A stretch of DNA of 64,000 nucleotides from Patulibacter minatonensis DSM 18081. Lineage in GTDB: Bacteria > Actinomycetota > Thermoleophilia > Solirubrobacterales > Solirubrobacteraceae. Of this stretch, positions 1-64,000 are shown one piece after another. Numbering within the stretch: position 1 is the first letter of the stretch; every line of letters begins with the position of its first letter. The notes beneath the pieces were generated by a model, which ran no database searches, was not told where the DNA came from, and saw nothing but the letters and a program-made list of their open reading frames with translations. The stretch covers positions 2,269,261-2,333,260 of the forward strand of contig NZ_KI912613.1 of assembly GCF_000519325.1 (NCBI RefSeq). The letters run 5' to 3'. Both the position numbers and the translations under genes were made by a program.

Positions 1-247
1 CGGGCCGCCGGTCGGCGTGGTCGGCGAGCTGCGGCAGGTGGCCGACGGACCCGTGGGCGTCGACGGTGCCGTCGTCGGGCGCCTCGAGCCCGGCGAGGAC
101 GCGCAGCAGCGTCGTCTTGCCGGAGCCGTTGGGCCCGATCAGGCCGGTGCGGGAGGTGGTGTGGACGCGGACGTCGACGCCGGACAGCACGGTGCGGGGA
201 CCGTGGTGGCGGGTGACGGCGCGGGCGTCGAGCAGGATCGACGGCAT
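1..247 (-). CDS. ABC-F family ATP-binding protein (N-terminal part)
   Basis: The gene runs off the left edge, so only the first ~82 residues are visible. They begin MPSILLDARAVTRHHGPR and contain a Walker A motif, GPNGSGKTT, near residue 39, followed by LLRVLAGLEAPDDGTV. The short N-terminus leading straight into the nucleotide-binding domain, with no membrane segment, is typical of ABC-F proteins, which act on the ribosome (translation factors or antibiotic-protection factors). A short leader ORF and a hairpin lie upstream, an arrangement known for ABC-F resistance genes. The second ATPase domain cannot be checked, so an ordinary transporter ATPase is not fully excluded. Confidence 0.8.
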   Translation of the reverse strand, partial: MPSILLDARAVTRHHGPRTVLSGVDVRVHTTSRTGLIGPNGSGKTTLLRVLAGLEAPDDGTVDAHGSVGHLPQLADHADRRP

Positions 248-383
248 GGGGACTCCTCGGGGTGTCCGGCGGGACGTCGTCCTGCTGACGAGGACGCGAC
301 CCGGCGGGCGGGCGGACGGCGTGCGGGACCGCGGCGAGCACCCGGGAACGGATTCCGGGCGGTCGGTCGTGGCGGCGGTCGAG

Positions 384-419
384 CTAGGCGGTGCGCATAG
401 GGAGGTCCCGAGGACCTCC
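384..419 (-). promoter_or_regulatory. Possible leader peptide MRTA and RBS-containing hairpin upstream of the ABC-F gene
   Basis: On the minus strand a four-codon ORF (ATG CGC ACC GCC TAG, 398 down to 384) sits ~140 bases before the ABC-F start. Directly upstream of it is a perfect 8-bp inverted repeat, GGAGGTCC-TCG-GGACCTCC (419-401), whose first arm contains a Shine-Dalgarno-like GGAGG. This resembles the leader-peptide attenuators that control some ABC-F genes. The motif is visible; regulation is inferred. Confidence 0.35.
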
Positions 420-448
420 GGGGAGGGTAGACCGACGCGCGCGGGACG

Positions 449-925
449 TCAACGGCGCGCCGCGACGTCCGCCGCGAGCAGCCCGGGGATCACGCGCTCG
501 CGGTGGTCGAAGATGCGGTCGACGTCGCGGAGCACGAACAGCCGCCGCGCGAGGGCGCCCGCCGGCCCCAGGCCGACGCCGTGGTGGACGAGGTCGGTCA
601 TCGTCGTGCCGCCGTCGCCCGTCGGCGCGAACCGGTGCTCGTGGTGCCAGAGCCCGAACGGCCCGATCAGCTGGACGTCGACGAAGCGGTGCGGCGGGTC
701 CCAGACCTGGATCACGCTCGTCCAGCGCAGCGGCACGCCGTGGAGGCGCAGCGCGTACTGGATCACCGTGCCGGTCGCCATCTCCACCGGCATCGGCGTG
801 ATCGTGCGGAAGCGCAGGAGCGGCGGGGTGATCGCGTCGAGGTTCGCCGCGTCCGCGAAGAACGGGAAGACCTGCTCCGGGGTCCCGTCGAGGCGCTGGG
901 TGCGATGGAGGACGTCGACGCGCAT
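449..925 (-). CDS. SRPBCC-family (START/Bet v 1-like) protein
   Basis: A 158-residue protein starting MRVDVLHRTQRLDGTPEQVF. The N-terminal pattern of a strand, then a helix with PEQVFPFFADAANLDAITPP, then LRFRTITPMPVEMATGTVIQYALRLHGVPLRWTS matches SRPBCC proteins, which form a hydrophobic ligand pocket and include polyketide cyclase-like and coenzyme Q-binding types. The ending LFVLRDVDRIFDHRERVIPGLL is typical of the actinobacterial 'cyclase' subgroup. No signal peptide or membrane segment is seen, so it is probably cytoplasmic. It is divergent from the adenosylhomocysteinase-like gene at 1037. The ATG at 925 was chosen because the domain begins there; upstream in-frame sequence has no family resemblance. 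The ligand is unknown. Confidence 0.85.
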   Translation of the reverse strand: MRVDVLHRTQRLDGTPEQVFPFFADAANLDAITPPLLRFRTITPMPVEMATGTVIQYALRLHGVPLRWTSVIQVWDPPHRFVDVQLIGPFGLWHHEHRFAPTGDGGTTMTDLVHHGVGLGPAGALARRLFVLRDVDRIFDHRERVIPGLLAADVAARR

Positions 926-1036
926 CGGGTGGGGGTACGACGTTCCCGGGCCGACCGGACGCCGCGACCGCCGCCCGGCGGCCCGTCCCCCGTCCGTCGC
1001 GCCCCGCGCCCTCGCGGCACGACTAGCATCGCCCCG

Positions 1037-2344
1037 ATGCCCCCGGCCGCCAGGACCTCCTCCCGCCGCCGTCCGCCGCACGACGTGGCCGACCTCTCGC
1101 TCGCGACGGCCGGCGAGGCGCGGATCGACTGGGCCGACGCCCAGATGCCGGTCCTGGCGCAGGTCCGCTCGCGGTTCGGGGCCGAGCGCCCCCTCGACGG
1201 CCTCCGCGTCGCCGCCTGCCTCCACGTGACGGCGGAGACCGGGAACCTCGTCCGCACGCTCCGGGCCGGCGGGGCGGACGTGTGGCTCGCGGCCGCGAAC
1301 CCGCTCTCGACGCAGGACGAGGTCGCGGCCGCGCTGGTCCTCGCCGACGGCGTCGCCGTCCACGCCCGCCGGAGGATCGACCGCGCGACCTACGCGCGGC
1401 ACCAGGAGACCGTCGCGGCCTGCGGCGGCCCCGGACCGCACCTGACGATGGACGACGGCGGCGACCTCCTCGCGCTCCTGCACGAGCCGGCGGCGGACGG
1501 CGCCCCGACCCGCGCATCGGCCGACCTCATCGGCGGCACCGAGGAGACGACCGCCGGGGCGATCCGGCTGCGCGCCATGGCCCGCCGCGGGGAGCTCCCC
1601 GTCCCGGTCCTCGCGGTCCACGAGGCCGACACCCACCGCGTGGTGGAGAACCGCCACGGCACCGGCCAGTCCGCGCTCGACGGGATCCTCCGCGCGACGA
1701 ACGTGCTGCTCGCCGGCCGGACGCTCGTCGTCATGGGCTACGGCTCGTGCGGCCGCGGCGTCGCCGCCCGGGCGCGCGGCATGGGCGCCGCCGTGACGGT
1801 CTGCGAAGTGGATCCGATCAAGGCGCTGGAGGCGAAGCTCGAGGGCTTCGACGTCGCGCCCTCGCTCGTCGCGGCGGAGCGCGGCGACATCTTCGTGACC
1901 GTCACCGGCAACCGCGACGTCCTGACCCGCGAGCACTTCGAGCGGATGCGCGACGGGACGATCCTCGCCAACGCCGGGCACTTCGACGTCGAGATCTCGC
2001 TCGGCGACCTGGCCGCCGCGGCCGACGGGCCCCCGGTCGAGGTCCGTCCCCTGGTCGAGCGCTACGTCGTCGGCGGCCGGCGCCTGCACCTGCTGGCCGG
2101 CGGACGCGTCGTCAACCTGGCGGCCGCCGAGGGCTACCCGGCGTCGGTCATGGACCTCTCGTTCACGAACCAGGCGCTCGCGGTCGAGGCGCTCGTCCGC
2201 CAGCCGGGCAGGTTCGCGCCCGGCGTCCACCGCGTGCCGCAGGAGATGGACGCCGAGATGGCGCTCCTGAAGCTCGAGAGCCTCGGCCTGGGCATCGACG
2301 TCCTCAGCGACGCGCAGTCCGCCTACGGCCGCTCCTGGGGCTGA
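1037..2344 (+). CDS. Adenosylhomocysteinase-like protein with altered active site (short archaeal-type form)
   Basis: This 435-residue protein aligns by eye along its length with S-adenosyl-L-homocysteine hydrolase, which cleaves SAH to adenosine and homocysteine using bound NAD. It has no large insert and no C-terminal KPDHYRY tail, as in the shorter archaeal/Thermotoga forms. Conserved features: H63 (ACLHVT), D139-D140 (MDDGGD), E169-E170 (GTEETTAG), the NAD loop GYGSCGRG (234-241) and the His of NAGHF. The catalytic Lys and Asp of the usual VTKSKFDN block are replaced by His200 and Glu204 (HEADTHRVVENRHGTGQS). A canonical copy lies at 6123. It may be a specialised hydrolase, possibly for another adenosine/inosine thioether, or an inactive NAD-binding relative. 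Confidence 0.85.
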   Translation: MPPAARTSSRRRPPHDVADLSLATAGEARIDWADAQMPVLAQVRSRFGAERPLDGLRVAACLHVTAETGNLVRTLRAGGADVWLAAANPLSTQDEVAAALVLADGVAVHARRRIDRATYARHQETVAACGGPGPHLTMDDGGDLLALLHEPAADGAPTRASADLIGGTEETTAGAIRLRAMARRGELPVPVLAVHEADTHRVVENRHGTGQSALDGILRATNVLLAGRTLVVMGYGSCGRGVAARARGMGAAVTVCEVDPIKALEAKLEGFDVAPSLVAAERGDIFVTVTGNRDVLTREHFERMRDGTILANAGHFDVEISLGDLAAAADGPPVEVRPLVERYVVGGRRLHLLAGGRVVNLAAAEGYPASVMDLSFTNQALAVEALVRQPGRFAPGVHRVPQEMDAEMALLKLESLGLGIDVLSDAQSAYGRSWG

Positions 2345-2410
2345 GGCCGCGGCGGCGGCAGCGCCGCGCGCCGCGACCGCAGCGCCGGCCGGGATCCGTC
2401 GTTCCGCGGG

Positions 2411-3907
2411 TCAGTAGTCCGTGCCGACCGCGACCGGCTTCGAGCGGCTGAGCACGTTGCCCGCGGCGTCGAGCGCCTCGACCGCGACGATCTTGTCGCC
2501 GCCACCCGGACCGCCGTACCGCAGGAGCGTCTCGAAACCGGCGCGCGGCACGGTCTGGCGCGGGACGAGCGAGGTCGCCGACGCCCCGCCGACCGCGCGC
2601 CACGCGGCCACGGTGGTCGCGCCGTTCCACGAGACCCGGACGGCGACGCTCCTGCTGCTGCGCCGCGCGACGGCCTTCGGGGCGCTCAGCGGCTGCGAGG
2701 TCCAGTCGGCGCGGTACGCCCGGTACGACTCTGTCCGCGTCGACGCGTACTTCGCCTCGAAGAGCTGCTGGCCGGTGGGGGAGAACTCGGACACGTTGTC
2801 CCCGGTGCCGCCCCAGCCGACGAACCAGTTGCCGTTCGGGAGCGCCTGCAGGTTGCCCTGCGTGTTGTTGATCTTCGTCACCGGGTTGACGAACTGGCGC
2901 GCGACGGTCGCGGTCCGCTTCGCGTCGTCGAGCTTCAGCACGAGGCCCTTGGAGCGCTTGCCCTTGTCGTTGAGCACCGAGCTGACGTTGTCGAACAGCG
3001 AGATCGTGCCGTCGGGCTGCCGGTGGGCGTCGTGCTGCCAGTGGAACGCGGCCCCGGGGCCCATCTTGTAGCTCGAGTCCTTGCCGCCGAGCTTCCAGAC
3101 GATCTTCTTCGTCTTCTTGTCGATCTTGTAGATCGTGTGCGTGTGCCGGGCGGACACCAGCACGTTCCCGTCGCTGTCGAGGTTCACCGAGTTGGCGTGG
3201 ATGAAGTCATAGGCGACCTCCGGCCGCGCGGGGAGCGGCAGGTAGGACTCCTTCGGCGACACGGCGTCGGTCGACACCCAGTCCCAGACGACCTTGTTCG
3301 TCTTCAGGTCGACCTCCTGGATGGTGTTCCGCATCACCAGGTCGTTCTTCTTGCCGCCCTTGACGGCGGTCGTGCTCTGGCGGACCGGCTTGTACGAGAT
3401 CAGGAGCGCGGTGCCCTGCGGCGTGAGCGTGAACTCGTGGAAGTCCGCCTGCCGCTTCCCGTCCGGGCTGACGGTGGCCAGCACCCGGAAGTTCTGGTCC
3501 AGCACCTTGAACGCGCCGAACCCGTAGCCGCGGAGCGCGCCGCCCTCCCAGTACGTGATGACCGGCTTGCCGTCCAGCAGCTGCGGCTTGAGGTCGAGGA
3601 TCGAGTTGCCCTTGCCGGCCGGCTGGAACCACACCGGCGAGCCCGAGTTGTCGAAGACCATGGCGCCGGAGTCGATCCCCCCGCCCTTGGGCGTCGTGAA
3701 GACGTAGCCGGGCGCCGTGTTCGTCGCCGGCGTGGTGACCCGCACGGTGGTCGGCTTGAGGTCCGGCCGGCTCGGGTAGATCGTGGTGGCGTCCGCGACC
3801 GGGGCGAGGGCGGCGAGTCCGGCCAGCGCGGTCGTGACGGCGGCCGCCCGGCGGCCCGGCCTCCGGCTCGACGGACGGTGGGGCGGGACGGCTGATGGCG
3901 CGGGCAT
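2411..3907 (-). CDS. Exported arylsulfotransferase (ASST)-like protein
   Basis: A 498-residue protein with an arginine-rich N-terminus and a hydrophobic stretch AAAVTTALAGLAALAPVADA (residues ~21-40), consistent with a signal peptide. The rest repeats beta-propeller-like strands (GNVLVSARHTHTIYKIDKKT, KIVWKLGGKDSSY, FHWQHDAHRQPDGTISLFDN) characteristic of arylsulfotransferase-type proteins, which transfer sulfate between phenolic esters and phenols without PAPS. The HWQHDA and FIHANSVN blocks carry conserved histidines. The C-terminal ~85 residues look like an extra beta domain. Many actinobacterial members have no tested activity, so the substrate is open. The gene is convergent with the adenosylhomocysteinase-like gene. 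No gene is supported in the ~260 bases upstream. Confidence 0.8.
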   Translation of the reverse strand: MPAPSAVPPHRPSSRRPGRRAAAVTTALAGLAALAPVADATTIYPSRPDLKPTTVRVTTPATNTAPGYVFTTPKGGGIDSGAMVFDNSGSPVWFQPAGKGNSILDLKPQLLDGKPVITYWEGGALRGYGFGAFKVLDQNFRVLATVSPDGKRQADFHEFTLTPQGTALLISYKPVRQSTTAVKGGKKNDLVMRNTIQEVDLKTNKVVWDWVSTDAVSPKESYLPLPARPEVAYDFIHANSVNLDSDGNVLVSARHTHTIYKIDKKTKKIVWKLGGKDSSYKMGPGAAFHWQHDAHRQPDGTISLFDNVSSVLNDKGKRSKGLVLKLDDAKRTATVARQFVNPVTKINNTQGNLQALPNGNWFVGWGGTGDNVSEFSPTGQQLFEAKYASTRTESYRAYRADWTSQPLSAPKAVARRSSRSVAVRVSWNGATTVAAWRAVGGASATSLVPRQTVPRAGFETLLRYGGPGGGDKIVAVEALDAAGNVLSRSKPVAVGTDY

Positions 3908-4165
3908 GGTGCTCCTGAGCGGGGGGAACGCCGACGTCGCGCCTGGTGCGCGCCGCGGGACCGCCGTACTCCGGGGAGGGCGGACGGTGCGGGCGATCCT
4001 CCCACGCGGTTCACGCTTTCGCGCCGATTCTTCGTTTCGGCGCCGCGCCGGCGCGGCCGGTCCGGATCCCCCGACCGTCGGCGTCGCGACGGTCCGGGCC
4101 CGGCTCGGTCCCCGGCTCTGTGTCTCAGGATGGGTTGGCCGGTGAGGTTGCCGGTGAGAGGCCGT

Positions 4166-4849
4166 TCAGCCGAGGTCGACCGCCTCGATCAGCCCCGGGG
4201 GGTCGGTCCGCGACGGGCCGGTCGGGAACGCGAGCCGCACGAGGCGCTGCCCGTCGACCGCGACGTGGGCGATCACGGGCGGGACGACCGTCGCCGACAG
4301 CTCGTCGAGCGCCTGCGCGACGGCGACGAGGCTCGGGCGCACCCGGATCCGCCACGCGTCGACCTTGCCGGCGGGCACCGCGACCTTCTCGCGCTTCTCG
4401 ACCCGGACGTCCAGCGGCCAGTACACGACCGCCGTGAGCCACACCGGCGGCACGAAGCGGGCCTTCTCGGCCAGCGGCAGCACCCGGAACGCGAGCGCCA
4501 GGGCGGGGGCGGGGACCATCTCGCGCGGGTAGGCCGAGATGTCACCGCCCATCTGCGGGACCTGGACGTCGCGGAACGCCGCCGACTCGGCGAACACCTC
4601 GCGGTCCTTGTCGGTCAGCTCGATCGACTGCGACTGGGCCAGGAGCGCGCCCGAGCGCCGCCGGAACCGGGTCTCGACGGTGCCCGCGAGCCGCCCGAAC
4701 GCCTCCCCGCGGATCTCCTGGACGAGCTCCCGGTCGCCGTCGGGGCGGAGCGTCAGCGTGCCGGTGCCGACCTCCTCCCCGTCCACGAGCCCGCGGAACG
4801 TCGTCGTCTCGGGGCCCTCGAGCTCGGGATCCGGCAGCGCGTCTTCCAT
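4166..4849 (-). CDS. Conserved hypothetical protein
   Basis: A 227-residue protein beginning MEDALPDPELEGPETTTFRG. It has alternating beta-strand patterns (GLVDGEEVGTGTLTLRPDGD, VETRFRRRSGALLAQ, VEKREKVAVPAGKVDAWRIR) resembling the DUF3108-like group, in which lipocalin-like barrels are measured by a 'precision' strand pair, but I cannot confirm the family. There is no signal peptide with the chosen start; upstream in-frame sequence is arginine/proline-rich and looks non-coding, which favours the ATG at 4849. It is divergent from the lipoprotein gene at 5029. Function unknown. Confidence 0.7.
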   Translation of the reverse strand: MEDALPDPELEGPETTTFRGLVDGEEVGTGTLTLRPDGDRELVQEIRGEAFGRLAGTVETRFRRRSGALLAQSQSIELTDKDREVFAESAAFRDVQVPQMGGDISAYPREMVPAPALALAFRVLPLAEKARFVPPVWLTAVVYWPLDVRVEKREKVAVPAGKVDAWRIRVRPSLVAVAQALDELSATVVPPVIAHVAVDGQRLVRLAFPTGPSRTDPPGLIEAVDLG

Positions 4850-5028
4850 GGGCGGGCACGATGGCAGGTGCGGCGGACCGGGTCGGTGCCCGCCCGGCCA
4901 CGACGGCGCGCCGCGGCGGGCCGTCCACCGCGCACCCCGGCGCCCGGCGGCCGGGCGGTCCGTGCGCCCACGCACGGTGGGCCGATAGGCGGTTGAGGCG
5001 CCACGTCGAGACGGTGTACGTTCGCCCG

Positions 5029-5658
5029 ATGTCGACGCACCCCCGATCACGTCCCCGCCGATCCTCGGCCCTCGTCGCCGTCCTCGGCGCTCTCGCGCTC
5101 GGGGCCGCCGGATGCGGGTCCGACGACGCGACGACGACCACCGACGACTCCGCGGCCCGGACGACCACCGCCACGACGACCGCGGCGAGCCCGACCACCG
5201 CGACGACGGCCGCGACCGCGACGACCACCGCGGTGGCGCCGACGACCACGACCGCGGCCACGTCCGCGTCGACCACGACGCCCGCCGCGGCGGGCGGACT
5301 CCCGGAAGGCGATCCCGCCGCCGAGAAGATCGACCCGTGCTCCCTGCTGACGGACGCGGACGTGGTCGGCGCCGGTGGCAAGGCCGGGGTCCACCGCCCG
5401 GACGAGAACGACGTCGGGAAGGGCTGCGACCACGGCGTCCTGACCATCTACGTCGGCGAGCTTCACCCGAACTTCACCGCCTTCGGGGGCGAGAAGGTCC
5501 CCGGCGTCGGCGACGAGGCGTACTACCGCAAGCAGTGGCACGACCTGCGGACCCGGGTCGGCGGCGTCCGGGTCGACGTCCAGTGCCGGCTGTGCAGCGG
5601 CAGCGAGCTGCCGACGCTGAAGAAGCTGGCGGGCAGGGCCGTCTCCCGCCTGCCGTAG
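5029..5658 (+). CDS. Lipoprotein with Thr/Ala-rich linker (DUF3558-like)
   Basis: A 209-residue protein. Residues 1-29 form a lipoprotein signal: basic start, hydrophobic ALVAVLGALALGAAG, then Cys29 in the lipobox. A long low-complexity linker of Thr and Ala (residues ~35-87, many TTT and TTA units) follows, then a folded domain starting PCSLLTDADVVGAGG, resembling the DUF3558 group of mycobacterial-type surface lipoproteins, with paired cysteines (DPCSLL, KGCDHG, VQCRLCSG). It is probably anchored to the outer face of the membrane. The gene ends ~30 bases before the MerR operator and is probably a separate transcript. Function unknown. Confidence 0.75.
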   Translation: MSTHPRSRPRRSSALVAVLGALALGAAGCGSDDATTTTDDSAARTTTATTTAASPTTATTAATATTTAVAPTTTTAATSASTTTPAAAGGLPEGDPAAEKIDPCSLLTDADVVGAGGKAGVHRPDENDVGKGCDHGVLTIYVGELHPNFTAFGGEKVPGVGDEAYYRKQWHDLRTRVGGVRVDVQCRLCSGSELPTLKKLAGRAVSRLP

Positions 5659-5689
5659 GGGCTGCCGCGGCCGGGGCGGCGCCACCCGT

Positions 5690-5721
5690 CGTAACCTTGA
5701 CACGATCGTGGTAAGGTTACG
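5690..5721 (+). promoter_or_regulatory. Palindromic operator upstream of merR-ahcY
   Basis: Perfect 9-bp arms CGTAACCTT (5690-5698) and AAGGTTACG (5713-5721) are separated by 14 bases, and a TTGACA -35 box (5697-5702) is embedded in the left arm. MerR-type regulators bind such long palindromes between promoter elements. The start codon of the MerR gene is only 9 bases downstream, so autoregulation of the merR-ahcY operon is the simple reading. No clear -10 box is visible. Confidence 0.65.
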
Positions 5722-5730
5722 AAGTCCCGC

Positions 5731-6122
5731 ATGGACGCACTGACGATCAACGAAGCGGCGGAGACCACGGGTTGGAGCCCGCGGATGCTCCGCTACATCG
5801 AACGCATGGGGCTCGTCGAGCCCGAGCGGTCGACGGGCGGCTATCGCCTGTACGGCCCGGGTGAGCTCCAGCGCCTGCGCACGTTGCGCGGGCTGCTGGA
5901 CGAGCACGGGCTGGCTCTCGGAGAAGTCGGGTTCGCCCGCCGGATGCAGCACGACGACGCGCTGCGGACGACGGTCGAGGACTGGCTCGAGGCCGAGCCG
6001 TCGCGTCCCGCCCACGTGCCCGCCGACGACTGGCTCACGTGGGAGCAGGACAAGCACGAGCGACTGGTGGCAGAGGCCGCACGTCGCGCCGACACCACCG
6101 CCAGCAACCTCACGGAGACCCT

Positions 6123-6126
<4 letters not shown>
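5731..6126 (+). CDS. MerR family transcriptional regulator
   Basis: A 131-residue protein with the N-terminal MerR winged helix: [28 protein letters not shown] (residues 4-31), then the wing [14 protein letters not shown]. The C-terminal half is short and charged, without an obvious cysteine metal site (no conserved Cys), so it is not a metal sensor of the CueR/ZntR type. Its stop codon overlaps the start of ahcY (ATGA at 6123-6126), so the two are translationally coupled. A palindromic operator precedes it. A regulator fused into the ahcY transcript suggests control of the SAM/SAH cycle; the ligand is unknown. Confidence 0.9.
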
Positions 6127-7583
<1,457 letters not shown>

Positions 7584-7763
7584 TCTGACTCGGTCTCGCC
7601 GCCCCTGAGGGTGTCGCCGGATCCTCGGCAGCACGTGCGTACAGCTCTCGGATTCCGCTCCTACTCAGGGACGGCGATACCTTCGCCAGCTCAGCACCGG
7701 TTCCCGCGCTCACCCTGAGCGCGGGGACCTTCCCGAGTCATCTCGGAACCCACGATTCAGCAC

Positions 7764-7793
7764 ACGACGGGCGGCCCACGGGCCGCCCGTCGT
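7764..7793 (+). terminator. Strong hairpin downstream of ahcY
   Basis: A perfect 14-bp inverted repeat, ACGACGGGCGGCCC-AC-GGGCCGCCCGTCGT, lies ~180 bases after the ahcY stop. The T-tract is poor (CGTTCC), as is common in high-GC actinobacteria. The 180 bases between contain a smaller hairpin (CGCGCT...AGCGCG near 7708-7722) and no supported gene. Confidence 0.75.
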
Positions 7794-7832
7794 CGTTCCG
7801 CGGTGGCGTGGACGCGGGCAGGCCGGCGGGGG

Positions 7833-7939
7833 TCGATGCGCCGATGGCTCGCGATACGGGCCAATGACGCATCGGTCGACCGTGAGACCTGGACCGATGC
7901 GCCGGTGGCCCGTCATGCGGGCCGATGACGCATCGGTCG
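7833..7939. repeat. Paired ~46-bp direct repeat, each copy hairpin-forming
   Basis: Two tandem copies with a period of 61 bases: 7833-7878 and 7894-7939. They share CGATGCGCCG and ATGACGCATCGGTCG and differ at about eight positions. Copy 2 is a near-perfect nested hairpin: outer arms CCGATGCG / CGCATCGG, inner arms GGCCCG / CGGGCC around TCATG. It lies between the ahcY terminator and the PadR operator. No coding signal is seen. Confidence 0.6.
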
Positions 7940-7978
7940 CCCCGGTTCGCCCCGCGCCGCCGGCCCCTCGCGAGCATC

Positions 7979-8023
7979 GCGATATATCGCGCTATTGACG
8001 TTCGAAGCAAAGCGATATATCGT
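7979..8023 (+). promoter_or_regulatory. Twin PadR-type operator and promoter
   Basis: The palindrome GCGATATATCGC (7979-7990) recurs almost exactly at 8012-8023 (GCGATATATCGT), centre to centre 33 bases, i.e. about three helical turns. A -35-like TTGACG lies at 7995-8000 and the second palindrome covers the -10 region (TATCGT at 8018-8023, 17-base spacing). An AT-rich palindrome in such a GC-rich setting just before a PadR gene strongly suggests autorepression. Confidence 0.75.
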
Positions 8024-8054
8024 GATGGAACACCAACCACGAAGGAGCGTCCTC

Positions 8055-9044
8055 ATGGACAGCAAGCGATGCACCACCAGCAGCACCCCGTCCGACGAGA
8101 CCCGCGCGGACGATCGTCCGCGGCGTCGCCACGGACGGCATGGCGGACCGCGGCACCGCCGGTGCGCACCGCCCGACGGCTTCGGCGGGCCCGGGGGGGT
8201 CGGGCCCGAGGGCTTCGGACCTGGGGATCCCGGTCCCGGCGGGTTCGGCTTCGACGGCTTCGACCGCGCGGGCGGCGACGCCCCCGGGCGCGGCCACGGG
8301 CCCTGGGCCCGGTACGACGACGGCCCCGGGGGCCCGGGCTTCGGTCCGGGTCGCGGTCGCGGGCCGGGCGGTCCGGGTCGCGGTCGCGGTCGCGGGCCGG
8401 GCGGCCGTGGCCCCGGCGGGCCCGGGGGCGGCCGCGGGGGCGACCCCGAGCTCCCCGGGTTCCTCCCGCCCGGCGCCCGCGTCGGCCGCGGTGACATCCG
8501 GGCCGGCATCCTCGTGCTCCTGCTCGAGGGGCCGATGCACGGGTACCAGCTCATCCACGAGCTCCGCGAGCGCAGCGGCGGCGTCTGGCGCCCGAGCCCC
8601 GGCTCGGTCTACCCGACGCTCAAGCGGCTCTCGGCCGAGGGGCTCGTGACGAGCGAGGAGGGGGAGGGGCGCGGTCACCGCCGGGCGTTCTCCCTGTCCG
8701 CCACGGGCGAGGAGGAGGCCACGCGCCTGGCCGCCGAGTCCACGCCGTGGGAGGCCCTGGTCGACGACGACGACCGCGGCGCCCTCGAGCTCCGCGACCT
8801 CGTCGTCAGCGTCGTCGACGCGGCGCGGCAGGTCGTCCGCGTCGCCGAGCCCGAGCAGGCGGCCGCCGCGAAGGACGTCCTCGTCGAGGCCCGCCGGAAG
8901 CTCTACGGCATCCTCGCCGCGGAGCCCACGGCGACGGCCGACGCCGCGGCCGCATCGCCGACCGACCCCGCGGGCCCGACCGGTCCCGACGTGTCGGCCG
9001 GTGGCGCGCCGGCCACGGACGATCCCGAGGCCGACCCGGCCTGA
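8055..9044 (+). CDS. PadR family regulator with Gly/Pro/Arg-rich N-terminal extension
   Basis: A 329-residue protein, about twice the usual PadR length. Residues ~35-140 are low-complexity, dominated by Gly, Pro and Arg (GFGGPGG, GRGRGPGG repeats). The PadR winged helix follows (~147-220): RAGILVLLLEGPMHGYQLIHEL, then GSVYPTLKRLSAEGLV and the wing EGRGHRRAFSLSATG. The C-terminal helical dimerisation part runs to ~290 and ends in another Ala/Pro-rich tail. The start ATG at 8055 has a good RBS (GAAGGAG, 8041-8047). PadR proteins repress transcription, often of efflux pumps, and release DNA on ligand binding; no pump is adjacent, and its own twin operator implies self-control. Confidence 0.9.
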   Translation: MDSKRCTTSSTPSDETRADDRPRRRHGRHGGPRHRRCAPPDGFGGPGGVGPEGFGPGDPGPGGFGFDGFDRAGGDAPGRGHGPWARYDDGPGGPGFGPGRGRGPGGPGRGRGRGPGGRGPGGPGGGRGGDPELPGFLPPGARVGRGDIRAGILVLLLEGPMHGYQLIHELRERSGGVWRPSPGSVYPTLKRLSAEGLVTSEEGEGRGHRRAFSLSATGEEEATRLAAESTPWEALVDDDDRGALELRDLVVSVVDAARQVVRVAEPEQAAAAKDVLVEARRKLYGILAAEPTATADAAAASPTDPAGPTGPDVSAGGAPATDDPEADPA

Positions 9045-9104
9045 GCGGTCGGCCGCACGCCGGGTCGCGGCGCCCGCCGCGACCCGGTCGTGCACCCTGT
9101 CGGC

Positions 9105-9500
9105 ATGGTCACCGACGCCGCCGTCCGCGCGGACCCGATGCTGCGGCGCGTCGCGATCGTGCTCGGCGTGATCTTCGTGATCGCGTCGACGCCGAAGTTC
9201 CTCGCCTACGGCTGGGAGCGTGACGCGTTCGTCCGCTTCGACCTCCCGGCCCCGGGAGCGATGGTGCTCCTGGCCGGCGTCCTCGAGCTCGTCGGCGGTG
9301 CCCTCCTGATCGCCCGGCGGCAGGTGGTCGCGAGCTGCCTCGTCCTGTCGGCGGTGATGCTCGTGGCGTTCGTCGCCGGCGGGATCCTCGCCGGCGACGA
9401 GATCCCCAGCCTGACCGTGGCCCCGCTGCTGCTGGTCGCGATGCTCTGGGTGGCGACCGTCGCGGTCCGCCGTGCGCGGCGCGGCGCCGGCCACCTGTAG
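9105..9500 (+). CDS. DoxX-like small integral membrane protein
   Basis: A 131-residue protein with four predicted membrane helices: VAIVLGVIFVIASTPKFLAY, PGAMVLLAGVLELVGGALLI, VVASCLVLSAVMLVAFVAGG and APLLLVAMLWVATVAV. The pattern K/F in the first helix and ELVGG in the second is typical of DoxX/SURF4-like proteins, whose role in actinobacteria is poorly defined (in some, linked to thiol and redox stress). An alternative ATG lies five codons upstream at 9090. It is convergent with the HxlR gene. Confidence 0.8.
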   Translation: MVTDAAVRADPMLRRVAIVLGVIFVIASTPKFLAYGWERDAFVRFDLPAPGAMVLLAGVLELVGGALLIARRQVVASCLVLSAVMLVAFVAGGILAGDEIPSLTVAPLLLVAMLWVATVAVRRARRGAGHL

Positions 9501-9506
9501 CTCCGG

Positions 9507-9941
9507 CTACCGCTCGTCGTACGCCCGCTGCGCGGCCCCGACCTCGTCCATCGAGCCCTCGAGCAGTTCGATCAGGCCGAGGAGGTGCTCCGCCACCGAC
9601 GTCCCCAGCGGCGTCAGGCGGTACTCGACCCGCGGCGGGATCGTCGCCTGGACGTCACGGAGCACGAACCCGTCGCGCTCGAGCGCCTGCAGCGTCTGCG
9701 CGAGCATCTTCTCGCTGACCCCGTCGACGCGCCGGCGCAGGGCGTTGAACCTCGTGGGGCCCTGGTGGAGCGCGCCGAGCGCGAGCGCGCCCCAGCGTCC
9801 GGTGACGTCCTGCAGCACGGGGCGGGACGTGCACGCCCGCGCGAAGACGTCGGGTTCGAGCGTCGGGTCGACGTCGTCCTGTGGGCCGACGTGGTCCGGC
9901 GGGCTGGGTGCCCCGGATCCCGGGGAGGCGGTACGCGCCAT
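9507..9941 (-). CDS. HxlR family transcriptional regulator
   Basis: A 144-residue winged-helix protein. After a Pro-rich N-terminus (~30 residues) the HxlR domain reads CTSRPVLQDVTGRWGALALGAL, RFNALRRRVDGVSEKMLAQTLQALERDGFV, then the wing IPPRVEYRLTPLGTSV. HxlR proteins often repress or activate a divergent oxidoreductase gene in response to quinones, aldehydes or disulfide stress. Here the divergent neighbour at 10076 is an NmrA-like NAD(P)H quinone oxidoreductase, the classic partner. One Cys near the start of the domain (ARACTSRP) could be a redox-sensing residue, as in QorR/YodB; that is inference. The start was chosen at the last ATG before the conserved domain. Confidence 0.92.
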   Translation of the reverse strand: MARTASPGSGAPSPPDHVGPQDDVDPTLEPDVFARACTSRPVLQDVTGRWGALALGALHQGPTRFNALRRRVDGVSEKMLAQTLQALERDGFVLRDVQATIPPRVEYRLTPLGTSVAEHLLGLIELLEGSMDEVGAAQRAYDER

Positions 9942-9977
9942 CGCTCCATGGTAGCCGAGGATCGATCCGGGCGCCGT

Positions 9978-10019
9978 GCATAGCAAAACACAAGCACTAT
10001 CGAAAAGTTTGTGCAATGC
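9978..10019. promoter_or_regulatory. Inverted repeat in the HxlR/oxidoreductase intergenic region
   Basis: GCATAGCA (9978-9985) and TGCAATGC (10012-10019) form arms with 7 of 8 bases matching, enclosing an AT-rich core (AAAACACAAGCACTATCGAAAAGTTTG). It sits midway between two divergent genes, the expected place for an HxlR operator. Binding is inferred. Confidence 0.5.
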
Positions 10020-10075
10020 TTTCGGCAGGCGGTCGACTCGGCCGCGCATCCCTACCCCGCACCTCGGAGCACCAC

Positions 10076-10945
10076 ATGACCACCATCGCCGTCACCGCCG
10101 CCACCGGACAGCTCGGCCGGCTCGTCGTCGCCGCCCTGCTGGACCGTGGCGTCGAGCCCGGGTCGATCGTCGCGGCGGTCCGCACGCCCGAGAAGGCCGC
10201 GGACCTCGCGGCGCTCGGCGTCGACGTCCGCGAGGCCGACTACACGCGGCCGGACACGCTCGTCGCGGCGCTGCAGGGCGTCGACCGCGTGCTCGTGATC
10301 TCGTCGGACCAGATCGGGGACCGCGCGGCGTCGCAGGCGAACGTGGTCGCCGCCGCCGAACAGGCCGGCGTCGCGCTGCTGGCCTACACGAGCATCCTCA
10401 ACGCGGACTCCACCGCGATGCTCCTCGCCGCCGACCACCGGGCGACCGAGGCCCGCCTCCGCGAGTCCGACCTCCCGGTCGTCCTGCTCCGCAACGGCTG
10501 GTACACGGAGAACTACACCGGCCAGCTCGCGACGACGCTGGAGCACGGGCTGGTCGGCGCCTCGGGCGACGGCCGGGTCCAGGTCGCGCCGCGGAAGGAC
10601 TTCGCCGAGGCGGCCGCGATCGTCCTGACCGGCGACGGCCACGAGGGCCGGACCTACGAGCTGGCCGGAGACGATGAGCTGTCGATGCCCGAGCTCGCGA
10701 CCCTGTTCGCCGACGCCACCGGGCGCGAGGTCGCGTACCAGGACGTCCCGGTGCCGGTCCTCGCCGAGATCCTCGCCGGCGCCGGGCTCCCGGCCCCGCT
10801 GAACGAGATCCTCGCCGACTCGAGCGCGGGCGTCGGGCGCGGCGAGCTGCAGAACGGCAGCGGCGACCTCGCCCGCCTTCTGGGCCGCCCGACCACGCCG
10901 GCCGTCGACACGGTCCGCGAGGCGGCCGCCGCCGTCGCGGTCTGA
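10076..10945 (+). CDS. NmrA-like NAD(P)H:quinone oxidoreductase (QorB type)
   Basis: A 289-residue Rossmann-fold protein. The N-terminal MTTIAVTAATGQLGRLV carries the TGxxGxxG-like dinucleotide loop (ATGQLGR). Other conserved blocks of the QOR2/QorB group are present: VDVREADYTRPDTL, GVDRVLVISSDQIGDR, YTSILNAD, ATEARLRESDLPVVLLRNGWYTENY and AEAAAIVLTGDGHEGRTYELAG. It probably reduces quinones with NAD(P)H in the cytoplasm. It is divergent from an HxlR regulator, the usual control partner for such genes (QorR/QorB, YtfG-like). The ATG at 10076 follows CACCTCGGAGCACC, a plausible RBS. Confidence 0.92.
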   Translation: MTTIAVTAATGQLGRLVVAALLDRGVEPGSIVAAVRTPEKAADLAALGVDVREADYTRPDTLVAALQGVDRVLVISSDQIGDRAASQANVVAAAEQAGVALLAYTSILNADSTAMLLAADHRATEARLRESDLPVVLLRNGWYTENYTGQLATTLEHGLVGASGDGRVQVAPRKDFAEAAAIVLTGDGHEGRTYELAGDDELSMPELATLFADATGREVAYQDVPVPVLAEILAGAGLPAPLNEILADSSAGVGRGELQNGSGDLARLLGRPTTPAVDTVREAAAAVAV

Positions 10946-11067
10946 TCGCGGCCGCGGTCCGGCCGCGGTCGGCCAGGCAGGCGACGGGGGAGCGGTCCCG
11001 GCGGATCGTGCGTCCGGTCACCCCGTTCCGGCCCGGCCGACGCATGCCGGCCCGGTCCGGACCGCCC

Positions 11068-12012
11068 TCAGGCCAGCAGGTCCTTGAGGGCGGCCAGCGC
11101 GGCGTCGCGGGCCTCCCGCGCCGCCGGGCTGAGCGGGGCCAACGCCAGCCAGCCGTGGATCAGCGACGGGTTCTCGAGGTGGCGGACCGTCACGCCGGCG
11201 GCCGCCAGGGCCTTCGCGTACGCGTCGCCGTCGTCGCGCAGCGGGTCGAAGCCGGCGGTCGCCACCACTGCGGGGGCGAGGCCCTCGAGGTTCCCGGACG
11301 CCGGCGCGGCCCGGGCGTCGGCGAGCCCCGCGGCGATGTCCTGCTCGCCGGCGTACGCCTGCTCGAACCAGCGCATGTCGGAGGCGGTGAGGAAGTAGCC
11401 CTCGCCGTTCTCCTCGTGCGACGGGTAGGTGGTCGCCGGGTCGGTGACCGGGTAGATCAGGAGCTGGGCGGCGAGCGGGAGCCCCGCATCGCGTCGGGTC
11501 TGCGCGACGACCGCCGAGAGGTTGCCGCCGGCCGAGTCGCCACCGACGGCGAGCCGGTCGTCGCCGCCGAGCTCGTCGAGGTGCTCGCCGACCCACGTCG
11601 TGGCCGCGATCGCGTCCTCGACGGCGGCCGGGAACGGGTGCTCCGGTGCGAGGCGGTAGTCGATGCTCACCGTCACGACGTCGGCGCCCGCGGCGACCGC
11701 CTTGACCTGTCCGTCGTAGCTGACGGCGTCGCCGAGCGCGAAGCCGCCGCCGTGGACGAAGACCAGCGTGGCGTGGGGGCCGGGGGTCGCGGGCCGGTAG
11801 ACCCGGGCGGGGATCGGTCCGGCGCCGGACGGGATCTCGATGGTCTCCGGGTCCGGCACGCCGGTGGGCGCCTCGGCCATCGCGAGGCCCCCGAGCATCT
11901 GCGCCATCAGCGTGCGGGCGGCAGCGATGTCCCCGCCGGCCATGAGGCCTCCGGACGCGCCGTTCGCCTCCATCTGGTTCAGCAGGGCGGCGATCGGCGG
12001 GTCGAGCGGCAT
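11068..12012 (-). CDS. Alpha/beta-hydrolase esterase (hormone-sensitive lipase type)
   Basis: A 314-residue protein of the HSL/AB-hydrolase_3 family. The oxyanion-hole motif HGGGF is near residue 86 (VFVHGGGFALGD), the catalytic Ser lies in GDSAGGN, the acid in FDPLRDDGDAYA, and the catalytic His in SLIHGW near the end. YRLAPEHPFPA is also diagnostic. There is no signal peptide, so it is probably a cytoplasmic carboxylesterase acting on short or medium acyl esters. It is convergent with the QorB-type gene. The region upstream (12013-12308) holds no supported gene. Confidence 0.95.
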   Translation of the reverse strand: MPLDPPIAALLNQMEANGASGGLMAGGDIAAARTLMAQMLGGLAMAEAPTGVPDPETIEIPSGAGPIPARVYRPATPGPHATLVFVHGGGFALGDAVSYDGQVKAVAAGADVVTVSIDYRLAPEHPFPAAVEDAIAATTWVGEHLDELGGDDRLAVGGDSAGGNLSAVVAQTRRDAGLPLAAQLLIYPVTDPATTYPSHEENGEGYFLTASDMRWFEQAYAGEQDIAAGLADARAAPASGNLEGLAPAVVATAGFDPLRDDGDAYAKALAAAGVTVRHLENPSLIHGWLALAPLSPAAREARDAALAALKDLLA

Positions 12013-12157
12013 CGGGCGATGCTACCGCGGGTCGCGATCGGGCCCCGGTGCCCCGCCGCGGCGGACGTCGACCGCTGGACGAGCGCCTACGCGCCAATAT
12101 GTAGTTTCTCGTGCAACTTTCGTAGGTTCTGTGGACACCCGGCGTCTTCGTGTTCAA

Positions 12158-12177
12158 GCGCCCACCGCGGTGGGCGC
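12158..12177. other. 20-bp perfect palindrome in an otherwise featureless gap
   Basis: GCGCCCACCGCGGTGGGCGC lies in the 296-base stretch between the esterase start (12012) and the TVP38-like gene (stop at 12309). It is self-complementary and could act as a terminator stem for the TVP38-like gene or as a protein-binding site; there is no T-tract. I see nothing else in this gap. Confidence 0.4.
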
Positions 12178-12308
12178 CACGCCCGAGCTTCACGCCGGGC
12201 GGGACAGGCATCGAGGGCACGGTCGGCGATGGGGGATCTCGACCGTGCCCCCGAGCTCTTTCGTCTCCCGCGGCCCACCGGCCGCCACCTCGCAGGAGCA
12301 GGACCCGG

Positions 12309-12977
12309 TCAGACGGCCGTGCCGGCGCGTGCGCGCTCCCGGCGGACCACGAGCCACGCGAGGATCAGCCCGAGGGCGCCGGTCGCGATGTTCAGCCCGA
12401 TCGCGAACAGCGCGTGGGGTCCGGTCAGGTCGTCCGCGTTGGCGCCGAGCAGCGCGTAGGAGAACCCGCGCGGGCCCGAGGCGACGAGCGTCCCCAGCGC
12501 GACGTCGCGGGTCCGCACGCCCGCCAGCCCGAAGGCGTGGGAGAACGGCCCGTCCGGGACGGCGGGGAGCAGGCGCTGGATGACGACGGCGGAGAACCCG
12601 TGGCGCCGGGCGAACGAGGTGATCGCCCGCATCCGCTCGCCCGAGACGACGTCGAGCGCGTCCCCGCCGGCGCGCGCCGACGCACCGCGGGCCAGCACCG
12701 CGGTGACGACCGCGGCGGCGAGCGACAGGAGCGCACCGGTCGCGGCGCCGAAGAGCAGCCCGGCGGTCGCGGCGAGCACCGCGCCCGGGACGAGCGCGGC
12801 GCCGAGGATCCCGGAGACGACGATGTACGCGGCAGGCGCGGCGATCCCGACCTCGTCGACCCACGAGCGGATCCGCTGGGCGTCCAGCACACCACCGAGG
12901 TTGAACAGGACGAGCAGGACCGCGAGCGACGCGGTCAGCGCGGCGAGGCGCAGGAGGGCTGCGCGACGCGCGGACAT
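12309..12977 (-). CDS. TVP38/TMEM64 (DedA-superfamily) membrane protein
   Basis: A 222-residue integral membrane protein with hydrophobic segments at ~8-28, ~45-70, ~75-97, ~135-155 and ~185-210. The family signature is visible: GILGAALVPGAVLAATAGLLFGAATGALLS and, later, FSAVVIQRLLPAVPDGPFSHAFGLAGVRTRDVALGTLVAS, in which R of IQRLLP and the re-entrant P..P pattern are typical of VTT-domain proteins. Members are flippase-like and affect lipid transport and membrane potential. It is a monocistronic gene followed on the same strand by no close partner; tRNA-Val lies upstream on the same strand. Confidence 0.88.
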   Translation of the reverse strand: MSARRAALLRLAALTASLAVLLVLFNLGGVLDAQRIRSWVDEVGIAAPAAYIVVSGILGAALVPGAVLAATAGLLFGAATGALLSLAAAVVTAVLARGASARAGGDALDVVSGERMRAITSFARRHGFSAVVIQRLLPAVPDGPFSHAFGLAGVRTRDVALGTLVASGPRGFSYALLGANADDLTGPHALFAIGLNIATGALGLILAWLVVRRERARAGTAV

Positions 12978-13073
12978 CGGGGCACATGATGCCGGTGTCC
13001 GGCGATCCGGCCGTCACCCGCGGATCGACGCCCCGGCGATCGGGACCCGGGGCCGGCGTGCCGGGCGGAGGAG

Positions 13074-13147
13074 TGGGCGCGGCCCGAGTCGAACGGGCGA
13101 CCTCCCGGGTGTAAACCGGATGCTCTGACCAGCTGAGCTACGCGCCC
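13074..13147 (-). tRNA. tRNA-Val (anticodon TAC)
   Basis: On the minus strand the 74-base cloverleaf is complete: acceptor GGGCGCG / CGCGCCC, D-arm GCTC AGCTGGTCA GAGC, anticodon stem TCCGG / CCGGG around loop TTTACAC, T-arm GCCCG TTCGACT CGGGC, discriminator A. The loop gives anticodon TAC (valine, GUA codons). No CCA is encoded. Confidence 0.96.
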
Positions 13148-13246
13148 GGAGGCTGCTGCAGGGTACCGCGCGTCCGGCCGCGGTGGCGGGCACGCACGCA
13201 CCGGGTCGGCACGGTGGACGTTCCGCGCTACGCTGGGTCCTCGCCC

Positions 13247-13585
13247 ATGTCGGACACCTCGAAGATCGCGAAGAACCTCCAGGCGTTCCAGATGGCCATC
13301 AACGCCCACGACCGGGAGAACCCGACGCACAACGCGTACGGGATCGGCCTGGCGGCGTTCGACATGGACCGTCTCGGGCTCGACGAGGGCGAGCAGATCC
13401 TCCCGGGGATCACCATCCACTGCGACGCCGGCGTCTCCGGCAACTTCCGCGTGCTCTGCGACGGCGACCACGACGAGGACCTGGAAGAGGTCGAGGAGGC
13501 CGAGGTCGTCGAGGCCGTCAGCGTTCGCTCCGGTGGTCGCTCGGACGACGGGCTCGACACCATCCCGCCGCCGTCGGAGTGGTGA
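13247..13585 (+). CDS. Small acidic conserved hypothetical protein
   Basis: A 112-residue protein beginning MSDTSKIAKNLQAFQMAINA. The first ~75 residues look folded (YGIGLAAFDMDRLGLDEGEQILPGITIH); the C-terminal part is strongly acidic (DGDHDEDLEEVEEAEVVEAV). There is no signal peptide or membrane segment. I do not recognise a named family. It stands alone between tRNA-Val and a hairpin that probably terminates both this gene and the convergent gene at 13800. No RBS is obvious, so translation may be leaderless or use a weak site. Confidence 0.7.
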   Translation: MSDTSKIAKNLQAFQMAINAHDRENPTHNAYGIGLAAFDMDRLGLDEGEQILPGITIHCDAGVSGNFRVLCDGDHDEDLEEVEEAEVVEAVSVRSGGRSDDGLDTIPPPSEW

Positions 13586-13710
13586 GCGGGACCGCGGCGG
13601 GCTGACCGTCGCGGGCGCGGGGCGGTCCGCGCGTCGGGCGCCGCAGCCCGCCGCGCGCGGACCGGCCACGGCGCCGGACCTCGCGCCTCACCGGAGGGTG
13701 CGCGCCACCG

Positions 13711-13744
13711 ACGACGACGGGCCCCCGAGGGGGCCCGTCGTCGT
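13711..13744. terminator. Bidirectional terminator-like hairpin
   Basis: A perfect 16-bp inverted repeat, ACGACGACGGGCCCCC-GA-GGGGGCCCGTCGTCGT, lies between two convergent genes (ends at 13585 and 13800). Position and stem strength support a shared terminator. Confidence 0.8.
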
Positions 13745-13799
13745 ACCGCACCGAGGTGCCGGTCGAGGGCCCGCGGCCGGGGGCCGCGGGCCCGGAGGC

Positions 13800-15074
13800 T
13801 CAGGAGTCCTGCGACCCGTCCTCGCCCTCGGGCGTCTCGGCGGGCGTGCCCTCGGCCTCGGCCAGGGCGGCGCGGAGCTTCGCGCCGAGCTCGCCGCCGA
13901 TGCCGGACTCGCCGACGGAGAAGACGCCGCCCGGGATCGGGGGCTCGCGACGCTCGCGACGTCCACCACGGTCGCCGAAGCCGCCGGGGCCGCCGCGACC
14001 GGGACCGCCGGGACCACCCGGGCCGCCGGGACGCGACGGGCGCCGGGGTGCGGCGGCGGAGCTGACGTCCTGCGGGCGGGCGAGGGAGAGGAGCGCCCAC
14101 GCGGCCTTCTGGTCCTCGCCACCGGAGACGGTGACGTCGACGCGGCGGGCGCGCTCGGCGTAGACCTGCTGCGCCGGCCGGTCGCCCTGGAGCGCCGTGT
14201 TCACGCGGGCGATACCGAGCAGCTCGATGGCGGCCTTGACCTGCTCGCGCTGGTCCTGCGTGCCGCTGACCGCGCGGCGGGCGATCGAGACGATGTCCCG
14301 GGCGCGGACGGCCGCGAGGACGATCCAGGCGGCCTGGTCGTCGGTCTCCGGCGTGGCGCCGTAGGCGCGGCGGCCGAACTCGCGGCCCGACGAGCCCTCG
14401 CCGGCGAGGATGTCGGCGACCTCGAAGCGGCCGGCCGTCTCGACGGCCCAGGTGATGGCCTCCGGGTCCGGGTCCATCGCGCGCAGGATCTCGAGGCGCT
14501 GGCGGAGGAAGACCTCGTCCCACGCGAAGCGGCGACGACCCCCGGGGCCGCCCTGCCCGCCACCGCGGCCGGAGCGCTTGCCGCGCGACCGGCGACGCTT
14601 CTTCTTCTCGCCGCCCTGGCCCTGCTCGCCGCCCGGCGCCTCGCCCTCCGTCGACGGTGCGCTGTCGGCAGGTGCGTCGCCGTCGATCGGCGCCTCCGTG
14701 GCCTGCTCGCCCGTCGGGGCGTCGGTGGCCGACGGAGCCGGCTCCGAGCCGGTCTGCTCGGCGGGTGCGGCGGCGTCGCCCGCGGGTGCGTCATCCGCGG
14801 GCGCGGTGCCCGCGGGGGCGGTGTCGGCGGCCTGCGGGTCTGTGGTCGTCACCGCCGGGGAGGCCGCGGCCGGCGGGCCCGCGGCGGCGGCGTCGATCGC
14901 GGGATCACCGCCGCCGGAGGCGGAGCCGTCGCCGGCAGGGGCTTCGGGGGCGGCGGCCTCCGCGGCCGGGGCGGGTGCCTCGGCGTCGGGGGCCTGCGGG
15001 GCCGCGGCGTCCTGCGGGGTGCCCTCGGGCACCTGCGGATCGACCTGCGGCTCGGAGTCTTCGGGAGCAACCAC
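13800..15074 (-). CDS. Large low-complexity protein with acidic Ala/Pro N-terminus and basic Arg/Gly centre
   Basis: A 424-residue protein in three parts. Residues 1-155 are an acidic Ala/Pro/Glu/Asp-rich stretch without predicted fold. Residues ~156-182 are strongly basic (KKKRRRSRGKRSGRGG). Residues ~183-320 look folded and helical (RFAWDEVFLRQRLEILRAMD, QAAWIVLAAVRARDIVSIAR, QREQVKAAIELLGIARVNTAL). A Gly/Arg/Pro-rich segment (PGGPGGPGRGGPGGFGDRGG) and an acidic tail follow. The basic RG segments suggest nucleic-acid or ribosome binding, but that is inference and no family is recognised. It is divergent from the glycosyltransferase gene. Confidence 0.75.
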   Translation of the reverse strand: MVAPEDSEPQVDPQVPEGTPQDAAAPQAPDAEAPAPAAEAAAPEAPAGDGSASGGGDPAIDAAAAGPPAAASPAVTTTDPQAADTAPAGTAPADDAPAGDAAAPAEQTGSEPAPSATDAPTGEQATEAPIDGDAPADSAPSTEGEAPGGEQGQGGEKKKRRRSRGKRSGRGGGQGGPGGRRRFAWDEVFLRQRLEILRAMDPDPEAITWAVETAGRFEVADILAGEGSSGREFGRRAYGATPETDDQAAWIVLAAVRARDIVSIARRAVSGTQDQREQVKAAIELLGIARVNTALQGDRPAQQVYAERARRVDVTVSGGEDQKAAWALLSLARPQDVSSAAAPRRPSRPGGPGGPGGPGRGGPGGFGDRGGRRERREPPIPGGVFSVGESGIGGELGAKLRAALAEAEGTPAETPEGEDGSQDS

Positions 15075-15161
15075 GGGACCGCAACGCTACCGCGCGACCC
15101 GCACGGGCGCAGCCGCCCGTGCTCGTCGTCGCCCGCACGGGCCTGGGATAGCCTCCCGGGG

Positions 15162-16076
15162 GTGCCGGTCGGTGTCGTCATCCCCGTGTACGGGTTCAGC
15201 CCCTACCTCGCCCAGACGCTCGACGCGGTCGTGGGACAGGACACGCCCCCCGCGGACGTGGTGGTCGTCGACGACGGCTCCCCGACCCCGGTGGCGCTGC
15301 CCCCCGAACGGGAGGGTCGGATCCGCCTGGTGCGCCTGGACGAGCGGTCCGGTCCGGGCGCGGCCCGCAACGCCGGCGTCGCGGCGCTCGCGCCGGCGGT
15401 CGACCTCGTCGCGTTCTGCGACCACGACGACGTGTGGAGCCACGGCTACCTCGCCGCGCACGCCCGGGCGCTCGCCCATCACCCCGAGGCCTCCATCCTG
15501 ACCGGCGACACGCTCATCGTCGGGCCGGACGACCGGGTCACCGGCGAGCAGTGGCAGGGGCTGCACCGCGGAGGCCACCGGCCCGAGCTCGTGCTGCCGA
15601 CGATCTACGAGCGCCATCCGCTCTGCACCTCGGCCACCGTCGTCCGACGCTCCGCCTTCGACGACGTCGGCGGGTTCGACGCCTCGCTGCCGCAGGCGGA
15701 GGACCTCGACCTGTGGCTGCGGCTGCTCGCCGACGACCACGGCCTGGTCTCCGTCCTCGGGGCGACCGTCCGCTACCGGCGCCATCCGTCGGGCCTGACC
15801 CACGACCTCGTCTCGCTCGCGGAGTCGCTCCTGCGCGTCCACCGGCGGCACGCCGGGCACGTCCGTGAGACCGTCGCGCGACGCGCCGAGGCGGCCGACC
15901 GGCGCGGGCGGGCGGCCGGGCTGGCACGGGTCGGGCGCTACGACGAGGCCCGGGAGGAGTACGCCGCGGCGGACGCGCTGCTGCCGCCGCTCCTCGGCGA
16001 GCGGCTCCGCGCCGGCGTGCTGGCGGTCCCCGGGCTGCGCGCACGCGTCGGCCGGCGACGGCCGTACGGCGTCTGA
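15162..16076 (+). CDS. Family 2 glycosyltransferase
   Basis: A 304-residue GT-A fold protein. The start VPVGVVIPVYGFSPYLAQTL is typical GT2, followed by VVVVDDGS (nucleotide-binding Asp), ERSGPGAARNAG, and the metal-binding acidic motif FCDHDD near residue 88. Near 195 is QAEDLDLWLRL, the ED motif of the catalytic base region. The C-terminal ~70 residues are helical and charged. It transfers a sugar from a nucleotide donor to an unknown acceptor, probably in cell-surface glycan synthesis. No ATG is available in a sensible position; the GTG at 15162 directly precedes the first conserved strand. It stands alone. Confidence 0.92.
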   Translation: MPVGVVIPVYGFSPYLAQTLDAVVGQDTPPADVVVVDDGSPTPVALPPEREGRIRLVRLDERSGPGAARNAGVAALAPAVDLVAFCDHDDVWSHGYLAAHARALAHHPEASILTGDTLIVGPDDRVTGEQWQGLHRGGHRPELVLPTIYERHPLCTSATVVRRSAFDDVGGFDASLPQAEDLDLWLRLLADDHGLVSVLGATVRYRRHPSGLTHDLVSLAESLLRVHRRHAGHVRETVARRAEAADRRGRAAGLARVGRYDEAREEYAAADALLPPLLGERLRAGVLAVPGLRARVGRRRPYGV

Positions 16077-16217
16077 CCGTCGGGGGTGGATCCCGCGGAT
16101 CCGGGTCGACGGGCACCGCAACAGCGTTCGCTCACCGGCCGTGAACCCGCGCCACGACTGGTGATCCGGGGCGGCGGACACGGCGCACCCGATTCGTGCA
16201 TACTTCTCGTTCCCCGA

Positions 16218-16291
16218 GGGGGCGTAGCTCAGTTGGTTAGAGCGCTGCCCTGTCACGGCAGAGGTCGCGGGTTCGAGTCCCGTCGCTCCCG
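16218..16291 (+). tRNA. tRNA-Asp (anticodon GTC)
   Basis: A 74-base cloverleaf: acceptor GGGGGCG / CGCTCCC (one G-T pair), D-arm GCTC AGTTGGTTA GAGC, anticodon stem CTGCC / GGCAG around CTGTCAC (anticodon GTC, aspartate), T-arm GCGGG TTCGAGT CCCGT, discriminator G. No CCA is encoded. Confidence 0.97.
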
Positions 16292-16310
16292 CTCCCAGAG
16301 GGATCAGAAG

Positions 16311-16331
16311 CCCCCGCATCGTCGGGGGTTT
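16311..16331 (+). terminator. Rho-independent terminator after tRNA-Asp
   Basis: CCCCCG (16311-16316) and CGGGGG (16323-16328) enclose CATCGT and are followed by TTT, 20 bases after the tRNA 3' end. Confidence 0.85.
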
Positions 16332-16467
16332 CGTCGTTCTCGGGCACCTCGTGGCGAACCGGACCGGCGGGGCGTGACCCGACCGTCCGCCCGGACGCGC
16401 CGCGACGGCTCCGGGGCGCGGTCCGGTCGGTCCCACCGCCGCCCGGTGGGTGCCGCGAAGGACGCGA

Positions 16468-16496
16468 TTGTCGTTGCTACCGGCGGTAGGTATGGT
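16468..16496 (+). promoter_or_regulatory. Promoter with short palindrome before the SDR gene
   Basis: A -35-like TTGTCG (16468-16473) and a -10-like TATGGT (16491-16496) are spaced by 17 bases. Between them lies CTACC-GGC-GGTAG (16477-16489), a 5-bp-arm palindrome that would place a repressor over the spacer. The SDR start is 33 bases downstream of the -10 box. Confidence 0.5.
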
Positions 16497-16528
16497 GCCC
16501 CCATGCCCCGGAACCTCGGTCCCCGCTC

Positions 16529-17485
16529 GTGACCCGCCGCCGGAAGGGTCGGCTGGACGACGTCCGCCACGGCCTGCTGACGCTCGGGTCGCGGACGCCG
16601 AACACCCCCGGGCGCATCGTCCGCCGGATCGCCGCCGGCGGGCTCGCGGGCGCCGTCCGCGGGAAGGTCGTGCTCGTCACCGGCGCGTCGTCGGGGATCG
16701 GCGAGGCCACCGCGCTGCGCCTGGGCGAGGCCGGTGCGACGGTCGTGCTCGTCGCGCGCTCCGAGGACGCCCTGCGCGACGTCGCCTCCCGCATCGAGTC
16801 CGCCGGCGGGCGTGCCGACGTGCGTCCGTGCGACCTCACCGACCTCGACGCCGTGGGGCGGCTGACGGACGCGGTCCTCGCCGACCATGGGGCCGTCGAC
16901 GTGCTCGTCAACAACGCCGGTCGCTCGATCCGGCGGGCGATCGCGGACTCCTACGACCGCATGCACGACTTCGAGCGGACGATGCAGATCAACTACTACG
17001 GGCCGGTGAAGCTCACGCTCGGCCTCCTTCCCGCGATGCGCGCCCAGGGCCGCGGGCAGATCGTCAACGTGCTCTCCGAGGGACTCCTGCTCCAGACCCC
17101 GAAGTTCGCCGCCTACCTGGCGTCGAAGTCGGCGCTCGACTCGTTCTCTCGGTGCGTCGCCAACGAGGTCCGCGGCGACGGCGTCCGGATCACGGGCGTG
17201 CACATGCCGCTCGTGCGCACCCCGATGATCGCGCCGACGAAGGCCTACGCCCGCGTCCCGGCGCTCCGCCCGGAGGAGGCCGCGGACCTCATCTGCGAGG
17301 GCATCGTCACCCGGGCCTTCGCCGTCACGGCCCGCGAGGGCATCGCGCTGCAGGTCGCCCGGAGCCTGGCTCCGGGGACGCTCGAGGCCGGCATCTCCCT
17401 CGTCACGCGACGGCTCGGCGGTCCCGCCGGGCGCACGGGCGGCGTGGAGGCGACGGGCGAGCGGCGCATCCCGGCCGAGCGCTGA
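16529..17485 (+). CDS. Short-chain dehydrogenase/reductase
   Basis: A 318-residue classical SDR. After a basic N-terminal extension of ~45 residues comes KVVLVTGASSGIGEATAL, the TGxxxGxG cofactor loop, then VNNAG, the catalytic Ser in NVLSEG, and the YxxxK motif in YLASKSALDSFSRC. CDLTDLDAV and VHMPLVRTPM are also typical. It resembles the long SDRs related to mycobacterial fatty-acyl reductases, so a lipid substrate is plausible but not shown. It is probably cytoplasmic or membrane-peripheral. The GTG at 16529 is the only upstream start that keeps the frame. It is followed by a paired repeat rather than another gene. Confidence 0.93.
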   Translation: MTRRRKGRLDDVRHGLLTLGSRTPNTPGRIVRRIAAGGLAGAVRGKVVLVTGASSGIGEATALRLGEAGATVVLVARSEDALRDVASRIESAGGRADVRPCDLTDLDAVGRLTDAVLADHGAVDVLVNNAGRSIRRAIADSYDRMHDFERTMQINYYGPVKLTLGLLPAMRAQGRGQIVNVLSEGLLLQTPKFAAYLASKSALDSFSRCVANEVRGDGVRITGVHMPLVRTPMIAPTKAYARVPALRPEEAADLICEGIVTRAFAVTAREGIALQVARSLAPGTLEAGISLVTRRLGGPAGRTGGVEATGERRIPAER

Positions 17486-17500
17486 GGCGCACCCGGCCGG

Positions 17501-17613
17501 CCGCTGCCGGTGGTGCAGGAGCCTGCCGGCGGGCGGGAGGAATCGGCAGCGGTCAGGTCGACCGCCGCCGGTGGTGCAGGAACCTGTCGTCGGACAGCAC
17601 GAATCCGCAGCGC
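17501..17613. repeat. Paired ~52-bp direct repeat with internal hairpins
   Basis: Two copies with period 61: 17501-17552 and 17562-17613, sharing GCCGGTGGTGCAGGA and CCTG, then diverging with matching length. Copy 1 has 9-bp outer arms CCGCTGCCG / CGGCAGCGG and an inner GCAGG-AG-CCTGC; copy 2 keeps the inner hairpin and adds CTGTC...GACAG. It lies between the convergent SDR and membrane-protein genes. Confidence 0.6.
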
Positions 17614-17619
17614 GCCGGG

Positions 17620-18759
17620 TCAGACGGCCGCCGGGCCGCCGGCCGGTCCGTCGTCGCCCGTCGTTCCCGCCCCGTCCTTCGACGCCAGCAGGCCGAGGTA
17701 GGCGGTGCGGGCCTCGAACGTGCGGGCCATCTGGTCCGTCAGCTCGTCGAGGAACTCCTCGCGGTACGCCGAGTCGGTGAGGACCGAGATCGCGTAGTAG
17801 AGGCCGGAGAGCGCGCCGATCGCAGCCGATACCCGCAGCAGCTCGTGGGTGATCCGCACCGGGACCCCGACGTCCGGCGGTGACCAGGAGACGACCTCGC
17901 CCTTCGTCCCGATCCACGACTCGGTGACGTCGGAGCCGATCACGAGCATCCCGAAGGCGACGAAGAACGCCGTGATCGCGACCGTCACGACCAGCACCTG
18001 CAGGCCGTGGCTGATCAGCATCACGAGGCCGACGTTCGCCCGCTGCGGCCGGCGCAGCGGCTCGACGTCGGTCTCGGACTCCGCGGCGACACCGGCCTCG
18101 AGCGCCCGCACCTCGCGCGGGATCCGCACCGCGAGGAACGCCAGGACGACGAGGAACAGGAGCGTGCCGGTGGCCAGCATCGAGACGTCCTCCATCTCCC
18201 CGAACACCTGCCACATCTCCGTGTTGATGAAGAGGACCACGGCGAACAGCAGGAGCAGCGGCAACGCCCGGGCCAGGAGCGCGACCGACTGCGCGAGCTG
18301 GCCCGCCAGCCGTCGGATCGCCCACAGGACGATCGCGCCGATGCCGAAGCCGAAGCCCAGGGCGACGACCCCGAGCACGAAGAGGTTGCCCGCGGCGGTG
18401 ACGACCGCGCTCGCCCACTGCCCGTTGAAGACCAGCGGCAGGGCGGCGGGCACCAGGACGAACCCGGCGAGTTCCGCCGGCCCGAGGTCCTCGGGGATCG
18501 TCAGCGCCGGCCGTCCGCGCCGTCGGTTCACGAGCGCCACGGCGACGAGCGAGAACGCCACCGCCCCCGCGATCGCAGCGAGGTTCAGCAGCACCGGCCA
18601 GTCGAGGTTCAGCGCCCCGAGCAGCTCCACGACGAAGATGAGGGCGAGGAGCGGGAACGCCCGGTTGAAGGCGTCGGTGCGCGCGGACCAGTCCTCGATG
18701 AAGAGGGGGAGCCCGGCGCGCCGGAACTGCTGCTCGTAGCGCTGAAGCTCGCTCTCCAC
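17620..18759 (-). CDS. Polytopic membrane protein of unknown function
   Basis: A 379-residue protein with about eight membrane segments, including PLLALIFVVELLGAL, AAIAGAVAFSLVAVALV, VLGVVALGFGFGIGAIVLWA, LPLLLLFAVVLFINT, LLFLVVLAFLAV and LVVTVAITAFFVAFGMLVIG. The N-terminus is amphipathic and charged (ELQRYEQQFRRAGLP), and the C-terminus has YREEFLDELTDQMARTFEARTAYL, probably cytoplasmic. I do not recognise the family. The GTG start at 18759 was chosen because upstream in-frame sequence is Arg/Ser/Pro-rich shadow; it begins four bases after the stop of the next membrane gene, so the two are an operon. Confidence 0.75.
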   Translation of the reverse strand: MESELQRYEQQFRRAGLPLFIEDWSARTDAFNRAFPLLALIFVVELLGALNLDWPVLLNLAAIAGAVAFSLVAVALVNRRRGRPALTIPEDLGPAELAGFVLVPAALPLVFNGQWASAVVTAAGNLFVLGVVALGFGFGIGAIVLWAIRRLAGQLAQSVALLARALPLLLLFAVVLFINTEMWQVFGEMEDVSMLATGTLLFLVVLAFLAVRIPREVRALEAGVAAESETDVEPLRRPQRANVGLVMLISHGLQVLVVTVAITAFFVAFGMLVIGSDVTESWIGTKGEVVSWSPPDVGVPVRITHELLRVSAAIGALSGLYYAISVLTDSAYREEFLDELTDQMARTFEARTAYLGLLASKDGAGTTGDDGPAGGPAAV

Positions 18760-18763
18760 GCCG

Positions 18764-19609
18764 TCATCCAACCGGCCGCGCCGGACGACGCCCCGCGCCG
18801 CGACCACCGGCGACGGCGGCGACGAGCGCGACGGCGAGCCCCGCGACGGCCAGCACCAGGGCGTCGGTGCGCAGGCCGCCGAGGAGCTCGTCCCACACGG
18901 CGGCGGCCACGTCGCGGTCGCCGCCCGAGAGCCCCGACAGGGTGATGGTGCGTCCCACGAGCTCGGCGACGAGCAAGAAGGCGGCGGCACCGAGCACCCC
19001 GAGCCCGCAGCGCAGGGCGGTCGGGCCGCGGGCGGGGGACACGAGGAGCGCCAGGAACAGCGCGGCCGTCGCGGCCAGCAGGAACGGGCGGCCGAGACCG
19101 CTGAGGCGCTCCGCGCGCTCGGTGCGGACCGCGGCCGTGCGACTCCGTTCGAACCGGAAGATCGGGACGTCACCGGCGCGTCGCAGCACCGTGGTCACGG
19201 GGGCGGGCAGCGGCCCGGTCGCGCTCGTGGTGATCCCCGCGACGTCGGTGACGGTGAACGCCACGGTCCAGCGGCGGTCGTCGAGGGTCCGTTTCAGCCC
19301 GATGCGTGCGGTCTCGCGCCACGCGCGGCGGAAGCCGTCGGAGCCGACGACGGCGGCCGCACGGGGCGCGACCGCGGACCGGACCGTCGGCGCGGCGGCG
19401 GGGGCGACCCGCGTCACCTCGCGCGTGATCGCCCGGACCGCCGCCTCGGAGAGCGCGTCGCGCACGGCGGCGCGACGGAGGACGGCCTCGGCGTGTTCGG
19501 CGAACGCCGCGGGTCGGGTGGCCTGGTGGACCTGGCGCAGCGGGAGGCCGAGCGCCACGAGGAGCGTGCCCAGGAGGACGAGGAGCACGGCGGCGTGACG
19601 GCGGGCCAC
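18764..19609 (-). CDS. Membrane protein with large extracytoplasmic domain
   Basis: A 281-residue protein: one N-terminal membrane helix (AAVLLVLLGTLLVALGLPL), a ~150-residue outside domain rich in short helices (RRAAVRDALSEAAVRAITREVT, ARIGLKRTLDDRRWTVAFTVTD), then three C-terminal helices around LLAATAALFLALLV, CGLGVLGAAAFLLVAELVG and ALVLAVAGLAVALVAAVAGG. This topology is common among uncharacterised actinobacterial membrane proteins. It is the first gene of an operon with the polytopic protein at 17620 (four-base gap). GTG start at 19609. Function unknown. Confidence 0.72.
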   Translation of the reverse strand: MARRHAAVLLVLLGTLLVALGLPLRQVHQATRPAAFAEHAEAVLRRAAVRDALSEAAVRAITREVTRVAPAAAPTVRSAVAPRAAAVVGSDGFRRAWRETARIGLKRTLDDRRWTVAFTVTDVAGITTSATGPLPAPVTTVLRRAGDVPIFRFERSRTAAVRTERAERLSGLGRPFLLAATAALFLALLVSPARGPTALRCGLGVLGAAAFLLVAELVGRTITLSGLSGGDRDVAAAVWDELLGGLRTDALVLAVAGLAVALVAAVAGGRGAGRRPARPVG

Positions 19610-19646
19610 CCCGGCATCGTCGCAGGGCCGCGCGACGGCGCGCGGG

Positions 19647-20291
19647 TCAGCCGGCGAGGGCCGTGACGCCGGCGTCGCGCAGCTCGACGGGCATCGTGAT
19701 CGACCGGCGGTCGGTCGACAGGCGGTCCACGAGCGCCACGCCGGTGTCGCACCAGGGGCAACGGCGGTCGCCACCGACGAGGACGTGCTCGGTGCAGTCC
19801 GGGCACCAGCCGCGCTCGATCGCGTGGTCCTCGAGGCTGGCCGGGTCGATCCCGGCGCGCTCGGCGATCGTCGCGCACACGTGGGTGACGCGCGCGCCGT
19901 TGCCGGCGCGGCCCATCGTGATCTGCTCGACGAACCGGGAGCCGCGGGGGAGGTCGATGCCGAGGTCGGCCGCGAGCCGGTCTGGTCCGCGCTCCACGAG
20001 GAGGTCGCCGAGCCGGGCCTGGAGCGTGCCGGCCAGCGGCACGTGCAGCACGGCGAACGTCTCCGGCCCGTGGGTGACGATGTCCTCGACGCTGCCGCGC
20101 TCCAGGAAGTGGGCGTGCTGCCCGCGCGTGGTCCGCATCGCGACGACCGCCCCGAGCCGGCGCCGGCACAGCCGGAAGCGCGTGCACGTGGCGTCCACCC
20201 CGTGACGCTCGACCGAGGAGCGCAGGAGCAGGGCCGTGGGGCGGATGTCGACCCGATCACGGGCCGGCGTGGTGGCGGATGGAGCACTCAT
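19647..20291 (-). CDS. Hypothetical protein with zinc-ribbon-like CxxC pairs
   Basis: A 214-residue soluble protein. Near residues 165-190 it has two CxxC pairs, WCPDCTEH and RCPWCDTG, spaced by ~14 residues, a likely zinc ribbon. The N-terminal half has three cysteines in a basic segment (TCTRFRLCRRR) and the block VEDIVTHGPETFAVLHVPLAGTLQARLGDLLV. The C-terminus ends MPVELRDAGVTALAG. No catalytic signature is recognised. The ATG at 20291 is favoured over longer in-frame options, which run into the repeat-rich intergenic region. It is upstream of, and on the same strand as, the two membrane proteins. Confidence 0.65.
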   Translation of the reverse strand: MSAPSATTPARDRVDIRPTALLLRSSVERHGVDATCTRFRLCRRRLGAVVAMRTTRGQHAHFLERGSVEDIVTHGPETFAVLHVPLAGTLQARLGDLLVERGPDRLAADLGIDLPRGSRFVEQITMGRAGNGARVTHVCATIAERAGIDPASLEDHAIERGWCPDCTEHVLVGGDRRCPWCDTGVALVDRLSTDRRSITMPVELRDAGVTALAG

Positions 20292-20478
20292 AGGGGGACG
20301 GCCGACCGACGGGCGGGGCCCGTCGTCCCGGTCCGGGTCAGCATACGTCCGCGGCGGTCCCGTGTGTGAACGGTGTAGACGATGGGAACGCCCGTGGCGC
20401 CGTCCATCACGGTCGTCCGAGGCGACCCAGCGGTCTTCCGCACGGCGTGCGTCGTGTCCGCGCCGCCCGGTCGCCGAG

Positions 20479-20532
20479 GTCCACCGATCGGTGGACGTCG
20501 TGGCGCAGGAGACCTCCACCGATCGGTGGAGG
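20479..20532. repeat. Two adjacent perfect palindromes
   Basis: GTCCACCGATCGGTGGAC (20479-20496, 18 bp) and CCTCCACCGATCGGTGGAGG (20513-20532, 20 bp) share the core TCCACCGATCGGTGGA and are centred 35 bases apart. They look like a double operator or a structured RNA element. They lie in the 512-base gap 20292-20803, in which no gene is supported. Confidence 0.6.
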
Positions 20533-20659
20533 CGGAGGCGCCGGGTGCTCCGGGCGACTCCGGGCCGATGCGGTCCGTCGCGCGAGGACCGTCGCGGGCC
20601 CGGTGCTGGGATGCGTACGGGGCCGGCGCCGTAGTCATGCGACCCGGAGGTACGTTCCG

Positions 20660-20777
20660 TCGCGTGCTCGATCTGGGACCTGGGAGGTACCGGATCGGGA
20701 ACGGGGGTCGGCCGGCCTGGCGGTCCGGGGTCGCGTGCTCGATCTGGGACCTGGGAGGTACCGGATCGGGAACGGGG
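20660..20777. repeat. Exact 47-bp direct repeat, two copies
   Basis: The same 47 bases occur at 20660-20706 and 20731-20777 without a mismatch (period 71, spacer 24). Each begins TCGCGTGCTCGATCTGG and ends CGGATCGGGAACGGGG. Each copy holds an imperfect inverted repeat, CGATCTGGGACCT / AGGTACCGGATCG. The second copy ends 26 bases before the 3' end of the CopZ-like gene (minus strand). Confidence 0.8.
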
Positions 20778-20803
20778 CCGGACGCGGTCCGCGACCGCGC
20801 TCG

Positions 20804-21019
20804 TCAGTCGACGACCTTGTAGCCGGCCTCGGTGACGGCGGCCACGACGGCCTCCTCGTCGACGTCGCTCCCGTGGACCGCCACACGACCCGTGGCGAGA
20901 TCGACGTCCACGGCCGAGACCCCGGCGACCTCGGAGACCTCCTCCGTCACGGAGGCGACGCAGTGCTGGCAGGTCATGCCCGTCACGACGTACTGCAGCG
21001 GGGCTTCGGCGGTGCTCAT
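20804..21019 (-). CDS. Heavy-metal-associated (CopZ-like) copper chaperone
   Basis: A 71-residue HMA-domain protein: MSTAEAPLQYVVTGMTCQHCVASVTEEVSEV. The metal-binding motif is GMTCQHC (Cys17, Cys20) followed by the usual V and the DVDLATGRVAVHG strand. Such proteins carry Cu(I) in the cytoplasm to P-type ATPases or regulators. The RBS GGAGG lies just upstream, and the ATG at 21019 fits the family start. A CsoR-like operator precedes it (21046-21064), implying copper induction. No CopA ATPase or CsoR gene is adjacent in this window. Confidence 0.93.
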   Translation of the reverse strand: MSTAEAPLQYVVTGMTCQHCVASVTEEVSEVAGVSAVDVDLATGRVAVHGSDVDEEAVVAAVTEAGYKVVD

Positions 21020-21045
21020 CGAGGGGGTCCTCCGGGATCGGCGTT

Positions 21046-21064
21046 CATACCCAAGGGGGGTATG
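21046..21064 (-). promoter_or_regulatory. CsoR-like operator upstream of copZ-like gene
   Basis: CATACCCAAGGGGGGTATG contains arms ATACCC (21047-21052) and GGGTAT (21058-21063) around a G-rich centre, matching the known CsoR-type pattern of a TAccC/GggTA palindrome with a G/C tract. It lies ~27 bases upstream of the ATG. Confidence 0.7.
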
Positions 21065-21176
21065 GATCGAGGCTAGCACCGTCGCCCGCCCCGCCCCTGC
21101 GGGCGCGGCGTGGTCCAGGGCGGCACCGCCCGAACGGCCCGCGCCGCCCGGGCGCGCGGCCCGGCCGGCCCCACCA

Positions 21177-22853
21177 TCACGGGGTGACGGGGAACCGGCG
21201 GTACGTCCGGGTCTCGGACGTGCGCCCGCCGTACCGCGTCGTCGCGGAGGCCCGGACGCGCAGCGTGACCGTGCTCGACGCCCGGCGCCGGATCGCCCGG
21301 TCGAACCGCGCGGTCAGGCCGACGTCGAGCGTCCGCGCGCCGCGGCGGCGCAGCAGGACGGTGGCGGTCTGCGACCCGCTGCCGCCACCGGTCACGCGCA
21401 GCGGGAACGTCGCCCGGCACGCCCGGCTGCAGTCCACCGGGATCCGGACGCGGCCGGGGGTCGTCGACAGGTCGAACACGGGGCGCCCCCACCGCAGCAC
21501 CGGCGGTCGGGCCCCGCTGCGCGTCGAGCGGTCGCGACCCCCGCGGCGCAGGACCGCGACCTGGGGACGGCCGTCGGACACGCGCGGGAACGCCAGGATC
21601 GCGCGTCCGCCCCGGGCGGCGGCGAGCGGGCGGGACGACGGGCCGTCGAACAGGCCCGGGAGGTTCCCGCCGCCCAGCGCCGAGACGGCACGGGGCGCGT
21701 CGAACGATCGGCGCCCGGGCGTGCGGACCGCCGTGTGGACGGCGTCGTGGTACCCGAACGCGATCACGGCACCGCCGTCCTCGGCGACGGCCGCGCGGAC
21801 CGACGGGCTGATCGTGCGGTCGCCGGCGACGCCCTTCGCGTTGATGACCCGCGGGACCCGGACGGTGCGCAAGGGCTTCGCGCCACGACGGCCCGCCGCC
21901 CGGACGGCGGTGTTGAGCTCGCTCGGGCCCCGGCGCCACGCGACGAGCCGCTCGCTCCCGGCGACGGCGACGGCCGGCGAGTCCACGACCGCCGCGGTGT
22001 CGAGCACCCTGGGTCCCGCGAAGGCACCCGGACCGGGGCGGTCGACGGCGATCAGCTGCCGGAGCGGCTGTCCCGCCGGCTGCGCGACGGCGGCGGCGAG
22101 CACCCGGCCCCGGGATCCCGCGGCGACGGCCACGTCGGTGGCCGGGGCTCCGAGGATCGAGCCCGACGGCGTCGTGCCGTCGGGCTCGCGCACCCGGACC
22201 TCGGCCACGCCGTCCCGCAGCCAGCCGGCGATCGTGGTGCCGTCGTCGCCGATCGCGATCGACAGCGCGGACGAGCCGGGGGCGGAGACGGCGACCGGTG
22301 CGCTCAGCTCCCCGCCGGCAGGACGGACCTGCAGGTACGACGTGCCGTCGACGGCGGTCAGCCCGACGGCGACGTCCCCGCGGGCGTTGCGCGCCGTCCG
22401 GAGCGTCGTCGACCCGGCGGGGGCGGGCAGGCCGATCGGTGGTCCGAACGCCGCGCCGGCCCCGCGGACGTCGAGCTCGGGCGGGGCGTAGAACTCCGCG
22501 GACCCGGGCGGCGCGACGCGCGAGCCGACGACGGCCGACGAGCCGCGCGCATCGACGTCCAGGTCGATCGCGGAGAGCCCGGCGAGGTCCGTCCGGCGGC
22601 TCCCGACCGCCGTCCCGCGGAGGACCCGGGCGCCGAGCACGACGCGGTCGCCCGCCGTCGGCGACGGGTCGGTCTGCCCCAGGACCGCGCCGTTCCCCCG
22701 CCCGTCGATCGCGACGGCGACGGGCGCGAACCCGTCGCCCGGGAGCGACCGCGGCGTCGTCCAGCCGGCCTGCGCCGCGGGCGCGACGACGAGGCCGGCG
22801 AGGACGAGGCCCCCGACGATCAGGGATGAGCGGGGCGGCGGGACGGCACGCAT
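21177..22853 (-). CDS. Exported repetitive beta-rich protein of unknown function
   Basis: A 558-residue secreted protein. The signal peptide is RSSLIVGGLVLAGLVVAPAAQAG with a likely cleavage after AQA (~29). The mature part contains recurring strand patterns of the type 'FAPVAVAIDGRGNGAVLG', 'AIDLDVDARGSSAVVGSR', 'ARNARGDVAVGLT' and 'VAVAGSERLVAWRRG', suggesting a beta-propeller of seven or so blades. The C-terminal ~100 residues form a separate domain with two cysteines (VDCSRACRATFPLRV) seen in many actinobacterial exported proteins. No catalytic motif is recognised. It is divergent from the acyltransferase gene. Confidence 0.75.
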   Translation of the reverse strand: MRAVPPPRSSLIVGGLVLAGLVVAPAAQAGWTTPRSLPGDGFAPVAVAIDGRGNGAVLGQTDPSPTAGDRVVLGARVLRGTAVGSRRTDLAGLSAIDLDVDARGSSAVVGSRVAPPGSAEFYAPPELDVRGAGAAFGPPIGLPAPAGSTTLRTARNARGDVAVGLTAVDGTSYLQVRPAGGELSAPVAVSAPGSSALSIAIGDDGTTIAGWLRDGVAEVRVREPDGTTPSGSILGAPATDVAVAAGSRGRVLAAAVAQPAGQPLRQLIAVDRPGPGAFAGPRVLDTAAVVDSPAVAVAGSERLVAWRRGPSELNTAVRAAGRRGAKPLRTVRVPRVINAKGVAGDRTISPSVRAAVAEDGGAVIAFGYHDAVHTAVRTPGRRSFDAPRAVSALGGGNLPGLFDGPSSRPLAAARGGRAILAFPRVSDGRPQVAVLRRGGRDRSTRSGARPPVLRWGRPVFDLSTTPGRVRIPVDCSRACRATFPLRVTGGGSGSQTATVLLRRRGARTLDVGLTARFDRAIRRRASSTVTLRVRASATTRYGGRTSETRTYRRFPVTP

Positions 22854-22981
22854 CCTGCACGGGTACCCCGTAGACCGGACCGGTACCGCCGGGCACCGTC
22901 GACGCCCCTGCGTCCGGGGGGTACCCTCCGTGCGTCCGCGACCCGGCGCCGCTCCCGCGGACCGGCCGCCGACGACCGCAC

Positions 22982-24019
22982 ATGCCGCGCTCCTCCCCGC
23001 CGACCGACGCCATCCCCGAGCCGGTGACCGTCACCGAGCCCCGCCGGGCCGGCCGTGGCCTCGTGCCCGCCGTCGCCGCCCGCGGGGTCCGCGGCGCGCT
23101 CGACGGGCTCGTCGCGGCGGCCGGGCAGGTCGGCCGCACGGCGCTGGCCCCCGCGGCCGCCCCGGCCCGGGGGATCCTCGCCGCAGCGGGGGCCGCCGCC
23201 CGCGCCCGGATCGGCCGGGCCGACCTCGACGACCGCGACAGCCTGCTGGTCCGGGACGTCATGCCGGTGGCGTGGATGGTCGCCAGCACGTGGTTCCGGG
23301 CGGAGGTCCGCGGCCTGCACCACATCCCGCGCGACGAGCCGGTGCTGCTCGTCGGCAACCACTCCGGCGGCAACGTCACCCCGGACTCGTTCGTCTTCGC
23401 GCTCGGGTTCGCGAGCCACTTCGGGCCCGAGCGCCCGATGCACGTGCTCGTCCACAACCTCGTCTCCGCCTACCCGGGGCTCGGGTTCCTGCGGCGCCTG
23501 GGCACGCTGAACGCGGACCCCCGGGTCGCGAAGGAGGCCCTCGCGGCCGGGTCGTGCGTGCTGGTCTACCCGGGTGGCGACCACGAGGCGCACCGCCCGA
23601 GCACGCAGTCCACGCGCATCGACTTCGGCGGACGCTCGGGCTTCGTCCAGCTCGCCCTCGACGCCGGCGTCCCGATCGTCCCCGTCGTCTCGATCGGCGG
23701 CCAGGAGACGGCGCTGTTCCTCGGCCGGGGCGAGCGGCTCGCCACCTTCCTCGGTGCGGACCGCCACCTGCGGCTCAAGTCGATGCCGATCTCGCTCGCG
23801 TTCCCGTGGGGCCTGAACGTCGGCGATCTCCTCGGGCACGTCCCGTTGCCGTCCAAGATCGTCGTGCAGGTGCTGCCGCCGATCGACCTCCGCGCACGCT
23901 TCGGCGAGCACCCGGACCAGCAGGAGGTCTACGACCACGTGACCGGCACGATGCAGGAGATGCTCACCGAGCTCGGGCGTCGACGGCGGATCCCGGTCGT
24001 CGGGTGGGAGCGCCGATGA
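22982..24019 (+). CDS. PlsC-type (lysophospholipid) acyltransferase
   Basis: A 345-residue protein. The acyltransferase motif is VLLVGNHSGGNVTPDSF (residues ~117-133), a variant of NHxxxxD in which the Asp is five residues further on (NHSGGNVTPD); FGPERPMHVLV, CVLVYPGGDHEAHRP and VPIVPVVSIGGQET are motifs II-IV of this family. A basic, helical N-terminal 70 residues may bind the membrane. It probably acylates a glycerolipid. Its stop overlaps the start of the fused ligase (ATGA at 24016-24019), so acyl activation and acyl transfer are translationally coupled. The ATG at 22982 is the first in a non-shadow context. Confidence 0.9.
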   Translation: MPRSSPPTDAIPEPVTVTEPRRAGRGLVPAVAARGVRGALDGLVAAAGQVGRTALAPAAAPARGILAAAGAAARARIGRADLDDRDSLLVRDVMPVAWMVASTWFRAEVRGLHHIPRDEPVLLVGNHSGGNVTPDSFVFALGFASHFGPERPMHVLVHNLVSAYPGLGFLRRLGTLNADPRVAKEALAAGSCVLVYPGGDHEAHRPSTQSTRIDFGGRSGFVQLALDAGVPIVPVVSIGGQETALFLGRGERLATFLGADRHLRLKSMPISLAFPWGLNVGDLLGHVPLPSKIVVQVLPPIDLRARFGEHPDQQEVYDHVTGTMQEMLTELGRRRRIPVVGWERR

Positions 24020-26124
24020 GGCTCGCGGAGCGCATCGACGTGCCCGTGGCGCCGGAGCGGGCGTGGCGGACGATCATCGACCCGCGCGTGATCGCGCGGA
24101 CGCTGCCGGGACTCGTCTCCTTCACGGTCCTCGGCGAGGGACCGCTGAAGCAGGGCACCCGGGTCCGGTCCGTCCTCGCGATCGGCGCCGCGGAGCTCGG
24201 GTCCGAGCTCGAGGTGACGGTGCTCCGCGACGGACGCGACCTCGTGGCCGTCGGCGTCACCGGCATCGACCTCCACGTCGCCGTGCGCGTCCGGCCCCAG
24301 GGCGACGGCGCCCGCATCACCGTGCGCGCCGGCTACAACCCGCCCGGTGGCGTGCCGGGCGCCCTGGCCGGGCTCGTCGCGCTGCCGGAGATGCGGCGCC
24401 GCCTGCGCGAGATGCTCCGCGGCGTCGAGCGCCTGCTGCTGTCCGAGGAGCCCGCCCAGCCGCTGCCGGGACCGCTCCAGCTCGCGACGTCCGCCGTCCG
24501 GTCGGTCCGTGTGCTCGGCCGCGCGGGGATCCTGCGCCCGATGCGCCCGGACAAGTACGCCACGATCGCCCGCCAGTTCGCGCGCTGGGGGGCGACGCCG
24601 GCCGGCGCGTACGCGGCCGCGGCCACCCGCGACCCGCACCGGATGGCGCTGATCGACGGCGACCGCGCGCTGACCTACGCGGAGCTCGACCAGCGCAGCA
24701 CGGCGCTGGCCGTCGCGCTCCGCGACCGCGGGGTCGCGGAGGGGCACCGGGTCGCGATCGTCTGCCGCAACCACCGCGGGTTCGTCGAGGCGCTCGTCGC
24801 GGTCAGCAAGGCCGGGGCCGACGCGCTGCTCGTCAACACCGGCTTCGCCGCGCCGCAGATCCGCGCGGTGTTCGACCGGGAGCGCCCCACGGCGCTCGTC
24901 TGCGACGCCGACCTGCTGGGCGTCATGGACGAGGCCCTCGGGGCGGCGACGGGGGCGCAGGGTGCGCGGGGCGCGGACGGGATCTCCCGGGTCGTGTCGG
25001 CGTGGGACGAGGACCACCCGCCCAGGAGCGGCGTGCGGTCCCTCGAGGAGCTGATCGTCGAGGGCGCCGACCGTCCGCTGCCGGCTCCCGGATCGCCGGG
25101 GCGCGTCGTCCTGCTGACGTCCGGCACGACCGGCGTCCCGAAGGGCACCCGCCGCGCCCGCGTGTCGCTCGACGCGCCCGTCTCGTTCCTCGACCGCATG
25201 GCGTACCGCGACGGGGGCACCTTCCTGATCGCGCCGCCGCTGTTCCACGCCTGGGGGTTCGCGAACCTCCTGATGGCGCTGCTGCTCGGGTCCACGGTCG
25301 TGCTGCGCCGGGACTTCGACCCCGAGGACGTCCTGCGGTCCGTGGCGCGCCACGGCGTCGACGTCCTCGTGGCGGTGCCGGTGATGCTCGGGCGGATCCT
25401 CGAGCTCGACCCCGCCGTCCGGGACGGCTACGACGTCTCGCGGCTGCGCGTCACCGCGTCGTCGGGCTCCGCGCTCCCCGGGGACCTCGCGACCCGGTGG
25501 ATGGACGCCTTCGGTGACGGCCTCTACAGCCTGTACGGCGCGACCGAGGTCGGCTGGGGTGCGATCGCCGACCCGGCGGACCTCCGCGCCGCGCCCTCGA
25601 CGGCCGGCCGGATCCCGCGCGGCGCGTCCGTCCGCATCTTCGACCGCGGCGGCGTGCCGCTGCCCAGCCACCGCACCGGGCGGATCCACGTCGGCGGCGG
25701 GATGACGAACGACCGGTACACCGACGGCACGCGGCTGCCGCAGCGGGACGGGCTGACGCAGACCGGGGACGTCGGCTACCTCGACGACCTGGGCCGCCTG
25801 TTCGTGCTCGGCCGCGAGGACGACATGATCGTCTCCGGCGGCGAGAACGTGTACCCGCGCAGCGTCGAGGACGTGCTCTCGGCGCATCCCGCCGTCTCCG
25901 AGGTCGCCGCGATCGGCGTACCGGACGACGTCTACGGCGAGCGGATCGCGGTGTTCGTGGTCAAGGCCCCCGGGGCGCGGCTGAGCGCGAAGGCGGTGCG
26001 CGACCACGTCCGTGCGGAGCGGCCCCGGTTCGAGGTCCCGCGCGATGTCGTGTTCCGGGACGCGCTGCCGCGGAACGCCACGGGCAAGATCCTGCGGCGC
26101 GAGCTCCGGGCCGCAGGGAGCTGA
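24016..26124 (+). CDS. SRPBCC domain fused to acyl-CoA synthetase (AMP-binding)
   Basis: A single 702-residue frame. Residues 1-~145 form a SRPBCC domain (MRLAERIDVPVAPERAWRTI, PRVIARTLPGLVSFT, GDGARITVRAGYNPPGG). Residues ~170-702 form a fatty-acyl-CoA synthetase: LTSGTTGVPKGT (A3 loop, near 368), YSLYGATEVGWG, TGDVGYLDD, GREDDMIVSGGENVYP and the catalytic Lys691 in NATGKILRREL. The linker ILRPMRPDKYATIARQF is the usual N-terminus of the mycobacterial FadD12-like ligases. There is no ATG between the domains in a conventional position, so a true fusion is likely. It activates a carboxylic acid, probably feeding the overlapping acyltransferase. The five-module TetR operon follows on the same strand. 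Confidence 0.9.
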   Translation: MRLAERIDVPVAPERAWRTIIDPRVIARTLPGLVSFTVLGEGPLKQGTRVRSVLAIGAAELGSELEVTVLRDGRDLVAVGVTGIDLHVAVRVRPQGDGARITVRAGYNPPGGVPGALAGLVALPEMRRRLREMLRGVERLLLSEEPAQPLPGPLQLATSAVRSVRVLGRAGILRPMRPDKYATIARQFARWGATPAGAYAAAATRDPHRMALIDGDRALTYAELDQRSTALAVALRDRGVAEGHRVAIVCRNHRGFVEALVAVSKAGADALLVNTGFAAPQIRAVFDRERPTALVCDADLLGVMDEALGAATGAQGARGADGISRVVSAWDEDHPPRSGVRSLEELIVEGADRPLPAPGSPGRVVLLTSGTTGVPKGTRRARVSLDAPVSFLDRMAYRDGGTFLIAPPLFHAWGFANLLMALLLGSTVVLRRDFDPEDVLRSVARHGVDVLVAVPVMLGRILELDPAVRDGYDVSRLRVTASSGSALPGDLATRWMDAFGDGLYSLYGATEVGWGAIADPADLRAAPSTAGRIPRGASVRIFDRGGVPLPSHRTGRIHVGGGMTNDRYTDGTRLPQRDGLTQTGDVGYLDDLGRLFVLGREDDMIVSGGENVYPRSVEDVLSAHPAVSEVAAIGVPDDVYGERIAVFVVKAPGARLSAKAVRDHVRAERPRFEVPRDVVFRDALPRNATGKILRRELRAAGS

Positions 26125-26373
26125 TCTCCGGTTCCCCGAAGAGCTCCCGGGGGCCGGACCCGACGATCCGATCCCGCTGCGCAGGACGTCCCGATACGCT
26201 CGGAGGGTGAGCGTCGGTCCCCCACCCGCGAGCACGCCCCGCCTCCCGGGAGCGTCATCGATCCCGGCCCGTCCCGGTGGCCGTCGTGCATCCGGCATCG
26301 CCGCGGGCCGCGTACCCGCGACGGTCGACGTGCCCCGCCCCGCCTCCTTCCCCGGCGCCCGAGCAGGTGCCCG

Positions 26374-27645
26374 ATGAGCCGCCGTCCCGGTGAGCCGCAC
26401 GCGCCCGACGCCGCGGTCGAGCTCGAGGGTCGCGTCCTGCCCGGTGCTGGTCTGACGGTCGCCGAGCGGATGGCGATGGAGGCCGCGGTCCCGGAGCTGA
26501 AGCCGCGGGTGCGCGAGATCGTCGACGTCGCCCGGGAGATCCTCGACGAGGAGGGCGTCGACGCGATCTCGATGCGGGCGATCGCCACGCGCCTCGAGGT
26601 GCGGGCGCCGTCGCTCTACAAGCACCTGCCCGACAAGCAGGCGATCCTCGACGTCCTGACCGCGGACATCCTGCACGAGAACGGCGTCGTCATGCGGGCG
26701 GCGATCGCCGGCACCGACGACCCGGTCGGCGCGATCTTCGCGGCCTTCCGCCGGTGGGTGCTCGAGCACCCCGAGCGGTACGCCGCGTGCATGGCCGGAC
26801 CCCTCGCCGACACGCCGCTCGTCCGCTCGGCGGCGCTCTACAGCGGCGACCCGCTGCGCTGGATCATGCGCGACGACCTCGACGGCGCGATCACGTTCTG
26901 GGCGTTCGCGCACGGCCTGGTCGACCTCGAGATCCGCGGTCGGCTGCCCGCGGTGTACGACACGGACGTCCTGTGGTCGTGGGGCGTCGCACGGCTCCGG
27001 CACGCGGACGACGGCGCGGCGACGCCCGACGTCCGCGCCGAGGACGCCGCGGCCGCCGCCCGGCGCGGGCTGGTGCCGGTGCCGGAGCCGCTGTCCGAGC
27101 GGGCGGCCCGCATCGTCGACGCCGCGCGCGAGCTCCTGGACGCCGAGGGCGAGGAGCGCATGTCGATGCGCGGGATCGCCGACCGGCTCGACGTCCGCGC
27201 GCCGTCGCTCTACAAGCACTTCCCGGACAAGGAGGCGCTCGAGAAGGCGATCATCGCCTCGGTGCTCGACGAGCAGGCCGCGCTGTGGCGCGCGGCCTCC
27301 GCCGACGCCCGGGCCGCGGGCGAGGACCCGCTCCTCGCGATCATCGAGCGCTTCCGCCTGTGGGCGCTCGAGCACCCCCACCTGCACCGGCTGGTCACCG
27401 TCGGGCCGCCCGACCGCGGGCCGCTGGTCGCCTCCGCGGAGCTCCAGGCCTCGCTGCCGCTGCTCGACGCCTGCGACGGCAGCGGGGTCGCCGCCGTCAG
27501 CGTGTGGGCGTTCGCGTGCGGGATGATCGATCTCGAGCTCAAGGACCGCATGCCTCCGGGCTACGCGCTCGACGCGATCCGGCGTCGCGGCGTCGGCGCG
27601 CTCCGCGCCACGCCGTTCGCGCCGGCGGAGGGGTCCGACCGATGA
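26374..27645 (+). CDS. Tandem (double) TetR-family regulator 1
   Basis: A 423-residue protein with two complete TetR modules in one chain. Module 1: HTH at ~64-92 ([20 protein letters not shown]) and a C-terminal WHG-like core near 166-194 (DGAITFWAFAHGLVDLEI). Module 2: HTH at ~260-287 ([20 protein letters not shown]) and core GVAAVSVWAFACGMIDLEL. TetR proteins normally have one module of ~200 residues and dimerise on palindromic DNA; here a single chain could make a pseudo-dimer. The recognition helices RAPSLYKH are identical. It overlaps the next gene (ATGA) and opens a three-gene operon. No close partner other than the upstream ligase suggests the targets. Confidence 0.93.
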   Translation: MSRRPGEPHAPDAAVELEGRVLPGAGLTVAERMAMEAAVPELKPRVREIVDVAREILDEEGVDAISMRAIATRLEVRAPSLYKHLPDKQAILDVLTADILHENGVVMRAAIAGTDDPVGAIFAAFRRWVLEHPERYAACMAGPLADTPLVRSAALYSGDPLRWIMRDDLDGAITFWAFAHGLVDLEIRGRLPAVYDTDVLWSWGVARLRHADDGAATPDVRAEDAAAAARRGLVPVPEPLSERAARIVDAARELLDAEGEERMSMRGIADRLDVRAPSLYKHFPDKEALEKAIIASVLDEQAALWRAASADARAAGEDPLLAIIERFRLWALEHPHLHRLVTVGPPDRGPLVASAELQASLPLLDACDGSGVAAVSVWAFACGMIDLELKDRMPPGYALDAIRRRGVGALRATPFAPAEGSDR

Positions 27646-28883
27646 GCACGGACGCCGAGCGGGAGCTCGGGGGGCGGGTGCTCCCCGGTGCCGGGCTGTC
27701 CGTCCCCGAGCGGCTGGCCGTCGAGGCCGCGGTCCCGGAGCTCAAGCCGCGGGTGCGCGAGATCGTCGACGTCGCCCGCGTGCTGATGGAGGAGGAGGGC
27801 GTCGCCGCGCTCTCCATGCGCGCGATCGCCGGCCGCGTCGGCATCCGCGCCCCCTCCATCTACAAGCACCTGCCGGACAAGCAGGCGATCCTCGACGTCC
27901 TCGTCGCCGACGTCCTGCGCGAGAATGGCGACGTCCTCCGCGAGGCGATCTCCGGTGCGGACGACCAGCTCGGGGCGTTGCTCCACGCGTTCCGGCGCTG
28001 GGCGCTGGCGAACCCCGCCGGCTACGAGCTGGTCATGGACGGGCCGCTCGGCGACTCGCCGCTGGTGATGTCCGCGGCGCTCCACAGCGGTGATCCCCTG
28101 CGCTGGGTCATGCGCGACGACCTCGAGGGCGCGATCGTCCTGTGGGCCTTCGCGCACGGTCTCACGGGGCTCGAGATCTCCGGGCGCATGCCGGTCCCGT
28201 ACGACCCCGAGCCCGTGTGGGCGTGGGGCGTCGAGCGGCTGCGCCACCCCGAGGACGACACCCCGACCCCCGCGGTCCCGAGCGTCGGACCCGCGGCCGC
28301 CGCGCAGTTCCGCGCGCAGCTGCCCGACGACGTCGCGTTGACCCCGCGCGCCGCCCAGATCGTCGCGGTCGCCCGCGACCTGCTGGAGGAGGAGGGCGAG
28401 GAGGGCATGTCGATGCGCCGGATCGCCGCGCGGCTCGGCGTGCGCGCGCCGTCGCTCTACAAGCACCTGCCCGACAAGCAGGCCCTGGAGAACGCGATCG
28501 TCGCGTCGATCCTCGACGACCAGGCCCGGGACGCCCGCGACGGCCTGGACCGGGCCGACGCCGAGGGGCTCGACCCGCTGACCACCATCGTCGACGGGCT
28601 CTACGCGTGGGCGCTCGAGCACCCCGCCCTGCACCGGCTGAACCTGCGGGGCCCGCTCGACCCGGGACCCCTCGTCCGGTCCGCGGAGATCCGCTCCGCC
28701 GGGCCGCTCCTGCGGGCGTGCGGCGGCGACGGGGTGGCCGCGGTCACGATCTGGGCGTTCCTCGTCGGGCTGCTCTCGCTCCAGATCAACGGCCGGATCC
28801 CGCCCGAGTACGAGCTCGACGCCGTCCGGCGCCGGGGCGTGGAGGCGCTCCGCCCGTCGGCGAGCCCGGCGGACGGCGCGTGA
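27642..28883 (+). CDS. Tandem (double) TetR-family regulator 2
   Basis: A 413-residue protein with the same layout as its upstream neighbour. Module 1: HTH at ~58-84 (LSMRAIAGRVGIRAPSIYKH) and core GAIVLWAFAHGLTGLEI. Module 2: HTH at ~253-280 ([20 protein letters not shown]) and core GVAAVTIWAFLVGLLSLQI. The N-terminal 40 residues (GGRVLPGAGLSVPERL, EAAVPELKPRVREIV) repeat those of the first gene almost word for word, so the genes arose by duplication. Start and stop overlap with neighbours at both ends (ATGA at 27642, GTGA at 28880). Confidence 0.93.
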   Translation: MSTDAERELGGRVLPGAGLSVPERLAVEAAVPELKPRVREIVDVARVLMEEEGVAALSMRAIAGRVGIRAPSIYKHLPDKQAILDVLVADVLRENGDVLREAISGADDQLGALLHAFRRWALANPAGYELVMDGPLGDSPLVMSAALHSGDPLRWVMRDDLEGAIVLWAFAHGLTGLEISGRMPVPYDPEPVWAWGVERLRHPEDDTPTPAVPSVGPAAAAQFRAQLPDDVALTPRAAQIVAVARDLLEEEGEEGMSMRRIAARLGVRAPSLYKHLPDKQALENAIVASILDDQARDARDGLDRADAEGLDPLTTIVDGLYAWALEHPALHRLNLRGPLDPGPLVRSAEIRSAGPLLRACGGDGVAAVTIWAFLVGLLSLQINGRIPPEYELDAVRRRGVEALRPSASPADGA

Positions 28884-29494
28884 GCAGCACCGCCCGACCA
28901 CAGCGGGTCCTGACGTCGTCCGACGACGACCTGCGCGAGGTCCGCGAGGAGGAGCTCGCGACCCTCGAGGTGCCGGTCCTCAGCGACCGTGCGCAGCAGA
29001 TCGTCGAGGTCGGCCTGGAGCTCCTGGAGGAGGACGGGCCCGAGGGCGTGTCGATGCGGCTGGTGGCCGCGCGCCTGGGCGTCCGGGCCCCGTCGCTCTA
29101 CAAGCATCTGCCGGGCAAGCAGGCGATGGAGAACGCGATGATCGCGATCGGCCTGCGGCGTCAGGGCGCGGCGTGCGAGCAGGGCATGCGCGAGCACGAG
29201 GACGACCCGCTCTGGGGCGTCGTCACCGCCTTCCGCCGGTGGGCGCTCGACCACCCGCACCTCTACGAGCTGATGATGGCTCAGCCGCTGGACCCCGGGC
29301 CGCTGGTGCGGTCCGCGGAGCTCACGGCGGGCCGGGCGATCCGCGAGGTCATGGACGGCGACGTCGTCGGCGCGCTGACGATGTGGTCGTTCGGGCACGG
29401 ACTGGTCGCGCTGGAGCTCAACGGCCGCCTGCCTCCCGGCGCGGACGTCGAGCAGCTCTGGCGTCGCGGCACCGACGCCCTCCGACCGCGCTGA
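28880..29494 (+). CDS. Single-module TetR-family regulator
   Basis: A 204-residue TetR protein. HTH at ~56-84 ([21 protein letters not shown]), then a WHG-type ligand-binding core ([20 protein letters not shown]). The recognition helix matches those of the four modules upstream. The GTG start at 28880 overlaps the previous stop (GTGA), so all three genes are translationally coupled. It could dimerise normally and compete or cooperate with the double proteins. It is followed by an unrelated glycosylase gene with its own start region. Confidence 0.93.
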
Positions 29495-29564
29495 GCCCGC
29501 GGCCGCGGACGGTGGTCGTCCTCGTGCGCACGGGACGGCCGACGCCGCGGACTACGATCGCCCG

Positions 29565-30839
29565 GTGACGTCGTCCCAGACCCCGTTGCGCCTGACGGTC
29601 CCGCAGGCCCGTCGCATCGCGCTGGCCGCGCAGGGCTTCGCCGACCGGCTGCACCGCAACCCGCCCGGGACGCCGACCGGGGCGCACCTGCAGCGCGTGC
29701 TCGACCGGGTCGGGCTGCTGCAGATCGACTCGGTGAACGTGATCGCGCGGGCGCACCTGCTGCCGGTCTTCAGCCGGATGGGGCCGTACGACTTGGCGCT
29801 GCTGGAGCGCGCGACGGCCCGCCGGCCGCGGCGCCTCGTCGAGTACTGGGGTCACGAGGCGTCGTTCGTGCCGCCGGAGACCCACCGGCTGCTGCGCTGG
29901 CGGATGGCCCGGATCGCCGAGGAGGGCTGGGGGATGATCCGCCGGGCGGGCGAGCAGCCGGAGCTCCTCTCCGCGGTCGAGGCGGAGATCGAGGCCCACG
30001 GGCCGCTGACCGCGGTCGAGCTCGAGCGCCGGCTGGAGGCCGATGCCGAGGCGGGGCTCCTCGACCTCGGGAACCGCCAGGGCAACGGCTACGCGTGGAA
30101 CTGGTCGGGCATCAAGCGCGCCCTGGAGTACCTCTTCTTCACCGGGCGCGTGACCTCCGCCGGCCGCACGCCGCAGTTCGAGCGCCGCTACGACCTGCCC
30201 GGGCGCGTCCTGCCGCCCGCCGTCCACGAGGCGCCCGACCCCGAGCCCGCGGACGCGCAGCGCGAGCTGATCCGGATCGCGGCGCAGGCCCACGGCGTGG
30301 CGACGGAGCAGTGCCTGCGCGACTACTTCCGCCTGAGCCCCGCGCAGGCGAAGCCGGCGATCGCAGCACTGGTCGAGGTCGGCGAGCTCCTGCCGGCGAC
30401 GATCGACGGCTGGAAGCGCCCCGCGTACCTCCACGTGGACGCCCGCCGTCCCCGCACGGTCGACGCCCGCGCGCTCCTGGCGCCCTTCGACCCCCTGATC
30501 TTCGAGCGGACCCGCACCGAGCACCTCTTCGGCTTCCGCTACCGCCTGGAGATCTACGTGCCGCGCGAGAAGCGCGTCCACGGCTACTACGTCCTGCCGT
30601 TCCTCCTCGGCGACCGCCTCGTCGCCCGCGTGGACCTGAAGGCCGACCGCGCGGCGGGCCGCCTGCTCGTGCGGTCGGCGCACGTCGAGGGCCACGTCCG
30701 CGACCGGGAGCACGTGGCGACGGAGCTCCACGCGGAGCTGCGGTCGATGGCCGGCTGGGTCGGGCTGGGCGAGGTCGTCGTGGAGGACCGCGGGGACCTC
30801 GCGCCGGAGCTGGCGCGGGCGGACTCCGGAAGTCCTTGA
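29565..30839 (+). CDS. YcaQ/AlkX-type DNA glycosylase (HTH_42 winged-helix protein)
   Basis: A 424-residue protein of the family that removes bulky alkylated bases and unhooks interstrand crosslinks (E. coli YcaQ, Streptomyces AlkX/AlkZ). The catalytic QxD motif is present as Q53-I-D55 in [14 protein letters not shown]. Other signatures: [42 protein letters not shown] and [19 protein letters not shown]. It acts on DNA in the cytoplasm. GTG start at 29565, with a TACGAT-like -10 about 10 bases upstream, suggesting a leaderless or near-leaderless transcript. The hipB promoter overlaps its stop codon. Confidence 0.93.
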
Positions 30840-30866
30840 AAAGGGACACAACGGTCGTAAGGTCCC
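30836..30866 (+). promoter_or_regulatory. hipBA promoter/operator
   Basis: TTGAAA (30836-30841) and TAAGGT (30858-30863) are spaced by 16 bases. GGGAC (30843-30847) and GTCCC (30862-30866) form an inverted repeat inside the promoter, fitting autorepression by the HipB-like protein. The site overlaps the end of the glycosylase gene. Confidence 0.55.
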
Positions 30867-30879
30867 GTACGATGGACTC

Positions 30880-31206
30880 ATGGGCAGGAAGACCATCTCA
30901 CCGGTCGCCCGGCACGCCGGCGATTTGCTGGGGGCGTCGGTCCGTGCGGGGCGGATCGATCGAGGGTGGACGATCGACCTGCTCGCCGAGCGCGCACAGG
31001 TCGACCGCAAGACCGTGATGAGGGTCGAGCGCGGGGATCCGGGTGTCGCACTGGGCACCGCGCTCGACTGCGCGTCGTTGGTCGGCGTCGCCCTGTTCTA
31101 CGACGACGAACGCCGCCTCGCGGCAGAAGTGGCCCGCGGGAGGGCCCCGTTGATCGGCCGTCGCGTCCGCCCCGCGGCGGGCCCGGAGCCGAATCTTGAC
31201 TTCTGA
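30880..31206 (+). CDS. HipB-like antitoxin (XRE family)
   Basis: A 108-residue helix-turn-helix protein: ASVRAGRIDRGWTIDLLAERAQVDRKTVMRVERGDPGVALGTALDCASLVG (residues ~20-70) is a canonical XRE domain. The C-terminus is short and basic with a final NLDF. HipB proteins bind DNA and the HipA kinase, repressing the operon and neutralising the toxin. It overlaps hipA by 11 bases (hipA starts with TTG at 31196). The start ATG at 30880 was preferred to one eight bases upstream that is out of frame. Confidence 0.9.
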   Translation: MGRKTISPVARHAGDLLGASVRAGRIDRGWTIDLLAERAQVDRKTVMRVERGDPGVALGTALDCASLVGVALFYDDERRLAAEVARGRAPLIGRRVRPAAGPEPNLDF

Positions 31207-32431
31207 GGCCTACGTCTGGGCGTGGTTGCCGGGCGCGACGGAGCCGGTCCCGGTCGGCGTGGCGCGGGAGCGTGGGCCGCTCGTCGAGTTCGCGTACGGA
31301 TCCCGGTATCTGCAGCGCGCCGACGCGATGGCGCTCTGGGACGAGGAGCTCCCGCTGCGGGGCGGCTTCCAGGAGCCGCTGCCGGGGCTCCAGATCGCCG
31401 GCTGCCTGAGCGACGCCGGCCCGGACAGCTGGGGGCGCAGGGTGATCCTCAACCGACTCGCGGGCCGTGATGCCGACTTCGACGCCCTGTCGCCGCTCAC
31501 CTACCTGACGGCGGCGGGACCCGATCGCATCGGTGCGCTGGACTTCCAGCCGTCCCCGCGGGAGTACGTTCCTCGCGGGTCGCCGTCGGCGTCGCTCGGG
31601 GACCTCCTGGAGATGGTCGAGAACGTCGAGATGGGTCGGCCCGTGCCCGCTGCCCTCGAGGACGCCGTGCGGGCCGGATCGTCGGTCGGCGGCGCGCGAC
31701 CGAAGGCGCTCCTGCGGGACGGTCCGCGAAGCCTGATCGCGAAGTTCAGCGCCCCGACAGACACGTGGCCGATGGTCCGCGGCGAGTTCCTGGCGATGCG
31801 GATGGCCGCCCGGTGTGGCCTAGACGTCGCGGAGGTGGAGCTCGAGCGGGTCGCCGATCGCGACGTCCTGCTGGTCGAGCGCTTCGATCGCGTGCCCGGG
31901 ACGACGCAGCGGCGCGCTGTCGTCTCGGCGCTCACGCTGCTGCAGATCGGGGAGATGTGGCCGGCGGCCGCTGCCTATGGCGATCTGGCGGAGCTGATGC
32001 GCCGCCGATTCTCGGCGCCGCGAGAGAGCCGGCGGGAGCTGTTCTCGCGCATGGTCTTCAACGTCCTGTGCGGGAACACCGACGACCACGCCCGCAACCA
32101 CGCGGCATTCTGGGATGGTCGGGAGCTGACGCTGACCCCGGCCTACGACATCTGCCCCTTCCTGCGCTCGGGAGGGGAGGCGTCCCAGGCGATGCGCCTC
32201 GGCACCGGCGAGGACCCCGGTCGCCTGTCCAACGTGGGGGAATGCGTCGCTCGAGCCGACCTGTATGGCCTGACCCGGGACGACGCGCTCGAGATCGCCC
32301 ACGCCCAGCTCGACACCATCCGCGCCGCCTGGGACGAGGCCTGCGACGAGGCCCGCCTCGCGACCACTGAACGTCGGCTCCTGGGCCGGGTCTTCCCGCA
32401 CGAGTACGCGCTGTACGACCTGGAGGGGTGA
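31196..32431 (+). CDS. HipA-like serine/threonine kinase toxin
   Basis: A 411-residue HipA-type kinase, a family that phosphorylates cytoplasmic targets such as glutamyl-tRNA synthetase and slows growth. Visible motifs: N-terminal VGVARERGPLVEFAYGSRYL, the Gly-rich loop GSSVGGARPKALL, ATP-binding LIAKFSAP, LLVERFDR, the catalytic loop NTDDHARN (294-301) and the metal-binding YDICP (D318). Length is close to E. coli HipA (440). Start is TTG at 31196, overlapping the antitoxin, an arrangement that gives antitoxin excess. It is the last gene before the Tn402-like element. Confidence 0.93.
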   Translation: MTSEAYVWAWLPGATEPVPVGVARERGPLVEFAYGSRYLQRADAMALWDEELPLRGGFQEPLPGLQIAGCLSDAGPDSWGRRVILNRLAGRDADFDALSPLTYLTAAGPDRIGALDFQPSPREYVPRGSPSASLGDLLEMVENVEMGRPVPAALEDAVRAGSSVGGARPKALLRDGPRSLIAKFSAPTDTWPMVRGEFLAMRMAARCGLDVAEVELERVADRDVLLVERFDRVPGTTQRRAVVSALTLLQIGEMWPAAAAYGDLAELMRRRFSAPRESRRELFSRMVFNVLCGNTDDHARNHAAFWDGRELTLTPAYDICPFLRSGGEASQAMRLGTGEDPGRLSNVGECVARADLYGLTRDDALEIAHAQLDTIRAAWDEACDEARLATTERRLLGRVFPHEYALYDLEG

Positions 32432-32711
32432 GCCGACGCGCTCTGGGCAGAATCCTGCCTCGCTCGGAACTCTGGAGCCGCAGCGAGGCGGGACGGTCGC
32501 CCGGGCGACTGCACTCGGTGGGGAACGGGCTGGGACAGACGACCCACCGGTCCAGGAGTACCAGCGGCCGAGCTTCGAAACGTGTCGTGTCATTGCCGGA
32601 GAGCGGCGGCTGGATGTCGCAAAACGATTGTTTTCGGACACCCCATCGCGACAACGAACTCCGCGCGACCGCATGTGACCTGCAGCGTTATCTGGCGGCG
32701 TTTTCGTAGCG

Positions 32712-33545
32712 CTATTCGGTTCCGATGACGAGGGTGCTGCGTGCGGCCTCGATGACGTCGGTGGTGATAACGGTGAGGTCGTTGATCTTCATGATCCGTG
32801 CGACCTGGGTGAAGAGGCGGTGCAGGAGCCTGAAGTTGCCGCGGGTGATGCGGCTGATGGCGGCGATGGCTTGCGCGTCGGTGAAGTCGTCGAGATCGAG
32901 TGTGAGGCCGAGCCTGCGCCAGTGGCGCGCGAGAACGAACGCGAGTTCCTCGTCGGTCAGCGGCCTGTACTGGTGCGCGAAGCCGATGCGGCTGTAGAGC
33001 TGCGGGAACGCGGCGAAGCGCTTCTCGAGGCCGGGCATGCCGATCAGCAGCAGGCCGATCGGGCGGCGGTCGAATCGGTCGCGGAGGTCTTCCAACGCGG
33101 GGCCGGAGAGTCGTTCCGCTTCATCGATCACGATCAGCTGTACGTGGTGCAGACGCCGGCCGCGGCTGACGACGATTCCCTCTCGGACCTGATCGTCGAT
33201 CAGGATGTCCGCGCGTATGAGGAGCTGATCGAGGTCGGCGACGAGCTTGGCGTAGGTCACCTTCACGGCCGGGGTGTAGAAGATCGTGCGCGAGCGAGCC
33301 AAGGAGGCCCCGATCTGGCGTTCCTCGTCCCTTCGAACTCCCCAATCGTCGAAGAACTCTTCGGCCGCGTCCCAGTGGGCGTACCGACGCGCGGAGAGCG
33401 TCTTGCCGACCCCGGCGGGCCCGAAGCAGAGGCCGATGAAGGCCTCGCGCCGAACGGCGTTGGCGAACTCGACGAACCGCCGGTGCTCCTTCGTCGCGAT
33501 GAACTCGCCGGTGCGACGGCGCAGGCGTGTCGCGGAGTCATCCAT
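32712..33545 (-). CDS. TniB/TnsC-like AAA+ ATPase of a transposon
   Basis: A 277-residue AAA ATPase. Walker A is CFGPAGVGKTLSARRYA (near residue 40), Walker B is HHVQLIVIDEAERLSG, and sensor-like LLLIGMPGLEKRFAAFPQLYSRIGFAHQYRPL follows. These match TniB/TnsC/MuB proteins that select target DNA and activate the transposase. The start at 33545 gives an eight-base overlap with the transposase stop; a second ATG at 33557 would add four residues. It is the last gene of the unit. Part of the Tn402-like element. Confidence 0.9.
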   Translation of the reverse strand: MDDSATRLRRRTGEFIATKEHRRFVEFANAVRREAFIGLCFGPAGVGKTLSARRYAHWDAAEEFFDDWGVRRDEERQIGASLARSRTIFYTPAVKVTYAKLVADLDQLLIRADILIDDQVREGIVVSRGRRLHHVQLIVIDEAERLSGPALEDLRDRFDRRPIGLLLIGMPGLEKRFAAFPQLYSRIGFAHQYRPLTDEELAFVLARHWRRLGLTLDLDDFTDAQAIAAISRITRGNFRLLHRLFTQVARIMKINDLTVITTDVIEAARSTLVIGTE

Positions 33546-35025
33546 CGCTCGGGGCATCCTCGGCGTAGGTGTGTAGGACCCGACGCGGGCCCGGCGGCGA
33601 GGTTGGCACGGATCGAGGTCGCGGTCGGGACGCTTCGGGTGCGCCGCGCGGCAGGTACTCCGCAACGGCGGCTCGACCGTCAGCGATCCTGGCGCGAGCC
33701 GCTCGCCGATGAGCGACGCGGGCCGCCTGGACGTCCTTCAGGGTGATGGCACCTCCGGCATGCTCCGGACTGACGGCCCGGCAGAGAAACCAGTCGTCGA
33801 GGAACACCCGGACCTGGCTGAGGTCCCGAGGGTCAAAGCGGATCGTGACCGCCCGCCCGACGTAGCCGGCGAGCGTGGGGTCGAAGTACCGAAGGCCTTG
33901 GAAGCGGATGCCGTCGCGGTGCACGACGCGCGCCCGGGCGACCATCACCAGCAGCAGGTCGAGGGCCTCGAGCGTCGGCGGCCGCCGAGGAAGCCACCCA
34001 TCGGCGAGCCACGCCGCAACGGGCGTCGAGCCAAGCTCTGGATGGACGCGCTGGTGGTAGGTGCCGGTGATCCACTTGCCGATCGCCGCGTCGAGCTGTG
34101 CGAGCGAGAGCGCCGGTGCCGAGGCGGGTTCGCCGCGGACCAGGTGGCCGGGAAGGTCGGGCAACAGCTCTTGGGTGACGGTCCCGAAGAGCCGCTCGAC
34201 CTTCCCTCGGCCCTGGGGGCGTGCGATCGCGGAGTAGACGAGCTGGACGTGCAGATCGACGGCGACCTGCTCGATGTGGTGGCTGGTGAAGTCGCTGCCG
34301 TGATCGACGTGCAGGACGTCGGGCAGTCCGTGGACCGGCCATCCCGGGTCGGGCTTCATCCAGACTGCATGGCGAAGCGCGAGCGAGAGGTTCAGCGCCG
34401 ACGGTGCCCCGAGGAACACGGAGTACCCCGCGACCGCCCGGGAGTGGTCGTCGAGGATCAACGTCAGCCACGGTCGGGCCGGGCGCCCGTCGGCGTCGAG
34501 GACGAGCAGGTCGAGCTCGGTGTGGTCGGCTTGCCAGATGTCGTTCGGGCGTTCCGCTCGTCGGCGGAACACCAGCTCGAAGCGATCACGGAACACCTCA
34601 GGTCCGTCGTGGGCGAGCGAGACGACCGCCGGATCGATCGCCGCGACGATCGCGGCTACCGTGGAGTACGACGGCACCGGCCACCCACGCTCGTTGGCCG
34701 CGACCGCGATCCGCCGCGCAATGGTCGCCGCCGACGGCGGCGGCCGCCGTAGCGCCAGGCCTTCGATCAGGGCGACGAGTTCGGGGCGCGTTCTGCGCAC
34801 CCCGCTGTCGGAGCGCTGCCGTCTGGCCAGCGCGGCAAGCCCGCCTGCTTCGTAGCGCGCAAGCCACCGTCGCGCCGTCGACGGCGCGACCCCCGCCGCC
34901 GCCGCGGAGCGTGCCAAGGGCACTCCTTCTTCGATGGTCGGGCGCAGGACCGTCCAGCGATCCATTGCGGCCGCGCGCGCGTCTTCGGAGAGGGCCGTCA
35001 GTGACTGCAGGCGACCCTCGTCCAT
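33538..35025 (-). CDS. TniA/TnsB-like DDE transposase
   Basis: A 495-residue Mu/TniA-type transposase. N-terminal HTH region PLARSAAAAGVAPSTARRWLARYEAGGLA, then the catalytic rve core with the three acidic residues: D in NDIWQADHTELDLL, D in DVLHVDHGSDFTS and E in PQGRGKVERLFGT. The C-terminal beta-barrel (RFQGLRYFDPTLAGYVGRAVTIRFDPRDLSQVRVF) and an Arg-rich tail (contact with the ATPase) follow. It cuts and joins transposon ends. ATG at 35025 lies three bases after the resolvase stop; longer in-frame options run into the resolvase. Confidence 0.92.
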   Translation of the reverse strand: MDEGRLQSLTALSEDARAAAMDRWTVLRPTIEEGVPLARSAAAAGVAPSTARRWLARYEAGGLAALARRQRSDSGVRRTRPELVALIEGLALRRPPPSAATIARRIAVAANERGWPVPSYSTVAAIVAAIDPAVVSLAHDGPEVFRDRFELVFRRRAERPNDIWQADHTELDLLVLDADGRPARPWLTLILDDHSRAVAGYSVFLGAPSALNLSLALRHAVWMKPDPGWPVHGLPDVLHVDHGSDFTSHHIEQVAVDLHVQLVYSAIARPQGRGKVERLFGTVTQELLPDLPGHLVRGEPASAPALSLAQLDAAIGKWITGTYHQRVHPELGSTPVAAWLADGWLPRRPPTLEALDLLLVMVARARVVHRDGIRFQGLRYFDPTLAGYVGRAVTIRFDPRDLSQVRVFLDDWFLCRAVSPEHAGGAITLKDVQAARVAHRRAARARIADGRAAVAEYLPRGAPEASRPRPRSVPTSPPGPRRVLHTYAEDAPSDG

Positions 35026-35027
35026 CG

Positions 35028-35654
35028 CTACCTCTCGGGCTCGCGATCCGCGGGCGGCACCCCGGCGGCGGTCGCGACCTCGGGCGGACGAGGCGGCAGG
35101 TGGCGATAGAGACTCGTCCTCGCAATCCCGGTCTTCTCGACGATCTCCGCGATCGTGCTCCCGGTGTCGCGCAGATGCGCAGCCCACGCGAGCTTCGACG
35201 GGTCAACGACGACGGGCCGGCCGATCCGCCGACCCTTCGCGGTCGCGACGGCGCGGGCGTGCGCGGCGCGCTCCATCGTGTACGTGCGCTCCATCTGACC
35301 GAAGAGCGCCAAGAGCACGACGGCGAGCTGCGCCATCGGATCGTCCGGGTTGCTCGAGTCGACCTTGATCGGGTCGGCGAGGTTGCGAACCCCGATCCCC
35401 TTCTCGGCGAGCTCGTGGATCAGGTTCAGGGTGTCGCGAACGGTGCGGCCGAGCCGGTCGAGGGTGTGCACGACGATGACGTCGCCCTCGCGCGCGTACG
35501 CGATCACGTCGCGGAGACCGGGCCGGTCGGTGGTGGCCCCGGACTTCTTGTCGACGTAGATCCGGTCGCGCGGGATCCCGACCTGCTCGAGCGCATCGAT
35601 CTGCCGATCGAGGTCCTGCTTCACCGTCGAAACGCGCGCGTACCCGAGATCCAC
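35028..35654 (-). CDS. Serine recombinase/resolvase (TniR-like)
   Basis: A 208-residue small serine recombinase. Catalytic Ser in YARVSTVKQDLDRQIDAL, the GIPRDRIYVDKKSGATTDRPGL block, VVHTLDRLGRT and the Arg-rich region near LLALFGQMERTYTMERA, then a C-terminal HTH (STIAEIVEKTGIARTSLYRHL). It resolves cointegrates formed by replicative transposition; a res site should lie just upstream (35655-35716), though I cannot define it. It is the first gene of the transposon operon. Confidence 0.94.
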   Translation of the reverse strand: MDLGYARVSTVKQDLDRQIDALEQVGIPRDRIYVDKKSGATTDRPGLRDVIAYAREGDVIVVHTLDRLGRTVRDTLNLIHELAEKGIGVRNLADPIKVDSSNPDDPMAQLAVVLLALFGQMERTYTMERAAHARAVATAKGRRIGRPVVVDPSKLAWAAHLRDTGSTIAEIVEKTGIARTSLYRHLPPRPPEVATAAGVPPADREPER

Positions 35655-35971
35655 ACCGTGACCGTACCGGAGGTCTCGGCCGTACGGGAGAAACGGAACG
35701 CCATTTCGGCACTGACCTCTGGGACGGTCCTCGCTCAGCTTCTATCGACGGCGCCGCATCGCGCCGGCGGGCGTCCCACAACCAAGGATGTGGAACGGCC
35801 AGGGTGATGTCTCGGATCACCGCGTCCACGTTGATGCGGTACGCCCGCAGAGGTTGGCGATACCGCCTACGCCGGTGGTCGGTCTCTGGTCTGCTCCCGC
35901 ATCGCGAGGAGCGCCGGCGGCCTCGTCGCGGCCAGGTAAGCGTCGACGTTTTGGCGGTCGCTGCAGTCGGG

Positions 35972-36379
35972 CTACGCGGCGGAGGCGCGACGTCGGCCGT
36001 CGAGCATGAGGATCAGCAGGCGGGGGGACGCGGGCCAGGCTGCTTCGATCAGGGGCCGCGGGACGCTGCGTGCAGCGAAACGCATGAGCAGGACGACCGC
36101 GACGACGTCGTCCAGGGGGCCGATGACGGGCAGGAACTCCGGGAGCAGGTCGATCGGGGACAGCACCCAGAGCACGGCGATCAACAGGGCGACCTTCGCG
36201 CGCCGCGGGACCGCCGGGTCCTTTCGCAGGGCACGCGCGGTGCTGACGCACGCGGGAAGGAACTCGAGCAGGTCTTTCAGGAGCCCGGGCGGGAGGCGCC
36301 GGGCGAAGAGCACCATGCCCAGGCAGCTGAGGACCCAGATGGTGAAGGTGACTCCGGCGATCCATAGGGCGGTGACCAC
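35972..36379 (-). CDS. YkvA-like (DUF1232) membrane protein
   Basis: A 135-residue protein with an N-terminal membrane helix (LWIAGVTFTIWVLSCLGMVLFA) and the DUF1232 core: RRAKVALLIAVLWVLSPIDLLPEFLPVIGPLDDVVAVVLLMRF. The SPIDLLPEF-GPLDD pattern is diagnostic of the family, whose function is unclear. The start is GTG at 36379. It is on the same strand as the ABC genes upstream and may be the last gene of that transcript. The 317 bases between it and the resolvase hold no supported gene. Confidence 0.85.
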   Translation of the reverse strand: MVTALWIAGVTFTIWVLSCLGMVLFARRLPPGLLKDLLEFLPACVSTARALRKDPAVPRRAKVALLIAVLWVLSPIDLLPEFLPVIGPLDDVVAVVLLMRFAARSVPRPLIEAAWPASPRLLILMLDGRRRASAA

Positions 36380-36403
36380 GATGCGTATCTCCGGCGATTG
36401 GGG

Positions 36404-37240
36404 CTAGGGGCCTGCGGTGACGGTGATCGTGGACGTCGGCTTCGGGGCGGTGCCGATGACGGGGGTGACCTTCAGCGTCACGGGGCCGGTGGTGTTCTTC
36501 GGCAGCGGCAGGGTGACGGGCTGGTGGTCGTCGGTGGCGATCGCGTAGGTCGTGGAGACCGTCTTGCCGTTGGCGGTCGCGGTGAGCGTGCCGCCGCATC
36601 CGTCCTTGCCCACCGAGCAGACCAACGACGGCGCGATCACACCGTGGTTGTCGGCGGCCATCGTGCCGCTGGGCAGCGCGACCGTCGACGTCGCTGCAGC
36701 TTGTTCGGTCGGCGTCTTGGTCGACGAGCTCCCCGACGCCAGCGCTTCGTTGCCGGTCGGGCTGTTGTTGCCCCTCGGGTCAAAGCACGAGTCGAACTCG
36801 AAGGCGGGGTTGGTGACGTCCCTGCCCCGGGTGTCGGTGATCGTGAGGGCCCCGACGTACTTGGACGGGCCGCCTGCGGTGTAGCAATCGTTGGAATGGA
36901 CGTTGAGCTCGAACTTCGCGGAGCCGTCGGGCAGCGGCACGTTGGGGTCCACCCAGGCCATCATGCAGATCCAGTCCGAGCCGGGGCCGTGGTCGGCGAC
37001 CTTCGGGCCGCCCTTGTCACAGGAGGCCTTGGCGTGCAGCGACTGCACGGTGATGCCCCGGTGGCCGAGGATCTTGGCCTGCTTGACGTAGATGTTGGAG
37101 AACGTGCGGGGCAGGTCGCGCTCCAGGCGGGCCTTCGTGATGCTGCTCTGGCCGCCGGAGGCGACGGCGGCGAGGATCGCCAGGACGAGGATCGCGACGC
37201 CGAGGGTCGCTGCGGTCTTGCGAGTGAGAATGCGGGACAT
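36404..37240 (-). CDS. Exported protein linked to an ABC-2 exporter
   Basis: A 278-residue protein with an N-terminal signal or anchor (TAATLGVAILVLAILAAVASG) and an outside domain containing several cysteines (KASCDKG, WICMMAW, NDCYTAG, DSCFDP, LVCSVGKDGCGG). There is no lipobox. The C-terminal ~90 residues look like a beta-sandwich (GGTLTATANGKTVSTTYAIATDD...PLPKNTTGPVTLKVTPVIGT). It begins four bases after the stop of the permease gene, so it belongs to the ABC operon and may work outside the membrane with it. Family not recognised. Confidence 0.75.
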   Translation of the reverse strand: MSRILTRKTAATLGVAILVLAILAAVASGGQSSITKARLERDLPRTFSNIYVKQAKILGHRGITVQSLHAKASCDKGGPKVADHGPGSDWICMMAWVDPNVPLPDGSAKFELNVHSNDCYTAGGPSKYVGALTITDTRGRDVTNPAFEFDSCFDPRGNNSPTGNEALASGSSSTKTPTEQAAATSTVALPSGTMAADNHGVIAPSLVCSVGKDGCGGTLTATANGKTVSTTYAIATDDHQPVTLPLPKNTTGPVTLKVTPVIGTAPKPTSTITVTAGP

Positions 37241-37244
37241 GGGG

Positions 37245-38120
37245 TCAGCCTCCGGTGATGTCGCGACGGAGCAGCGAGACGTACGAGATGGCCAGCGCGG
37301 CGATCGCCCAGACGGCGGACACGATCAGGCCGGCGATGAGCGGCGAGTGGAAAGCCGGCTCGGCGAAGAGGCCGTGCCAGGACTCCAGCGACGTGGTGAG
37401 GAGCAGCGGCCGGATCCGGTCGATGCCGCCGACCGCTCCGAGGAGCTGCATGAGGAGCGCGATGACGACGGGTGCGGCGATCCCGAACGCGGTGGAGCGG
37501 GTGCGGATCGAGAGCAGGATCGCCAGGCAGGTGAACCCGATCATCGGCGCCAGCGAGCTCGCCCACGCCTCGGCGACGAGACGCGCGGCGGTCCCCGACG
37601 GGATGATCTGGCCGGTCAGGCCGGTGAGCGGCTGATGACCGACGATGACGATGCTCGAGACGATCGTGCTGGCGGCAAGGACGATCGTGGCGACGATCGC
37701 GAACGCCAGGGCGGTGATCGTCTTGGCCCAGAAGATCTGCGCGCGGCTCGCGGAGCGCGTGAGGATCGTCTTCCACGTGCCGTGCTGATCCTCCGACGCG
37801 AAGATGTCACCCGCCACGATCGCGGTCAGGAGCGGCAGCACCCACTGACCGGCGAAGCCGAGGACCAAGAGCGGGACGGCGAACCCGGAGTCATGGATGA
37901 AGCGACCGTAGAGCGTGTCCTTCGGCGGCCGTCCCTGCCCGTTGATGACGATCACGATGATGATCGGCGCGATCAGGCAGAACAACAGCGCCCAGCGGGC
38001 CCGGGCCTGCGCGGCGAGCTTGGAGAGCTCCCAGCGCAGCGCGGCGCCGACACCAGCGCGTCGGTGGGAGACGGGAGTGGTCGCGACGGGCGGTACGGTC
38101 GCGGTGCCGGTAGCGCTCAT
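37245..38120 (-). CDS. ABC-2 type transporter permease
   Basis: A 291-residue permease with about six membrane helices: WALLFCLIAPIIIVIVIN, AVPLLVLGFAGQWVLPLLTAIVAG, ITALAFAIVATIVLAASTIVSSIVIVG, LAPMIGFTCLAILLSI, FGIAAPVVIALLMQLLGAVGG and LIAGLIVSAVWAIAALAISYVSLL. The cytoplasmic segment GDIFASEDQHGTWKTILTRSASRAQIFWAK is the ABC-2 coupling signature. Its start overlaps the ATPase stop (38117-38120). It exports an unknown substrate, perhaps an antimicrobial peptide or a toxic lipid. Confidence 0.92.
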   Translation of the reverse strand: MSATGTATVPPVATTPVSHRRAGVGAALRWELSKLAAQARARWALLFCLIAPIIIVIVINGQGRPPKDTLYGRFIHDSGFAVPLLVLGFAGQWVLPLLTAIVAGDIFASEDQHGTWKTILTRSASRAQIFWAKTITALAFAIVATIVLAASTIVSSIVIVGHQPLTGLTGQIIPSGTAARLVAEAWASSLAPMIGFTCLAILLSIRTRSTAFGIAAPVVIALLMQLLGAVGGIDRIRPLLLTTSLESWHGLFAEPAFHSPLIAGLIVSAVWAIAALAISYVSLLRRDITGG

Positions 38121-39085
38121 CGGGGGGCTCCGGTAGTGGATGCACCGAGCTCTGCCGGCACGCCGGAGGGGGAGGACTCGGTGAGCATGAAGAACAGGGA
38201 TTCGAGCGGCGCCTCGTCGAGGCTCAGCGCGCGGAGCCGGATGCCACTGGTGATCAGCGCGGCGACGTAGTCGTCGATGCTGGCCTGCGGCCCGTAGGCC
38301 AGAAGACCGTGGCCGTCGGGGGCCGTCCCGATGGTCAGGTCTCGGTGGGTCTTGGCGAGCGCCAGGGCGGCGTGGTCGTCGCCGGTCTGCAGGCGGTGGC
38401 CCTGTTCGGGGGCGCGTTCGCGGAGCTCGGCGATCTGGCCGTGGAAGACGACCGATCCCCGGCTCATGATCGTGACGTTGTCGCAGATCTCTTCGACCTC
38501 GAGCATGTCGTGCGAACTGAGAAGCACGGTCAGGCCGCTGTCGGCGAGGCGCTTGATCAGCGCGCGCATGTCGCGCATGCCGGCGGGGTCCAGGCCGTTG
38601 GCGGGCTCGTCGAGGACGAGCAGCTGGGGGTTGCGAACGAGGCTGGCGGCGACGCCGAGGCGTTGGCGCATCCCGAACGAGTAGCCGCCGACCTTGTCTC
38701 CGGCGCGGTCGGCGAGGTCGACGATCTCGAGGACCTCGTCGATTCGGCCGGGCTCGACACCGCCGTCGAGGAGGACGAGGCCTTCGAGGTTCCGGCGGCC
38801 GGAGAGGTAGGGATAGAACTTCGGGCTCTCGATGAACCCGGCCACGCCGTCGAGGCTGCGGGTGCCGGACTCCTTGAACGTCTGCCCGAAGACCTTCAGC
38901 GTGCCGGCGTCAGGGCGGATCAGCCCGAAGAGCATCCGCAGAAACGTGGTCTTGCCCGCCCCGTTGGGACCCAGGACCCCGTAGACCTCGCCCTTGGCCA
39001 CGCGCATCGAGATCGCGTCCACGGCCGTCAGGTCGCCGTAGCGTTTGGCCACGTCGACGGCATCGACCGCCAGGATCTCACTCAT
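38117..39085 (-). CDS. ABC transporter ATP-binding protein
   Basis: A 322-residue ATPase. Walker A GPNGAGKTT near residue 42, Q-loop GVAGFIESPKFYPYLS, signature YSFGMRQRLGVAASL (SFGMRQR form), Walker B LLVLDEPANGLDP, H-loop LLSSHDMLEVE. The C-terminal ~90 residues are an extension seen in ABC-2-type exporters that give resistance to peptides or lipids. The ATG at 39085 (MSEILAVDAVDVAKRYG) is preferred to longer frames that run into the divergent promoter. It is divergent from the response regulator at 39153, 67 bases away, suggesting the two-component system controls this exporter. Confidence 0.96.
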   Translation of the reverse strand: MSEILAVDAVDVAKRYGDLTAVDAISMRVAKGEVYGVLGPNGAGKTTFLRMLFGLIRPDAGTLKVFGQTFKESGTRSLDGVAGFIESPKFYPYLSGRRNLEGLVLLDGGVEPGRIDEVLEIVDLADRAGDKVGGYSFGMRQRLGVAASLVRNPQLLVLDEPANGLDPAGMRDMRALIKRLADSGLTVLLSSHDMLEVEEICDNVTIMSRGSVVFHGQIAELRERAPEQGHRLQTGDDHAALALAKTHRDLTIGTAPDGHGLLAYGPQASIDDYVAALITSGIRLRALSLDEAPLESLFFMLTESSPSGVPAELGASTTGAPR

Positions 39086-39152
39086 GGTCGGGGAGCTTGA
39101 AGACGCTCTATGACGACTTCGTGACGGACTGGCTGTAGGGCATGCTGCAGCC

Positions 39153-39824
39153 ATGCACGTGCTCGTCGTCGAGGACGACCAACGCCTCGCCGACGTGCTC
39201 CGCCGCGGCCTTCAAGAAGCCGACCACCACGTCCAGGTACGCCACGACGGCCTCGAGGGGCTCGCGTTGGTCGGCACCGAGCGCTTCGACGTCGTTGTCC
39301 TGGACTGGATGCTTCCGGGTCTCGACGGCCCGTCGATGGTCCGGGCGATGCGGGAGCGTGGGGACCGCACACCCGTTCTGATGCTGACCGCTCGCCATGC
39401 GGTACCCGACCGCATCGGTGGTCTGGACGCCGGCGCGGATGACTACCTGGCCAAGCCGTTCTCCTTTGACGAGCTGCTCGCCCGGTTGCGTGCGATCGGT
39501 CGGCGCACCGGCCACGGCGAGCTCCTGACCGTCGGGGACGTCACGATCGATCGCGACCGCCGAGCGGTCGTGGTGGCCGGGGCGACGGTGGATCTGACCG
39601 CCCGCGAGTTCGCGCTTTTGTTGCTGTTGGCCGAGCGGGCCGGGCGGATCGTCAGCCGGATGGAGATCCTCGACGCGGTTTGGGACGGCAACACCGACCT
39701 GCGCTCCAACGCCATCGACGTCCACGTCGCCCGGCTGCGCGGCAAGGTCGACCGGCCGTTCGGGCGCGAGAGCATCGAGACCGTCCGCGGCATCGGGTTC
39801 CGTCTGACAGCGCCGCAGGCATGA
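39153..39824 (+). CDS. OmpR-family response regulator
   Basis: A 223-residue regulator. Receiver domain with acidic pair VVEDDQ (D8, D9), phosphoacceptor D51 in VVVLDWMLPG, Thr/Ser switch LMLTARH and K101 in LAKPF. The C-terminal winged helix is of the OmpR/PhoB type: TAREFALLLLLAERAGRIVSRMEIL, then IDVHVARLRGKVD and TVRGIGFRL. Its stop overlaps the kinase start (ATGA at 39821). It is divergent from the ABC operon, a common arrangement for envelope-stress or peptide-resistance systems. Confidence 0.97.
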   Translation: MHVLVVEDDQRLADVLRRGLQEADHHVQVRHDGLEGLALVGTERFDVVVLDWMLPGLDGPSMVRAMRERGDRTPVLMLTARHAVPDRIGGLDAGADDYLAKPFSFDELLARLRAIGRRTGHGELLTVGDVTIDRDRRAVVVAGATVDLTAREFALLLLLAERAGRIVSRMEILDAVWDGNTDLRSNAIDVHVARLRGKVDRPFGRESIETVRGIGFRLTAPQA

Positions 39825-41326
39825 GCCGGCCGAAGGCCCGTGGATGGTTGCGCCGGTTGCCGGTCCGCGCGCGCCTGGTCGTCGGCTTCGTCCTCTCGAT
39901 GGTCGTCGTCCTCACCGGGGCGGGTGCGTTCGTCTTCTGGCGCGTGCAGTTCGCGCTGGACAACCGCCTGAACGAGGACCTCGCCGCCCAGACCTCCGCC
40001 GTGCGGGACGCCGCGCGCAGATCGAAGCCGGCCGCCGCACTGGCATCGCTTGGGGCGCAGGCCCGGGATGCGCAGCTGCTCGCCGCCGACGGCCGTGTGC
40101 TCGCGGCCGGGCCCGGGCTCCGCGATCACCGTCCCCTGCTGACCGCGCAGCAGCTCAAGACCGCACTCGTGCGGGAGATCGGGGCGGGGCGGGGCGGCAT
40201 GTTTTCTCCGCGCGGGCGCCACCTTCGGATCCGCGCCGTCCCGGTCCAGTCCACAGCGACCGGTGGCGCCGCCGTCGCGGTCTCCTTCGTTCGCCTGGAC
40301 CAACGTGACGAAGCCCTGCGCGAGCTCCTCGTCCAGCTCGCGCTCGCCAATCTCCTCGCGTTGGCGCTCGCCTCTGGGGTCGGATATCGACTCGCCCGCG
40401 GAGCCCTCGATCCCGTCGAGCGATATCGCGTTCAGGCCGAGCAGATCGCGAGTGGCGCCACCGGCGTTCGGATCGACGTCCCCGACGGTCCGCGCGACGA
40501 AATCGCCCGCCTCGGCACGACGCTGAACGCCATGCTCGCCGCGCAGGAACGAGCCGCGGAACGTCAGCAGCAGTTCGTCGACGACGCCAGCCACGAACTC
40601 CGCACGCCGCTCAGCGCCCTCAGCGCCGAGGTTGAACTCGCGCTCAGTCGCCATCGCCCAGCCGAAGAGCTTCGAGACGCGCTTGAACTCATCGCCTCCG
40701 ACACCGCCCGGCTGGCCGCCCTGGCCGACGAGCTCCTCACGCTCGGATCCCTCGGAAGCACGACCCCGACCGCCGAGCCGATCCTCGTCGCCGACGCTCT
40801 GGGTCGCGCCGCCCGCCGCGCCCGTTCGCAGCTCGGCGGCGATCCCACCCGGACGGTGCTCGCCGACGCTCCCGACAAGCTGCAGGTCTGGGGGGATCCC
40901 GTGCTCCTGGACCGCGCCCTCGGCAACATCGTCGACAACGCCGTCCGCCACGGGGCCGGCACCATCACGCTCTCCGCCCGCGCACTGGACGACCAGGAGG
41001 TCCCGAGCTGCATCATGCGGGTGCACGATCAAGGAACCGAGATGCGCCCGGACTTCTTGCCCCACGCTGCCGAACGGTTTCGCCGCGACGAACACGCCCG
41101 GTCCGGCACCGGCACCGGTCTCGGGCTGTCCCTCGTCGACGCGATCACCGCCGCTCACCGCGGCCAGCTGCGCATCTGCAGCACGGGCCGACATCACCTG
41201 GGGCCCTCAGCGGATGGGCGACTCGCCACGTTTCCTTGTCAGCACCCCGAACTAGGAACAACGATCAGCGTGCTGCTGCCAGGCACATCGCGACGCACCG
41301 CAACGTCATCCGTCAGCGCCGGATAG
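39821..41326 (+). CDS. Sensor histidine kinase
   Basis: A 501-residue membrane kinase. First membrane helix near 20-43 (LVVGFVLSMVVVLTGAGAFVF), a sensor region with PAAALASLGAQARDAQLLAADG, a second helix near 187-205 (LALANLLALALASGVGY), a HAMP domain, then the H-box DDASHELRTPLSALSAEV, N-box LGNIVDNAVRHG and G2-box GTGTGLGLSLVDA. The partner is the overlapping response regulator. The extracytoplasmic loop is short to medium (~140 residues), so it may sense envelope damage or a substrate of the divergent ABC exporter. The C-terminus runs ~50 residues past the core kinase fold. Confidence 0.95.
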   Translation: MSRPKARGWLRRLPVRARLVVGFVLSMVVVLTGAGAFVFWRVQFALDNRLNEDLAAQTSAVRDAARRSKPAAALASLGAQARDAQLLAADGRVLAAGPGLRDHRPLLTAQQLKTALVREIGAGRGGMFSPRGRHLRIRAVPVQSTATGGAAVAVSFVRLDQRDEALRELLVQLALANLLALALASGVGYRLARGALDPVERYRVQAEQIASGATGVRIDVPDGPRDEIARLGTTLNAMLAAQERAAERQQQFVDDASHELRTPLSALSAEVELALSRHRPAEELRDALELIASDTARLAALADELLTLGSLGSTTPTAEPILVADALGRAARRARSQLGGDPTRTVLADAPDKLQVWGDPVLLDRALGNIVDNAVRHGAGTITLSARALDDQEVPSCIMRVHDQGTEMRPDFLPHAAERFRRDEHARSGTGTGLGLSLVDAITAAHRGQLRICSTGRHHLGPSADGRLATFPCQHPELGTTISVLLPGTSRRTATSSVSAG

Positions 41327-41530
41327 CGACACAAGAACCCCGCCACCTAGCGATCCACTTCACAGAGAACCGCGGACGGGTCCGACGGTCCGGGTTTGTG
41401 TCTTAGACGGTCGTTTGTGACACCGGAATCGCACGTGTCCCAGACGACGGCGGAGTCACTCGGTGGGTGCACCATCGTCTTGTGAGCGGCCCGGAGGGCC
41501 GCTTTGCGAAGCGAAGGCAGGGTGGTGGCG

Positions 41531-42691
41531 ATGGGGCTGTCGAGGGCTCAGCAAGATGAGGTGTGGGTCCGTTGGCGGACCGGCATCTCGTTGCGGGCGG
41601 TCGCGCGGGAGATGAACCTCGGCCCCGCTCCGGTGCGGGTGTATGTGCAGTCCGTTGGCGGGAAGCAGCCCGCGCCGCGGGTGCGGTCGCCGAAGGCGCT
41701 ATCCGCGCTCGAGCGGGAAGAGATCTCGCGCGGCCTGGCCGGCGGCCGATCGTTCCGGGCGATCGCGGTGCAGCTAGGGCGCAACCACACGACGATCGGG
41801 CGGGAAGTCGCCCGCAACGGCGGCAGGGATCGGTACCGCGCGGAACTCGCCAAGCGCCGGGCGCTCGAGCGGGGCTGTCGGCCGAAGCACGCGAAACTCA
41901 GGTCCAACGCGCGGTTGCGGGCGGTGGTCGAGGAGAAGCTCGGCGTGAAGTGGTCGCCGCGACAGATCTCCAACTGGCTGCGGCTGCAGTACCCCGATGA
42001 TGCAGAGATGCAGATCTCGCACGAGACGATCTACATGTCGTTGTTCGTGCAGTCCCGCGGTGCGCTGCGCCGCGAGCTCGCGAAGCAGTTGCGGACCGGT
42101 CGGATGACCCGCAAGCCCGTCGGTCAGAAGAAGTCCGGCCAAGGACGCGGCCAGATCAACGGCCAGATCAACATCTCGCAACGGCCTGCCGAGATCGAGG
42201 ACCGAGCGGCACCGGGGCACTGGGAAGGCGACCTCGTGATGGGCAACGTGCCGTCGGCGATCGCGACCCTGGTGGAGCGTCAGACGCGGTACGTGCAGCT
42301 CGTCCGGCTGCCCGCTGGCTACAAGGCCGAGCCGGTCCGCGATGCCCTGATCCAGAGCATCCAGCGGCTCCCGACGCATCTGCGCAAATCGTTGACGTGG
42401 GACCAGGGCAAGGAAATGGCCCACCACCTCCAGTTCTCGGTCGCAACCGGCGTTGACGTCTACTTCTGCGATCCGCACAGCCCGTGGCAGCGCGGCTCCA
42501 ACGAGAACACCAACGGGCTACTCAGGCAGTACTTCCCCAAGCGCCACTTCGACTTCACCAACGTCACGCAGGAGGAGCTCGACAACGTCGCCGCCGAGCT
42601 CAACGGCCGGCCGCGCGAGACGCTCGGCTGGAAGACCCCCGCCCAGATGCTCGCCGCGCTGATACCGGTCCCCTGCGGCCCCGGTCGATAG
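41531..42691 (+). CDS. IS30 family transposase
   Basis: A 386-residue IS30-type DDE transposase. N-terminal HTH: SALEREEISRGLAGGRSFRAIAVQLGRNHTTIGREV, then PKHAKLRSNARLRAVVEEKL, the family block WSPRQISNWLRLQYPDD and YMSLFVQSRGALRREL, and the DDE core: D in GHWEGDLVMG, D in LTWDQGKEMAHH, E in SNENTNGLLRQYFPK. The length is full, so it may be active. The ATG at 41531 is preceded by GAAGG; an in-frame TTG at 41504 is possible. I could not define its own terminal inverted repeats with confidence. Confidence 0.96.
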   Translation: MGLSRAQQDEVWVRWRTGISLRAVAREMNLGPAPVRVYVQSVGGKQPAPRVRSPKALSALEREEISRGLAGGRSFRAIAVQLGRNHTTIGREVARNGGRDRYRAELAKRRALERGCRPKHAKLRSNARLRAVVEEKLGVKWSPRQISNWLRLQYPDDAEMQISHETIYMSLFVQSRGALRRELAKQLRTGRMTRKPVGQKKSGQGRGQINGQINISQRPAEIEDRAAPGHWEGDLVMGNVPSAIATLVERQTRYVQLVRLPAGYKAEPVRDALIQSIQRLPTHLRKSLTWDQGKEMAHHLQFSVATGVDVYFCDPHSPWQRGSNENTNGLLRQYFPKRHFDFTNVTQEELDNVAAELNGRPRETLGWKTPAQMLAALIPVPCGPGR

Positions 42692-42718
42692 TCAGGGCGC
42701 GGCGGCGAGGAGCAGCGA

Positions 42719-43258
42719 TCACCGAGAGGCACGGTTGAAGAACTGGCTTCGGCCAGCGTGGTCAAAACGCCAGGTGTTGTGCTCGCGGACCAGCGTCAGG
42801 GTGCCGCGGTCGCGCTGGCCCGGGCTCCGCCTGAAACGGATCGTCGCTCGGCGACCATGAACATCGACACGGGCATCGCCGTCACGGGCCTGCTGCATCG
42901 CGCGCTCGTATCGCCGCCGCGACTCGCCTCGACGTGACACAGCGCCCCCGATCAAGGCAACACAGAATCGACGTGCGGTCGCATTCCCGCGCCGCGCGTT
43001 CGCGACCTCGCGCTCCGCGCCGGGGTCCTGGGTCGCCACATCCGCGATCGCGGTCAGACCGCGCGACGTAGCGTGATCGCAAACCGCGCGGACGTCCCGA
43101 CGCACGACCCCTTCCAGGAGCGCCACCGCTCGATCGCGGACTGCTTGCTCTCGCGACCCTGAAGTCTCGCCCTTCAACACCAGCACGCCGACGACGACCG
43201 CCGTCACGACGAGCACAATGGATACGACTGATCCGGCCACACCACGCACGCGGGACAC
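42719..43258 (-). CDS. Membrane-anchored hypothetical protein
   Basis: A ~179-residue protein with one N-terminal membrane helix (GSVVSIVLVVTAVVVGVLVL) and an outside domain: REQAVRDRAVALLEGVVRRDVRAVCDHATSRGLTAIAD, then RRFCVALIGGAVSRRGES and a strand-rich end DARVDVHGRRATIRFRRSPGQRDRGTLTLVREHNTWRFD. The last part resembles small SnoaL/lumazine-like or 'DUF4878-like' outside domains common in actinobacteria. GTG at 43258 is chosen; GTG codons at 43297 and further upstream are alternatives. It sits convergent with the IS30 gene with only ~27 bases between stops. Confidence 0.6.
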   Translation of the reverse strand: MSRVRGVAGSVVSIVLVVTAVVVGVLVLKGETSGSREQAVRDRAVALLEGVVRRDVRAVCDHATSRGLTAIADVATQDPGAEREVANARRGNATARRFCVALIGGAVSRRGESRRRYERAMQQARDGDARVDVHGRRATIRFRRSPGQRDRGTLTLVREHNTWRFDHAGRSQFFNRASR

Positions 43259-43441
43259 GCCCCCAACAGTAGAGCGGTCCAGTCGCTTGCGCAGCACCTC
43301 CCGTGGCTCCCGAGGCGCCCTCGCGGCCCCGACTCCGAGCACGGGGGTGCCGGCACTCGACCCTCCGGGCCTCCTGCCGGCACCCGACCACACCGACCAG
43401 CAAGACTGCATCACGACCGGGTGGTGCACCCACCCCGTGAC

Positions 43442-44095
43442 ACCGCAACTGTTTGTGACACGAGGGTGGAGCCAGCGGCGTCCGCGCGCCTCGATCCGCC
43501 AATGTGGCAGGACGTTCGGCACCCCCATTCCCGGACGCACGGACCTTGGCGACCTGTTCGCAAGGGTGACGTGTCGTAGATCCGTCTAGGCGACCCGAAC
43601 GTGGTGCAGCGCACGGGTGCGGGTTCCTATGCGTCCCGTGTTCTTTTCGTCGAGCAAGGAGCTTTCACGGTCGAGGCCCTGGCCTCTCGTGATCGACGCC
43701 GCAGCGGATTTCGCAGACGTCCGACACGTGACCCGCTCGTCGCTGCCGCCATCGAGCTCGGCCGGTTCACCGCAGCCAAGCTCAACATGCCTACCCATCG
43801 ACGTCGCGAATCGACCCGAGGGTGGGGAGCGGTAGAGGGTCGAAAGCAGTACGCGATCTGGTCGAACGGAGCAGGGTGCGCTCGCTCCCGACGCCACTGA
43901 CGGCAGACCGGATCTGGCAGCTGCCGGCCTCACCCGGCGCGGAGGGCCGACCGGGTACCCAGTGCTCAACGCGCGGCGCGGGGGAGTCGTAGGCGTCGAG
44001 GTCAACCTGACCCGCGAGCGTCGAGACTGAGCCCACGCTTGCGAACCCTGCCTTTAGAGTCCCTATCGTTCGCTCCCGTCCCGAGGACTCACCAG
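43442..44095. other. Intergenic stretch without a supported gene
   Basis: About 650 bases of lower-GC sequence. Two short overlapping frames exist (plus 43601-43900, minus 43586-44005), but neither has a convincing start, codon pattern or recognisable motif. A second GTTTGTGACAC element (43451) is at its left end. I see no tRNA or clear terminator. Confidence 0.5.
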
Positions 44096-44539
44096 ATGAT
44101 GGCTCTCCGACTGCGTCTGCTTCTCGTCGTAAGCATGATCGCTTCCATCGGCACCTTCGCAACAGCCGCGAACGCGCGGACCTACACCTATGACGGCTTG
44201 CACGACAAGCTCACTTACAAGTCGCGGACGTGGGCGGGTGGAGGAACCGCAGGCAGCCCACGGGCCAAGTTGCTGAAGTGGACTTGGGGCGATCGCAAAG
44301 CGGTGGGTCGCGGGATCCTGATCGTACGAAGCTGCAATGACACTTGCGTCGATGCGACTTTCACTGAGTACACAGGGAAGGTGACGTTCACCAGCCCCGC
44401 GACATGTCGCACGAGGGCTGGGCGGGCTTATCGGTATTTCCGGACGGTCAAGTTCTCCGTCGATGAGCCGGACCGCACACGAACGACCACGCTTCGTTAT
44501 CCCCGCAGCCAGTTGAACGCCTACGGTTGCCATCGCTAG
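44096..44539 (+). CDS. Small secreted protein, unknown
   Basis: A 147-residue protein. Signal peptide MMALRLRLLLVVSMIASIGTFATAANA (cleavage after ANA, ~27). The mature part is strand-rich and basic (TYTYDGLHDKLTYKSRTWAGGG, GRGILIVRSCNDTCVDATFTEYTGKVTF, AYRYFRTVKFSVDEPDRTRTTTL) with cysteines C87, C91, C110 and C145, probably forming disulfides outside the cell. RBS GAGGA lies ~8 bases before the ATG. Lower GC than the core genes. Family not recognised. Confidence 0.65.
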   Translation: MMALRLRLLLVVSMIASIGTFATAANARTYTYDGLHDKLTYKSRTWAGGGTAGSPRAKLLKWTWGDRKAVGRGILIVRSCNDTCVDATFTEYTGKVTFTSPATCRTRAGRAYRYFRTVKFSVDEPDRTRTTTLRYPRSQLNAYGCHR

Positions 44540-44587
44540 TCGTGTTCGAAGTCCTTGTCCAGGCCAGCTCAAGTAGCGGGTTCGTGA

Positions 44588-45442
44588 GTGTTGAGTAGAT
44601 CCGTCATTAGGGAAAGCAGTGGCAGCGTCCGAGGGTCGCTTCTAGGCTTTCGGTCACGAGCCGCTGGCGGCATTCTGCTCGGGGCTCTGGTCTGCGTGGG
44701 AATGCCGGGGTGCGGGGGCGGAAATGACGTGCCGCGGGGAGATTCCCGATCGCGATCTCAGTCGCCGATCGTCGATAGCGCCAACTACTTGAAGTTCGAC
44801 AGCGATGCACCCGATGAGGCTGTCGCTGAGGCGCGAAGTATTCACAGCGACTGTGCGCCGCAGCTAACCCCGGTTCGGGTAGACCCCGAGACCTATGGCG
44901 CCCTTCCCGAGCAGCAGCGGCAAGAGGTCGAACGCCAGGTGCAGCAGAGCGCTCCGCTCGGAGCGAAGGCGTACAACATCTGTGCCGAAGACCGCGTTGG
45001 GTCGTACCGCGGGCCGGGAAACCTGAGCATCGTCGAAACGACGCAAGGCGCCAACGCCGGTCCGGACTTTCTTTACGCCCAGCGCGGCTCTCGGACCAGC
45101 GAACCATCTACAGGCCAGCGGGACTCGGGAACGGCGTCCGGCGGTGGAGGCGAAGCCGATGTAGCGAAGCGCGCATGTGACGTTCCGGAGCCGACATCGA
45201 TGAACTACTTCGATCTGTCGATCGAGGGTGGCGGAGATTGCGCCGTTGCGATCAAGCTTGTGACGAGCTATTCCCGTGGTCCCAACATGTGCTTCCTCGA
45301 TGACGGGCAGGGCGGCTACCGGCAGGTCAACCCCTGCGACCTCGAGGGGTGGGAATGCGGGTCGACCACGATCGCCAGCGAGAGCACGAAGACCAGCTGC
45401 GGAAAGGGTGAGGTCACAGTTCGGTGGGTATCCGGATCCTGA
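44588..45442 (+). CDS. Lipoprotein, unknown
   Basis: A protein of up to 284 residues. Hydrophobic AAGGILLGALVCVGMPG ends in a lipobox with Cys42 followed by a GGGND linker, so it is likely an outside-anchored lipoprotein. The domain has several cysteines (HSDCAPQ, YNICAED, KRACDVP, GDCAVAI, NMCFLDD, NPCDLEGWECGS, KTSCGK) and acidic and Gln-rich stretches. The start is uncertain: GTG at 44588 gives a long N-terminus, and GTG at ~44627 is an alternative. It belongs to the lower-GC run of exported proteins. Function unknown. Confidence 0.55.
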   Translation: MLSRSVIRESSGSVRGSLLGFRSRAAGGILLGALVCVGMPGCGGGNDVPRGDSRSRSQSPIVDSANYLKFDSDAPDEAVAEARSIHSDCAPQLTPVRVDPETYGALPEQQRQEVERQVQQSAPLGAKAYNICAEDRVGSYRGPGNLSIVETTQGANAGPDFLYAQRGSRTSEPSTGQRDSGTASGGGGEADVAKRACDVPEPTSMNYFDLSIEGGGDCAVAIKLVTSYSRGPNMCFLDDGQGGYRQVNPCDLEGWECGSTTIASESTKTSCGKGEVTVRWVSGS

Positions 45443-45677
45443 ACGCGAGTCCCCCGGCGGTGCCGCGCGAATAGGTGACGGCAAACGGAGCCGCTGGGTG
45501 TCGGCCCATTTGCGGTCCACCTCAGGAGGATGGCGAATTGCTTGATCGCGTCCTCAACCCGGGTTGACTGATCACCGGATATCGCGCGCTGCCCCGCCGG
45601 GCAGGGCGGCTCCCTGTGCGTGTATATCGGCCAAATGGCGGATTCGAGCCTGCAGAGGCCCGGCTAAATTCTTGAGC

Positions 45678-46310
45678 ATGAGGACGGTAGGAAAGTTCAA
45701 CTGCCGAATCTGGCTCGTGGCCGGAGCTTTGGCAGCCGTGCTCTCGGCTTGCGGAAACGACAAAACCGCGACCTCGCCGGCTAGTAGCACTGTCAAGTCC
45801 TCGGCCAGCAAATCACGTCCGACCGCGCAGGCGCTCGGTCCGCTGCACGGATCGCTTCGATGCGTCCTTTCTGACGCAGAAGTTCGCAAGATTCTCGGCA
45901 GAGAGGACGTCGGTCTCGTCACTGACGGTCCGACGCAGACCGGCAACAACATGGGCGAATGTGTCTACGCGCCCGAAGACTCCGACGAGCGGCCAGCGGG
46001 CCCAGGCATCAGCCTCCTCCTGGCAGAAGACTCGTGCGCAGCCTCGCGAGCGGCCATTGAGGGCCAGAGCGCCAACGGCGCCAGCACCGGGGAAGTAGTC
46101 ACTCGAGATGGCGCATTCGGTCCTGGCTCGTTCAGCCTCGTGAACGAGGACCCCGCTTCCCCAACGAGCGGGGCTACGACATGCATGCCGGTCGCCGGAT
46201 CCAAACGTCTTATTGCAGTAGTTACGTTCGGCACGAACGAGCAAAACACCGAAGCTCACCGGGAAACCGCGCTTGACGCAACCCGCACCATCCGCGCGCG
46301 GGTCAAATAA
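45678..46310 (+). CDS. Lipoprotein, unknown
   Basis: A 210-residue lipoprotein. Signal VGKFNCRIWLVAGALAAVLSACGND with lipobox LSAC (Cys27), then a Ser/Thr-rich linker and a folded domain with C63 (RCVLSDAEVRKILG), GECVYAPEDSD, DSCAASRAAIEG and TCMPVAG. The layout (linker, then domain opening with SDAEVRKILGR) is reminiscent of DUF3558-like lipoproteins such as the one at 5029, though sequence similarity is weak. ATG at 45678 was chosen as the start of the signal. Lower GC. Function unknown. Confidence 0.65.
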   Translation: MRTVGKFNCRIWLVAGALAAVLSACGNDKTATSPASSTVKSSASKSRPTAQALGPLHGSLRCVLSDAEVRKILGREDVGLVTDGPTQTGNNMGECVYAPEDSDERPAGPGISLLLAEDSCAASRAAIEGQSANGASTGEVVTRDGAFGPGSFSLVNEDPASPTSGATTCMPVAGSKRLIAVVTFGTNEQNTEAHRETALDATRTIRARVK

Positions 46311-46568
46311 GAGATCCACTTCGTTCAGGCCGATAACGAGCTGGATCCCGTTGACCCGCTATCGCGCGCCGGCCGGCGCGGCCCCGCTTCCGGACGGCGC
46401 TCGACGCGCCCCCGGATAACCCTGGGCCGATCAGCCGCTGGCCGCCGCGTCGAGGCCGTGCACGCTGGGCCCCGATGGATCGCCGAGCAGCCGATAACGA
46501 GCGCGTGGCTTGCTCATCGCGAAAGTCCGCGGCCGCTCACGCTGGCGAAGCTCTAGGTTTCTCGCGTG

Positions 46569-47426
46569 ATGTGGCGCGCTAGCAGTCGGTTGGGAGCCTG
46601 CCTGACAGGGCTCGGAATGGTTGTAGGGATATGCGGTTCTGCTGCGGCCGACGTCGCGGGGCCCGTCTACAGCCCAGAGGCCTCGGGAGGGAAAACCCCC
46701 GTTGAGCGCCCATCAGCTTGGGAAGTTCGCGGTACGGACCTCACCGCGCTGTATGGACACATTCGGGACGTGACGTGGTCGACCTGGGGCGAGGAGACGG
46801 CGCTGGGCGCCGGATCGATCGAGACCGATGCTCGCGGGGATCGAACCCAACGGGTCGGGGTCGCCTTCGCGAAGCCGGTCTCCTGCGCGGGGAACTTGCT
46901 CTACTCGGAGCTACGGATCTCTCCTGAGGCCGGCGAAAGCCTCCCAGCCGAGCTGCTGCCGTTCACCTTCGTCAAGCGGCCGTGCATCATTCGCGCGGGC
47001 CCGTACGCGCGGCTGTCTAACTCGCACGCTCTTTCGACTCGCCAGGACCGAGAGGAACGCGGAGGATCGTGCCCGGTCAGGCTCTTCTCACGGGCGAGCG
47101 GGGGCTACCCACTCTTCTGTCGGATGACGTGGACGGGCTGGAATACACCCACGGCTCGCGGGGTCGGCGTGATGCGGACCGGGCCTGCGCAGTACGGCGC
47201 CGAGGTCGTCTTTTCTCGACCCGCACTGTGCGGGGGCAGAGTTTCGTACACGCGGATGCGTTACACGCGTCGGGGGAGCCGGGAGACGGTGACCGTCCAG
47301 CTGGGAACCCTGACCGAGGCGCACGCAAAGGAGCTGCGCCGCAACATCACGCGCCGTGCGGGGCCGAAGGTGACGCGCACGGAGCGTCTCGAGGGCTGCT
47401 CCGCACCGGCGCCGGGCTTCCGCTGA
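46569..47426 (+). CDS. Secreted protein, unknown
   Basis: A 285-residue exported protein. Signal peptide around SSRLGACLTGLGMVVGICGSAAADV (cleavage near ADA/AAAD). The mature part seems to hold two similar strand-rich halves: 'TWSTWGEETALGAGSIETDARGD...VGVAFAKPVSCAG' and 'TWTGWNTPTARGVGVMRTG...EVVFSRPALCGG', each ending with a cysteine, so an internal duplication is likely. ATG at 46569; GTG at 46566 is an in-frame alternative. It ends the run of lower-GC exported genes; the convergent murD-like gene follows. Confidence 0.65.
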   Translation: MWRASSRLGACLTGLGMVVGICGSAAADVAGPVYSPEASGGKTPVERPSAWEVRGTDLTALYGHIRDVTWSTWGEETALGAGSIETDARGDRTQRVGVAFAKPVSCAGNLLYSELRISPEAGESLPAELLPFTFVKRPCIIRAGPYARLSNSHALSTRQDREERGGSCPVRLFSRASGGYPLFCRMTWTGWNTPTARGVGVMRTGPAQYGAEVVFSRPALCGGRVSYTRMRYTRRGSRETVTVQLGTLTEAHAKELRRNITRRAGPKVTRTERLEGCSAPAPGFR

Positions 47427-47691
47427 GTTCAAGCGGGCGTCGCGCGGCATCGGGTCGCCTCGGCGCCGATCCTGTCGCCGGTTCAGGGCGATCCTTGGGA
47501 GCTCCGCGTGCTCGAGGACGTGGTCACGGACGCGACTGCCATCGCGGTCACCATCCGATCCACCTTGGGCGCGCGCTCGGCGGCAGACAACGGGGCATCG
47601 CGCGCTCGAGTGGTGTCCGTTTTGCGAGCGATAGTGCGGATTTCCACTCGGATCAAGCGACGTCGACCGGTATCGCGAACACCGGTTCGTC

Positions 47692-49218
47692 TCACCCCAC
47701 GTCCAAGGCCTCCACCGCCGCCCGGAAGCGGTCCCCCCGGTCCTCGAAGTCCCGGAACACGTTGTGGCTCGGGGCCGCGGGGGAGAGGAGGACCGTCGCG
47801 CCCGGCGGGGCGATGCGGACGGCGGCCGCGACGGCCGCGGCGCTGACCGTGTCCGGATCGCCGTCGGGGACGACCTCGATCGCGGGGTGCGACCCGTCGC
47901 CGGACGCGTCGGACCCATGGGCGGTGGGCGCCGCGCCGTCGCCGCTGCAGGCCCGCGCCAGCGCCTCCGCCAGCGCCGGTCCCGTCCCAGGCAGGGCCAC
48001 GAGGCCCGCGACGCTGACCTCGGCCGGCGGCTCGCCGATCGCGCCCGTCGGCACCCGGCCGGTCGCCAGGGCGTCGACCAGCGCGGCGTACTCCTGGTCG
48101 CGGTCCACGCCGCCCGCGAGGAGGACGACCGGGCCCGGGGCGAAGGCGGCGATCGCGGCCATGGCGGCCTCCGGGGTGGTCGAGATCGAGTCGTCGACCC
48201 AGGTCCGGCCCGCGCGGGTGGAGACGATCTCCTGGCGGTGGGGGAGGGTCGCGAAGTCGCGCAGGGCTCCCGCGAGGTCGGGGATCTCGTGGCCGAGGGC
48301 CCGGACGCACTCGAGCGCCGCGCAGACGTTGCGGGCGCCGATCACGCCGCGGACGGGCAGCTCGTCGACGCCGCAGAGGTCGTTCGGTCCGTCGAGCACC
48401 CGGCCGCCCGCGACGTGCAGGCCGTGCGGCTCGTCGACCCACAGGACCGGGGCGCGGAGGCGCTCGGCGGCGTCACGCAGCCGGGGATCGGCGTGCGACA
48501 GGACCGCCAGCCGGGGGCCGTCGCCGGCGGTCAGGATCCGCAGCTTGTCGGCGTGGTACGTCGCCTCGTCGCCGTGCCACGGCAGGTGGTCGCGCAGCAG
48601 GTTCGTGACGACCGCGACCGTGGGGGACCGGGGCAGGTCGGCCAGCTGGTAGCTCGAGAGCTCCAGGACCCACGCGTCGGGGGAGCGCGCGGGGCGGAGC
48701 TCGTCCAGGAGCGGCGCGCCGATGTTCCCCATCAGGCGGCTGGAGATCCCGGCCTTGCCGAGCAGGTGGTGCAGGAGCGAGCTGGTGGTGCTCTTGCCCT
48801 TCGTGCCCGTGATGCCGATGACCGTCTCGGTCGACGCGCGCTCGGCGAGCCACAGCGCCGTGCCGCTCGTCAGGACCGCCCCGCGGGACCGGACGTGGTC
48901 GGCCTCGGGGCCACGGACCGGCACGCCCGGGGACCGGATGACCACGTCGCAGGACGCCAGCGCGTCGAGGCCCCCGTCGCCGTGCAGCCACGGGACCGGC
49001 GCACCACCGGGACCGGGGGGGAGGGGCGCCGCCCCGGCGGGCGGCGGGCCGGACGTCGCGACCACCGCGGTGCACGTCGGCGCGTGTGCGGCGAGCGCCC
49101 GGATCGCCGCCGCGCCCTCGCGCCCGGCACCCCAGATGCCGACGCGCCGGCCGGCCAGGTCGTCGACGCGGAGGTCGGCCGGCGGGAGCGGCGGGGGCGG
49201 CAGCGGGTCCACGGGCAC
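47692..49218 (-). CDS. MurD-family Mur ligase (possibly MurD2 type)
   Basis: A 508-residue Mur ligase: adds glutamate to UDP-MurNAc-L-Ala in peptidoglycan synthesis, with ATP. N-terminal VGIWGAGREGAAAIRAL (Rossmann-like), P-loop GITGTKGKSTTSSLL, LELSSYQLADLPRSP, NLLRDHLPWHGDEATYHADKLRIL and C-terminal PHRQEIVSTRAGRTWVDDSISTTPEAAMAA. WGAGREG at the N-terminus is reminiscent of the MurD2 group that uses L-Glu with the epimerase MurL; that assignment is uncertain and no murL is here. No other cell-wall gene is adjacent, unlike a dcw cluster. GTG at 49218 chosen; GTG at 49212 also possible. Confidence 0.9.
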   Translation of the reverse strand: MPVDPLPPPPLPPADLRVDDLAGRRVGIWGAGREGAAAIRALAAHAPTCTAVVATSGPPPAGAAPLPPGPGGAPVPWLHGDGGLDALASCDVVIRSPGVPVRGPEADHVRSRGAVLTSGTALWLAERASTETVIGITGTKGKSTTSSLLHHLLGKAGISSRLMGNIGAPLLDELRPARSPDAWVLELSSYQLADLPRSPTVAVVTNLLRDHLPWHGDEATYHADKLRILTAGDGPRLAVLSHADPRLRDAAERLRAPVLWVDEPHGLHVAGGRVLDGPNDLCGVDELPVRGVIGARNVCAALECVRALGHEIPDLAGALRDFATLPHRQEIVSTRAGRTWVDDSISTTPEAAMAAIAAFAPGPVVLLAGGVDRDQEYAALVDALATGRVPTGAIGEPPAEVSVAGLVALPGTGPALAEALARACSGDGAAPTAHGSDASGDGSHPAIEVVPDGDPDTVSAAAVAAAVRIAPPGATVLLSPAAPSHNVFRDFEDRGDRFRAAVEALDVG

Positions 49219-49342
49219 GACGTGAGGGTATTCGGGCGATCTCCGCGAAGCACGGCGCCGGACCGGGAGGCTCCTGCTCCCGCGGGGTCGGCCGCCCGCA
49301 GCGCGGCCCGCTCCCCGGGCGCCCCCGCGTATCCTGCCCCGG

Positions 49343-50530
49343 ATGCGTGCCGCGACGAGCATTCCGGTGGTCGTCGCCGCGCTCCTCCTCGCCGGCTGCG
49401 GGGGCGGGGGCGGCGACGAGAAGGACGTCGCCGCCCGGCCCGTGCCGCCCGAGGCCACGCAGCTCTCGCCGCAGCGGATCCTGAAGTCCCCGACGCTGCG
49501 CAGCACCGACGTCGCGCGCGGGTTCGTGCGGATCTCCGGGCTCGTGCAGGAGCCCGGTGCCGACGGACGGGTCCTCGTGCTGGAGCAGGACGGCACCGCC
49601 CGCTGGCTCGACGGGGACCGCCCCGCGGCCGGGCCGCCGTTCCTCGACCTGCGGACCCTCGTCTCCACCAAGGACGAGCAGGGGCTCCTCGGCCTGGCGT
49701 TCGTGCCGGGCGCGAAGGGCGAGCGCGTCGTCGTCCACTACACGGACAAGAAGAGCCACACGCAGGTCGTGCGCTTCGCCGTCCGCGACGGGCGGGTCGA
49801 CCCCGGGAGCGCCGAGACGCTGCTCGAGGTCGAGCAGCCGTACGCGAACAACAACGGCGGCGAGCCCGTGATCGGGCCGGACGGCCGGCTGTACGTCGGC
49901 CTCGGCGACGGCGGCTCCGCCTACGACCCCCGGCAGGAGGCCCAGGACCGCGAGTCGCAGCTGGGCAAGATCCTGAGCACCGACCCGACCGCCGCGAAGC
50001 CGTCGTGGCGGCAGGTCGCGATCGGCGTGCGCAACCCGTGGCGCCTGAGCTTCGACGCCCGCACCGGCGATCTGTGGGTCGCCGACGCCGGCCGCGACTC
50101 CGCCGAGCAGCAGACCCAGGAGGTCGACCGCATCCCGGCGTCCGACCTGCGGCGCCGGCGCACCGTCAACCTCGGCTGGCCCGCGTTCGAGGGCGCGCGC
50201 GACCAGACGAACCGGCGGCTCACCAGCGGCCTGCCGCTGGTCTGGCCCGTCGTGTCCTATCCGCAGCGCGACGGCTGCAACGTCGTCGGCGGGCGCGTGA
50301 TCCGCGGCGCCGCGGCGAAGGCCCTCCCGGTCCTGCGCGACCGGTACGTCTTCGGCGACACCTGCACGAGCCTCGTCTCCTCGATCCCCGCGGACGACGG
50401 TCCCGGGCAGGAGGTCCGCCGCGAGGGCATCACGGTGCCGCAGGTGACGGCGTTCCTGTTCGACCGTCGGGGCCGGCTCCTGGTCGGCGGGCAGGACGGC
50501 GCGGTCCGGCGGCTCCGCGACGCGCGCTGA
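49343..50530 (+). CDS. PQQ-type soluble sugar dehydrogenase-like lipoprotein
   Basis: A 395-residue protein of the glucose/sorbosone dehydrogenase (HHIP-like) family. Lipobox LLLAGC (Cys19) anchors it outside. The six-bladed propeller shows the diagnostic blocks EQGLLGLAFVPG, NNNGGEPVIGPDGRLYVGLGDGG, LSTDPTAAKPSW, IGVRNPWRLSFDARTGDLWVADAG and NLGWPAFEG, plus a His-poor GGRVIRG region. Enzymes of this group oxidise sugars with PQQ, but many actinobacterial members have no known substrate, and no PQQ genes are seen here. The gene is four bases before the CopD-like gene, so co-transcription is likely. Confidence 0.9.
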   Translation: MRAATSIPVVVAALLLAGCGGGGGDEKDVAARPVPPEATQLSPQRILKSPTLRSTDVARGFVRISGLVQEPGADGRVLVLEQDGTARWLDGDRPAAGPPFLDLRTLVSTKDEQGLLGLAFVPGAKGERVVVHYTDKKSHTQVVRFAVRDGRVDPGSAETLLEVEQPYANNNGGEPVIGPDGRLYVGLGDGGSAYDPRQEAQDRESQLGKILSTDPTAAKPSWRQVAIGVRNPWRLSFDARTGDLWVADAGRDSAEQQTQEVDRIPASDLRRRRTVNLGWPAFEGARDQTNRRLTSGLPLVWPVVSYPQRDGCNVVGGRVIRGAAAKALPVLRDRYVFGDTCTSLVSSIPADDGPGQEVRREGITVPQVTAFLFDRRGRLLVGGQDGAVRRLRDAR

Positions 50531-50533
50531 GTC

Positions 50534-52585
50534 GTGCGGCGCACCGTCGTCATCGTCGCGGCGGTCGTCGCCGTGCTCCTCGGGTCCGCCGGGCCCGCGG
50601 CGGCGCACGACGACGACCCGGCGTACGAGACGACGATCGCCGGTGCCACGCCGCGGGTCCCGGGACTGACCGTCGCGCTCGGCCACGGCGGCACGGAGCT
50701 GCAGGTCGTCAACCGCACGGGCGGCACCGTCGAGGTCCCCGGCTACCGCGGCGAGCCGTACCTGCGGCTCCTGCCCGACGGCCGGACGCAGGAGAACCTC
50801 CGCAGCCAGGCGACGTACGTCAACCGCGACCCGACCGGGCGGACCGCCGCCCCCGCGTCCGCCGACGCCTCCGGGCCACGGTCCCCCGCCCGCTGGCGGA
50901 CGACCGGCCGCGACGGACGGGTGGCCTTCCACGACCACCGGATCCACTGGATGGGCGCGCCCGGGACGCCGGCGCCGCAGGTGCGCGACCCGGCCGTCCG
51001 GCAGGTCGTCGAGCGCTGGCGGGTCCCGCTCGACGCCGACGGGCGCCGGGTCGCCGTGACGGGGACGCTGGTCTGGAAGGGGCGCGGGGCGTCCGCGGTC
51101 CCGACCGCCGCGCCGGTGACCGTCAGCCCCGTCGGCGGCGGGGGCGCGGACGGCGCGCCGGCGCGCACCGCCCCGGCGGGTGTCGGCACCGGCCTCGCGG
51201 TCGCCCGGGCGGTCCGGTACCTCGCGATCGGCGGCGCCGCCGGGCTGCTCGTGCTCCTGCTCGTCGTCTGGTCGCCGCTGCGCGGCCGGGGCGTCGTCCC
51301 GGACGACACCGACGACGCGTTCGCCCGCCGGACCGGGCGCCTGCTGACCCTCGCGGCGGGCGCGGGCGTCGTCGCGTCGGTCGTCGCACTCGTGCTGCAC
51401 GGCGCAGAGGTGGCCGGAACCGGCGTGGGCGACGCCCTCCGGCCCTCGGCGCTCGGCGACGCGGCGCGCACGCGGGTCGGCGCGTGGTTCGTGGTCACCG
51501 CCGTCGCGTCGGCGTGGCTGGCGGTCGTCGCCGGCGCGGCCGCCCGGACCTCCACGGGGGTCCGTGGGGCGGCGGGCCGGTCGGCGCTCCTGGCCGCGCT
51601 GCTCTGCGCGGTGCTCGTCGTCGCCCCGGCCCTCGACGGGCACGCCGTGTCGTCCCCGACGTCGTGGGCGCTCGTGCCGATCCAGATCGTCCACGTCGCG
51701 GGGATGGGGGCGTGGCTCGGCGGCCTGGCCGGACTCGTGCTCGTCCTCCCGCACGCGCTGCGGACCCTGCCGGAGGGACGGGAGCGCCTGGCGCTGACCT
51801 CGTCGGTCCTCGTCCGGTTCTCCCCGGTGGCGCTCGGCGCCGTCGCCGTCCTGACGCTCGCGGGGACCGTGCTGGCGATCCTCCACCTGACGACGCTCTA
51901 CGACCTGACCGACACCGCGTACGGACGCGCGATCCTCGTGAAGGTCGTGCTCCTGACCGCCGCGATCGGCGTCGCCGTGGCGCAGCGCGAGGTCCTCCTG
52001 CCCCGGCTCCGGCGCCTCGCGGCCGGGGAGCCCGCCGCCGAGGACCTCCGCGCGGACGAGGTGGCGCCCGTCGAGGGCCCGTCCGCAGCGGGTCCGGCCG
52101 ACGACGAGGACGACGACGCCCCGGCGCCCCCGCCCGCCGCGACCGCGCACCACGTGCGCCTGGCGCTGCGCTCCGAGGTCCTCCTCCTCGTCGCCGTGCT
52201 CGCCGCGACCGGGGCCCTCGCCGGCTACCCGCCGCCGCGGGCCGACACCTCCGGTCCCGCCGTCGTGGTCCGCGAGGCCTCCGGCGTGCGCCTGCTGCTC
52301 ACGGTCGACCCGGCCCGGACGGGACGCAACGCGCTGCGTCTGCAGGTGACCGGCCGGAGCGGGGTGCCCGTCGTGGCGTCCGGCCTGACGGTCCGCGCCG
52401 TCCCGCCGGGACGCAGCGGCGGCAGCGACGTCCCCGTGACCGTCGCGGTCACGCGCACGGCCCCCGGTCGCTGGGTCGCCGAGGACGTGCCGCTCGACAC
52501 GCGCGGGACCTGGCGGATCGAGGTCGGGCTGACGGCCCCCGGCGCGGGGCGCGTCTCGCAGTCGATCGCGGTGCGCGTCCGATGA
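50534..52585 (+). CDS. CopD-like membrane protein with N- and C-terminal extracytoplasmic domains
   Basis: A 683-residue protein. Signal peptide VVIVAAVVAVLLGSAGPAAA; an outside domain of ~190 residues (AHDDDPAYETTIAGATPRVPG, FHDHRIHWMG with several His, a possible metal-binding face); then about eight membrane helices with CopD features (IVHVAGMGAWLGGLAGLVLVLPHAL, FSPVALGAVAVLTLAGTVLAI, ILVKVVLLTAAIGVAVAQREVLLPRL). An acidic loop (GPADDEDDDAPAP) precedes the last helices, and a FixH-like outside domain ends the protein. It probably imports or buffers copper for cupro-enzymes. Starts with GTG at 50534. It overlaps the next small frame by ATGA and is followed by ycnI, a known copper-linked partner. 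Confidence 0.88.
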   Translation: MRRTVVIVAAVVAVLLGSAGPAAAHDDDPAYETTIAGATPRVPGLTVALGHGGTELQVVNRTGGTVEVPGYRGEPYLRLLPDGRTQENLRSQATYVNRDPTGRTAAPASADASGPRSPARWRTTGRDGRVAFHDHRIHWMGAPGTPAPQVRDPAVRQVVERWRVPLDADGRRVAVTGTLVWKGRGASAVPTAAPVTVSPVGGGGADGAPARTAPAGVGTGLAVARAVRYLAIGGAAGLLVLLLVVWSPLRGRGVVPDDTDDAFARRTGRLLTLAAGAGVVASVVALVLHGAEVAGTGVGDALRPSALGDAARTRVGAWFVVTAVASAWLAVVAGAAARTSTGVRGAAGRSALLAALLCAVLVVAPALDGHAVSSPTSWALVPIQIVHVAGMGAWLGGLAGLVLVLPHALRTLPEGRERLALTSSVLVRFSPVALGAVAVLTLAGTVLAILHLTTLYDLTDTAYGRAILVKVVLLTAAIGVAVAQREVLLPRLRRLAAGEPAAEDLRADEVAPVEGPSAAGPADDEDDDAPAPPPAATAHHVRLALRSEVLLLVAVLAATGALAGYPPPRADTSGPAVVVREASGVRLLLTVDPARTGRNALRLQVTGRSGVPVVASGLTVRAVPPGRSGGSDVPVTVAVTRTAPGRWVAEDVPLDTRGTWRIEVGLTAPGAGRVSQSIAVRVR

Positions 52586-52812
52586 CCGCGATGCACGTCG
52601 CGCTCGCGCTCGCGCCCGCGCTGCTGCTCCTGATCGCACTCGTCTTCGGGCGCTACCCGGGCGAGGCGACGCTCGAGCGGTTCCGCCGCGGAGGCCGGCC
52701 ACGCCGCGTCCGCCGCCCGAGCGCCCGCCTCGGCGCCCCGCGCGCCGGGCACCGCTGTCCGCCGCGCGGCGGGCGCCTGATCGGGGCCGGCGTCGCGTCC
52801 CGACCACCACCA
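52582..52812 (+). CDS. Small membrane-protein ORF without a convincing stop
   Basis: ATG at 52582 overlaps the CopD-like stop (ATGA), giving MTAMHVALALAPALLLLIALVFGRYPGEATLERFRRGG, a plausible small membrane protein followed by a basic tail (PRGGRLIGAGVASRPPPRR). The frame does not close there: it runs on through the ycnI gene in another register until 53718. The end shown is approximate. It could be a real small gene with a frameshift or lost stop, or a chance frame. Confidence 0.35.
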
Positions 52813-52912
52813 CGTCGCGGGGTTCCCTCCCACCGCAGCACGCCGACCCGCCCGCGGACTCCCGTCCGCGTGCGCGCCGGTGCCCACAGCTCCACGACAG
52901 AAGGACCCACGC

Positions 52913-53632
52913 ATGACCCGCAGCACCACCACCACCGCCCTCGCCGCGGCCGCGACGACGCTCGCGCTCGCGCTGCCCGCCGCGGCCGGCGCCCACGTCA
53001 CCGTCCAGCCGACCGACCTCCCGGCCGGCGGCTACAGCGTCGTCGACGTCCGCGTCCCGAACGAGCAGGACGACAAGGGCACCGTGAAGGTCGAGCTCCA
53101 GCTGCCGCCCGGCGTCTCCTACGCCGCGTACCAGCCGGTGCCGAACTGGACGGCGAAGATCACGACGCGCACGCCCGTGAAGCCGTTCTCGGTCGAGGGC
53201 CAGCCGGCCGAGGAGGAGATCTCGACGATCACCTGGACCGGCAAGGGCAAGGAGGGCGTGATCGCCCCCGGGCAGTTCCTCCAGTTCCCGGTGTCGCTCC
53301 GCGTCCCGGACGGCGCCGAGGGCTCGAAGATCACGTTCAAGGCGCTCCAGACCTACGAGGGCGGCGAGGTCGTCCGCTGGATCGGCGCGCCCGACACCGA
53401 GAGGCCCGCGCCGACCGTGACACTCGACGAGGCCGAGGACGAGCACGGCGACGGCAAGCACGCCGCCGCCGGCGGCACCGCCGCGCCGGCCACGGCCGCC
53501 GCCCGGGCCTCGGACGACGACTCCGACGACGACGGCAGCGACGCGCTGCCGATCGCCCTCGGCGCCGCCGGGCTCGTCGCCGGACTCGCCGGGTTCGGGA
53601 TCGCGCTCTCCGGGCGCCGCCGGAACGCCTGA
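52913..53632 (+). CDS. YcnI-like (DUF1775) copper-linked protein
   Basis: A 239-residue exported protein: signal TTALAAAATTLALALPAAAGA, and after cleavage the mature N-terminus begins HVTVQPTDLPAGGYSVVDVRVPNEQDDKGT, the family hallmark (the N-terminal His and a nearby Trp bind Cu(II) in characterised YcnI). The body is a strand-rich domain (VKVELQLPPGVSYAAYQPVPNW, EISTITWTGKG, FLQFPVSLRVPDG). After an acidic linker (DEAEDEHGDGKHA, DDDSDDDG) a C-terminal membrane helix anchors it (LPIALGAAGLVAGLAGFGIAL). Context with CopD and PQQ-type dehydrogenase supports a copper-delivery role. Confidence 0.95.
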   Translation: MTRSTTTTALAAAATTLALALPAAAGAHVTVQPTDLPAGGYSVVDVRVPNEQDDKGTVKVELQLPPGVSYAAYQPVPNWTAKITTRTPVKPFSVEGQPAEEEISTITWTGKGKEGVIAPGQFLQFPVSLRVPDGAEGSKITFKALQTYEGGEVVRWIGAPDTERPAPTVTLDEAEDEHGDGKHAAAGGTAAPATAAARASDDDSDDDGSDALPIALGAAGLVAGLAGFGIALSGRRRNA

Positions 53633-53736
53633 GCACCGGGCCGGAGCGGACCTCGGTCCGTTCCGGCCGCCGTGCCTCAGCCGACGTTTACCGGTCCTTC
53701 AGTGCCGACGCCCGCTGATGCGCCACAATGCTCCGC

Positions 53737-54546
53737 ATGTCAGGAGCGAACAGCAAGAAGGCCGCGGCCCAGAAGGCCCGCCTCGAGCGCGAGGCCGCCG
53801 AGCGGGCCGCATCGGACCGCAAGAAGCGCCTGCTCATGCTCGGGGGCGCGGGTGGCGTCGTGGTGCTCGTCATCGCCATCGTGCTGCTCGCCGGCTCCTT
53901 CAAGGACAAGACGAACGGGTCGAAGAAGGTCGACGGCGTCGCCGGCCTGGCCGAGACGCAGGCGCTCACCAAGGGCCTGCAGCAGAACGGCACCCTGCTG
54001 GGCAACCCGGACGCCCCCGTCACGATCCACGAGTTCGCCGACGTGAAGTGCCCGGCCTGCCAGCAGTTCGAGGTCAACTCCCAGAAGGAGAACGTCGACA
54101 AGCTCGTGCGGACCGGCAAGGCGAACCTGCGCGTCCACCTGGTCAACATCATCGACCCGAACGTCGGCACCGACGACGGCGCGAAGGGCCGCGTCGCGGT
54201 GAACAACCTGGCGGCGTCGAACCAGTTCTTCACGATGCTCTCCATGAACTACTTCAACCAGGGCGACGAGAGCACGACCTGGATCACGGAGAACAAGTAC
54301 AAGGACATCGCCAAGGTCGCCGGGATCGACCCGTCGAAGGTCAACTTCCGCGAGACGCCCGGCAGCCGCGAGCTCGCCGCCGAGGCCGACAAGAAGTTCC
54401 AGGGCCTCGGCGCGCAGGGCACCCCCGCGTTCTTCGTCCAGGCGCGCGGCACCAGCGCCTACACGGCCGTCGACTCCTCCGTGGGCGCGATCGAGGCCGG
54501 CGTGGAGAAGGCCGCGAAGAACGCCAAGCCGGCCGCCACCCGCTGA
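53737..54546 (+). CDS. Membrane-anchored DsbA/thioredoxin-like protein
   Basis: A 269-residue protein. A charged N-terminus rich in Lys/Arg/Ala (AAAQKARLEREAAERAASDRKK) precedes a membrane helix (GGVVVLVIAIVLLAGSF, ~40-57). The outside thioredoxin fold carries CPAC (C105, C108) in HEFADVKCPACQQFEV, and the cis-Pro loop TPAFFV. DsbA-like proteins introduce disulfides and pass electrons to a VKOR; the VKOR gene starts one base within this stop (TGATG at 54544-54548). ATG at 53737 chosen; 53728 is an in-frame alternative three codons upstream. Confidence 0.93.
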   Translation: MSGANSKKAAAQKARLEREAAERAASDRKKRLLMLGGAGGVVVLVIAIVLLAGSFKDKTNGSKKVDGVAGLAETQALTKGLQQNGTLLGNPDAPVTIHEFADVKCPACQQFEVNSQKENVDKLVRTGKANLRVHLVNIIDPNVGTDDGAKGRVAVNNLAASNQFFTMLSMNYFNQGDESTTWITENKYKDIAKVAGIDPSKVNFRETPGSRELAAEADKKFQGLGAQGTPAFFVQARGTSAYTAVDSSVGAIEAGVEKAAKNAKPAATR

Positions 54547-55079
54547 TGCTGGACCGCCGCCTGCGGGTCGCGCAGTACGTCTTCGCGGTCATCGGCCTCG
54601 CGGCGGCGGGCTACCTCACCTACTCCAAGTACGAGCACGAGGGCGTCTGCGGCGTCAGTGCCGGCTGCACCGTCGTCCAGCAGTCGACGTGGTCCGAGCT
54701 CTTCGGCATCCCCGTGTCGGTGCTCGGCATCGTCGGCTACGTCGGCTTCCTCCTGCTCCTGACGTTCCCGAAGAACGAGCTCGCCCGGCTCGGGCTCGTC
54801 GTCGGCTCCGGCATCGGGTTCCTCTTCTCGATGTTCCTGATGTACCGCGCGTACATCACCCTGAACGCGTTCTGCCCGTTCTGCACGACGAGCGCCGTGA
54901 TGATGACGCTGATGGCGATCACGAGCACCGTGCGCTTCGTCCGCGGGCCCGACCGCCCGGTCACCGCGGACGAGTGGCTGGACGTGGACGAGGACCTCGA
55001 AGAGGATGAGGACGATGATGCGACCGACGAGGAGCACGCCGTCCCCGCCGACGGGCCGCAGGGCACCGGCAGGAGCTGA
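54546..55079 (+). CDS. Vitamin K epoxide reductase (VKOR) family protein
   Basis: A 177-residue membrane protein with four helices. The active-site CPFC motif (C110, C113) is in LNAFCPFCTTSAVM near the start of the last helix, and the loop cysteines C35 and C41 are in GVCGVSAGCTVVQQS. SELFGIPVSVLGIVGY is the conserved family block. Bacterial VKORs re-oxidise DsbA-like partners and reduce quinone. The C-terminal ~40 residues are very acidic (DVDEDLEEDEDDDATDEE), cytoplasmic. It lies between two thioredoxin-like genes, both candidates for its partner. Confidence 0.96.
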   Translation: MLDRRLRVAQYVFAVIGLAAAGYLTYSKYEHEGVCGVSAGCTVVQQSTWSELFGIPVSVLGIVGYVGFLLLLTFPKNELARLGLVVGSGIGFLFSMFLMYRAYITLNAFCPFCTTSAVMMTLMAITSTVRFVRGPDRPVTADEWLDVDEDLEEDEDDDATDEEHAVPADGPQGTGRS

Positions 55080-55082
55080 CCG

Positions 55083-55835
55083 ATGAGCGAGCTCGACGAC
55101 GCGGTCGCGCGCAACCGCCGCGGCCAGCTCGTCGGCCTCGGGTTCCTCGCCGCGGTGATCCTCGTGGCGGTGCTGATCGGGTCGGGCGCGTTCTCGGGGG
55201 ACGACCCCGCGAAGAAGGCCAAGGTCGTCGACGGGGTCCGTGGCCCGGAGGAGACGGCGAAGCTCCTGCGCGGCATCCCACAGAACGGCCTGGTCCTCGG
55301 CAGGCCGGACGCCCCGGCGACCGTCGTCGAGTTCGTCGACGTGAAGTGCCCGTTCTGCAAGAACTTCGCGCTGAAGGACGGGCCGGACGTCATCGAGGAC
55401 CTCGTCCGCACGGGCAGGGCGAACCTCGAGCTGCGCGTGCTCGACAACCTCGGCAGGTCCAGCGGGGACGGGCGCACGGCGATCCACGCGGCCGCGGAGA
55501 AGAACCAGGCGTGGACGCTCAGCGAGCTCCTGTACTACAACCAGAAGTCCGAGGGCGAGGAGTGGGTGACGCCGGCGCTCCTGCAGCGGATGAACCGCGT
55601 CGCCCCCGAGTTCCGGGGTCTCACGCTCTCCACCACGAGGACGCCGGAGACGGAGCGGCTCGACGCGCAGACCGACGCGCTCGCGAAGGAGCTCGACTTC
55701 GGCGGCAAGACCCCGACGATCTACGTCCGGCCCCGCGGACGCACCGACAAGGGCGCGTACCGCAAGGTCGACCTGAAGGGCACGGGCTCGAAGGCCGACA
55801 AGATCGCCGACGCGGTCGCGAAGGTCGACGGCTGA
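55083..55835 (+). CDS. Second membrane-anchored DsbA/thioredoxin-like protein
   Basis: A 250-residue protein. One membrane helix (LVGLGFLAAVILVAVLIGSG, ~16-36) and an outside thioredoxin fold with CPFC (C89, C92) in VEFVDVKCPFCKNFAL and a cis-Pro loop KTPTIYV. The spacing to the VKOR stop is three bases, so the three genes form one operon. Having two DsbA-like partners beside one VKOR suggests separate oxidative and reductive or substrate-specific roles; that is inference. The CPFC rather than CPAC dipeptide implies a different redox potential from the first copy. Confidence 0.94.
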   Translation: MSELDDAVARNRRGQLVGLGFLAAVILVAVLIGSGAFSGDDPAKKAKVVDGVRGPEETAKLLRGIPQNGLVLGRPDAPATVVEFVDVKCPFCKNFALKDGPDVIEDLVRTGRANLELRVLDNLGRSSGDGRTAIHAAAEKNQAWTLSELLYYNQKSEGEEWVTPALLQRMNRVAPEFRGLTLSTTRTPETERLDAQTDALAKELDFGGKTPTIYVRPRGRTDKGAYRKVDLKGTGSKADKIADAVAKVDG

Positions 55836-55874
55836 CCGCCCACGGATCCGCATTCCGACCGTGCAGGTCGGGAA

Positions 55875-55893
55875 CGTAGGGTGATACCCTACG
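55875..55893 (+). promoter_or_regulatory. Palindromic operator upstream of vapBC
   Basis: CGTAGGGT-GAT-ACCCTACG is a perfect inverted repeat with 8-bp arms, five bases before the antitoxin GTG. Position and symmetry suggest binding by the RHH antitoxin (autoregulation). Confidence 0.75.
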
Positions 55894-55897
55894 TGGG

Positions 55898-56131
55898 GTG
55901 AAGAAGACGTCGGTCTATCTCGAGGAGGCACTGGACGAGGCACTCGCCCTCCGGGCCGCCGAAGAGGGCGTCACCAAGGCCGAGTTCATCCGCCGCACCC
56001 TCACGGGGGCCGTGCGCGGCTCGTCCCGGCCCCGTCCGTCGATCATCGGAATCGCCGGTCCGGGGAAGGGGTCGCCCGACGACTCCTCCCGCGTCGACGA
56101 GCTCCTGACCGAGACGGGCTTCGGGGCGTGA
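55898..56131 (+). CDS. VapB-like antitoxin (ribbon-helix-helix)
   Basis: A 77-residue protein. The first ~40 residues form an RHH DNA-binding domain (KKTSVYLEEALDEALALRAAEEGVTKAEFIRRTL), followed by a Ser/Arg-rich linker and a C-terminal toxin-binding segment (SSRVDELLTETGFGA). The start is GTG at 55898, right after the palindromic operator. It overlaps vapC by four bases (GTGA). It neutralises and co-represses with the PIN-domain toxin. Confidence 0.9.
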   Translation: MKKTSVYLEEALDEALALRAAEEGVTKAEFIRRTLTGAVRGSSRPRPSIIGIAGPGKGSPDDSSRVDELLTETGFGA

Positions 56132-56541
56132 GCGTCGTCCTGGACACCGGGATCGTCGTCGCGCTGATGTTCCCCGACGACGAGAACCACGCCGCCGCGG
56201 TCGGCCTGCTGGACGACGTCGCGGAGGATCTCGTCACCACCCCGCTCGCGTTGGCGGAGATGGACCACCTGACGCTCGCCCGTGTCGGCCGCCACGCGCA
56301 GGAGGCGCTGTGGAACGACCTCGACCGCGGCGTCTTCGCGATCCGCTGGTGGGCCGACGGGCTGCGCGACATGCTCGAGGTCGCCCGCTCGAGGCCCGAC
56401 ATCGGGCTCGTCGACGCCTCGCTCGTCGCCCTGGCCGCCCGCCTGCACACCGTCCGCATCGCGACGTTCGACCACCGGCACTTCCGGACACTGGTCAACG
56501 AGGACGGCCGACCCTTCACCCTCCTTCCCGCCGACGGCTGA
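56128..56541 (+). CDS. VapC-like toxin (PIN-domain ribonuclease)
   Basis: A 137-residue PIN protein. Catalytic acidic residues are all present: D6 (VVLDTGIVV), E44 (LALAEMDH), D96 (GLVDASLVAL) and D115 (ATFDHRHFR). VapC toxins cleave specific tRNAs or rRNA in the cytoplasm with Mg2+. GTG start overlaps the antitoxin stop. Length is normal for the family, so the pair looks intact. Confidence 0.93.
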   Translation: MSVVLDTGIVVALMFPDDENHAAAVGLLDDVAEDLVTTPLALAEMDHLTLARVGRHAQEALWNDLDRGVFAIRWWADGLRDMLEVARSRPDIGLVDASLVALAARLHTVRIATFDHRHFRTLVNEDGRPFTLLPADG

Positions 56542-56589
56542 CCCCGCCCGCCCGAACCAGTCCCTCACGACACCCGAAGGACCCCTCGC

Positions 56590-59448
<2,859 letters not shown>

Positions 59449-59488
59449 TCCCTCGCGGGCGCCGGACGGCGCCCGCACCCTTGGTCCT

Positions 59489-59518
59489 CCGAACGCCCCG
59501 GCTCGCCGGGGCGTTCGG
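59489..59518 (+). terminator. Hairpin downstream of aconitase
   Basis: CCGAACGCCCCGG (59489-59501) and CCGGGGCGTTCGG (59506-59518) are perfectly complementary around CTCG, 40 bases after the aconitase stop and before the convergent lipoprotein gene. No T-tract; probably bidirectional. Confidence 0.8.
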
Positions 59519-59549
59519 CGTCCCGGGGGCCGCGGTCCGGGAACGAGGC

Positions 59550-60200
59550 TCAGTCGACCGAGGCCATCGCCACCATGTCGACCTTCCAGGCGCCGTGGAC
59601 CTTGCGGAAATACGTCGGGATGGTCGGCACGGGATCGGTGACCGTGGCCTTCGACCCGCGCACCTCGACGCGCATGGAGGCGATCTCCCGCCGGGAGACC
59701 GCGGGGAACCGCGGGCTCTGCGCGATGATCCTGCCGTAGGCCGTCCGGCATGGGACGAGGCGTCCACCGGGGATGCGGGTCCAGCCGGTCATCATCCGGC
59801 ACACCGCGGCGGGGTCGCGGTCGTGGAGGGCGCGGAGGTACCGGGCCTCGGCCTTCCGGACGTCGTCGGCGGTGCGGTCGGACGCGTCGGCCGTCGTCGG
59901 TGCGGAACCGGCCGGGTCACCCGGGCGTGCGGACGCGGACCCGCCGGCCGGGGCGGCCGGGACGGAGGCGTCGGCGGACTCGCCCTCCACCCGACCGTCC
60001 GACGCGGCCACGGGCGGCGACGGCTCGGCCGTCGGGGACGGGGCAGGGGCGGCGACGCGGGCCGCCGGGGATGCACTCCGGTCGTGGTCGGAGGCCCCGC
60101 CGCACGCGGTCAGCGCGAGCGGGGCGAGGACCGCGAGCGTCAGGGCGACGGGGCGGATCGTGGCGCGGTGGAGCGGGGATGCGGGGCGGGTCGTCCTCAT
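59550..60200 (-). CDS. Lipoprotein, unknown
   Basis: A 216-residue protein. Signal ALTLAVLAPLALTACGGASD with lipobox LTAC (~Cys33), a long Ala/Pro/Ser/Thr linker (to ~105), and a C-terminal domain: ADDVRKAEARYLRALHDRDPAAVCRMMTGWTR, CRTAYGRIIAQSPRFPAVSRREI, KATVTDPVPTIPTYFRKVHGAWKVD. The last part fits the SnoaL-like/DUF4878 class of outside domains that bind ligands or partner proteins. Convergent with aconitase. Function unknown. Confidence 0.7.
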   Translation of the reverse strand: MRTTRPASPLHRATIRPVALTLAVLAPLALTACGGASDHDRSASPAARVAAPAPSPTAEPSPPVAASDGRVEGESADASVPAAPAGGSASARPGDPAGSAPTTADASDRTADDVRKAEARYLRALHDRDPAAVCRMMTGWTRIPGGRLVPCRTAYGRIIAQSPRFPAVSRREIASMRVEVRGSKATVTDPVPTIPTYFRKVHGAWKVDMVAMASVD

Positions 60201-60300
60201 GCAGCGAGTAGACCGCGGACCGGCGGGTGCGCCCAGCCCCTCGAGCGGGGGTCCGTCCCACCCCCCCCCGCCGGCCGGACGCGTCCTCCGGGTGCGGCGC

Positions 60301-60828
60301 TCAGCGGCCGGCGACGACCCGGCGGGCGGCGGCGTGCTCCGGGCGCGGGCCGTCGCCGGCCGCCTCGTCGATGCCGGACGGCGTCGGGACGCCGTGCGCG
60401 GGGGACCGCGCGGCGACGCGCGCCGGGGCGTGGGGGACGGGTGCGGACGGATGCGGAGCCGCACCCGTCCCGATCGTGTCCGGGAGGGCGGCGTCCACCC
60501 GGAGGTCGTCCTCGATGCTCGCGGTCAGGACGTCGGCCAGCGCCTCGACGTGCACCGGGTCGGCGGGGCGCAGGCCCTCGATCGGGGCCTCGGCGAACTC
60601 GTCCCACGTCCGCGCGAAGTCCGGGAACGACCAGCGGCCGCCGTGCCGGTGCGCGGCGAGCATCGGGCAGACCCCGCCCGTCCCGTCGGCGTAGCCGCCG
60701 GCGATGATCCGCTCGGCCCGGACGCCCTCGAGCATCGCGATGCGGACGGCGAGCGGGAGCTGATCGACCATCCGGCGCAGCTCGGCACGGTCTGGTCGCA
60801 GGGGACGGAAGCGGGAGAAGAGGGACAC
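60301..60828 (-). CDS. Conserved hypothetical protein
   Basis: A 175-residue soluble protein: MSLFSRFRPLRPDRAELRRMVDQLPLAVRIAMLEGVRAERIIAGGYADGTGGVCPMLAAHRHGGRWSFPDFARTWDEF (first ~80 residues, well ordered) then an Ala/Pro-rich tail (residues ~115-175) of low complexity. The block GGVCPMLAAHRHGGR is distinctive, and its Cys and two His could bind metal or a cofactor, but no function is known to me. It stands between the lipoprotein gene and the ArsC-like gene, on the same strand. Confidence 0.65.
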   Translation of the reverse strand: MSLFSRFRPLRPDRAELRRMVDQLPLAVRIAMLEGVRAERIIAGGYADGTGGVCPMLAAHRHGGRWSFPDFARTWDEFAEAPIEGLRPADPVHVEALADVLTASIEDDLRVDAALPDTIGTGAAPHPSAPVPHAPARVAARSPAHGVPTPSGIDEAAGDGPRPEHAAARRVVAGR

Positions 60829-60924
60829 GGCCTGCCGGACGTCGGGGGTCGGTCGAGCGTAGACCCGCCGGCACCGCCCGTGGGAGAACCGTCGTCCACG
60901 GGCCCGACGCCCGACACGCCGCCG

Positions 60925-61302
60925 CTACGCCGTGACGGCGCGACCGGCCGCCGCCCAGGCGGTCTGGCGCTCGCGCGGGCGCCCGATCACGACGTCGGTG
61001 CCGTCGTCCAGGATCGGGCGCTGGAGCAGCGCCGGGTGCTCGACGAGGATCGCGACGACCTCGTCGATCCCGAGCCCGTCGGCCTCCAGGCCGAGGTCCT
61101 TGTACTTCTTGTCGCGCCGGATCAGCGCGTCGACCGGGTCGCCCTGGACGCGCTCGGCGAGCGAGCGGACCTCGTCCTCGGAGAGCCGCTCGGCGACGAG
61201 CAGGTACTTCCGCACGACGACCTCGTGGCCGGCCTCCTGGAGGGCGTCCAGGGCGTGCACGGACGTCGGGCAGTGCGGGTTGTGCATCAGCGTCAGGGTC
61301 AC
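60925..61302 (-). CDS. ArsC/Spx-family thioredoxin-like protein
   Basis: A 125-residue protein with the ArsC fold: MTLTLMHNPHCPTSVHALDALQEAGHEVVVRKYLLVAERLSEDEVRSL. The redox motif is C11-P-T-S14 (CxxS) as in YffB/ArsC-like members rather than CxxC, and the anion-site arginine lies in LLQRPILDD. DVVIGRPRERQTAWAA ends the family core. It may reduce arsenate with glutathione or mycothiol, or bind RNA polymerase like Spx; neither can be decided. Start ATG at 61302. Confidence 0.85.
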   Translation of the reverse strand: MTLTLMHNPHCPTSVHALDALQEAGHEVVVRKYLLVAERLSEDEVRSLAERVQGDPVDALIRRDKKYKDLGLEADGLGIDEVVAILVEHPALLQRPILDDGTDVVIGRPRERQTAWAAAGRAVTA

Positions 61303-61374
61303 GCCCCGGATCCTACGACGGTCCGCGCCGAGGACCGCCGACGGCGATCGACGCGGGCGGCGCGGCCGGACCGG

Positions 61375-62298
61375 TCAGTCCGACGGAGGATCCGTGGCGC
61401 GTTCCGCGGCGACCACGTCGACCATCGCGTCGTGTCGGGCGGTGAGCCGCGTGAGGACCATGACGAACAGCACGCCGGCGGCGACGTGGATGGTCCCGGA
61501 GACCGCTTCGAGCACCCACACGGTCTCGCTCTCGCCGAGGGTCGTCTCCGGGAGCCGGAGGGTGACCGGCTCGAGCAGGCCCGCGATGACCCATGCGGCC
61601 CACCACGCGGTGAACAGCCCGGGGACCGGACGGTCGGTCCAGGTCTGCCCCGGAATCCGCTCGTCGAGGGGCTCCGCCGCGCGCCAGGCGTCGCCGTACG
61701 CCTTCTTCGGCCCGAACAGCGCCCAGATCGGGACGACCCAGCACCACCCGGCAGCGACGGGCGTGTACCGGGGCCGCTCGATCCAGAGCGCCTGCTGGTT
61801 GCGGATCGGCACGACCTGCCACCGGAGGACGAGGAGCCCGGCGACCACGAGCAGCCCGTAGAAGACCAGGCCTGTGACGTCGCCGACGTCCGTCACGTCG
61901 TGCAGGCGGTCGACCGCCGTCCGGGACACCTGCAGCGCTCCCAGGGGGGACGAGGACCCCGATGGGTCGGCGTCGATCGTATGCCGGGTCTGGACCACCG
62001 CCGCGACGGCCGCGGCGGCGTGCACCCCCGCCAGGACCGTCGCGAGGACGACCGCGACCCGCGCCGTTCGCAGCCGGGGACGCGGGGAGACCATCGGTGG
62101 CGCCTGCTGGACCGCGTTGCCTGGTCGGCCGTCGGTCTCGCGGAGCCGGGCGTCCTCCTTCGCCCAGGCGGCCTCCCGCTCCGCGGCTGCGGCGGCTGCC
62201 GGCGACGGGGCGGCGGACCAGTGCTCGATCCGTTCCCGTCCGTCGGCGCGCGCGGCTCGGCGGCTCCGGCGACCGTTCCCCGGCCCGGCCGCGCTCAT
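61375..62298 (-). CDS. DUF4328-type membrane protein
   Basis: A 307-residue protein. A low-complexity, basic and Ala-rich N-terminus (~100 residues) precedes four to five membrane helices (VAVVLATVLAGVHAAAAVAAV, VTGLVFYGLLVVAGLLVL, AGWCWVVPIWALFGPKKAY, LFTAWWAAWVIAGLLEP, AAGVLFVMVLTRL). WCWVVPIWALFGPKKAYGDAWRA is the hallmark of the DUF4328 domain, often fused in serine/threonine-kinase or sporulation-related proteins, function unknown. ATG at 62298 was chosen; upstream in-frame sequence is shadow. The 270 bases to the next gene hold no supported feature. Confidence 0.8.
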   Translation of the reverse strand: MSAAGPGNGRRSRRAARADGRERIEHWSAAPSPAAAAAAEREAAWAKEDARLRETDGRPGNAVQQAPPMVSPRPRLRTARVAVVLATVLAGVHAAAAVAAVVQTRHTIDADPSGSSSPLGALQVSRTAVDRLHDVTDVGDVTGLVFYGLLVVAGLLVLRWQVVPIRNQQALWIERPRYTPVAAGWCWVVPIWALFGPKKAYGDAWRAAEPLDERIPGQTWTDRPVPGLFTAWWAAWVIAGLLEPVTLRLPETTLGESETVWVLEAVSGTIHVAAGVLFVMVLTRLTARHDAMVDVVAAERATDPPSD

Positions 62299-62570
62299 CG
62301 GGGACGCTCCGCCGGTCGCGGACGGGCGTCCGGACGCGCCGGGGACGGCGATGCGCGGCGCGGTGCGGTGCTTCTGTGCATGGGACTCGCTCCTGGACGG
62401 GACGGTGCTGCAGGGACGTCCGGTGAACGGTACGGAGCGCACGGAGGGTCCTCAACGGAACACCCGTGGAGGTGCACGGCGACGACCCTTCGACGGATTC
62501 GCAGGGGGGACGTGGTCCGCCGCGGCCGTCAGGATCCGGACCTCCGTCCGCCCACGGGTCGCTCGACGCC

Positions 62571-64000
62571 TCAGCCGGTGACGTCGGCGAGCACGTGGTC
62601 GACGACCCGGTCGGCCGCCCGGGCGAGCCGCCGGAAGTACGTGGTGCGGCTGACGTGCAGCTCGAGCATCGCCCGCGCGTGCCCGCCGTCGGGGTCGAGG
62701 TACCCGCGGCGCAGGACGTCGGCCTGCAGCCGCTCCTCGGCCGAGTCGCCGAACGCCGCGCTCGCCGCGCGCTCGATCCGCGCCCGGACCGTCCCGGCGC
62801 GCTCGGCGGTCCCGACCCCGCGGGCCAGCGGGCTCGCCGCCAGCGCGGCGACGTCGTGGAAGGTGCGCAACGCGTCGCGGACGGTCGCGGCGTCGACGCC
62901 GGCGCTCCGCGGCACCGACGCCGGCGGCAGGCCGAGGCCCTGGTAGACGACGTCCCGCACCCACGTGGAGACCCCGCCGGGCCCGAAGTCGCGGACGAAG
63001 CACGCCAGCGGGCCGCCGGCGGCGTCGGGGACGTCCAGGTGGGTCAGCCGCTCGTACCCGAGCGCGTCGAGCATCGTCAGGCGGCCGGTGTCCCTCGGGT
63101 CCATCCCGACGTACGCCCAGCGGGCCGAGGCCGGGCCGGTCGCCCGGACGATCGCGTGGTTGCCGGTCGCGATCACCGCGGCCTCCTCCGCCGCGTCCGG
63201 CTCGGGGAGCAGCACACCGGACTCCCGCATCAGCATCACGTCGCCCGCCGGCGCGCGGACCTTCGCGTCGGCCAGCCACGGCCCGAGGACCGGGTCCTCG
63301 ACGGCCCAGGGCGGGGCGGTCGCCGGCGTCACCGCGACGCCGTAGCCGACGATGCGGTCGGCGGTGTCGCGGACGAGGACGACCGCGCCGGGCGCCTCGT
63401 CGAACCAGCGCCGCAGGGCGGGCCAGCGGGCCGGCGCGGACTCCGGCAGCCGCGGCCCGACGACGTCGGCGTCCCCGTCCCGGGCGCACTCGGCGTGGTG
63501 GGTCAGCGGCGGCGGGGCGATCGCGCGTCGCAGCTCGGGGTCGGTGATCAGCTCCGCGAGGTCGAGGAACAGCCGGGCCTCGCCGTCGTTCAGGCGCGCA
63601 TAGAGGTGGTCGGCGAGCCGCCTGCGGAGCTCCCGGGCGTGCTCGGGGTCCGACGCCTCGAGCGACCCGCGAACCGCCCGGCGCACCCGGTCGTGGAGCG
63701 TCACGCGCGTGCCGACGGGCTCGGAGAACGACCGCGAGCGGAGCCACGCCTCGGCGTGGTCGCCGTCCGTCCCGGGGAGGACGGCCGCGAGGAGCCGCGC
63801 GTCGACGGCGAGCGCGATCGACGCGACGGCGAGGACCTCGCGGTCCGCGCCGTCGAGCTCGTCCGCGGCCAGGCGCTGCAGCAACGTGTCGGCGAGCAGG
63901 TCGTCGGCGTCCAGGCGGTCGAGGTCGGGGGTGTGGCCCGCGAGGATCGCGTCCGTCGCGACGGTGAGCGCCAGTGGCGAGCCGGCCGCCCACGCGGTCA
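62571..64000 (-). CDS. Large regulator with STAND-like ATPase and C-terminal HTH (3' part)
   Basis: The gene continues past the right edge; ~476 C-terminal residues are visible. The first part (TAWAAGSPLALTVATDAILAGHT, LADTLLQRLAADELDGADREVLAVASIALAVDARLLAAVLPGTD) matches the lid/winged-helix region of STAND-type ATPases (MalT/AfsR-like), where 'SPLAL' follows the sensor region. The middle has a GNAT-like or acyl-transfer fold suggestion (GYGVAVTPA, AEEAAVIATGNHAIVRATGP). The C-terminus is a short HTH (RAMLELHVSRTTYFRRLARAADRV). It is probably a signal-responsive transcriptional regulator. The N-terminal P-loop is outside the window, so this is not certain. Confidence 0.65.
   Translation of the reverse strand, partial: TAWAAGSPLALTVATDAILAGHTPDLDRLDADDLLADTLLQRLAADELDGADREVLAVASIALAVDARLLAAVLPGTDGDHAEAWLRSRSFSEPVGTRVTLHDRVRRAVRGSLEASDPEHARELRRRLADHLYARLNDGEARLFLDLAELITDPELRRAIAPPPLTHHAECARDGDADVVGPRLPESAPARWPALRRWFDEAPGAVVLVRDTADRIVGYGVAVTPATAPPWAVEDPVLGPWLADAKVRAPAGDVMLMRESGVLLPEPDAAEEAAVIATGNHAIVRATGPASARWAYVGMDPRDTGRLTMLDALGYERLTHLDVPDAAGGPLACFVRDFGPGGVSTWVRDVVYQGLGLPPASVPRSAGVDAATVRDALRTFHDVAALAASPLARGVGTAERAGTVRARIERAASAAFGDSAEERLQADVLRRGYLDPDGGHARAMLELHVSRTTYFRRLARAADRVVDHVLADVTG

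What the first reader, a model, noticed from the sequence alone, without database searches (positions are those of the whole stretch)
26374..29494. Operon of three TetR genes holding five TetR modules (2+2+1)
Two consecutive genes encode proteins with two complete TetR modules each, and a third gene adds one more, all overlapping by ATGA/GTGA. The recognition helices are nearly identical (RAPS-L/I-YKH in all five), so these are recent duplications. A single-chain TetR pseudo-dimer would change operator choice and stoichiometry, and three related proteins could form mixed dimers. The overlapping arrangement implies fixed ratios. I know of no described system of this kind.
Basis: partly seen in the sequence, partly recalled or inferred. 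Interest (0 to 1): 0.78.

Follow-up and report, generated by a model that had tools for sequence, protein, structure and literature searches.

The report
Expanding array of fused TetR regulators
Three overlapping genes in a Patulibacter actinobacterium carry five copies of a TetR gene-switch module, four of them fused in pairs; fused TetR pairs are already known from Mycobacterium (Mce3R), but a run of them that can be seen growing from species to species is an unusual variant that I found described nowhere.

Summary
Genes at 26374-27645 (423 aa), 27642-28883 (413 aa) and 28880-29494 (204 aa) overlap by ATGA/GTGA and encode 2+2+1 complete TetR modules (five PF00440, five PF13305). It is not an assembly artefact: the genome is one contig and in-frame double genes recur in three other Patulibacter assemblies.

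Two interpretations fail. The modules are not recent duplicates: A and B are 62% identical, no closer than either is to the G007 double, and the RAPSLYKH helix is a family-wide motif. And single-chain double TetRs are described: Mce3R (Rv1963c, PDB 9b7y) is the best whole-chain structural match to both AlphaFold models, with about 204 more predicted in actinomycetes.

What is new is the locus. Between a conserved acyl-lipid/murL block and alkZ, Patulibacter species carry 0, 1, 2, 2+1 or 2+2+1 modules, in an order that fits the species tree; all modules form one clade. The 2+2+1 form occurs only here among 399 class and 396 phylum genomes sampled.

Most likely each double folds into its own pseudo-dimer with two near-identical reading heads, insulating paralogues that share an operator type but have diverged ligand domains. 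Operator, ligand and stoichiometry are untested.

The parts
26374..27645 (+). Gene A, double TetR, 423 aa
   Evidence: AlphaFold pTM 0.84
26497..27009 (+). module A1 (HTH + TetR_C_33)
27091..27612 (+). module A2 (HTH + TetR_C_33)
27642..27645 (+). ATGA overlap of A stop and B start
   Evidence: sequence
27642..28883 (+). Gene B, double TetR, 413 aa
   Evidence: AlphaFold pTM 0.86
27741..28253 (+). module B1
28338..28856 (+). module B2
28880..28883 (+). GTGA overlap of B stop and C start
   Evidence: sequence
28880..29494 (+). Gene C, single TetR, 204 aa (module 28979-29488)
26125..26373 (+). 249-bp leader; murL occupies this place in other Patulibacter; no murL-like reading seen in its six-frame translation
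26195..26214 (.). candidate operator TACGCTC-N7-GAGCGT (6-bp inverted repeat over a possible -10); weak
22982..24019 (+). conserved neighbour: acyltransferase (PF01553)
24016..26124 (+). conserved neighbour: SRPBCC domain fused to FadD-like acyl-CoA ligase
29565..30839 (+). conserved neighbour: AlkZ-like DNA glycosylase (PF06224)

Best explanation
This is a lineage-specific array of TetR-family regulators. A single TetR gene sits between murL and alkZ in one Patulibacter lineage; in its relatives it was duplicated, two copies fused into a double TetR, and in this genome the double gene was duplicated again (2+2+1). Each double (A, B) most likely folds on itself into one pseudo-dimer that supplies both DNA-reading heads from one chain, as Mce3R does; C acts as an ordinary homodimer. 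Because all five recognition helices are nearly the same, all three should read the same kind of near-palindromic operator (unlike the asymmetric operator of Mce3R), while the diverged ligand domains let them answer to different, probably lipid or acyl-CoA-like, signals. Fusion keeps the co-made paralogues from forming mixed dimers. Shown here: gene structure, module homology, the graded series across species, relative conservation of the HTH over the ligand domain. Predicted: a compact two-module fold. Inferred only: pseudo-dimer DNA binding, shared operator, ligands, insulation.
For: Five full modules. Both AlphaFold models have a confident relative placement of the two modules from only five sequences (pTM 0.84 and 0.86), each module with a full set of about nine helices, joined by a short linker helix (221-231 in A). 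Best whole-chain structural match is Mce3R 9b7y: Foldseek rank 1 for A; VIA Z 16.2 over 333 residues for A and Z 18.4 over 333 residues for B, rank 1. All 14 Patulibacter modules form one clade (95/98) nested among single TetRs. At the murL-alkZ site: 0 modules in G005, 1 in G001, 2 in G004, 2+1 in G002 and G007, 2+2+1 here, in an order that fits the species tree. Among the five window modules helices alpha2/alpha3 are 71/83% identical and the ligand domain 44%; among 29 free singles 53/76% and 51%, so the reading heads are held while the ligand domains drift. Neighbours are acyltransferase and FadD-type ligase.
Against: The fit to Mce3R is loose as a rigid body (Foldseek TM 0.40-0.43, rmsd 11.6 A; VIA rmsd 8.9 and 7.8 A), so the modules may be arranged otherwise; coordinates could not be inspected, so head spacing is unmeasured. 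No operator was proven and no ligand is known. The HTH is more conserved than the ligand domain in TetR proteins generally. The link to the acyl-lipid operon is by position only, and in G005 the same neighbourhood has no TetR.
Confidence: 0.6

Rival explanations
1. The doubles pair between chains (A1 with A1, A2 with A2, or A with B or C), giving bivalent or mixed assemblies that bridge two operators or loop DNA; the three genes make a combinatorial set of mixed dimers.
For: Mce3R itself also homodimerises as pseudo-dimers and looping was proposed (PMC11667970). A1-B1 (67%) and A2-B2 (57%) are closer to each other than A1 is to A2 (45%), so cross-chain pairing of like modules is conceivable.
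Against: Both single-chain models give a confident intramolecular placement. Single-chain TetR with a linker folds intramolecularly and heterodimers were not seen for sc-TetR (PMC1797012). In Mce3R the intramolecular M1M2 fold was found and an M1-only protein did not bind the operator.
Confidence: 0.2
2. Largely neutral gene amplification: the extra modules are redundant or decaying copies, some with lost DNA or ligand binding, kept because they are in an operon.
For: Copy number varies between related species; ligand domains diverge fast (37-63% between modules).
Against: All five HTHs keep the recognition helix, all reading frames are intact with strong codon bias, and the doubles persist in four species.
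Confidence: 0.17
3. Separate genes joined by sequencing or assembly error.
For: None found.
Against: Single-contig genome; in-frame doubles in G002, G004 (Patulibacter americanus DSM 16676) and G007 from independent assemblies.
Confidence: 0.01

Closest known systems
Mce3R (Rv1963c), double TetR repressor of Mycobacterium tuberculosis, PDB 9b7y (PMC11667970)
   Same: Two complete TetR modules in one chain of about 400 aa; best whole-chain structural match to the models of A and B; lipid-metabolism genes among its targets or neighbours.
   Different: Probably an independent fusion: Patulibacter modules are nested within a family of single TetRs found in Thermoleophilia and are only 14-17% identical to Mce3R over the structural alignment. 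Two near-identical HTHs here, versus two nonidentical HTHs and an asymmetric 25-bp operator in Mce3R. Two doubles plus a single in one operon here.
Other predicted double TFRs of actinomycetes (about 204, cited in PMC11667970)
   Same: Double TetR architecture.
   Different: The paper read describes no array of doubles; those proteins were not examined here.
Engineered single-chain TetR (PMC1797012 and references there)
   Same: Two TetR copies in one chain joined by a linker, folding intramolecularly; made to avoid heterodimers.
   Different: Artificial, near-identical halves; here natural, with diverged halves (A1-A2 45%, B1-B2 44% identical).
Single TetR regulators of known structure such as SCO4313 (2oi8) and B. 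cereus 1zk8
   Same: Same module fold; closest single-module structures.
   Different: One module per chain.

Membership tests
TetR family regulators (PF00440 + TetR C-terminal domain) | N-terminal TetR_N HTH over the curated cut-off in each module | tested here: met
   five matches over cut-off
TetR family regulators (PF00440 + TetR C-terminal domain) | C-terminal ligand/dimerisation domain of a known TetR_C type | tested here: met
   PF13305 TetR_C_33 twice, twice, once
TetR family regulators (PF00440 + TetR C-terminal domain) | Binds DNA as a two-headed unit and is released by a ligand | not testable with these tools
   needs EMSA or ITC
Double TFR (Mce3R-like architecture) | Two complete TetR modules in one reading frame | tested here: met
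   genes A and B
Double TFR (Mce3R-like architecture) | Intramolecular four-helix bundle, heads about 32 A apart | tested here: inconclusive
   pTM 0.84/0.86; best match 9b7y with Z 16.2/18.4 but rmsd 8.9/7.8 A; coordinates not available
Mce3R orthologue group | Mce3R the nearest relative by sequence over both modules | tested here: not met
   Matches to Mce3R are weak and cover one module at a time, while singles of the same order or family match at 38-52% identity and the modules nest among such singles. Mce3R itself was not placed in the tree.
Mce3R orthologue group | Next to an mce/yrbE operon | tested here: not met
   Neighbours are acyltransferase, SRPBCC-FadD, alkZ

The most novel reading that the evidence does not exclude
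A natural multi-input repressor set: three insulated two-headed TetRs (two single-chain, one homodimer) from one operon that compete for the same operator but answer to different ligands, having grown stepwise by duplication and fusion within one genus, so that the steps of paralogue insulation by fusion can be read from living species.
Probability: 0.25. Interest if true: 0.68.

Novelty: new variant of a known kind. Interest (0 to 1): 0.42.

Why it matters
Double TetRs are known, but how they arise and why they are kept is not. Here related species carry 0, 1, 2, 2+1 and 2+2+1 modules at one conserved site, which makes the duplication, fusion and second duplication directly testable with proteins from living relatives. 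If the fusion insulates paralogues, it is a natural counterpart of the engineered single-chain TetR used in synthetic biology.

Tried and rejected
Recent duplication: rejected by identities and by the family-wide RAPSLYKH helix. Whether A is the strict orthologue of the G002/G007 doubles or A and B arose by duplication in this lineage: not resolved; A1 groups with G007/G002 module 1 while A2 groups with B2 in the large tree, but neither A1+B1 nor A2+G007d_2+G002d_2 is rejected by AU tests (p 0.35 and 0.11), and the whole-gene tree has only 48% support there. Gene conversion between A and B is possible but unproven. A remnant of murL in the 249-bp leader: none evident in its six-frame translation (by eye). 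A shared operator palindrome upstream of the acyltransferase across five species: none found; a promoter-like TCGAC...GATA stretch recurs by eye. Candidate operator at 26195-26214: one exact copy in the genome, 7 sites within one mismatch (two being the same place on both strands) against 1 for the backwards control: weak. Similar arrays elsewhere: none among 399 class and 396 phylum genomes with a family-specific profile; double TFRs of other TetR subfamilies would not be seen by that profile. No paper on Patulibacter TetR arrays was seen among the listed results.

Full report
Observation. Genes A (26374-27645), B (27642-28883) and C (28880-29494) are co-directional, overlap by four bases (ATGA, GTGA) and encode 423, 413 and 204 aa. 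Pfam finds TetR_N and TetR_C_33 twice in A, twice in B and once in C, over the curated cut-offs, and the genome-wide TetR_N scan shows the same five places. Third-position G+C of 0.95-0.98 supports all three frames. The genome has 96 TetR_N matches in total, so it is TetR-rich, but only A and B pair two at module spacing in one frame.

Relations between modules. A1-B1 are 67% identical and A2-B2 57%, other pairs 41-50%, so the double gene as a whole was duplicated after the fusion. The duplication is not recent: A-B is 62%, equal to A or B against the doubles of G002 and G007 (62-63%), whereas FadD and AlkZ orthologues are 82-86% identical between the same genomes.

Where it comes from. In six of the eight genus genomes held, the site can be read; in the four with murL upstream of TetR genes the order is acyltransferase, SRPBCC-FadD fusion, murL, TetR genes, alkZ, and in G005 murL is followed directly by alkZ. 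murL is missing from this place in the window; the only copy found in this genome is a divergent one (50%) at C1:661501. Between murL and alkZ there is no TetR in G005, one module in G001, one double in G004, a double plus a single in G002 and G007, and 2+2+1 here. A tree of FadD plus AlkZ rooted on G003 gives (((G000,(G007,G002)),G004),G001) apart from G005, the TetR-bearing group with 99/100 support and the G004 node weak. All 14 modules form one clade (95/98) inside a family of single TetRs; C groups with the G002, G007 and (81/84) G001 singles, the double modules form their own clade (97/92). Stepwise growth (0, 1, 2, 2+1, 2+2+1) fits; an ancestor with 2+1 and losses in G001 and G004 fits as well. 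With a profile of the doubles, full-length matches occurred only in Patulibacter among 399 class genomes and only in this genome among 396 phylum genomes.

Structure. AlphaFold models of A and B, each from five sequences, have mean pLDDT 85-86 and pTM 0.84 and 0.86, which implies a confident relative placement of the two modules. The best whole-chain match is Mce3R: Foldseek rank 1 for A (E 1.3e-5, TM 0.40-0.43), VIA Z 16.2 for A (tied with the single-module 1zk8) and 18.4 for B (rank 1), 333 residues aligned, rmsd 8.9 and 7.8 A. The large rmsd says that the modules are set at a different angle from DNA-bound Mce3R or are arranged otherwise; coordinates could not be read, so this stays open.

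What is known. Mce3R is a double TFR whose two halves form one intramolecular four-helix bundle with two HTHs 32 A apart, binding an asymmetric 25-bp site; it further homodimerises; 204 similar proteins had been predicted in actinomycetes (PMC11667970). The single-chain TetR principle is also established by engineering, where it serves to avoid heterodimers (PMC1797012). Not described in anything found here: a run of doubles plus a single in one operon, two near-identical HTHs per double, and the graded series across species.

Mechanism. Among the five window modules alpha2 and alpha3 are 71% and 83% identical and the ligand domain 44%; among 29 free singles the figures are 53%, 76% and 51%. 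Heads are held and ligand domains are diverging, which is what a set of regulators sharing an operator but sensing different ligands would show; the general conservation of TetR HTHs weakens but does not remove the contrast, because the singles serve as control. The neighbourhood suggests lipid or acyl-CoA ligands (inference). A candidate operator in the leader (26195-26214) is weak.

Verdict. Observation confirmed; architecture known in kind; the array and its graded series are a new variant worth a specialist's attention; function untested.

Noticed in passing
window 26125-26373; G000:C1:661501-662766: murL (UDP-MurNAc-L-Ala-L-Glu epimerase; NF041275 E 3e-121 for the G007 copy, below that model's curated cut-off) is missing at this locus although present there in other Patulibacter; this genome's only copy found lies elsewhere and is 50% identical to G007's. 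G003 has a copy of similar distance.
   Followed up: partly
window 47701-49215 (-): The MurD-type ligase that lies next to alkZ in other Patulibacter is about 17 kb away here, so the region between alkZ and murD (about 30.8-47.7 kb) looks inserted or rearranged.
   Followed up: no
window 30880-32431: HTH_31 gene followed by a HipA-like kinase gene, a HipBA-like toxin-antitoxin pair, within the possibly inserted stretch.
   Followed up: no
window 24016-26124: SRPBCC (Polyketide_cyc2) domain fused to the N-terminus of a FadD-type acyl-CoA ligase, conserved in Patulibacter.
   Followed up: partly
G000:C1:2553467-2553486 (-): Near copy (TACGCTCGGAGGATGAGCGA) of the candidate operator at window 26195-26214; context not examined.
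   Followed up: no
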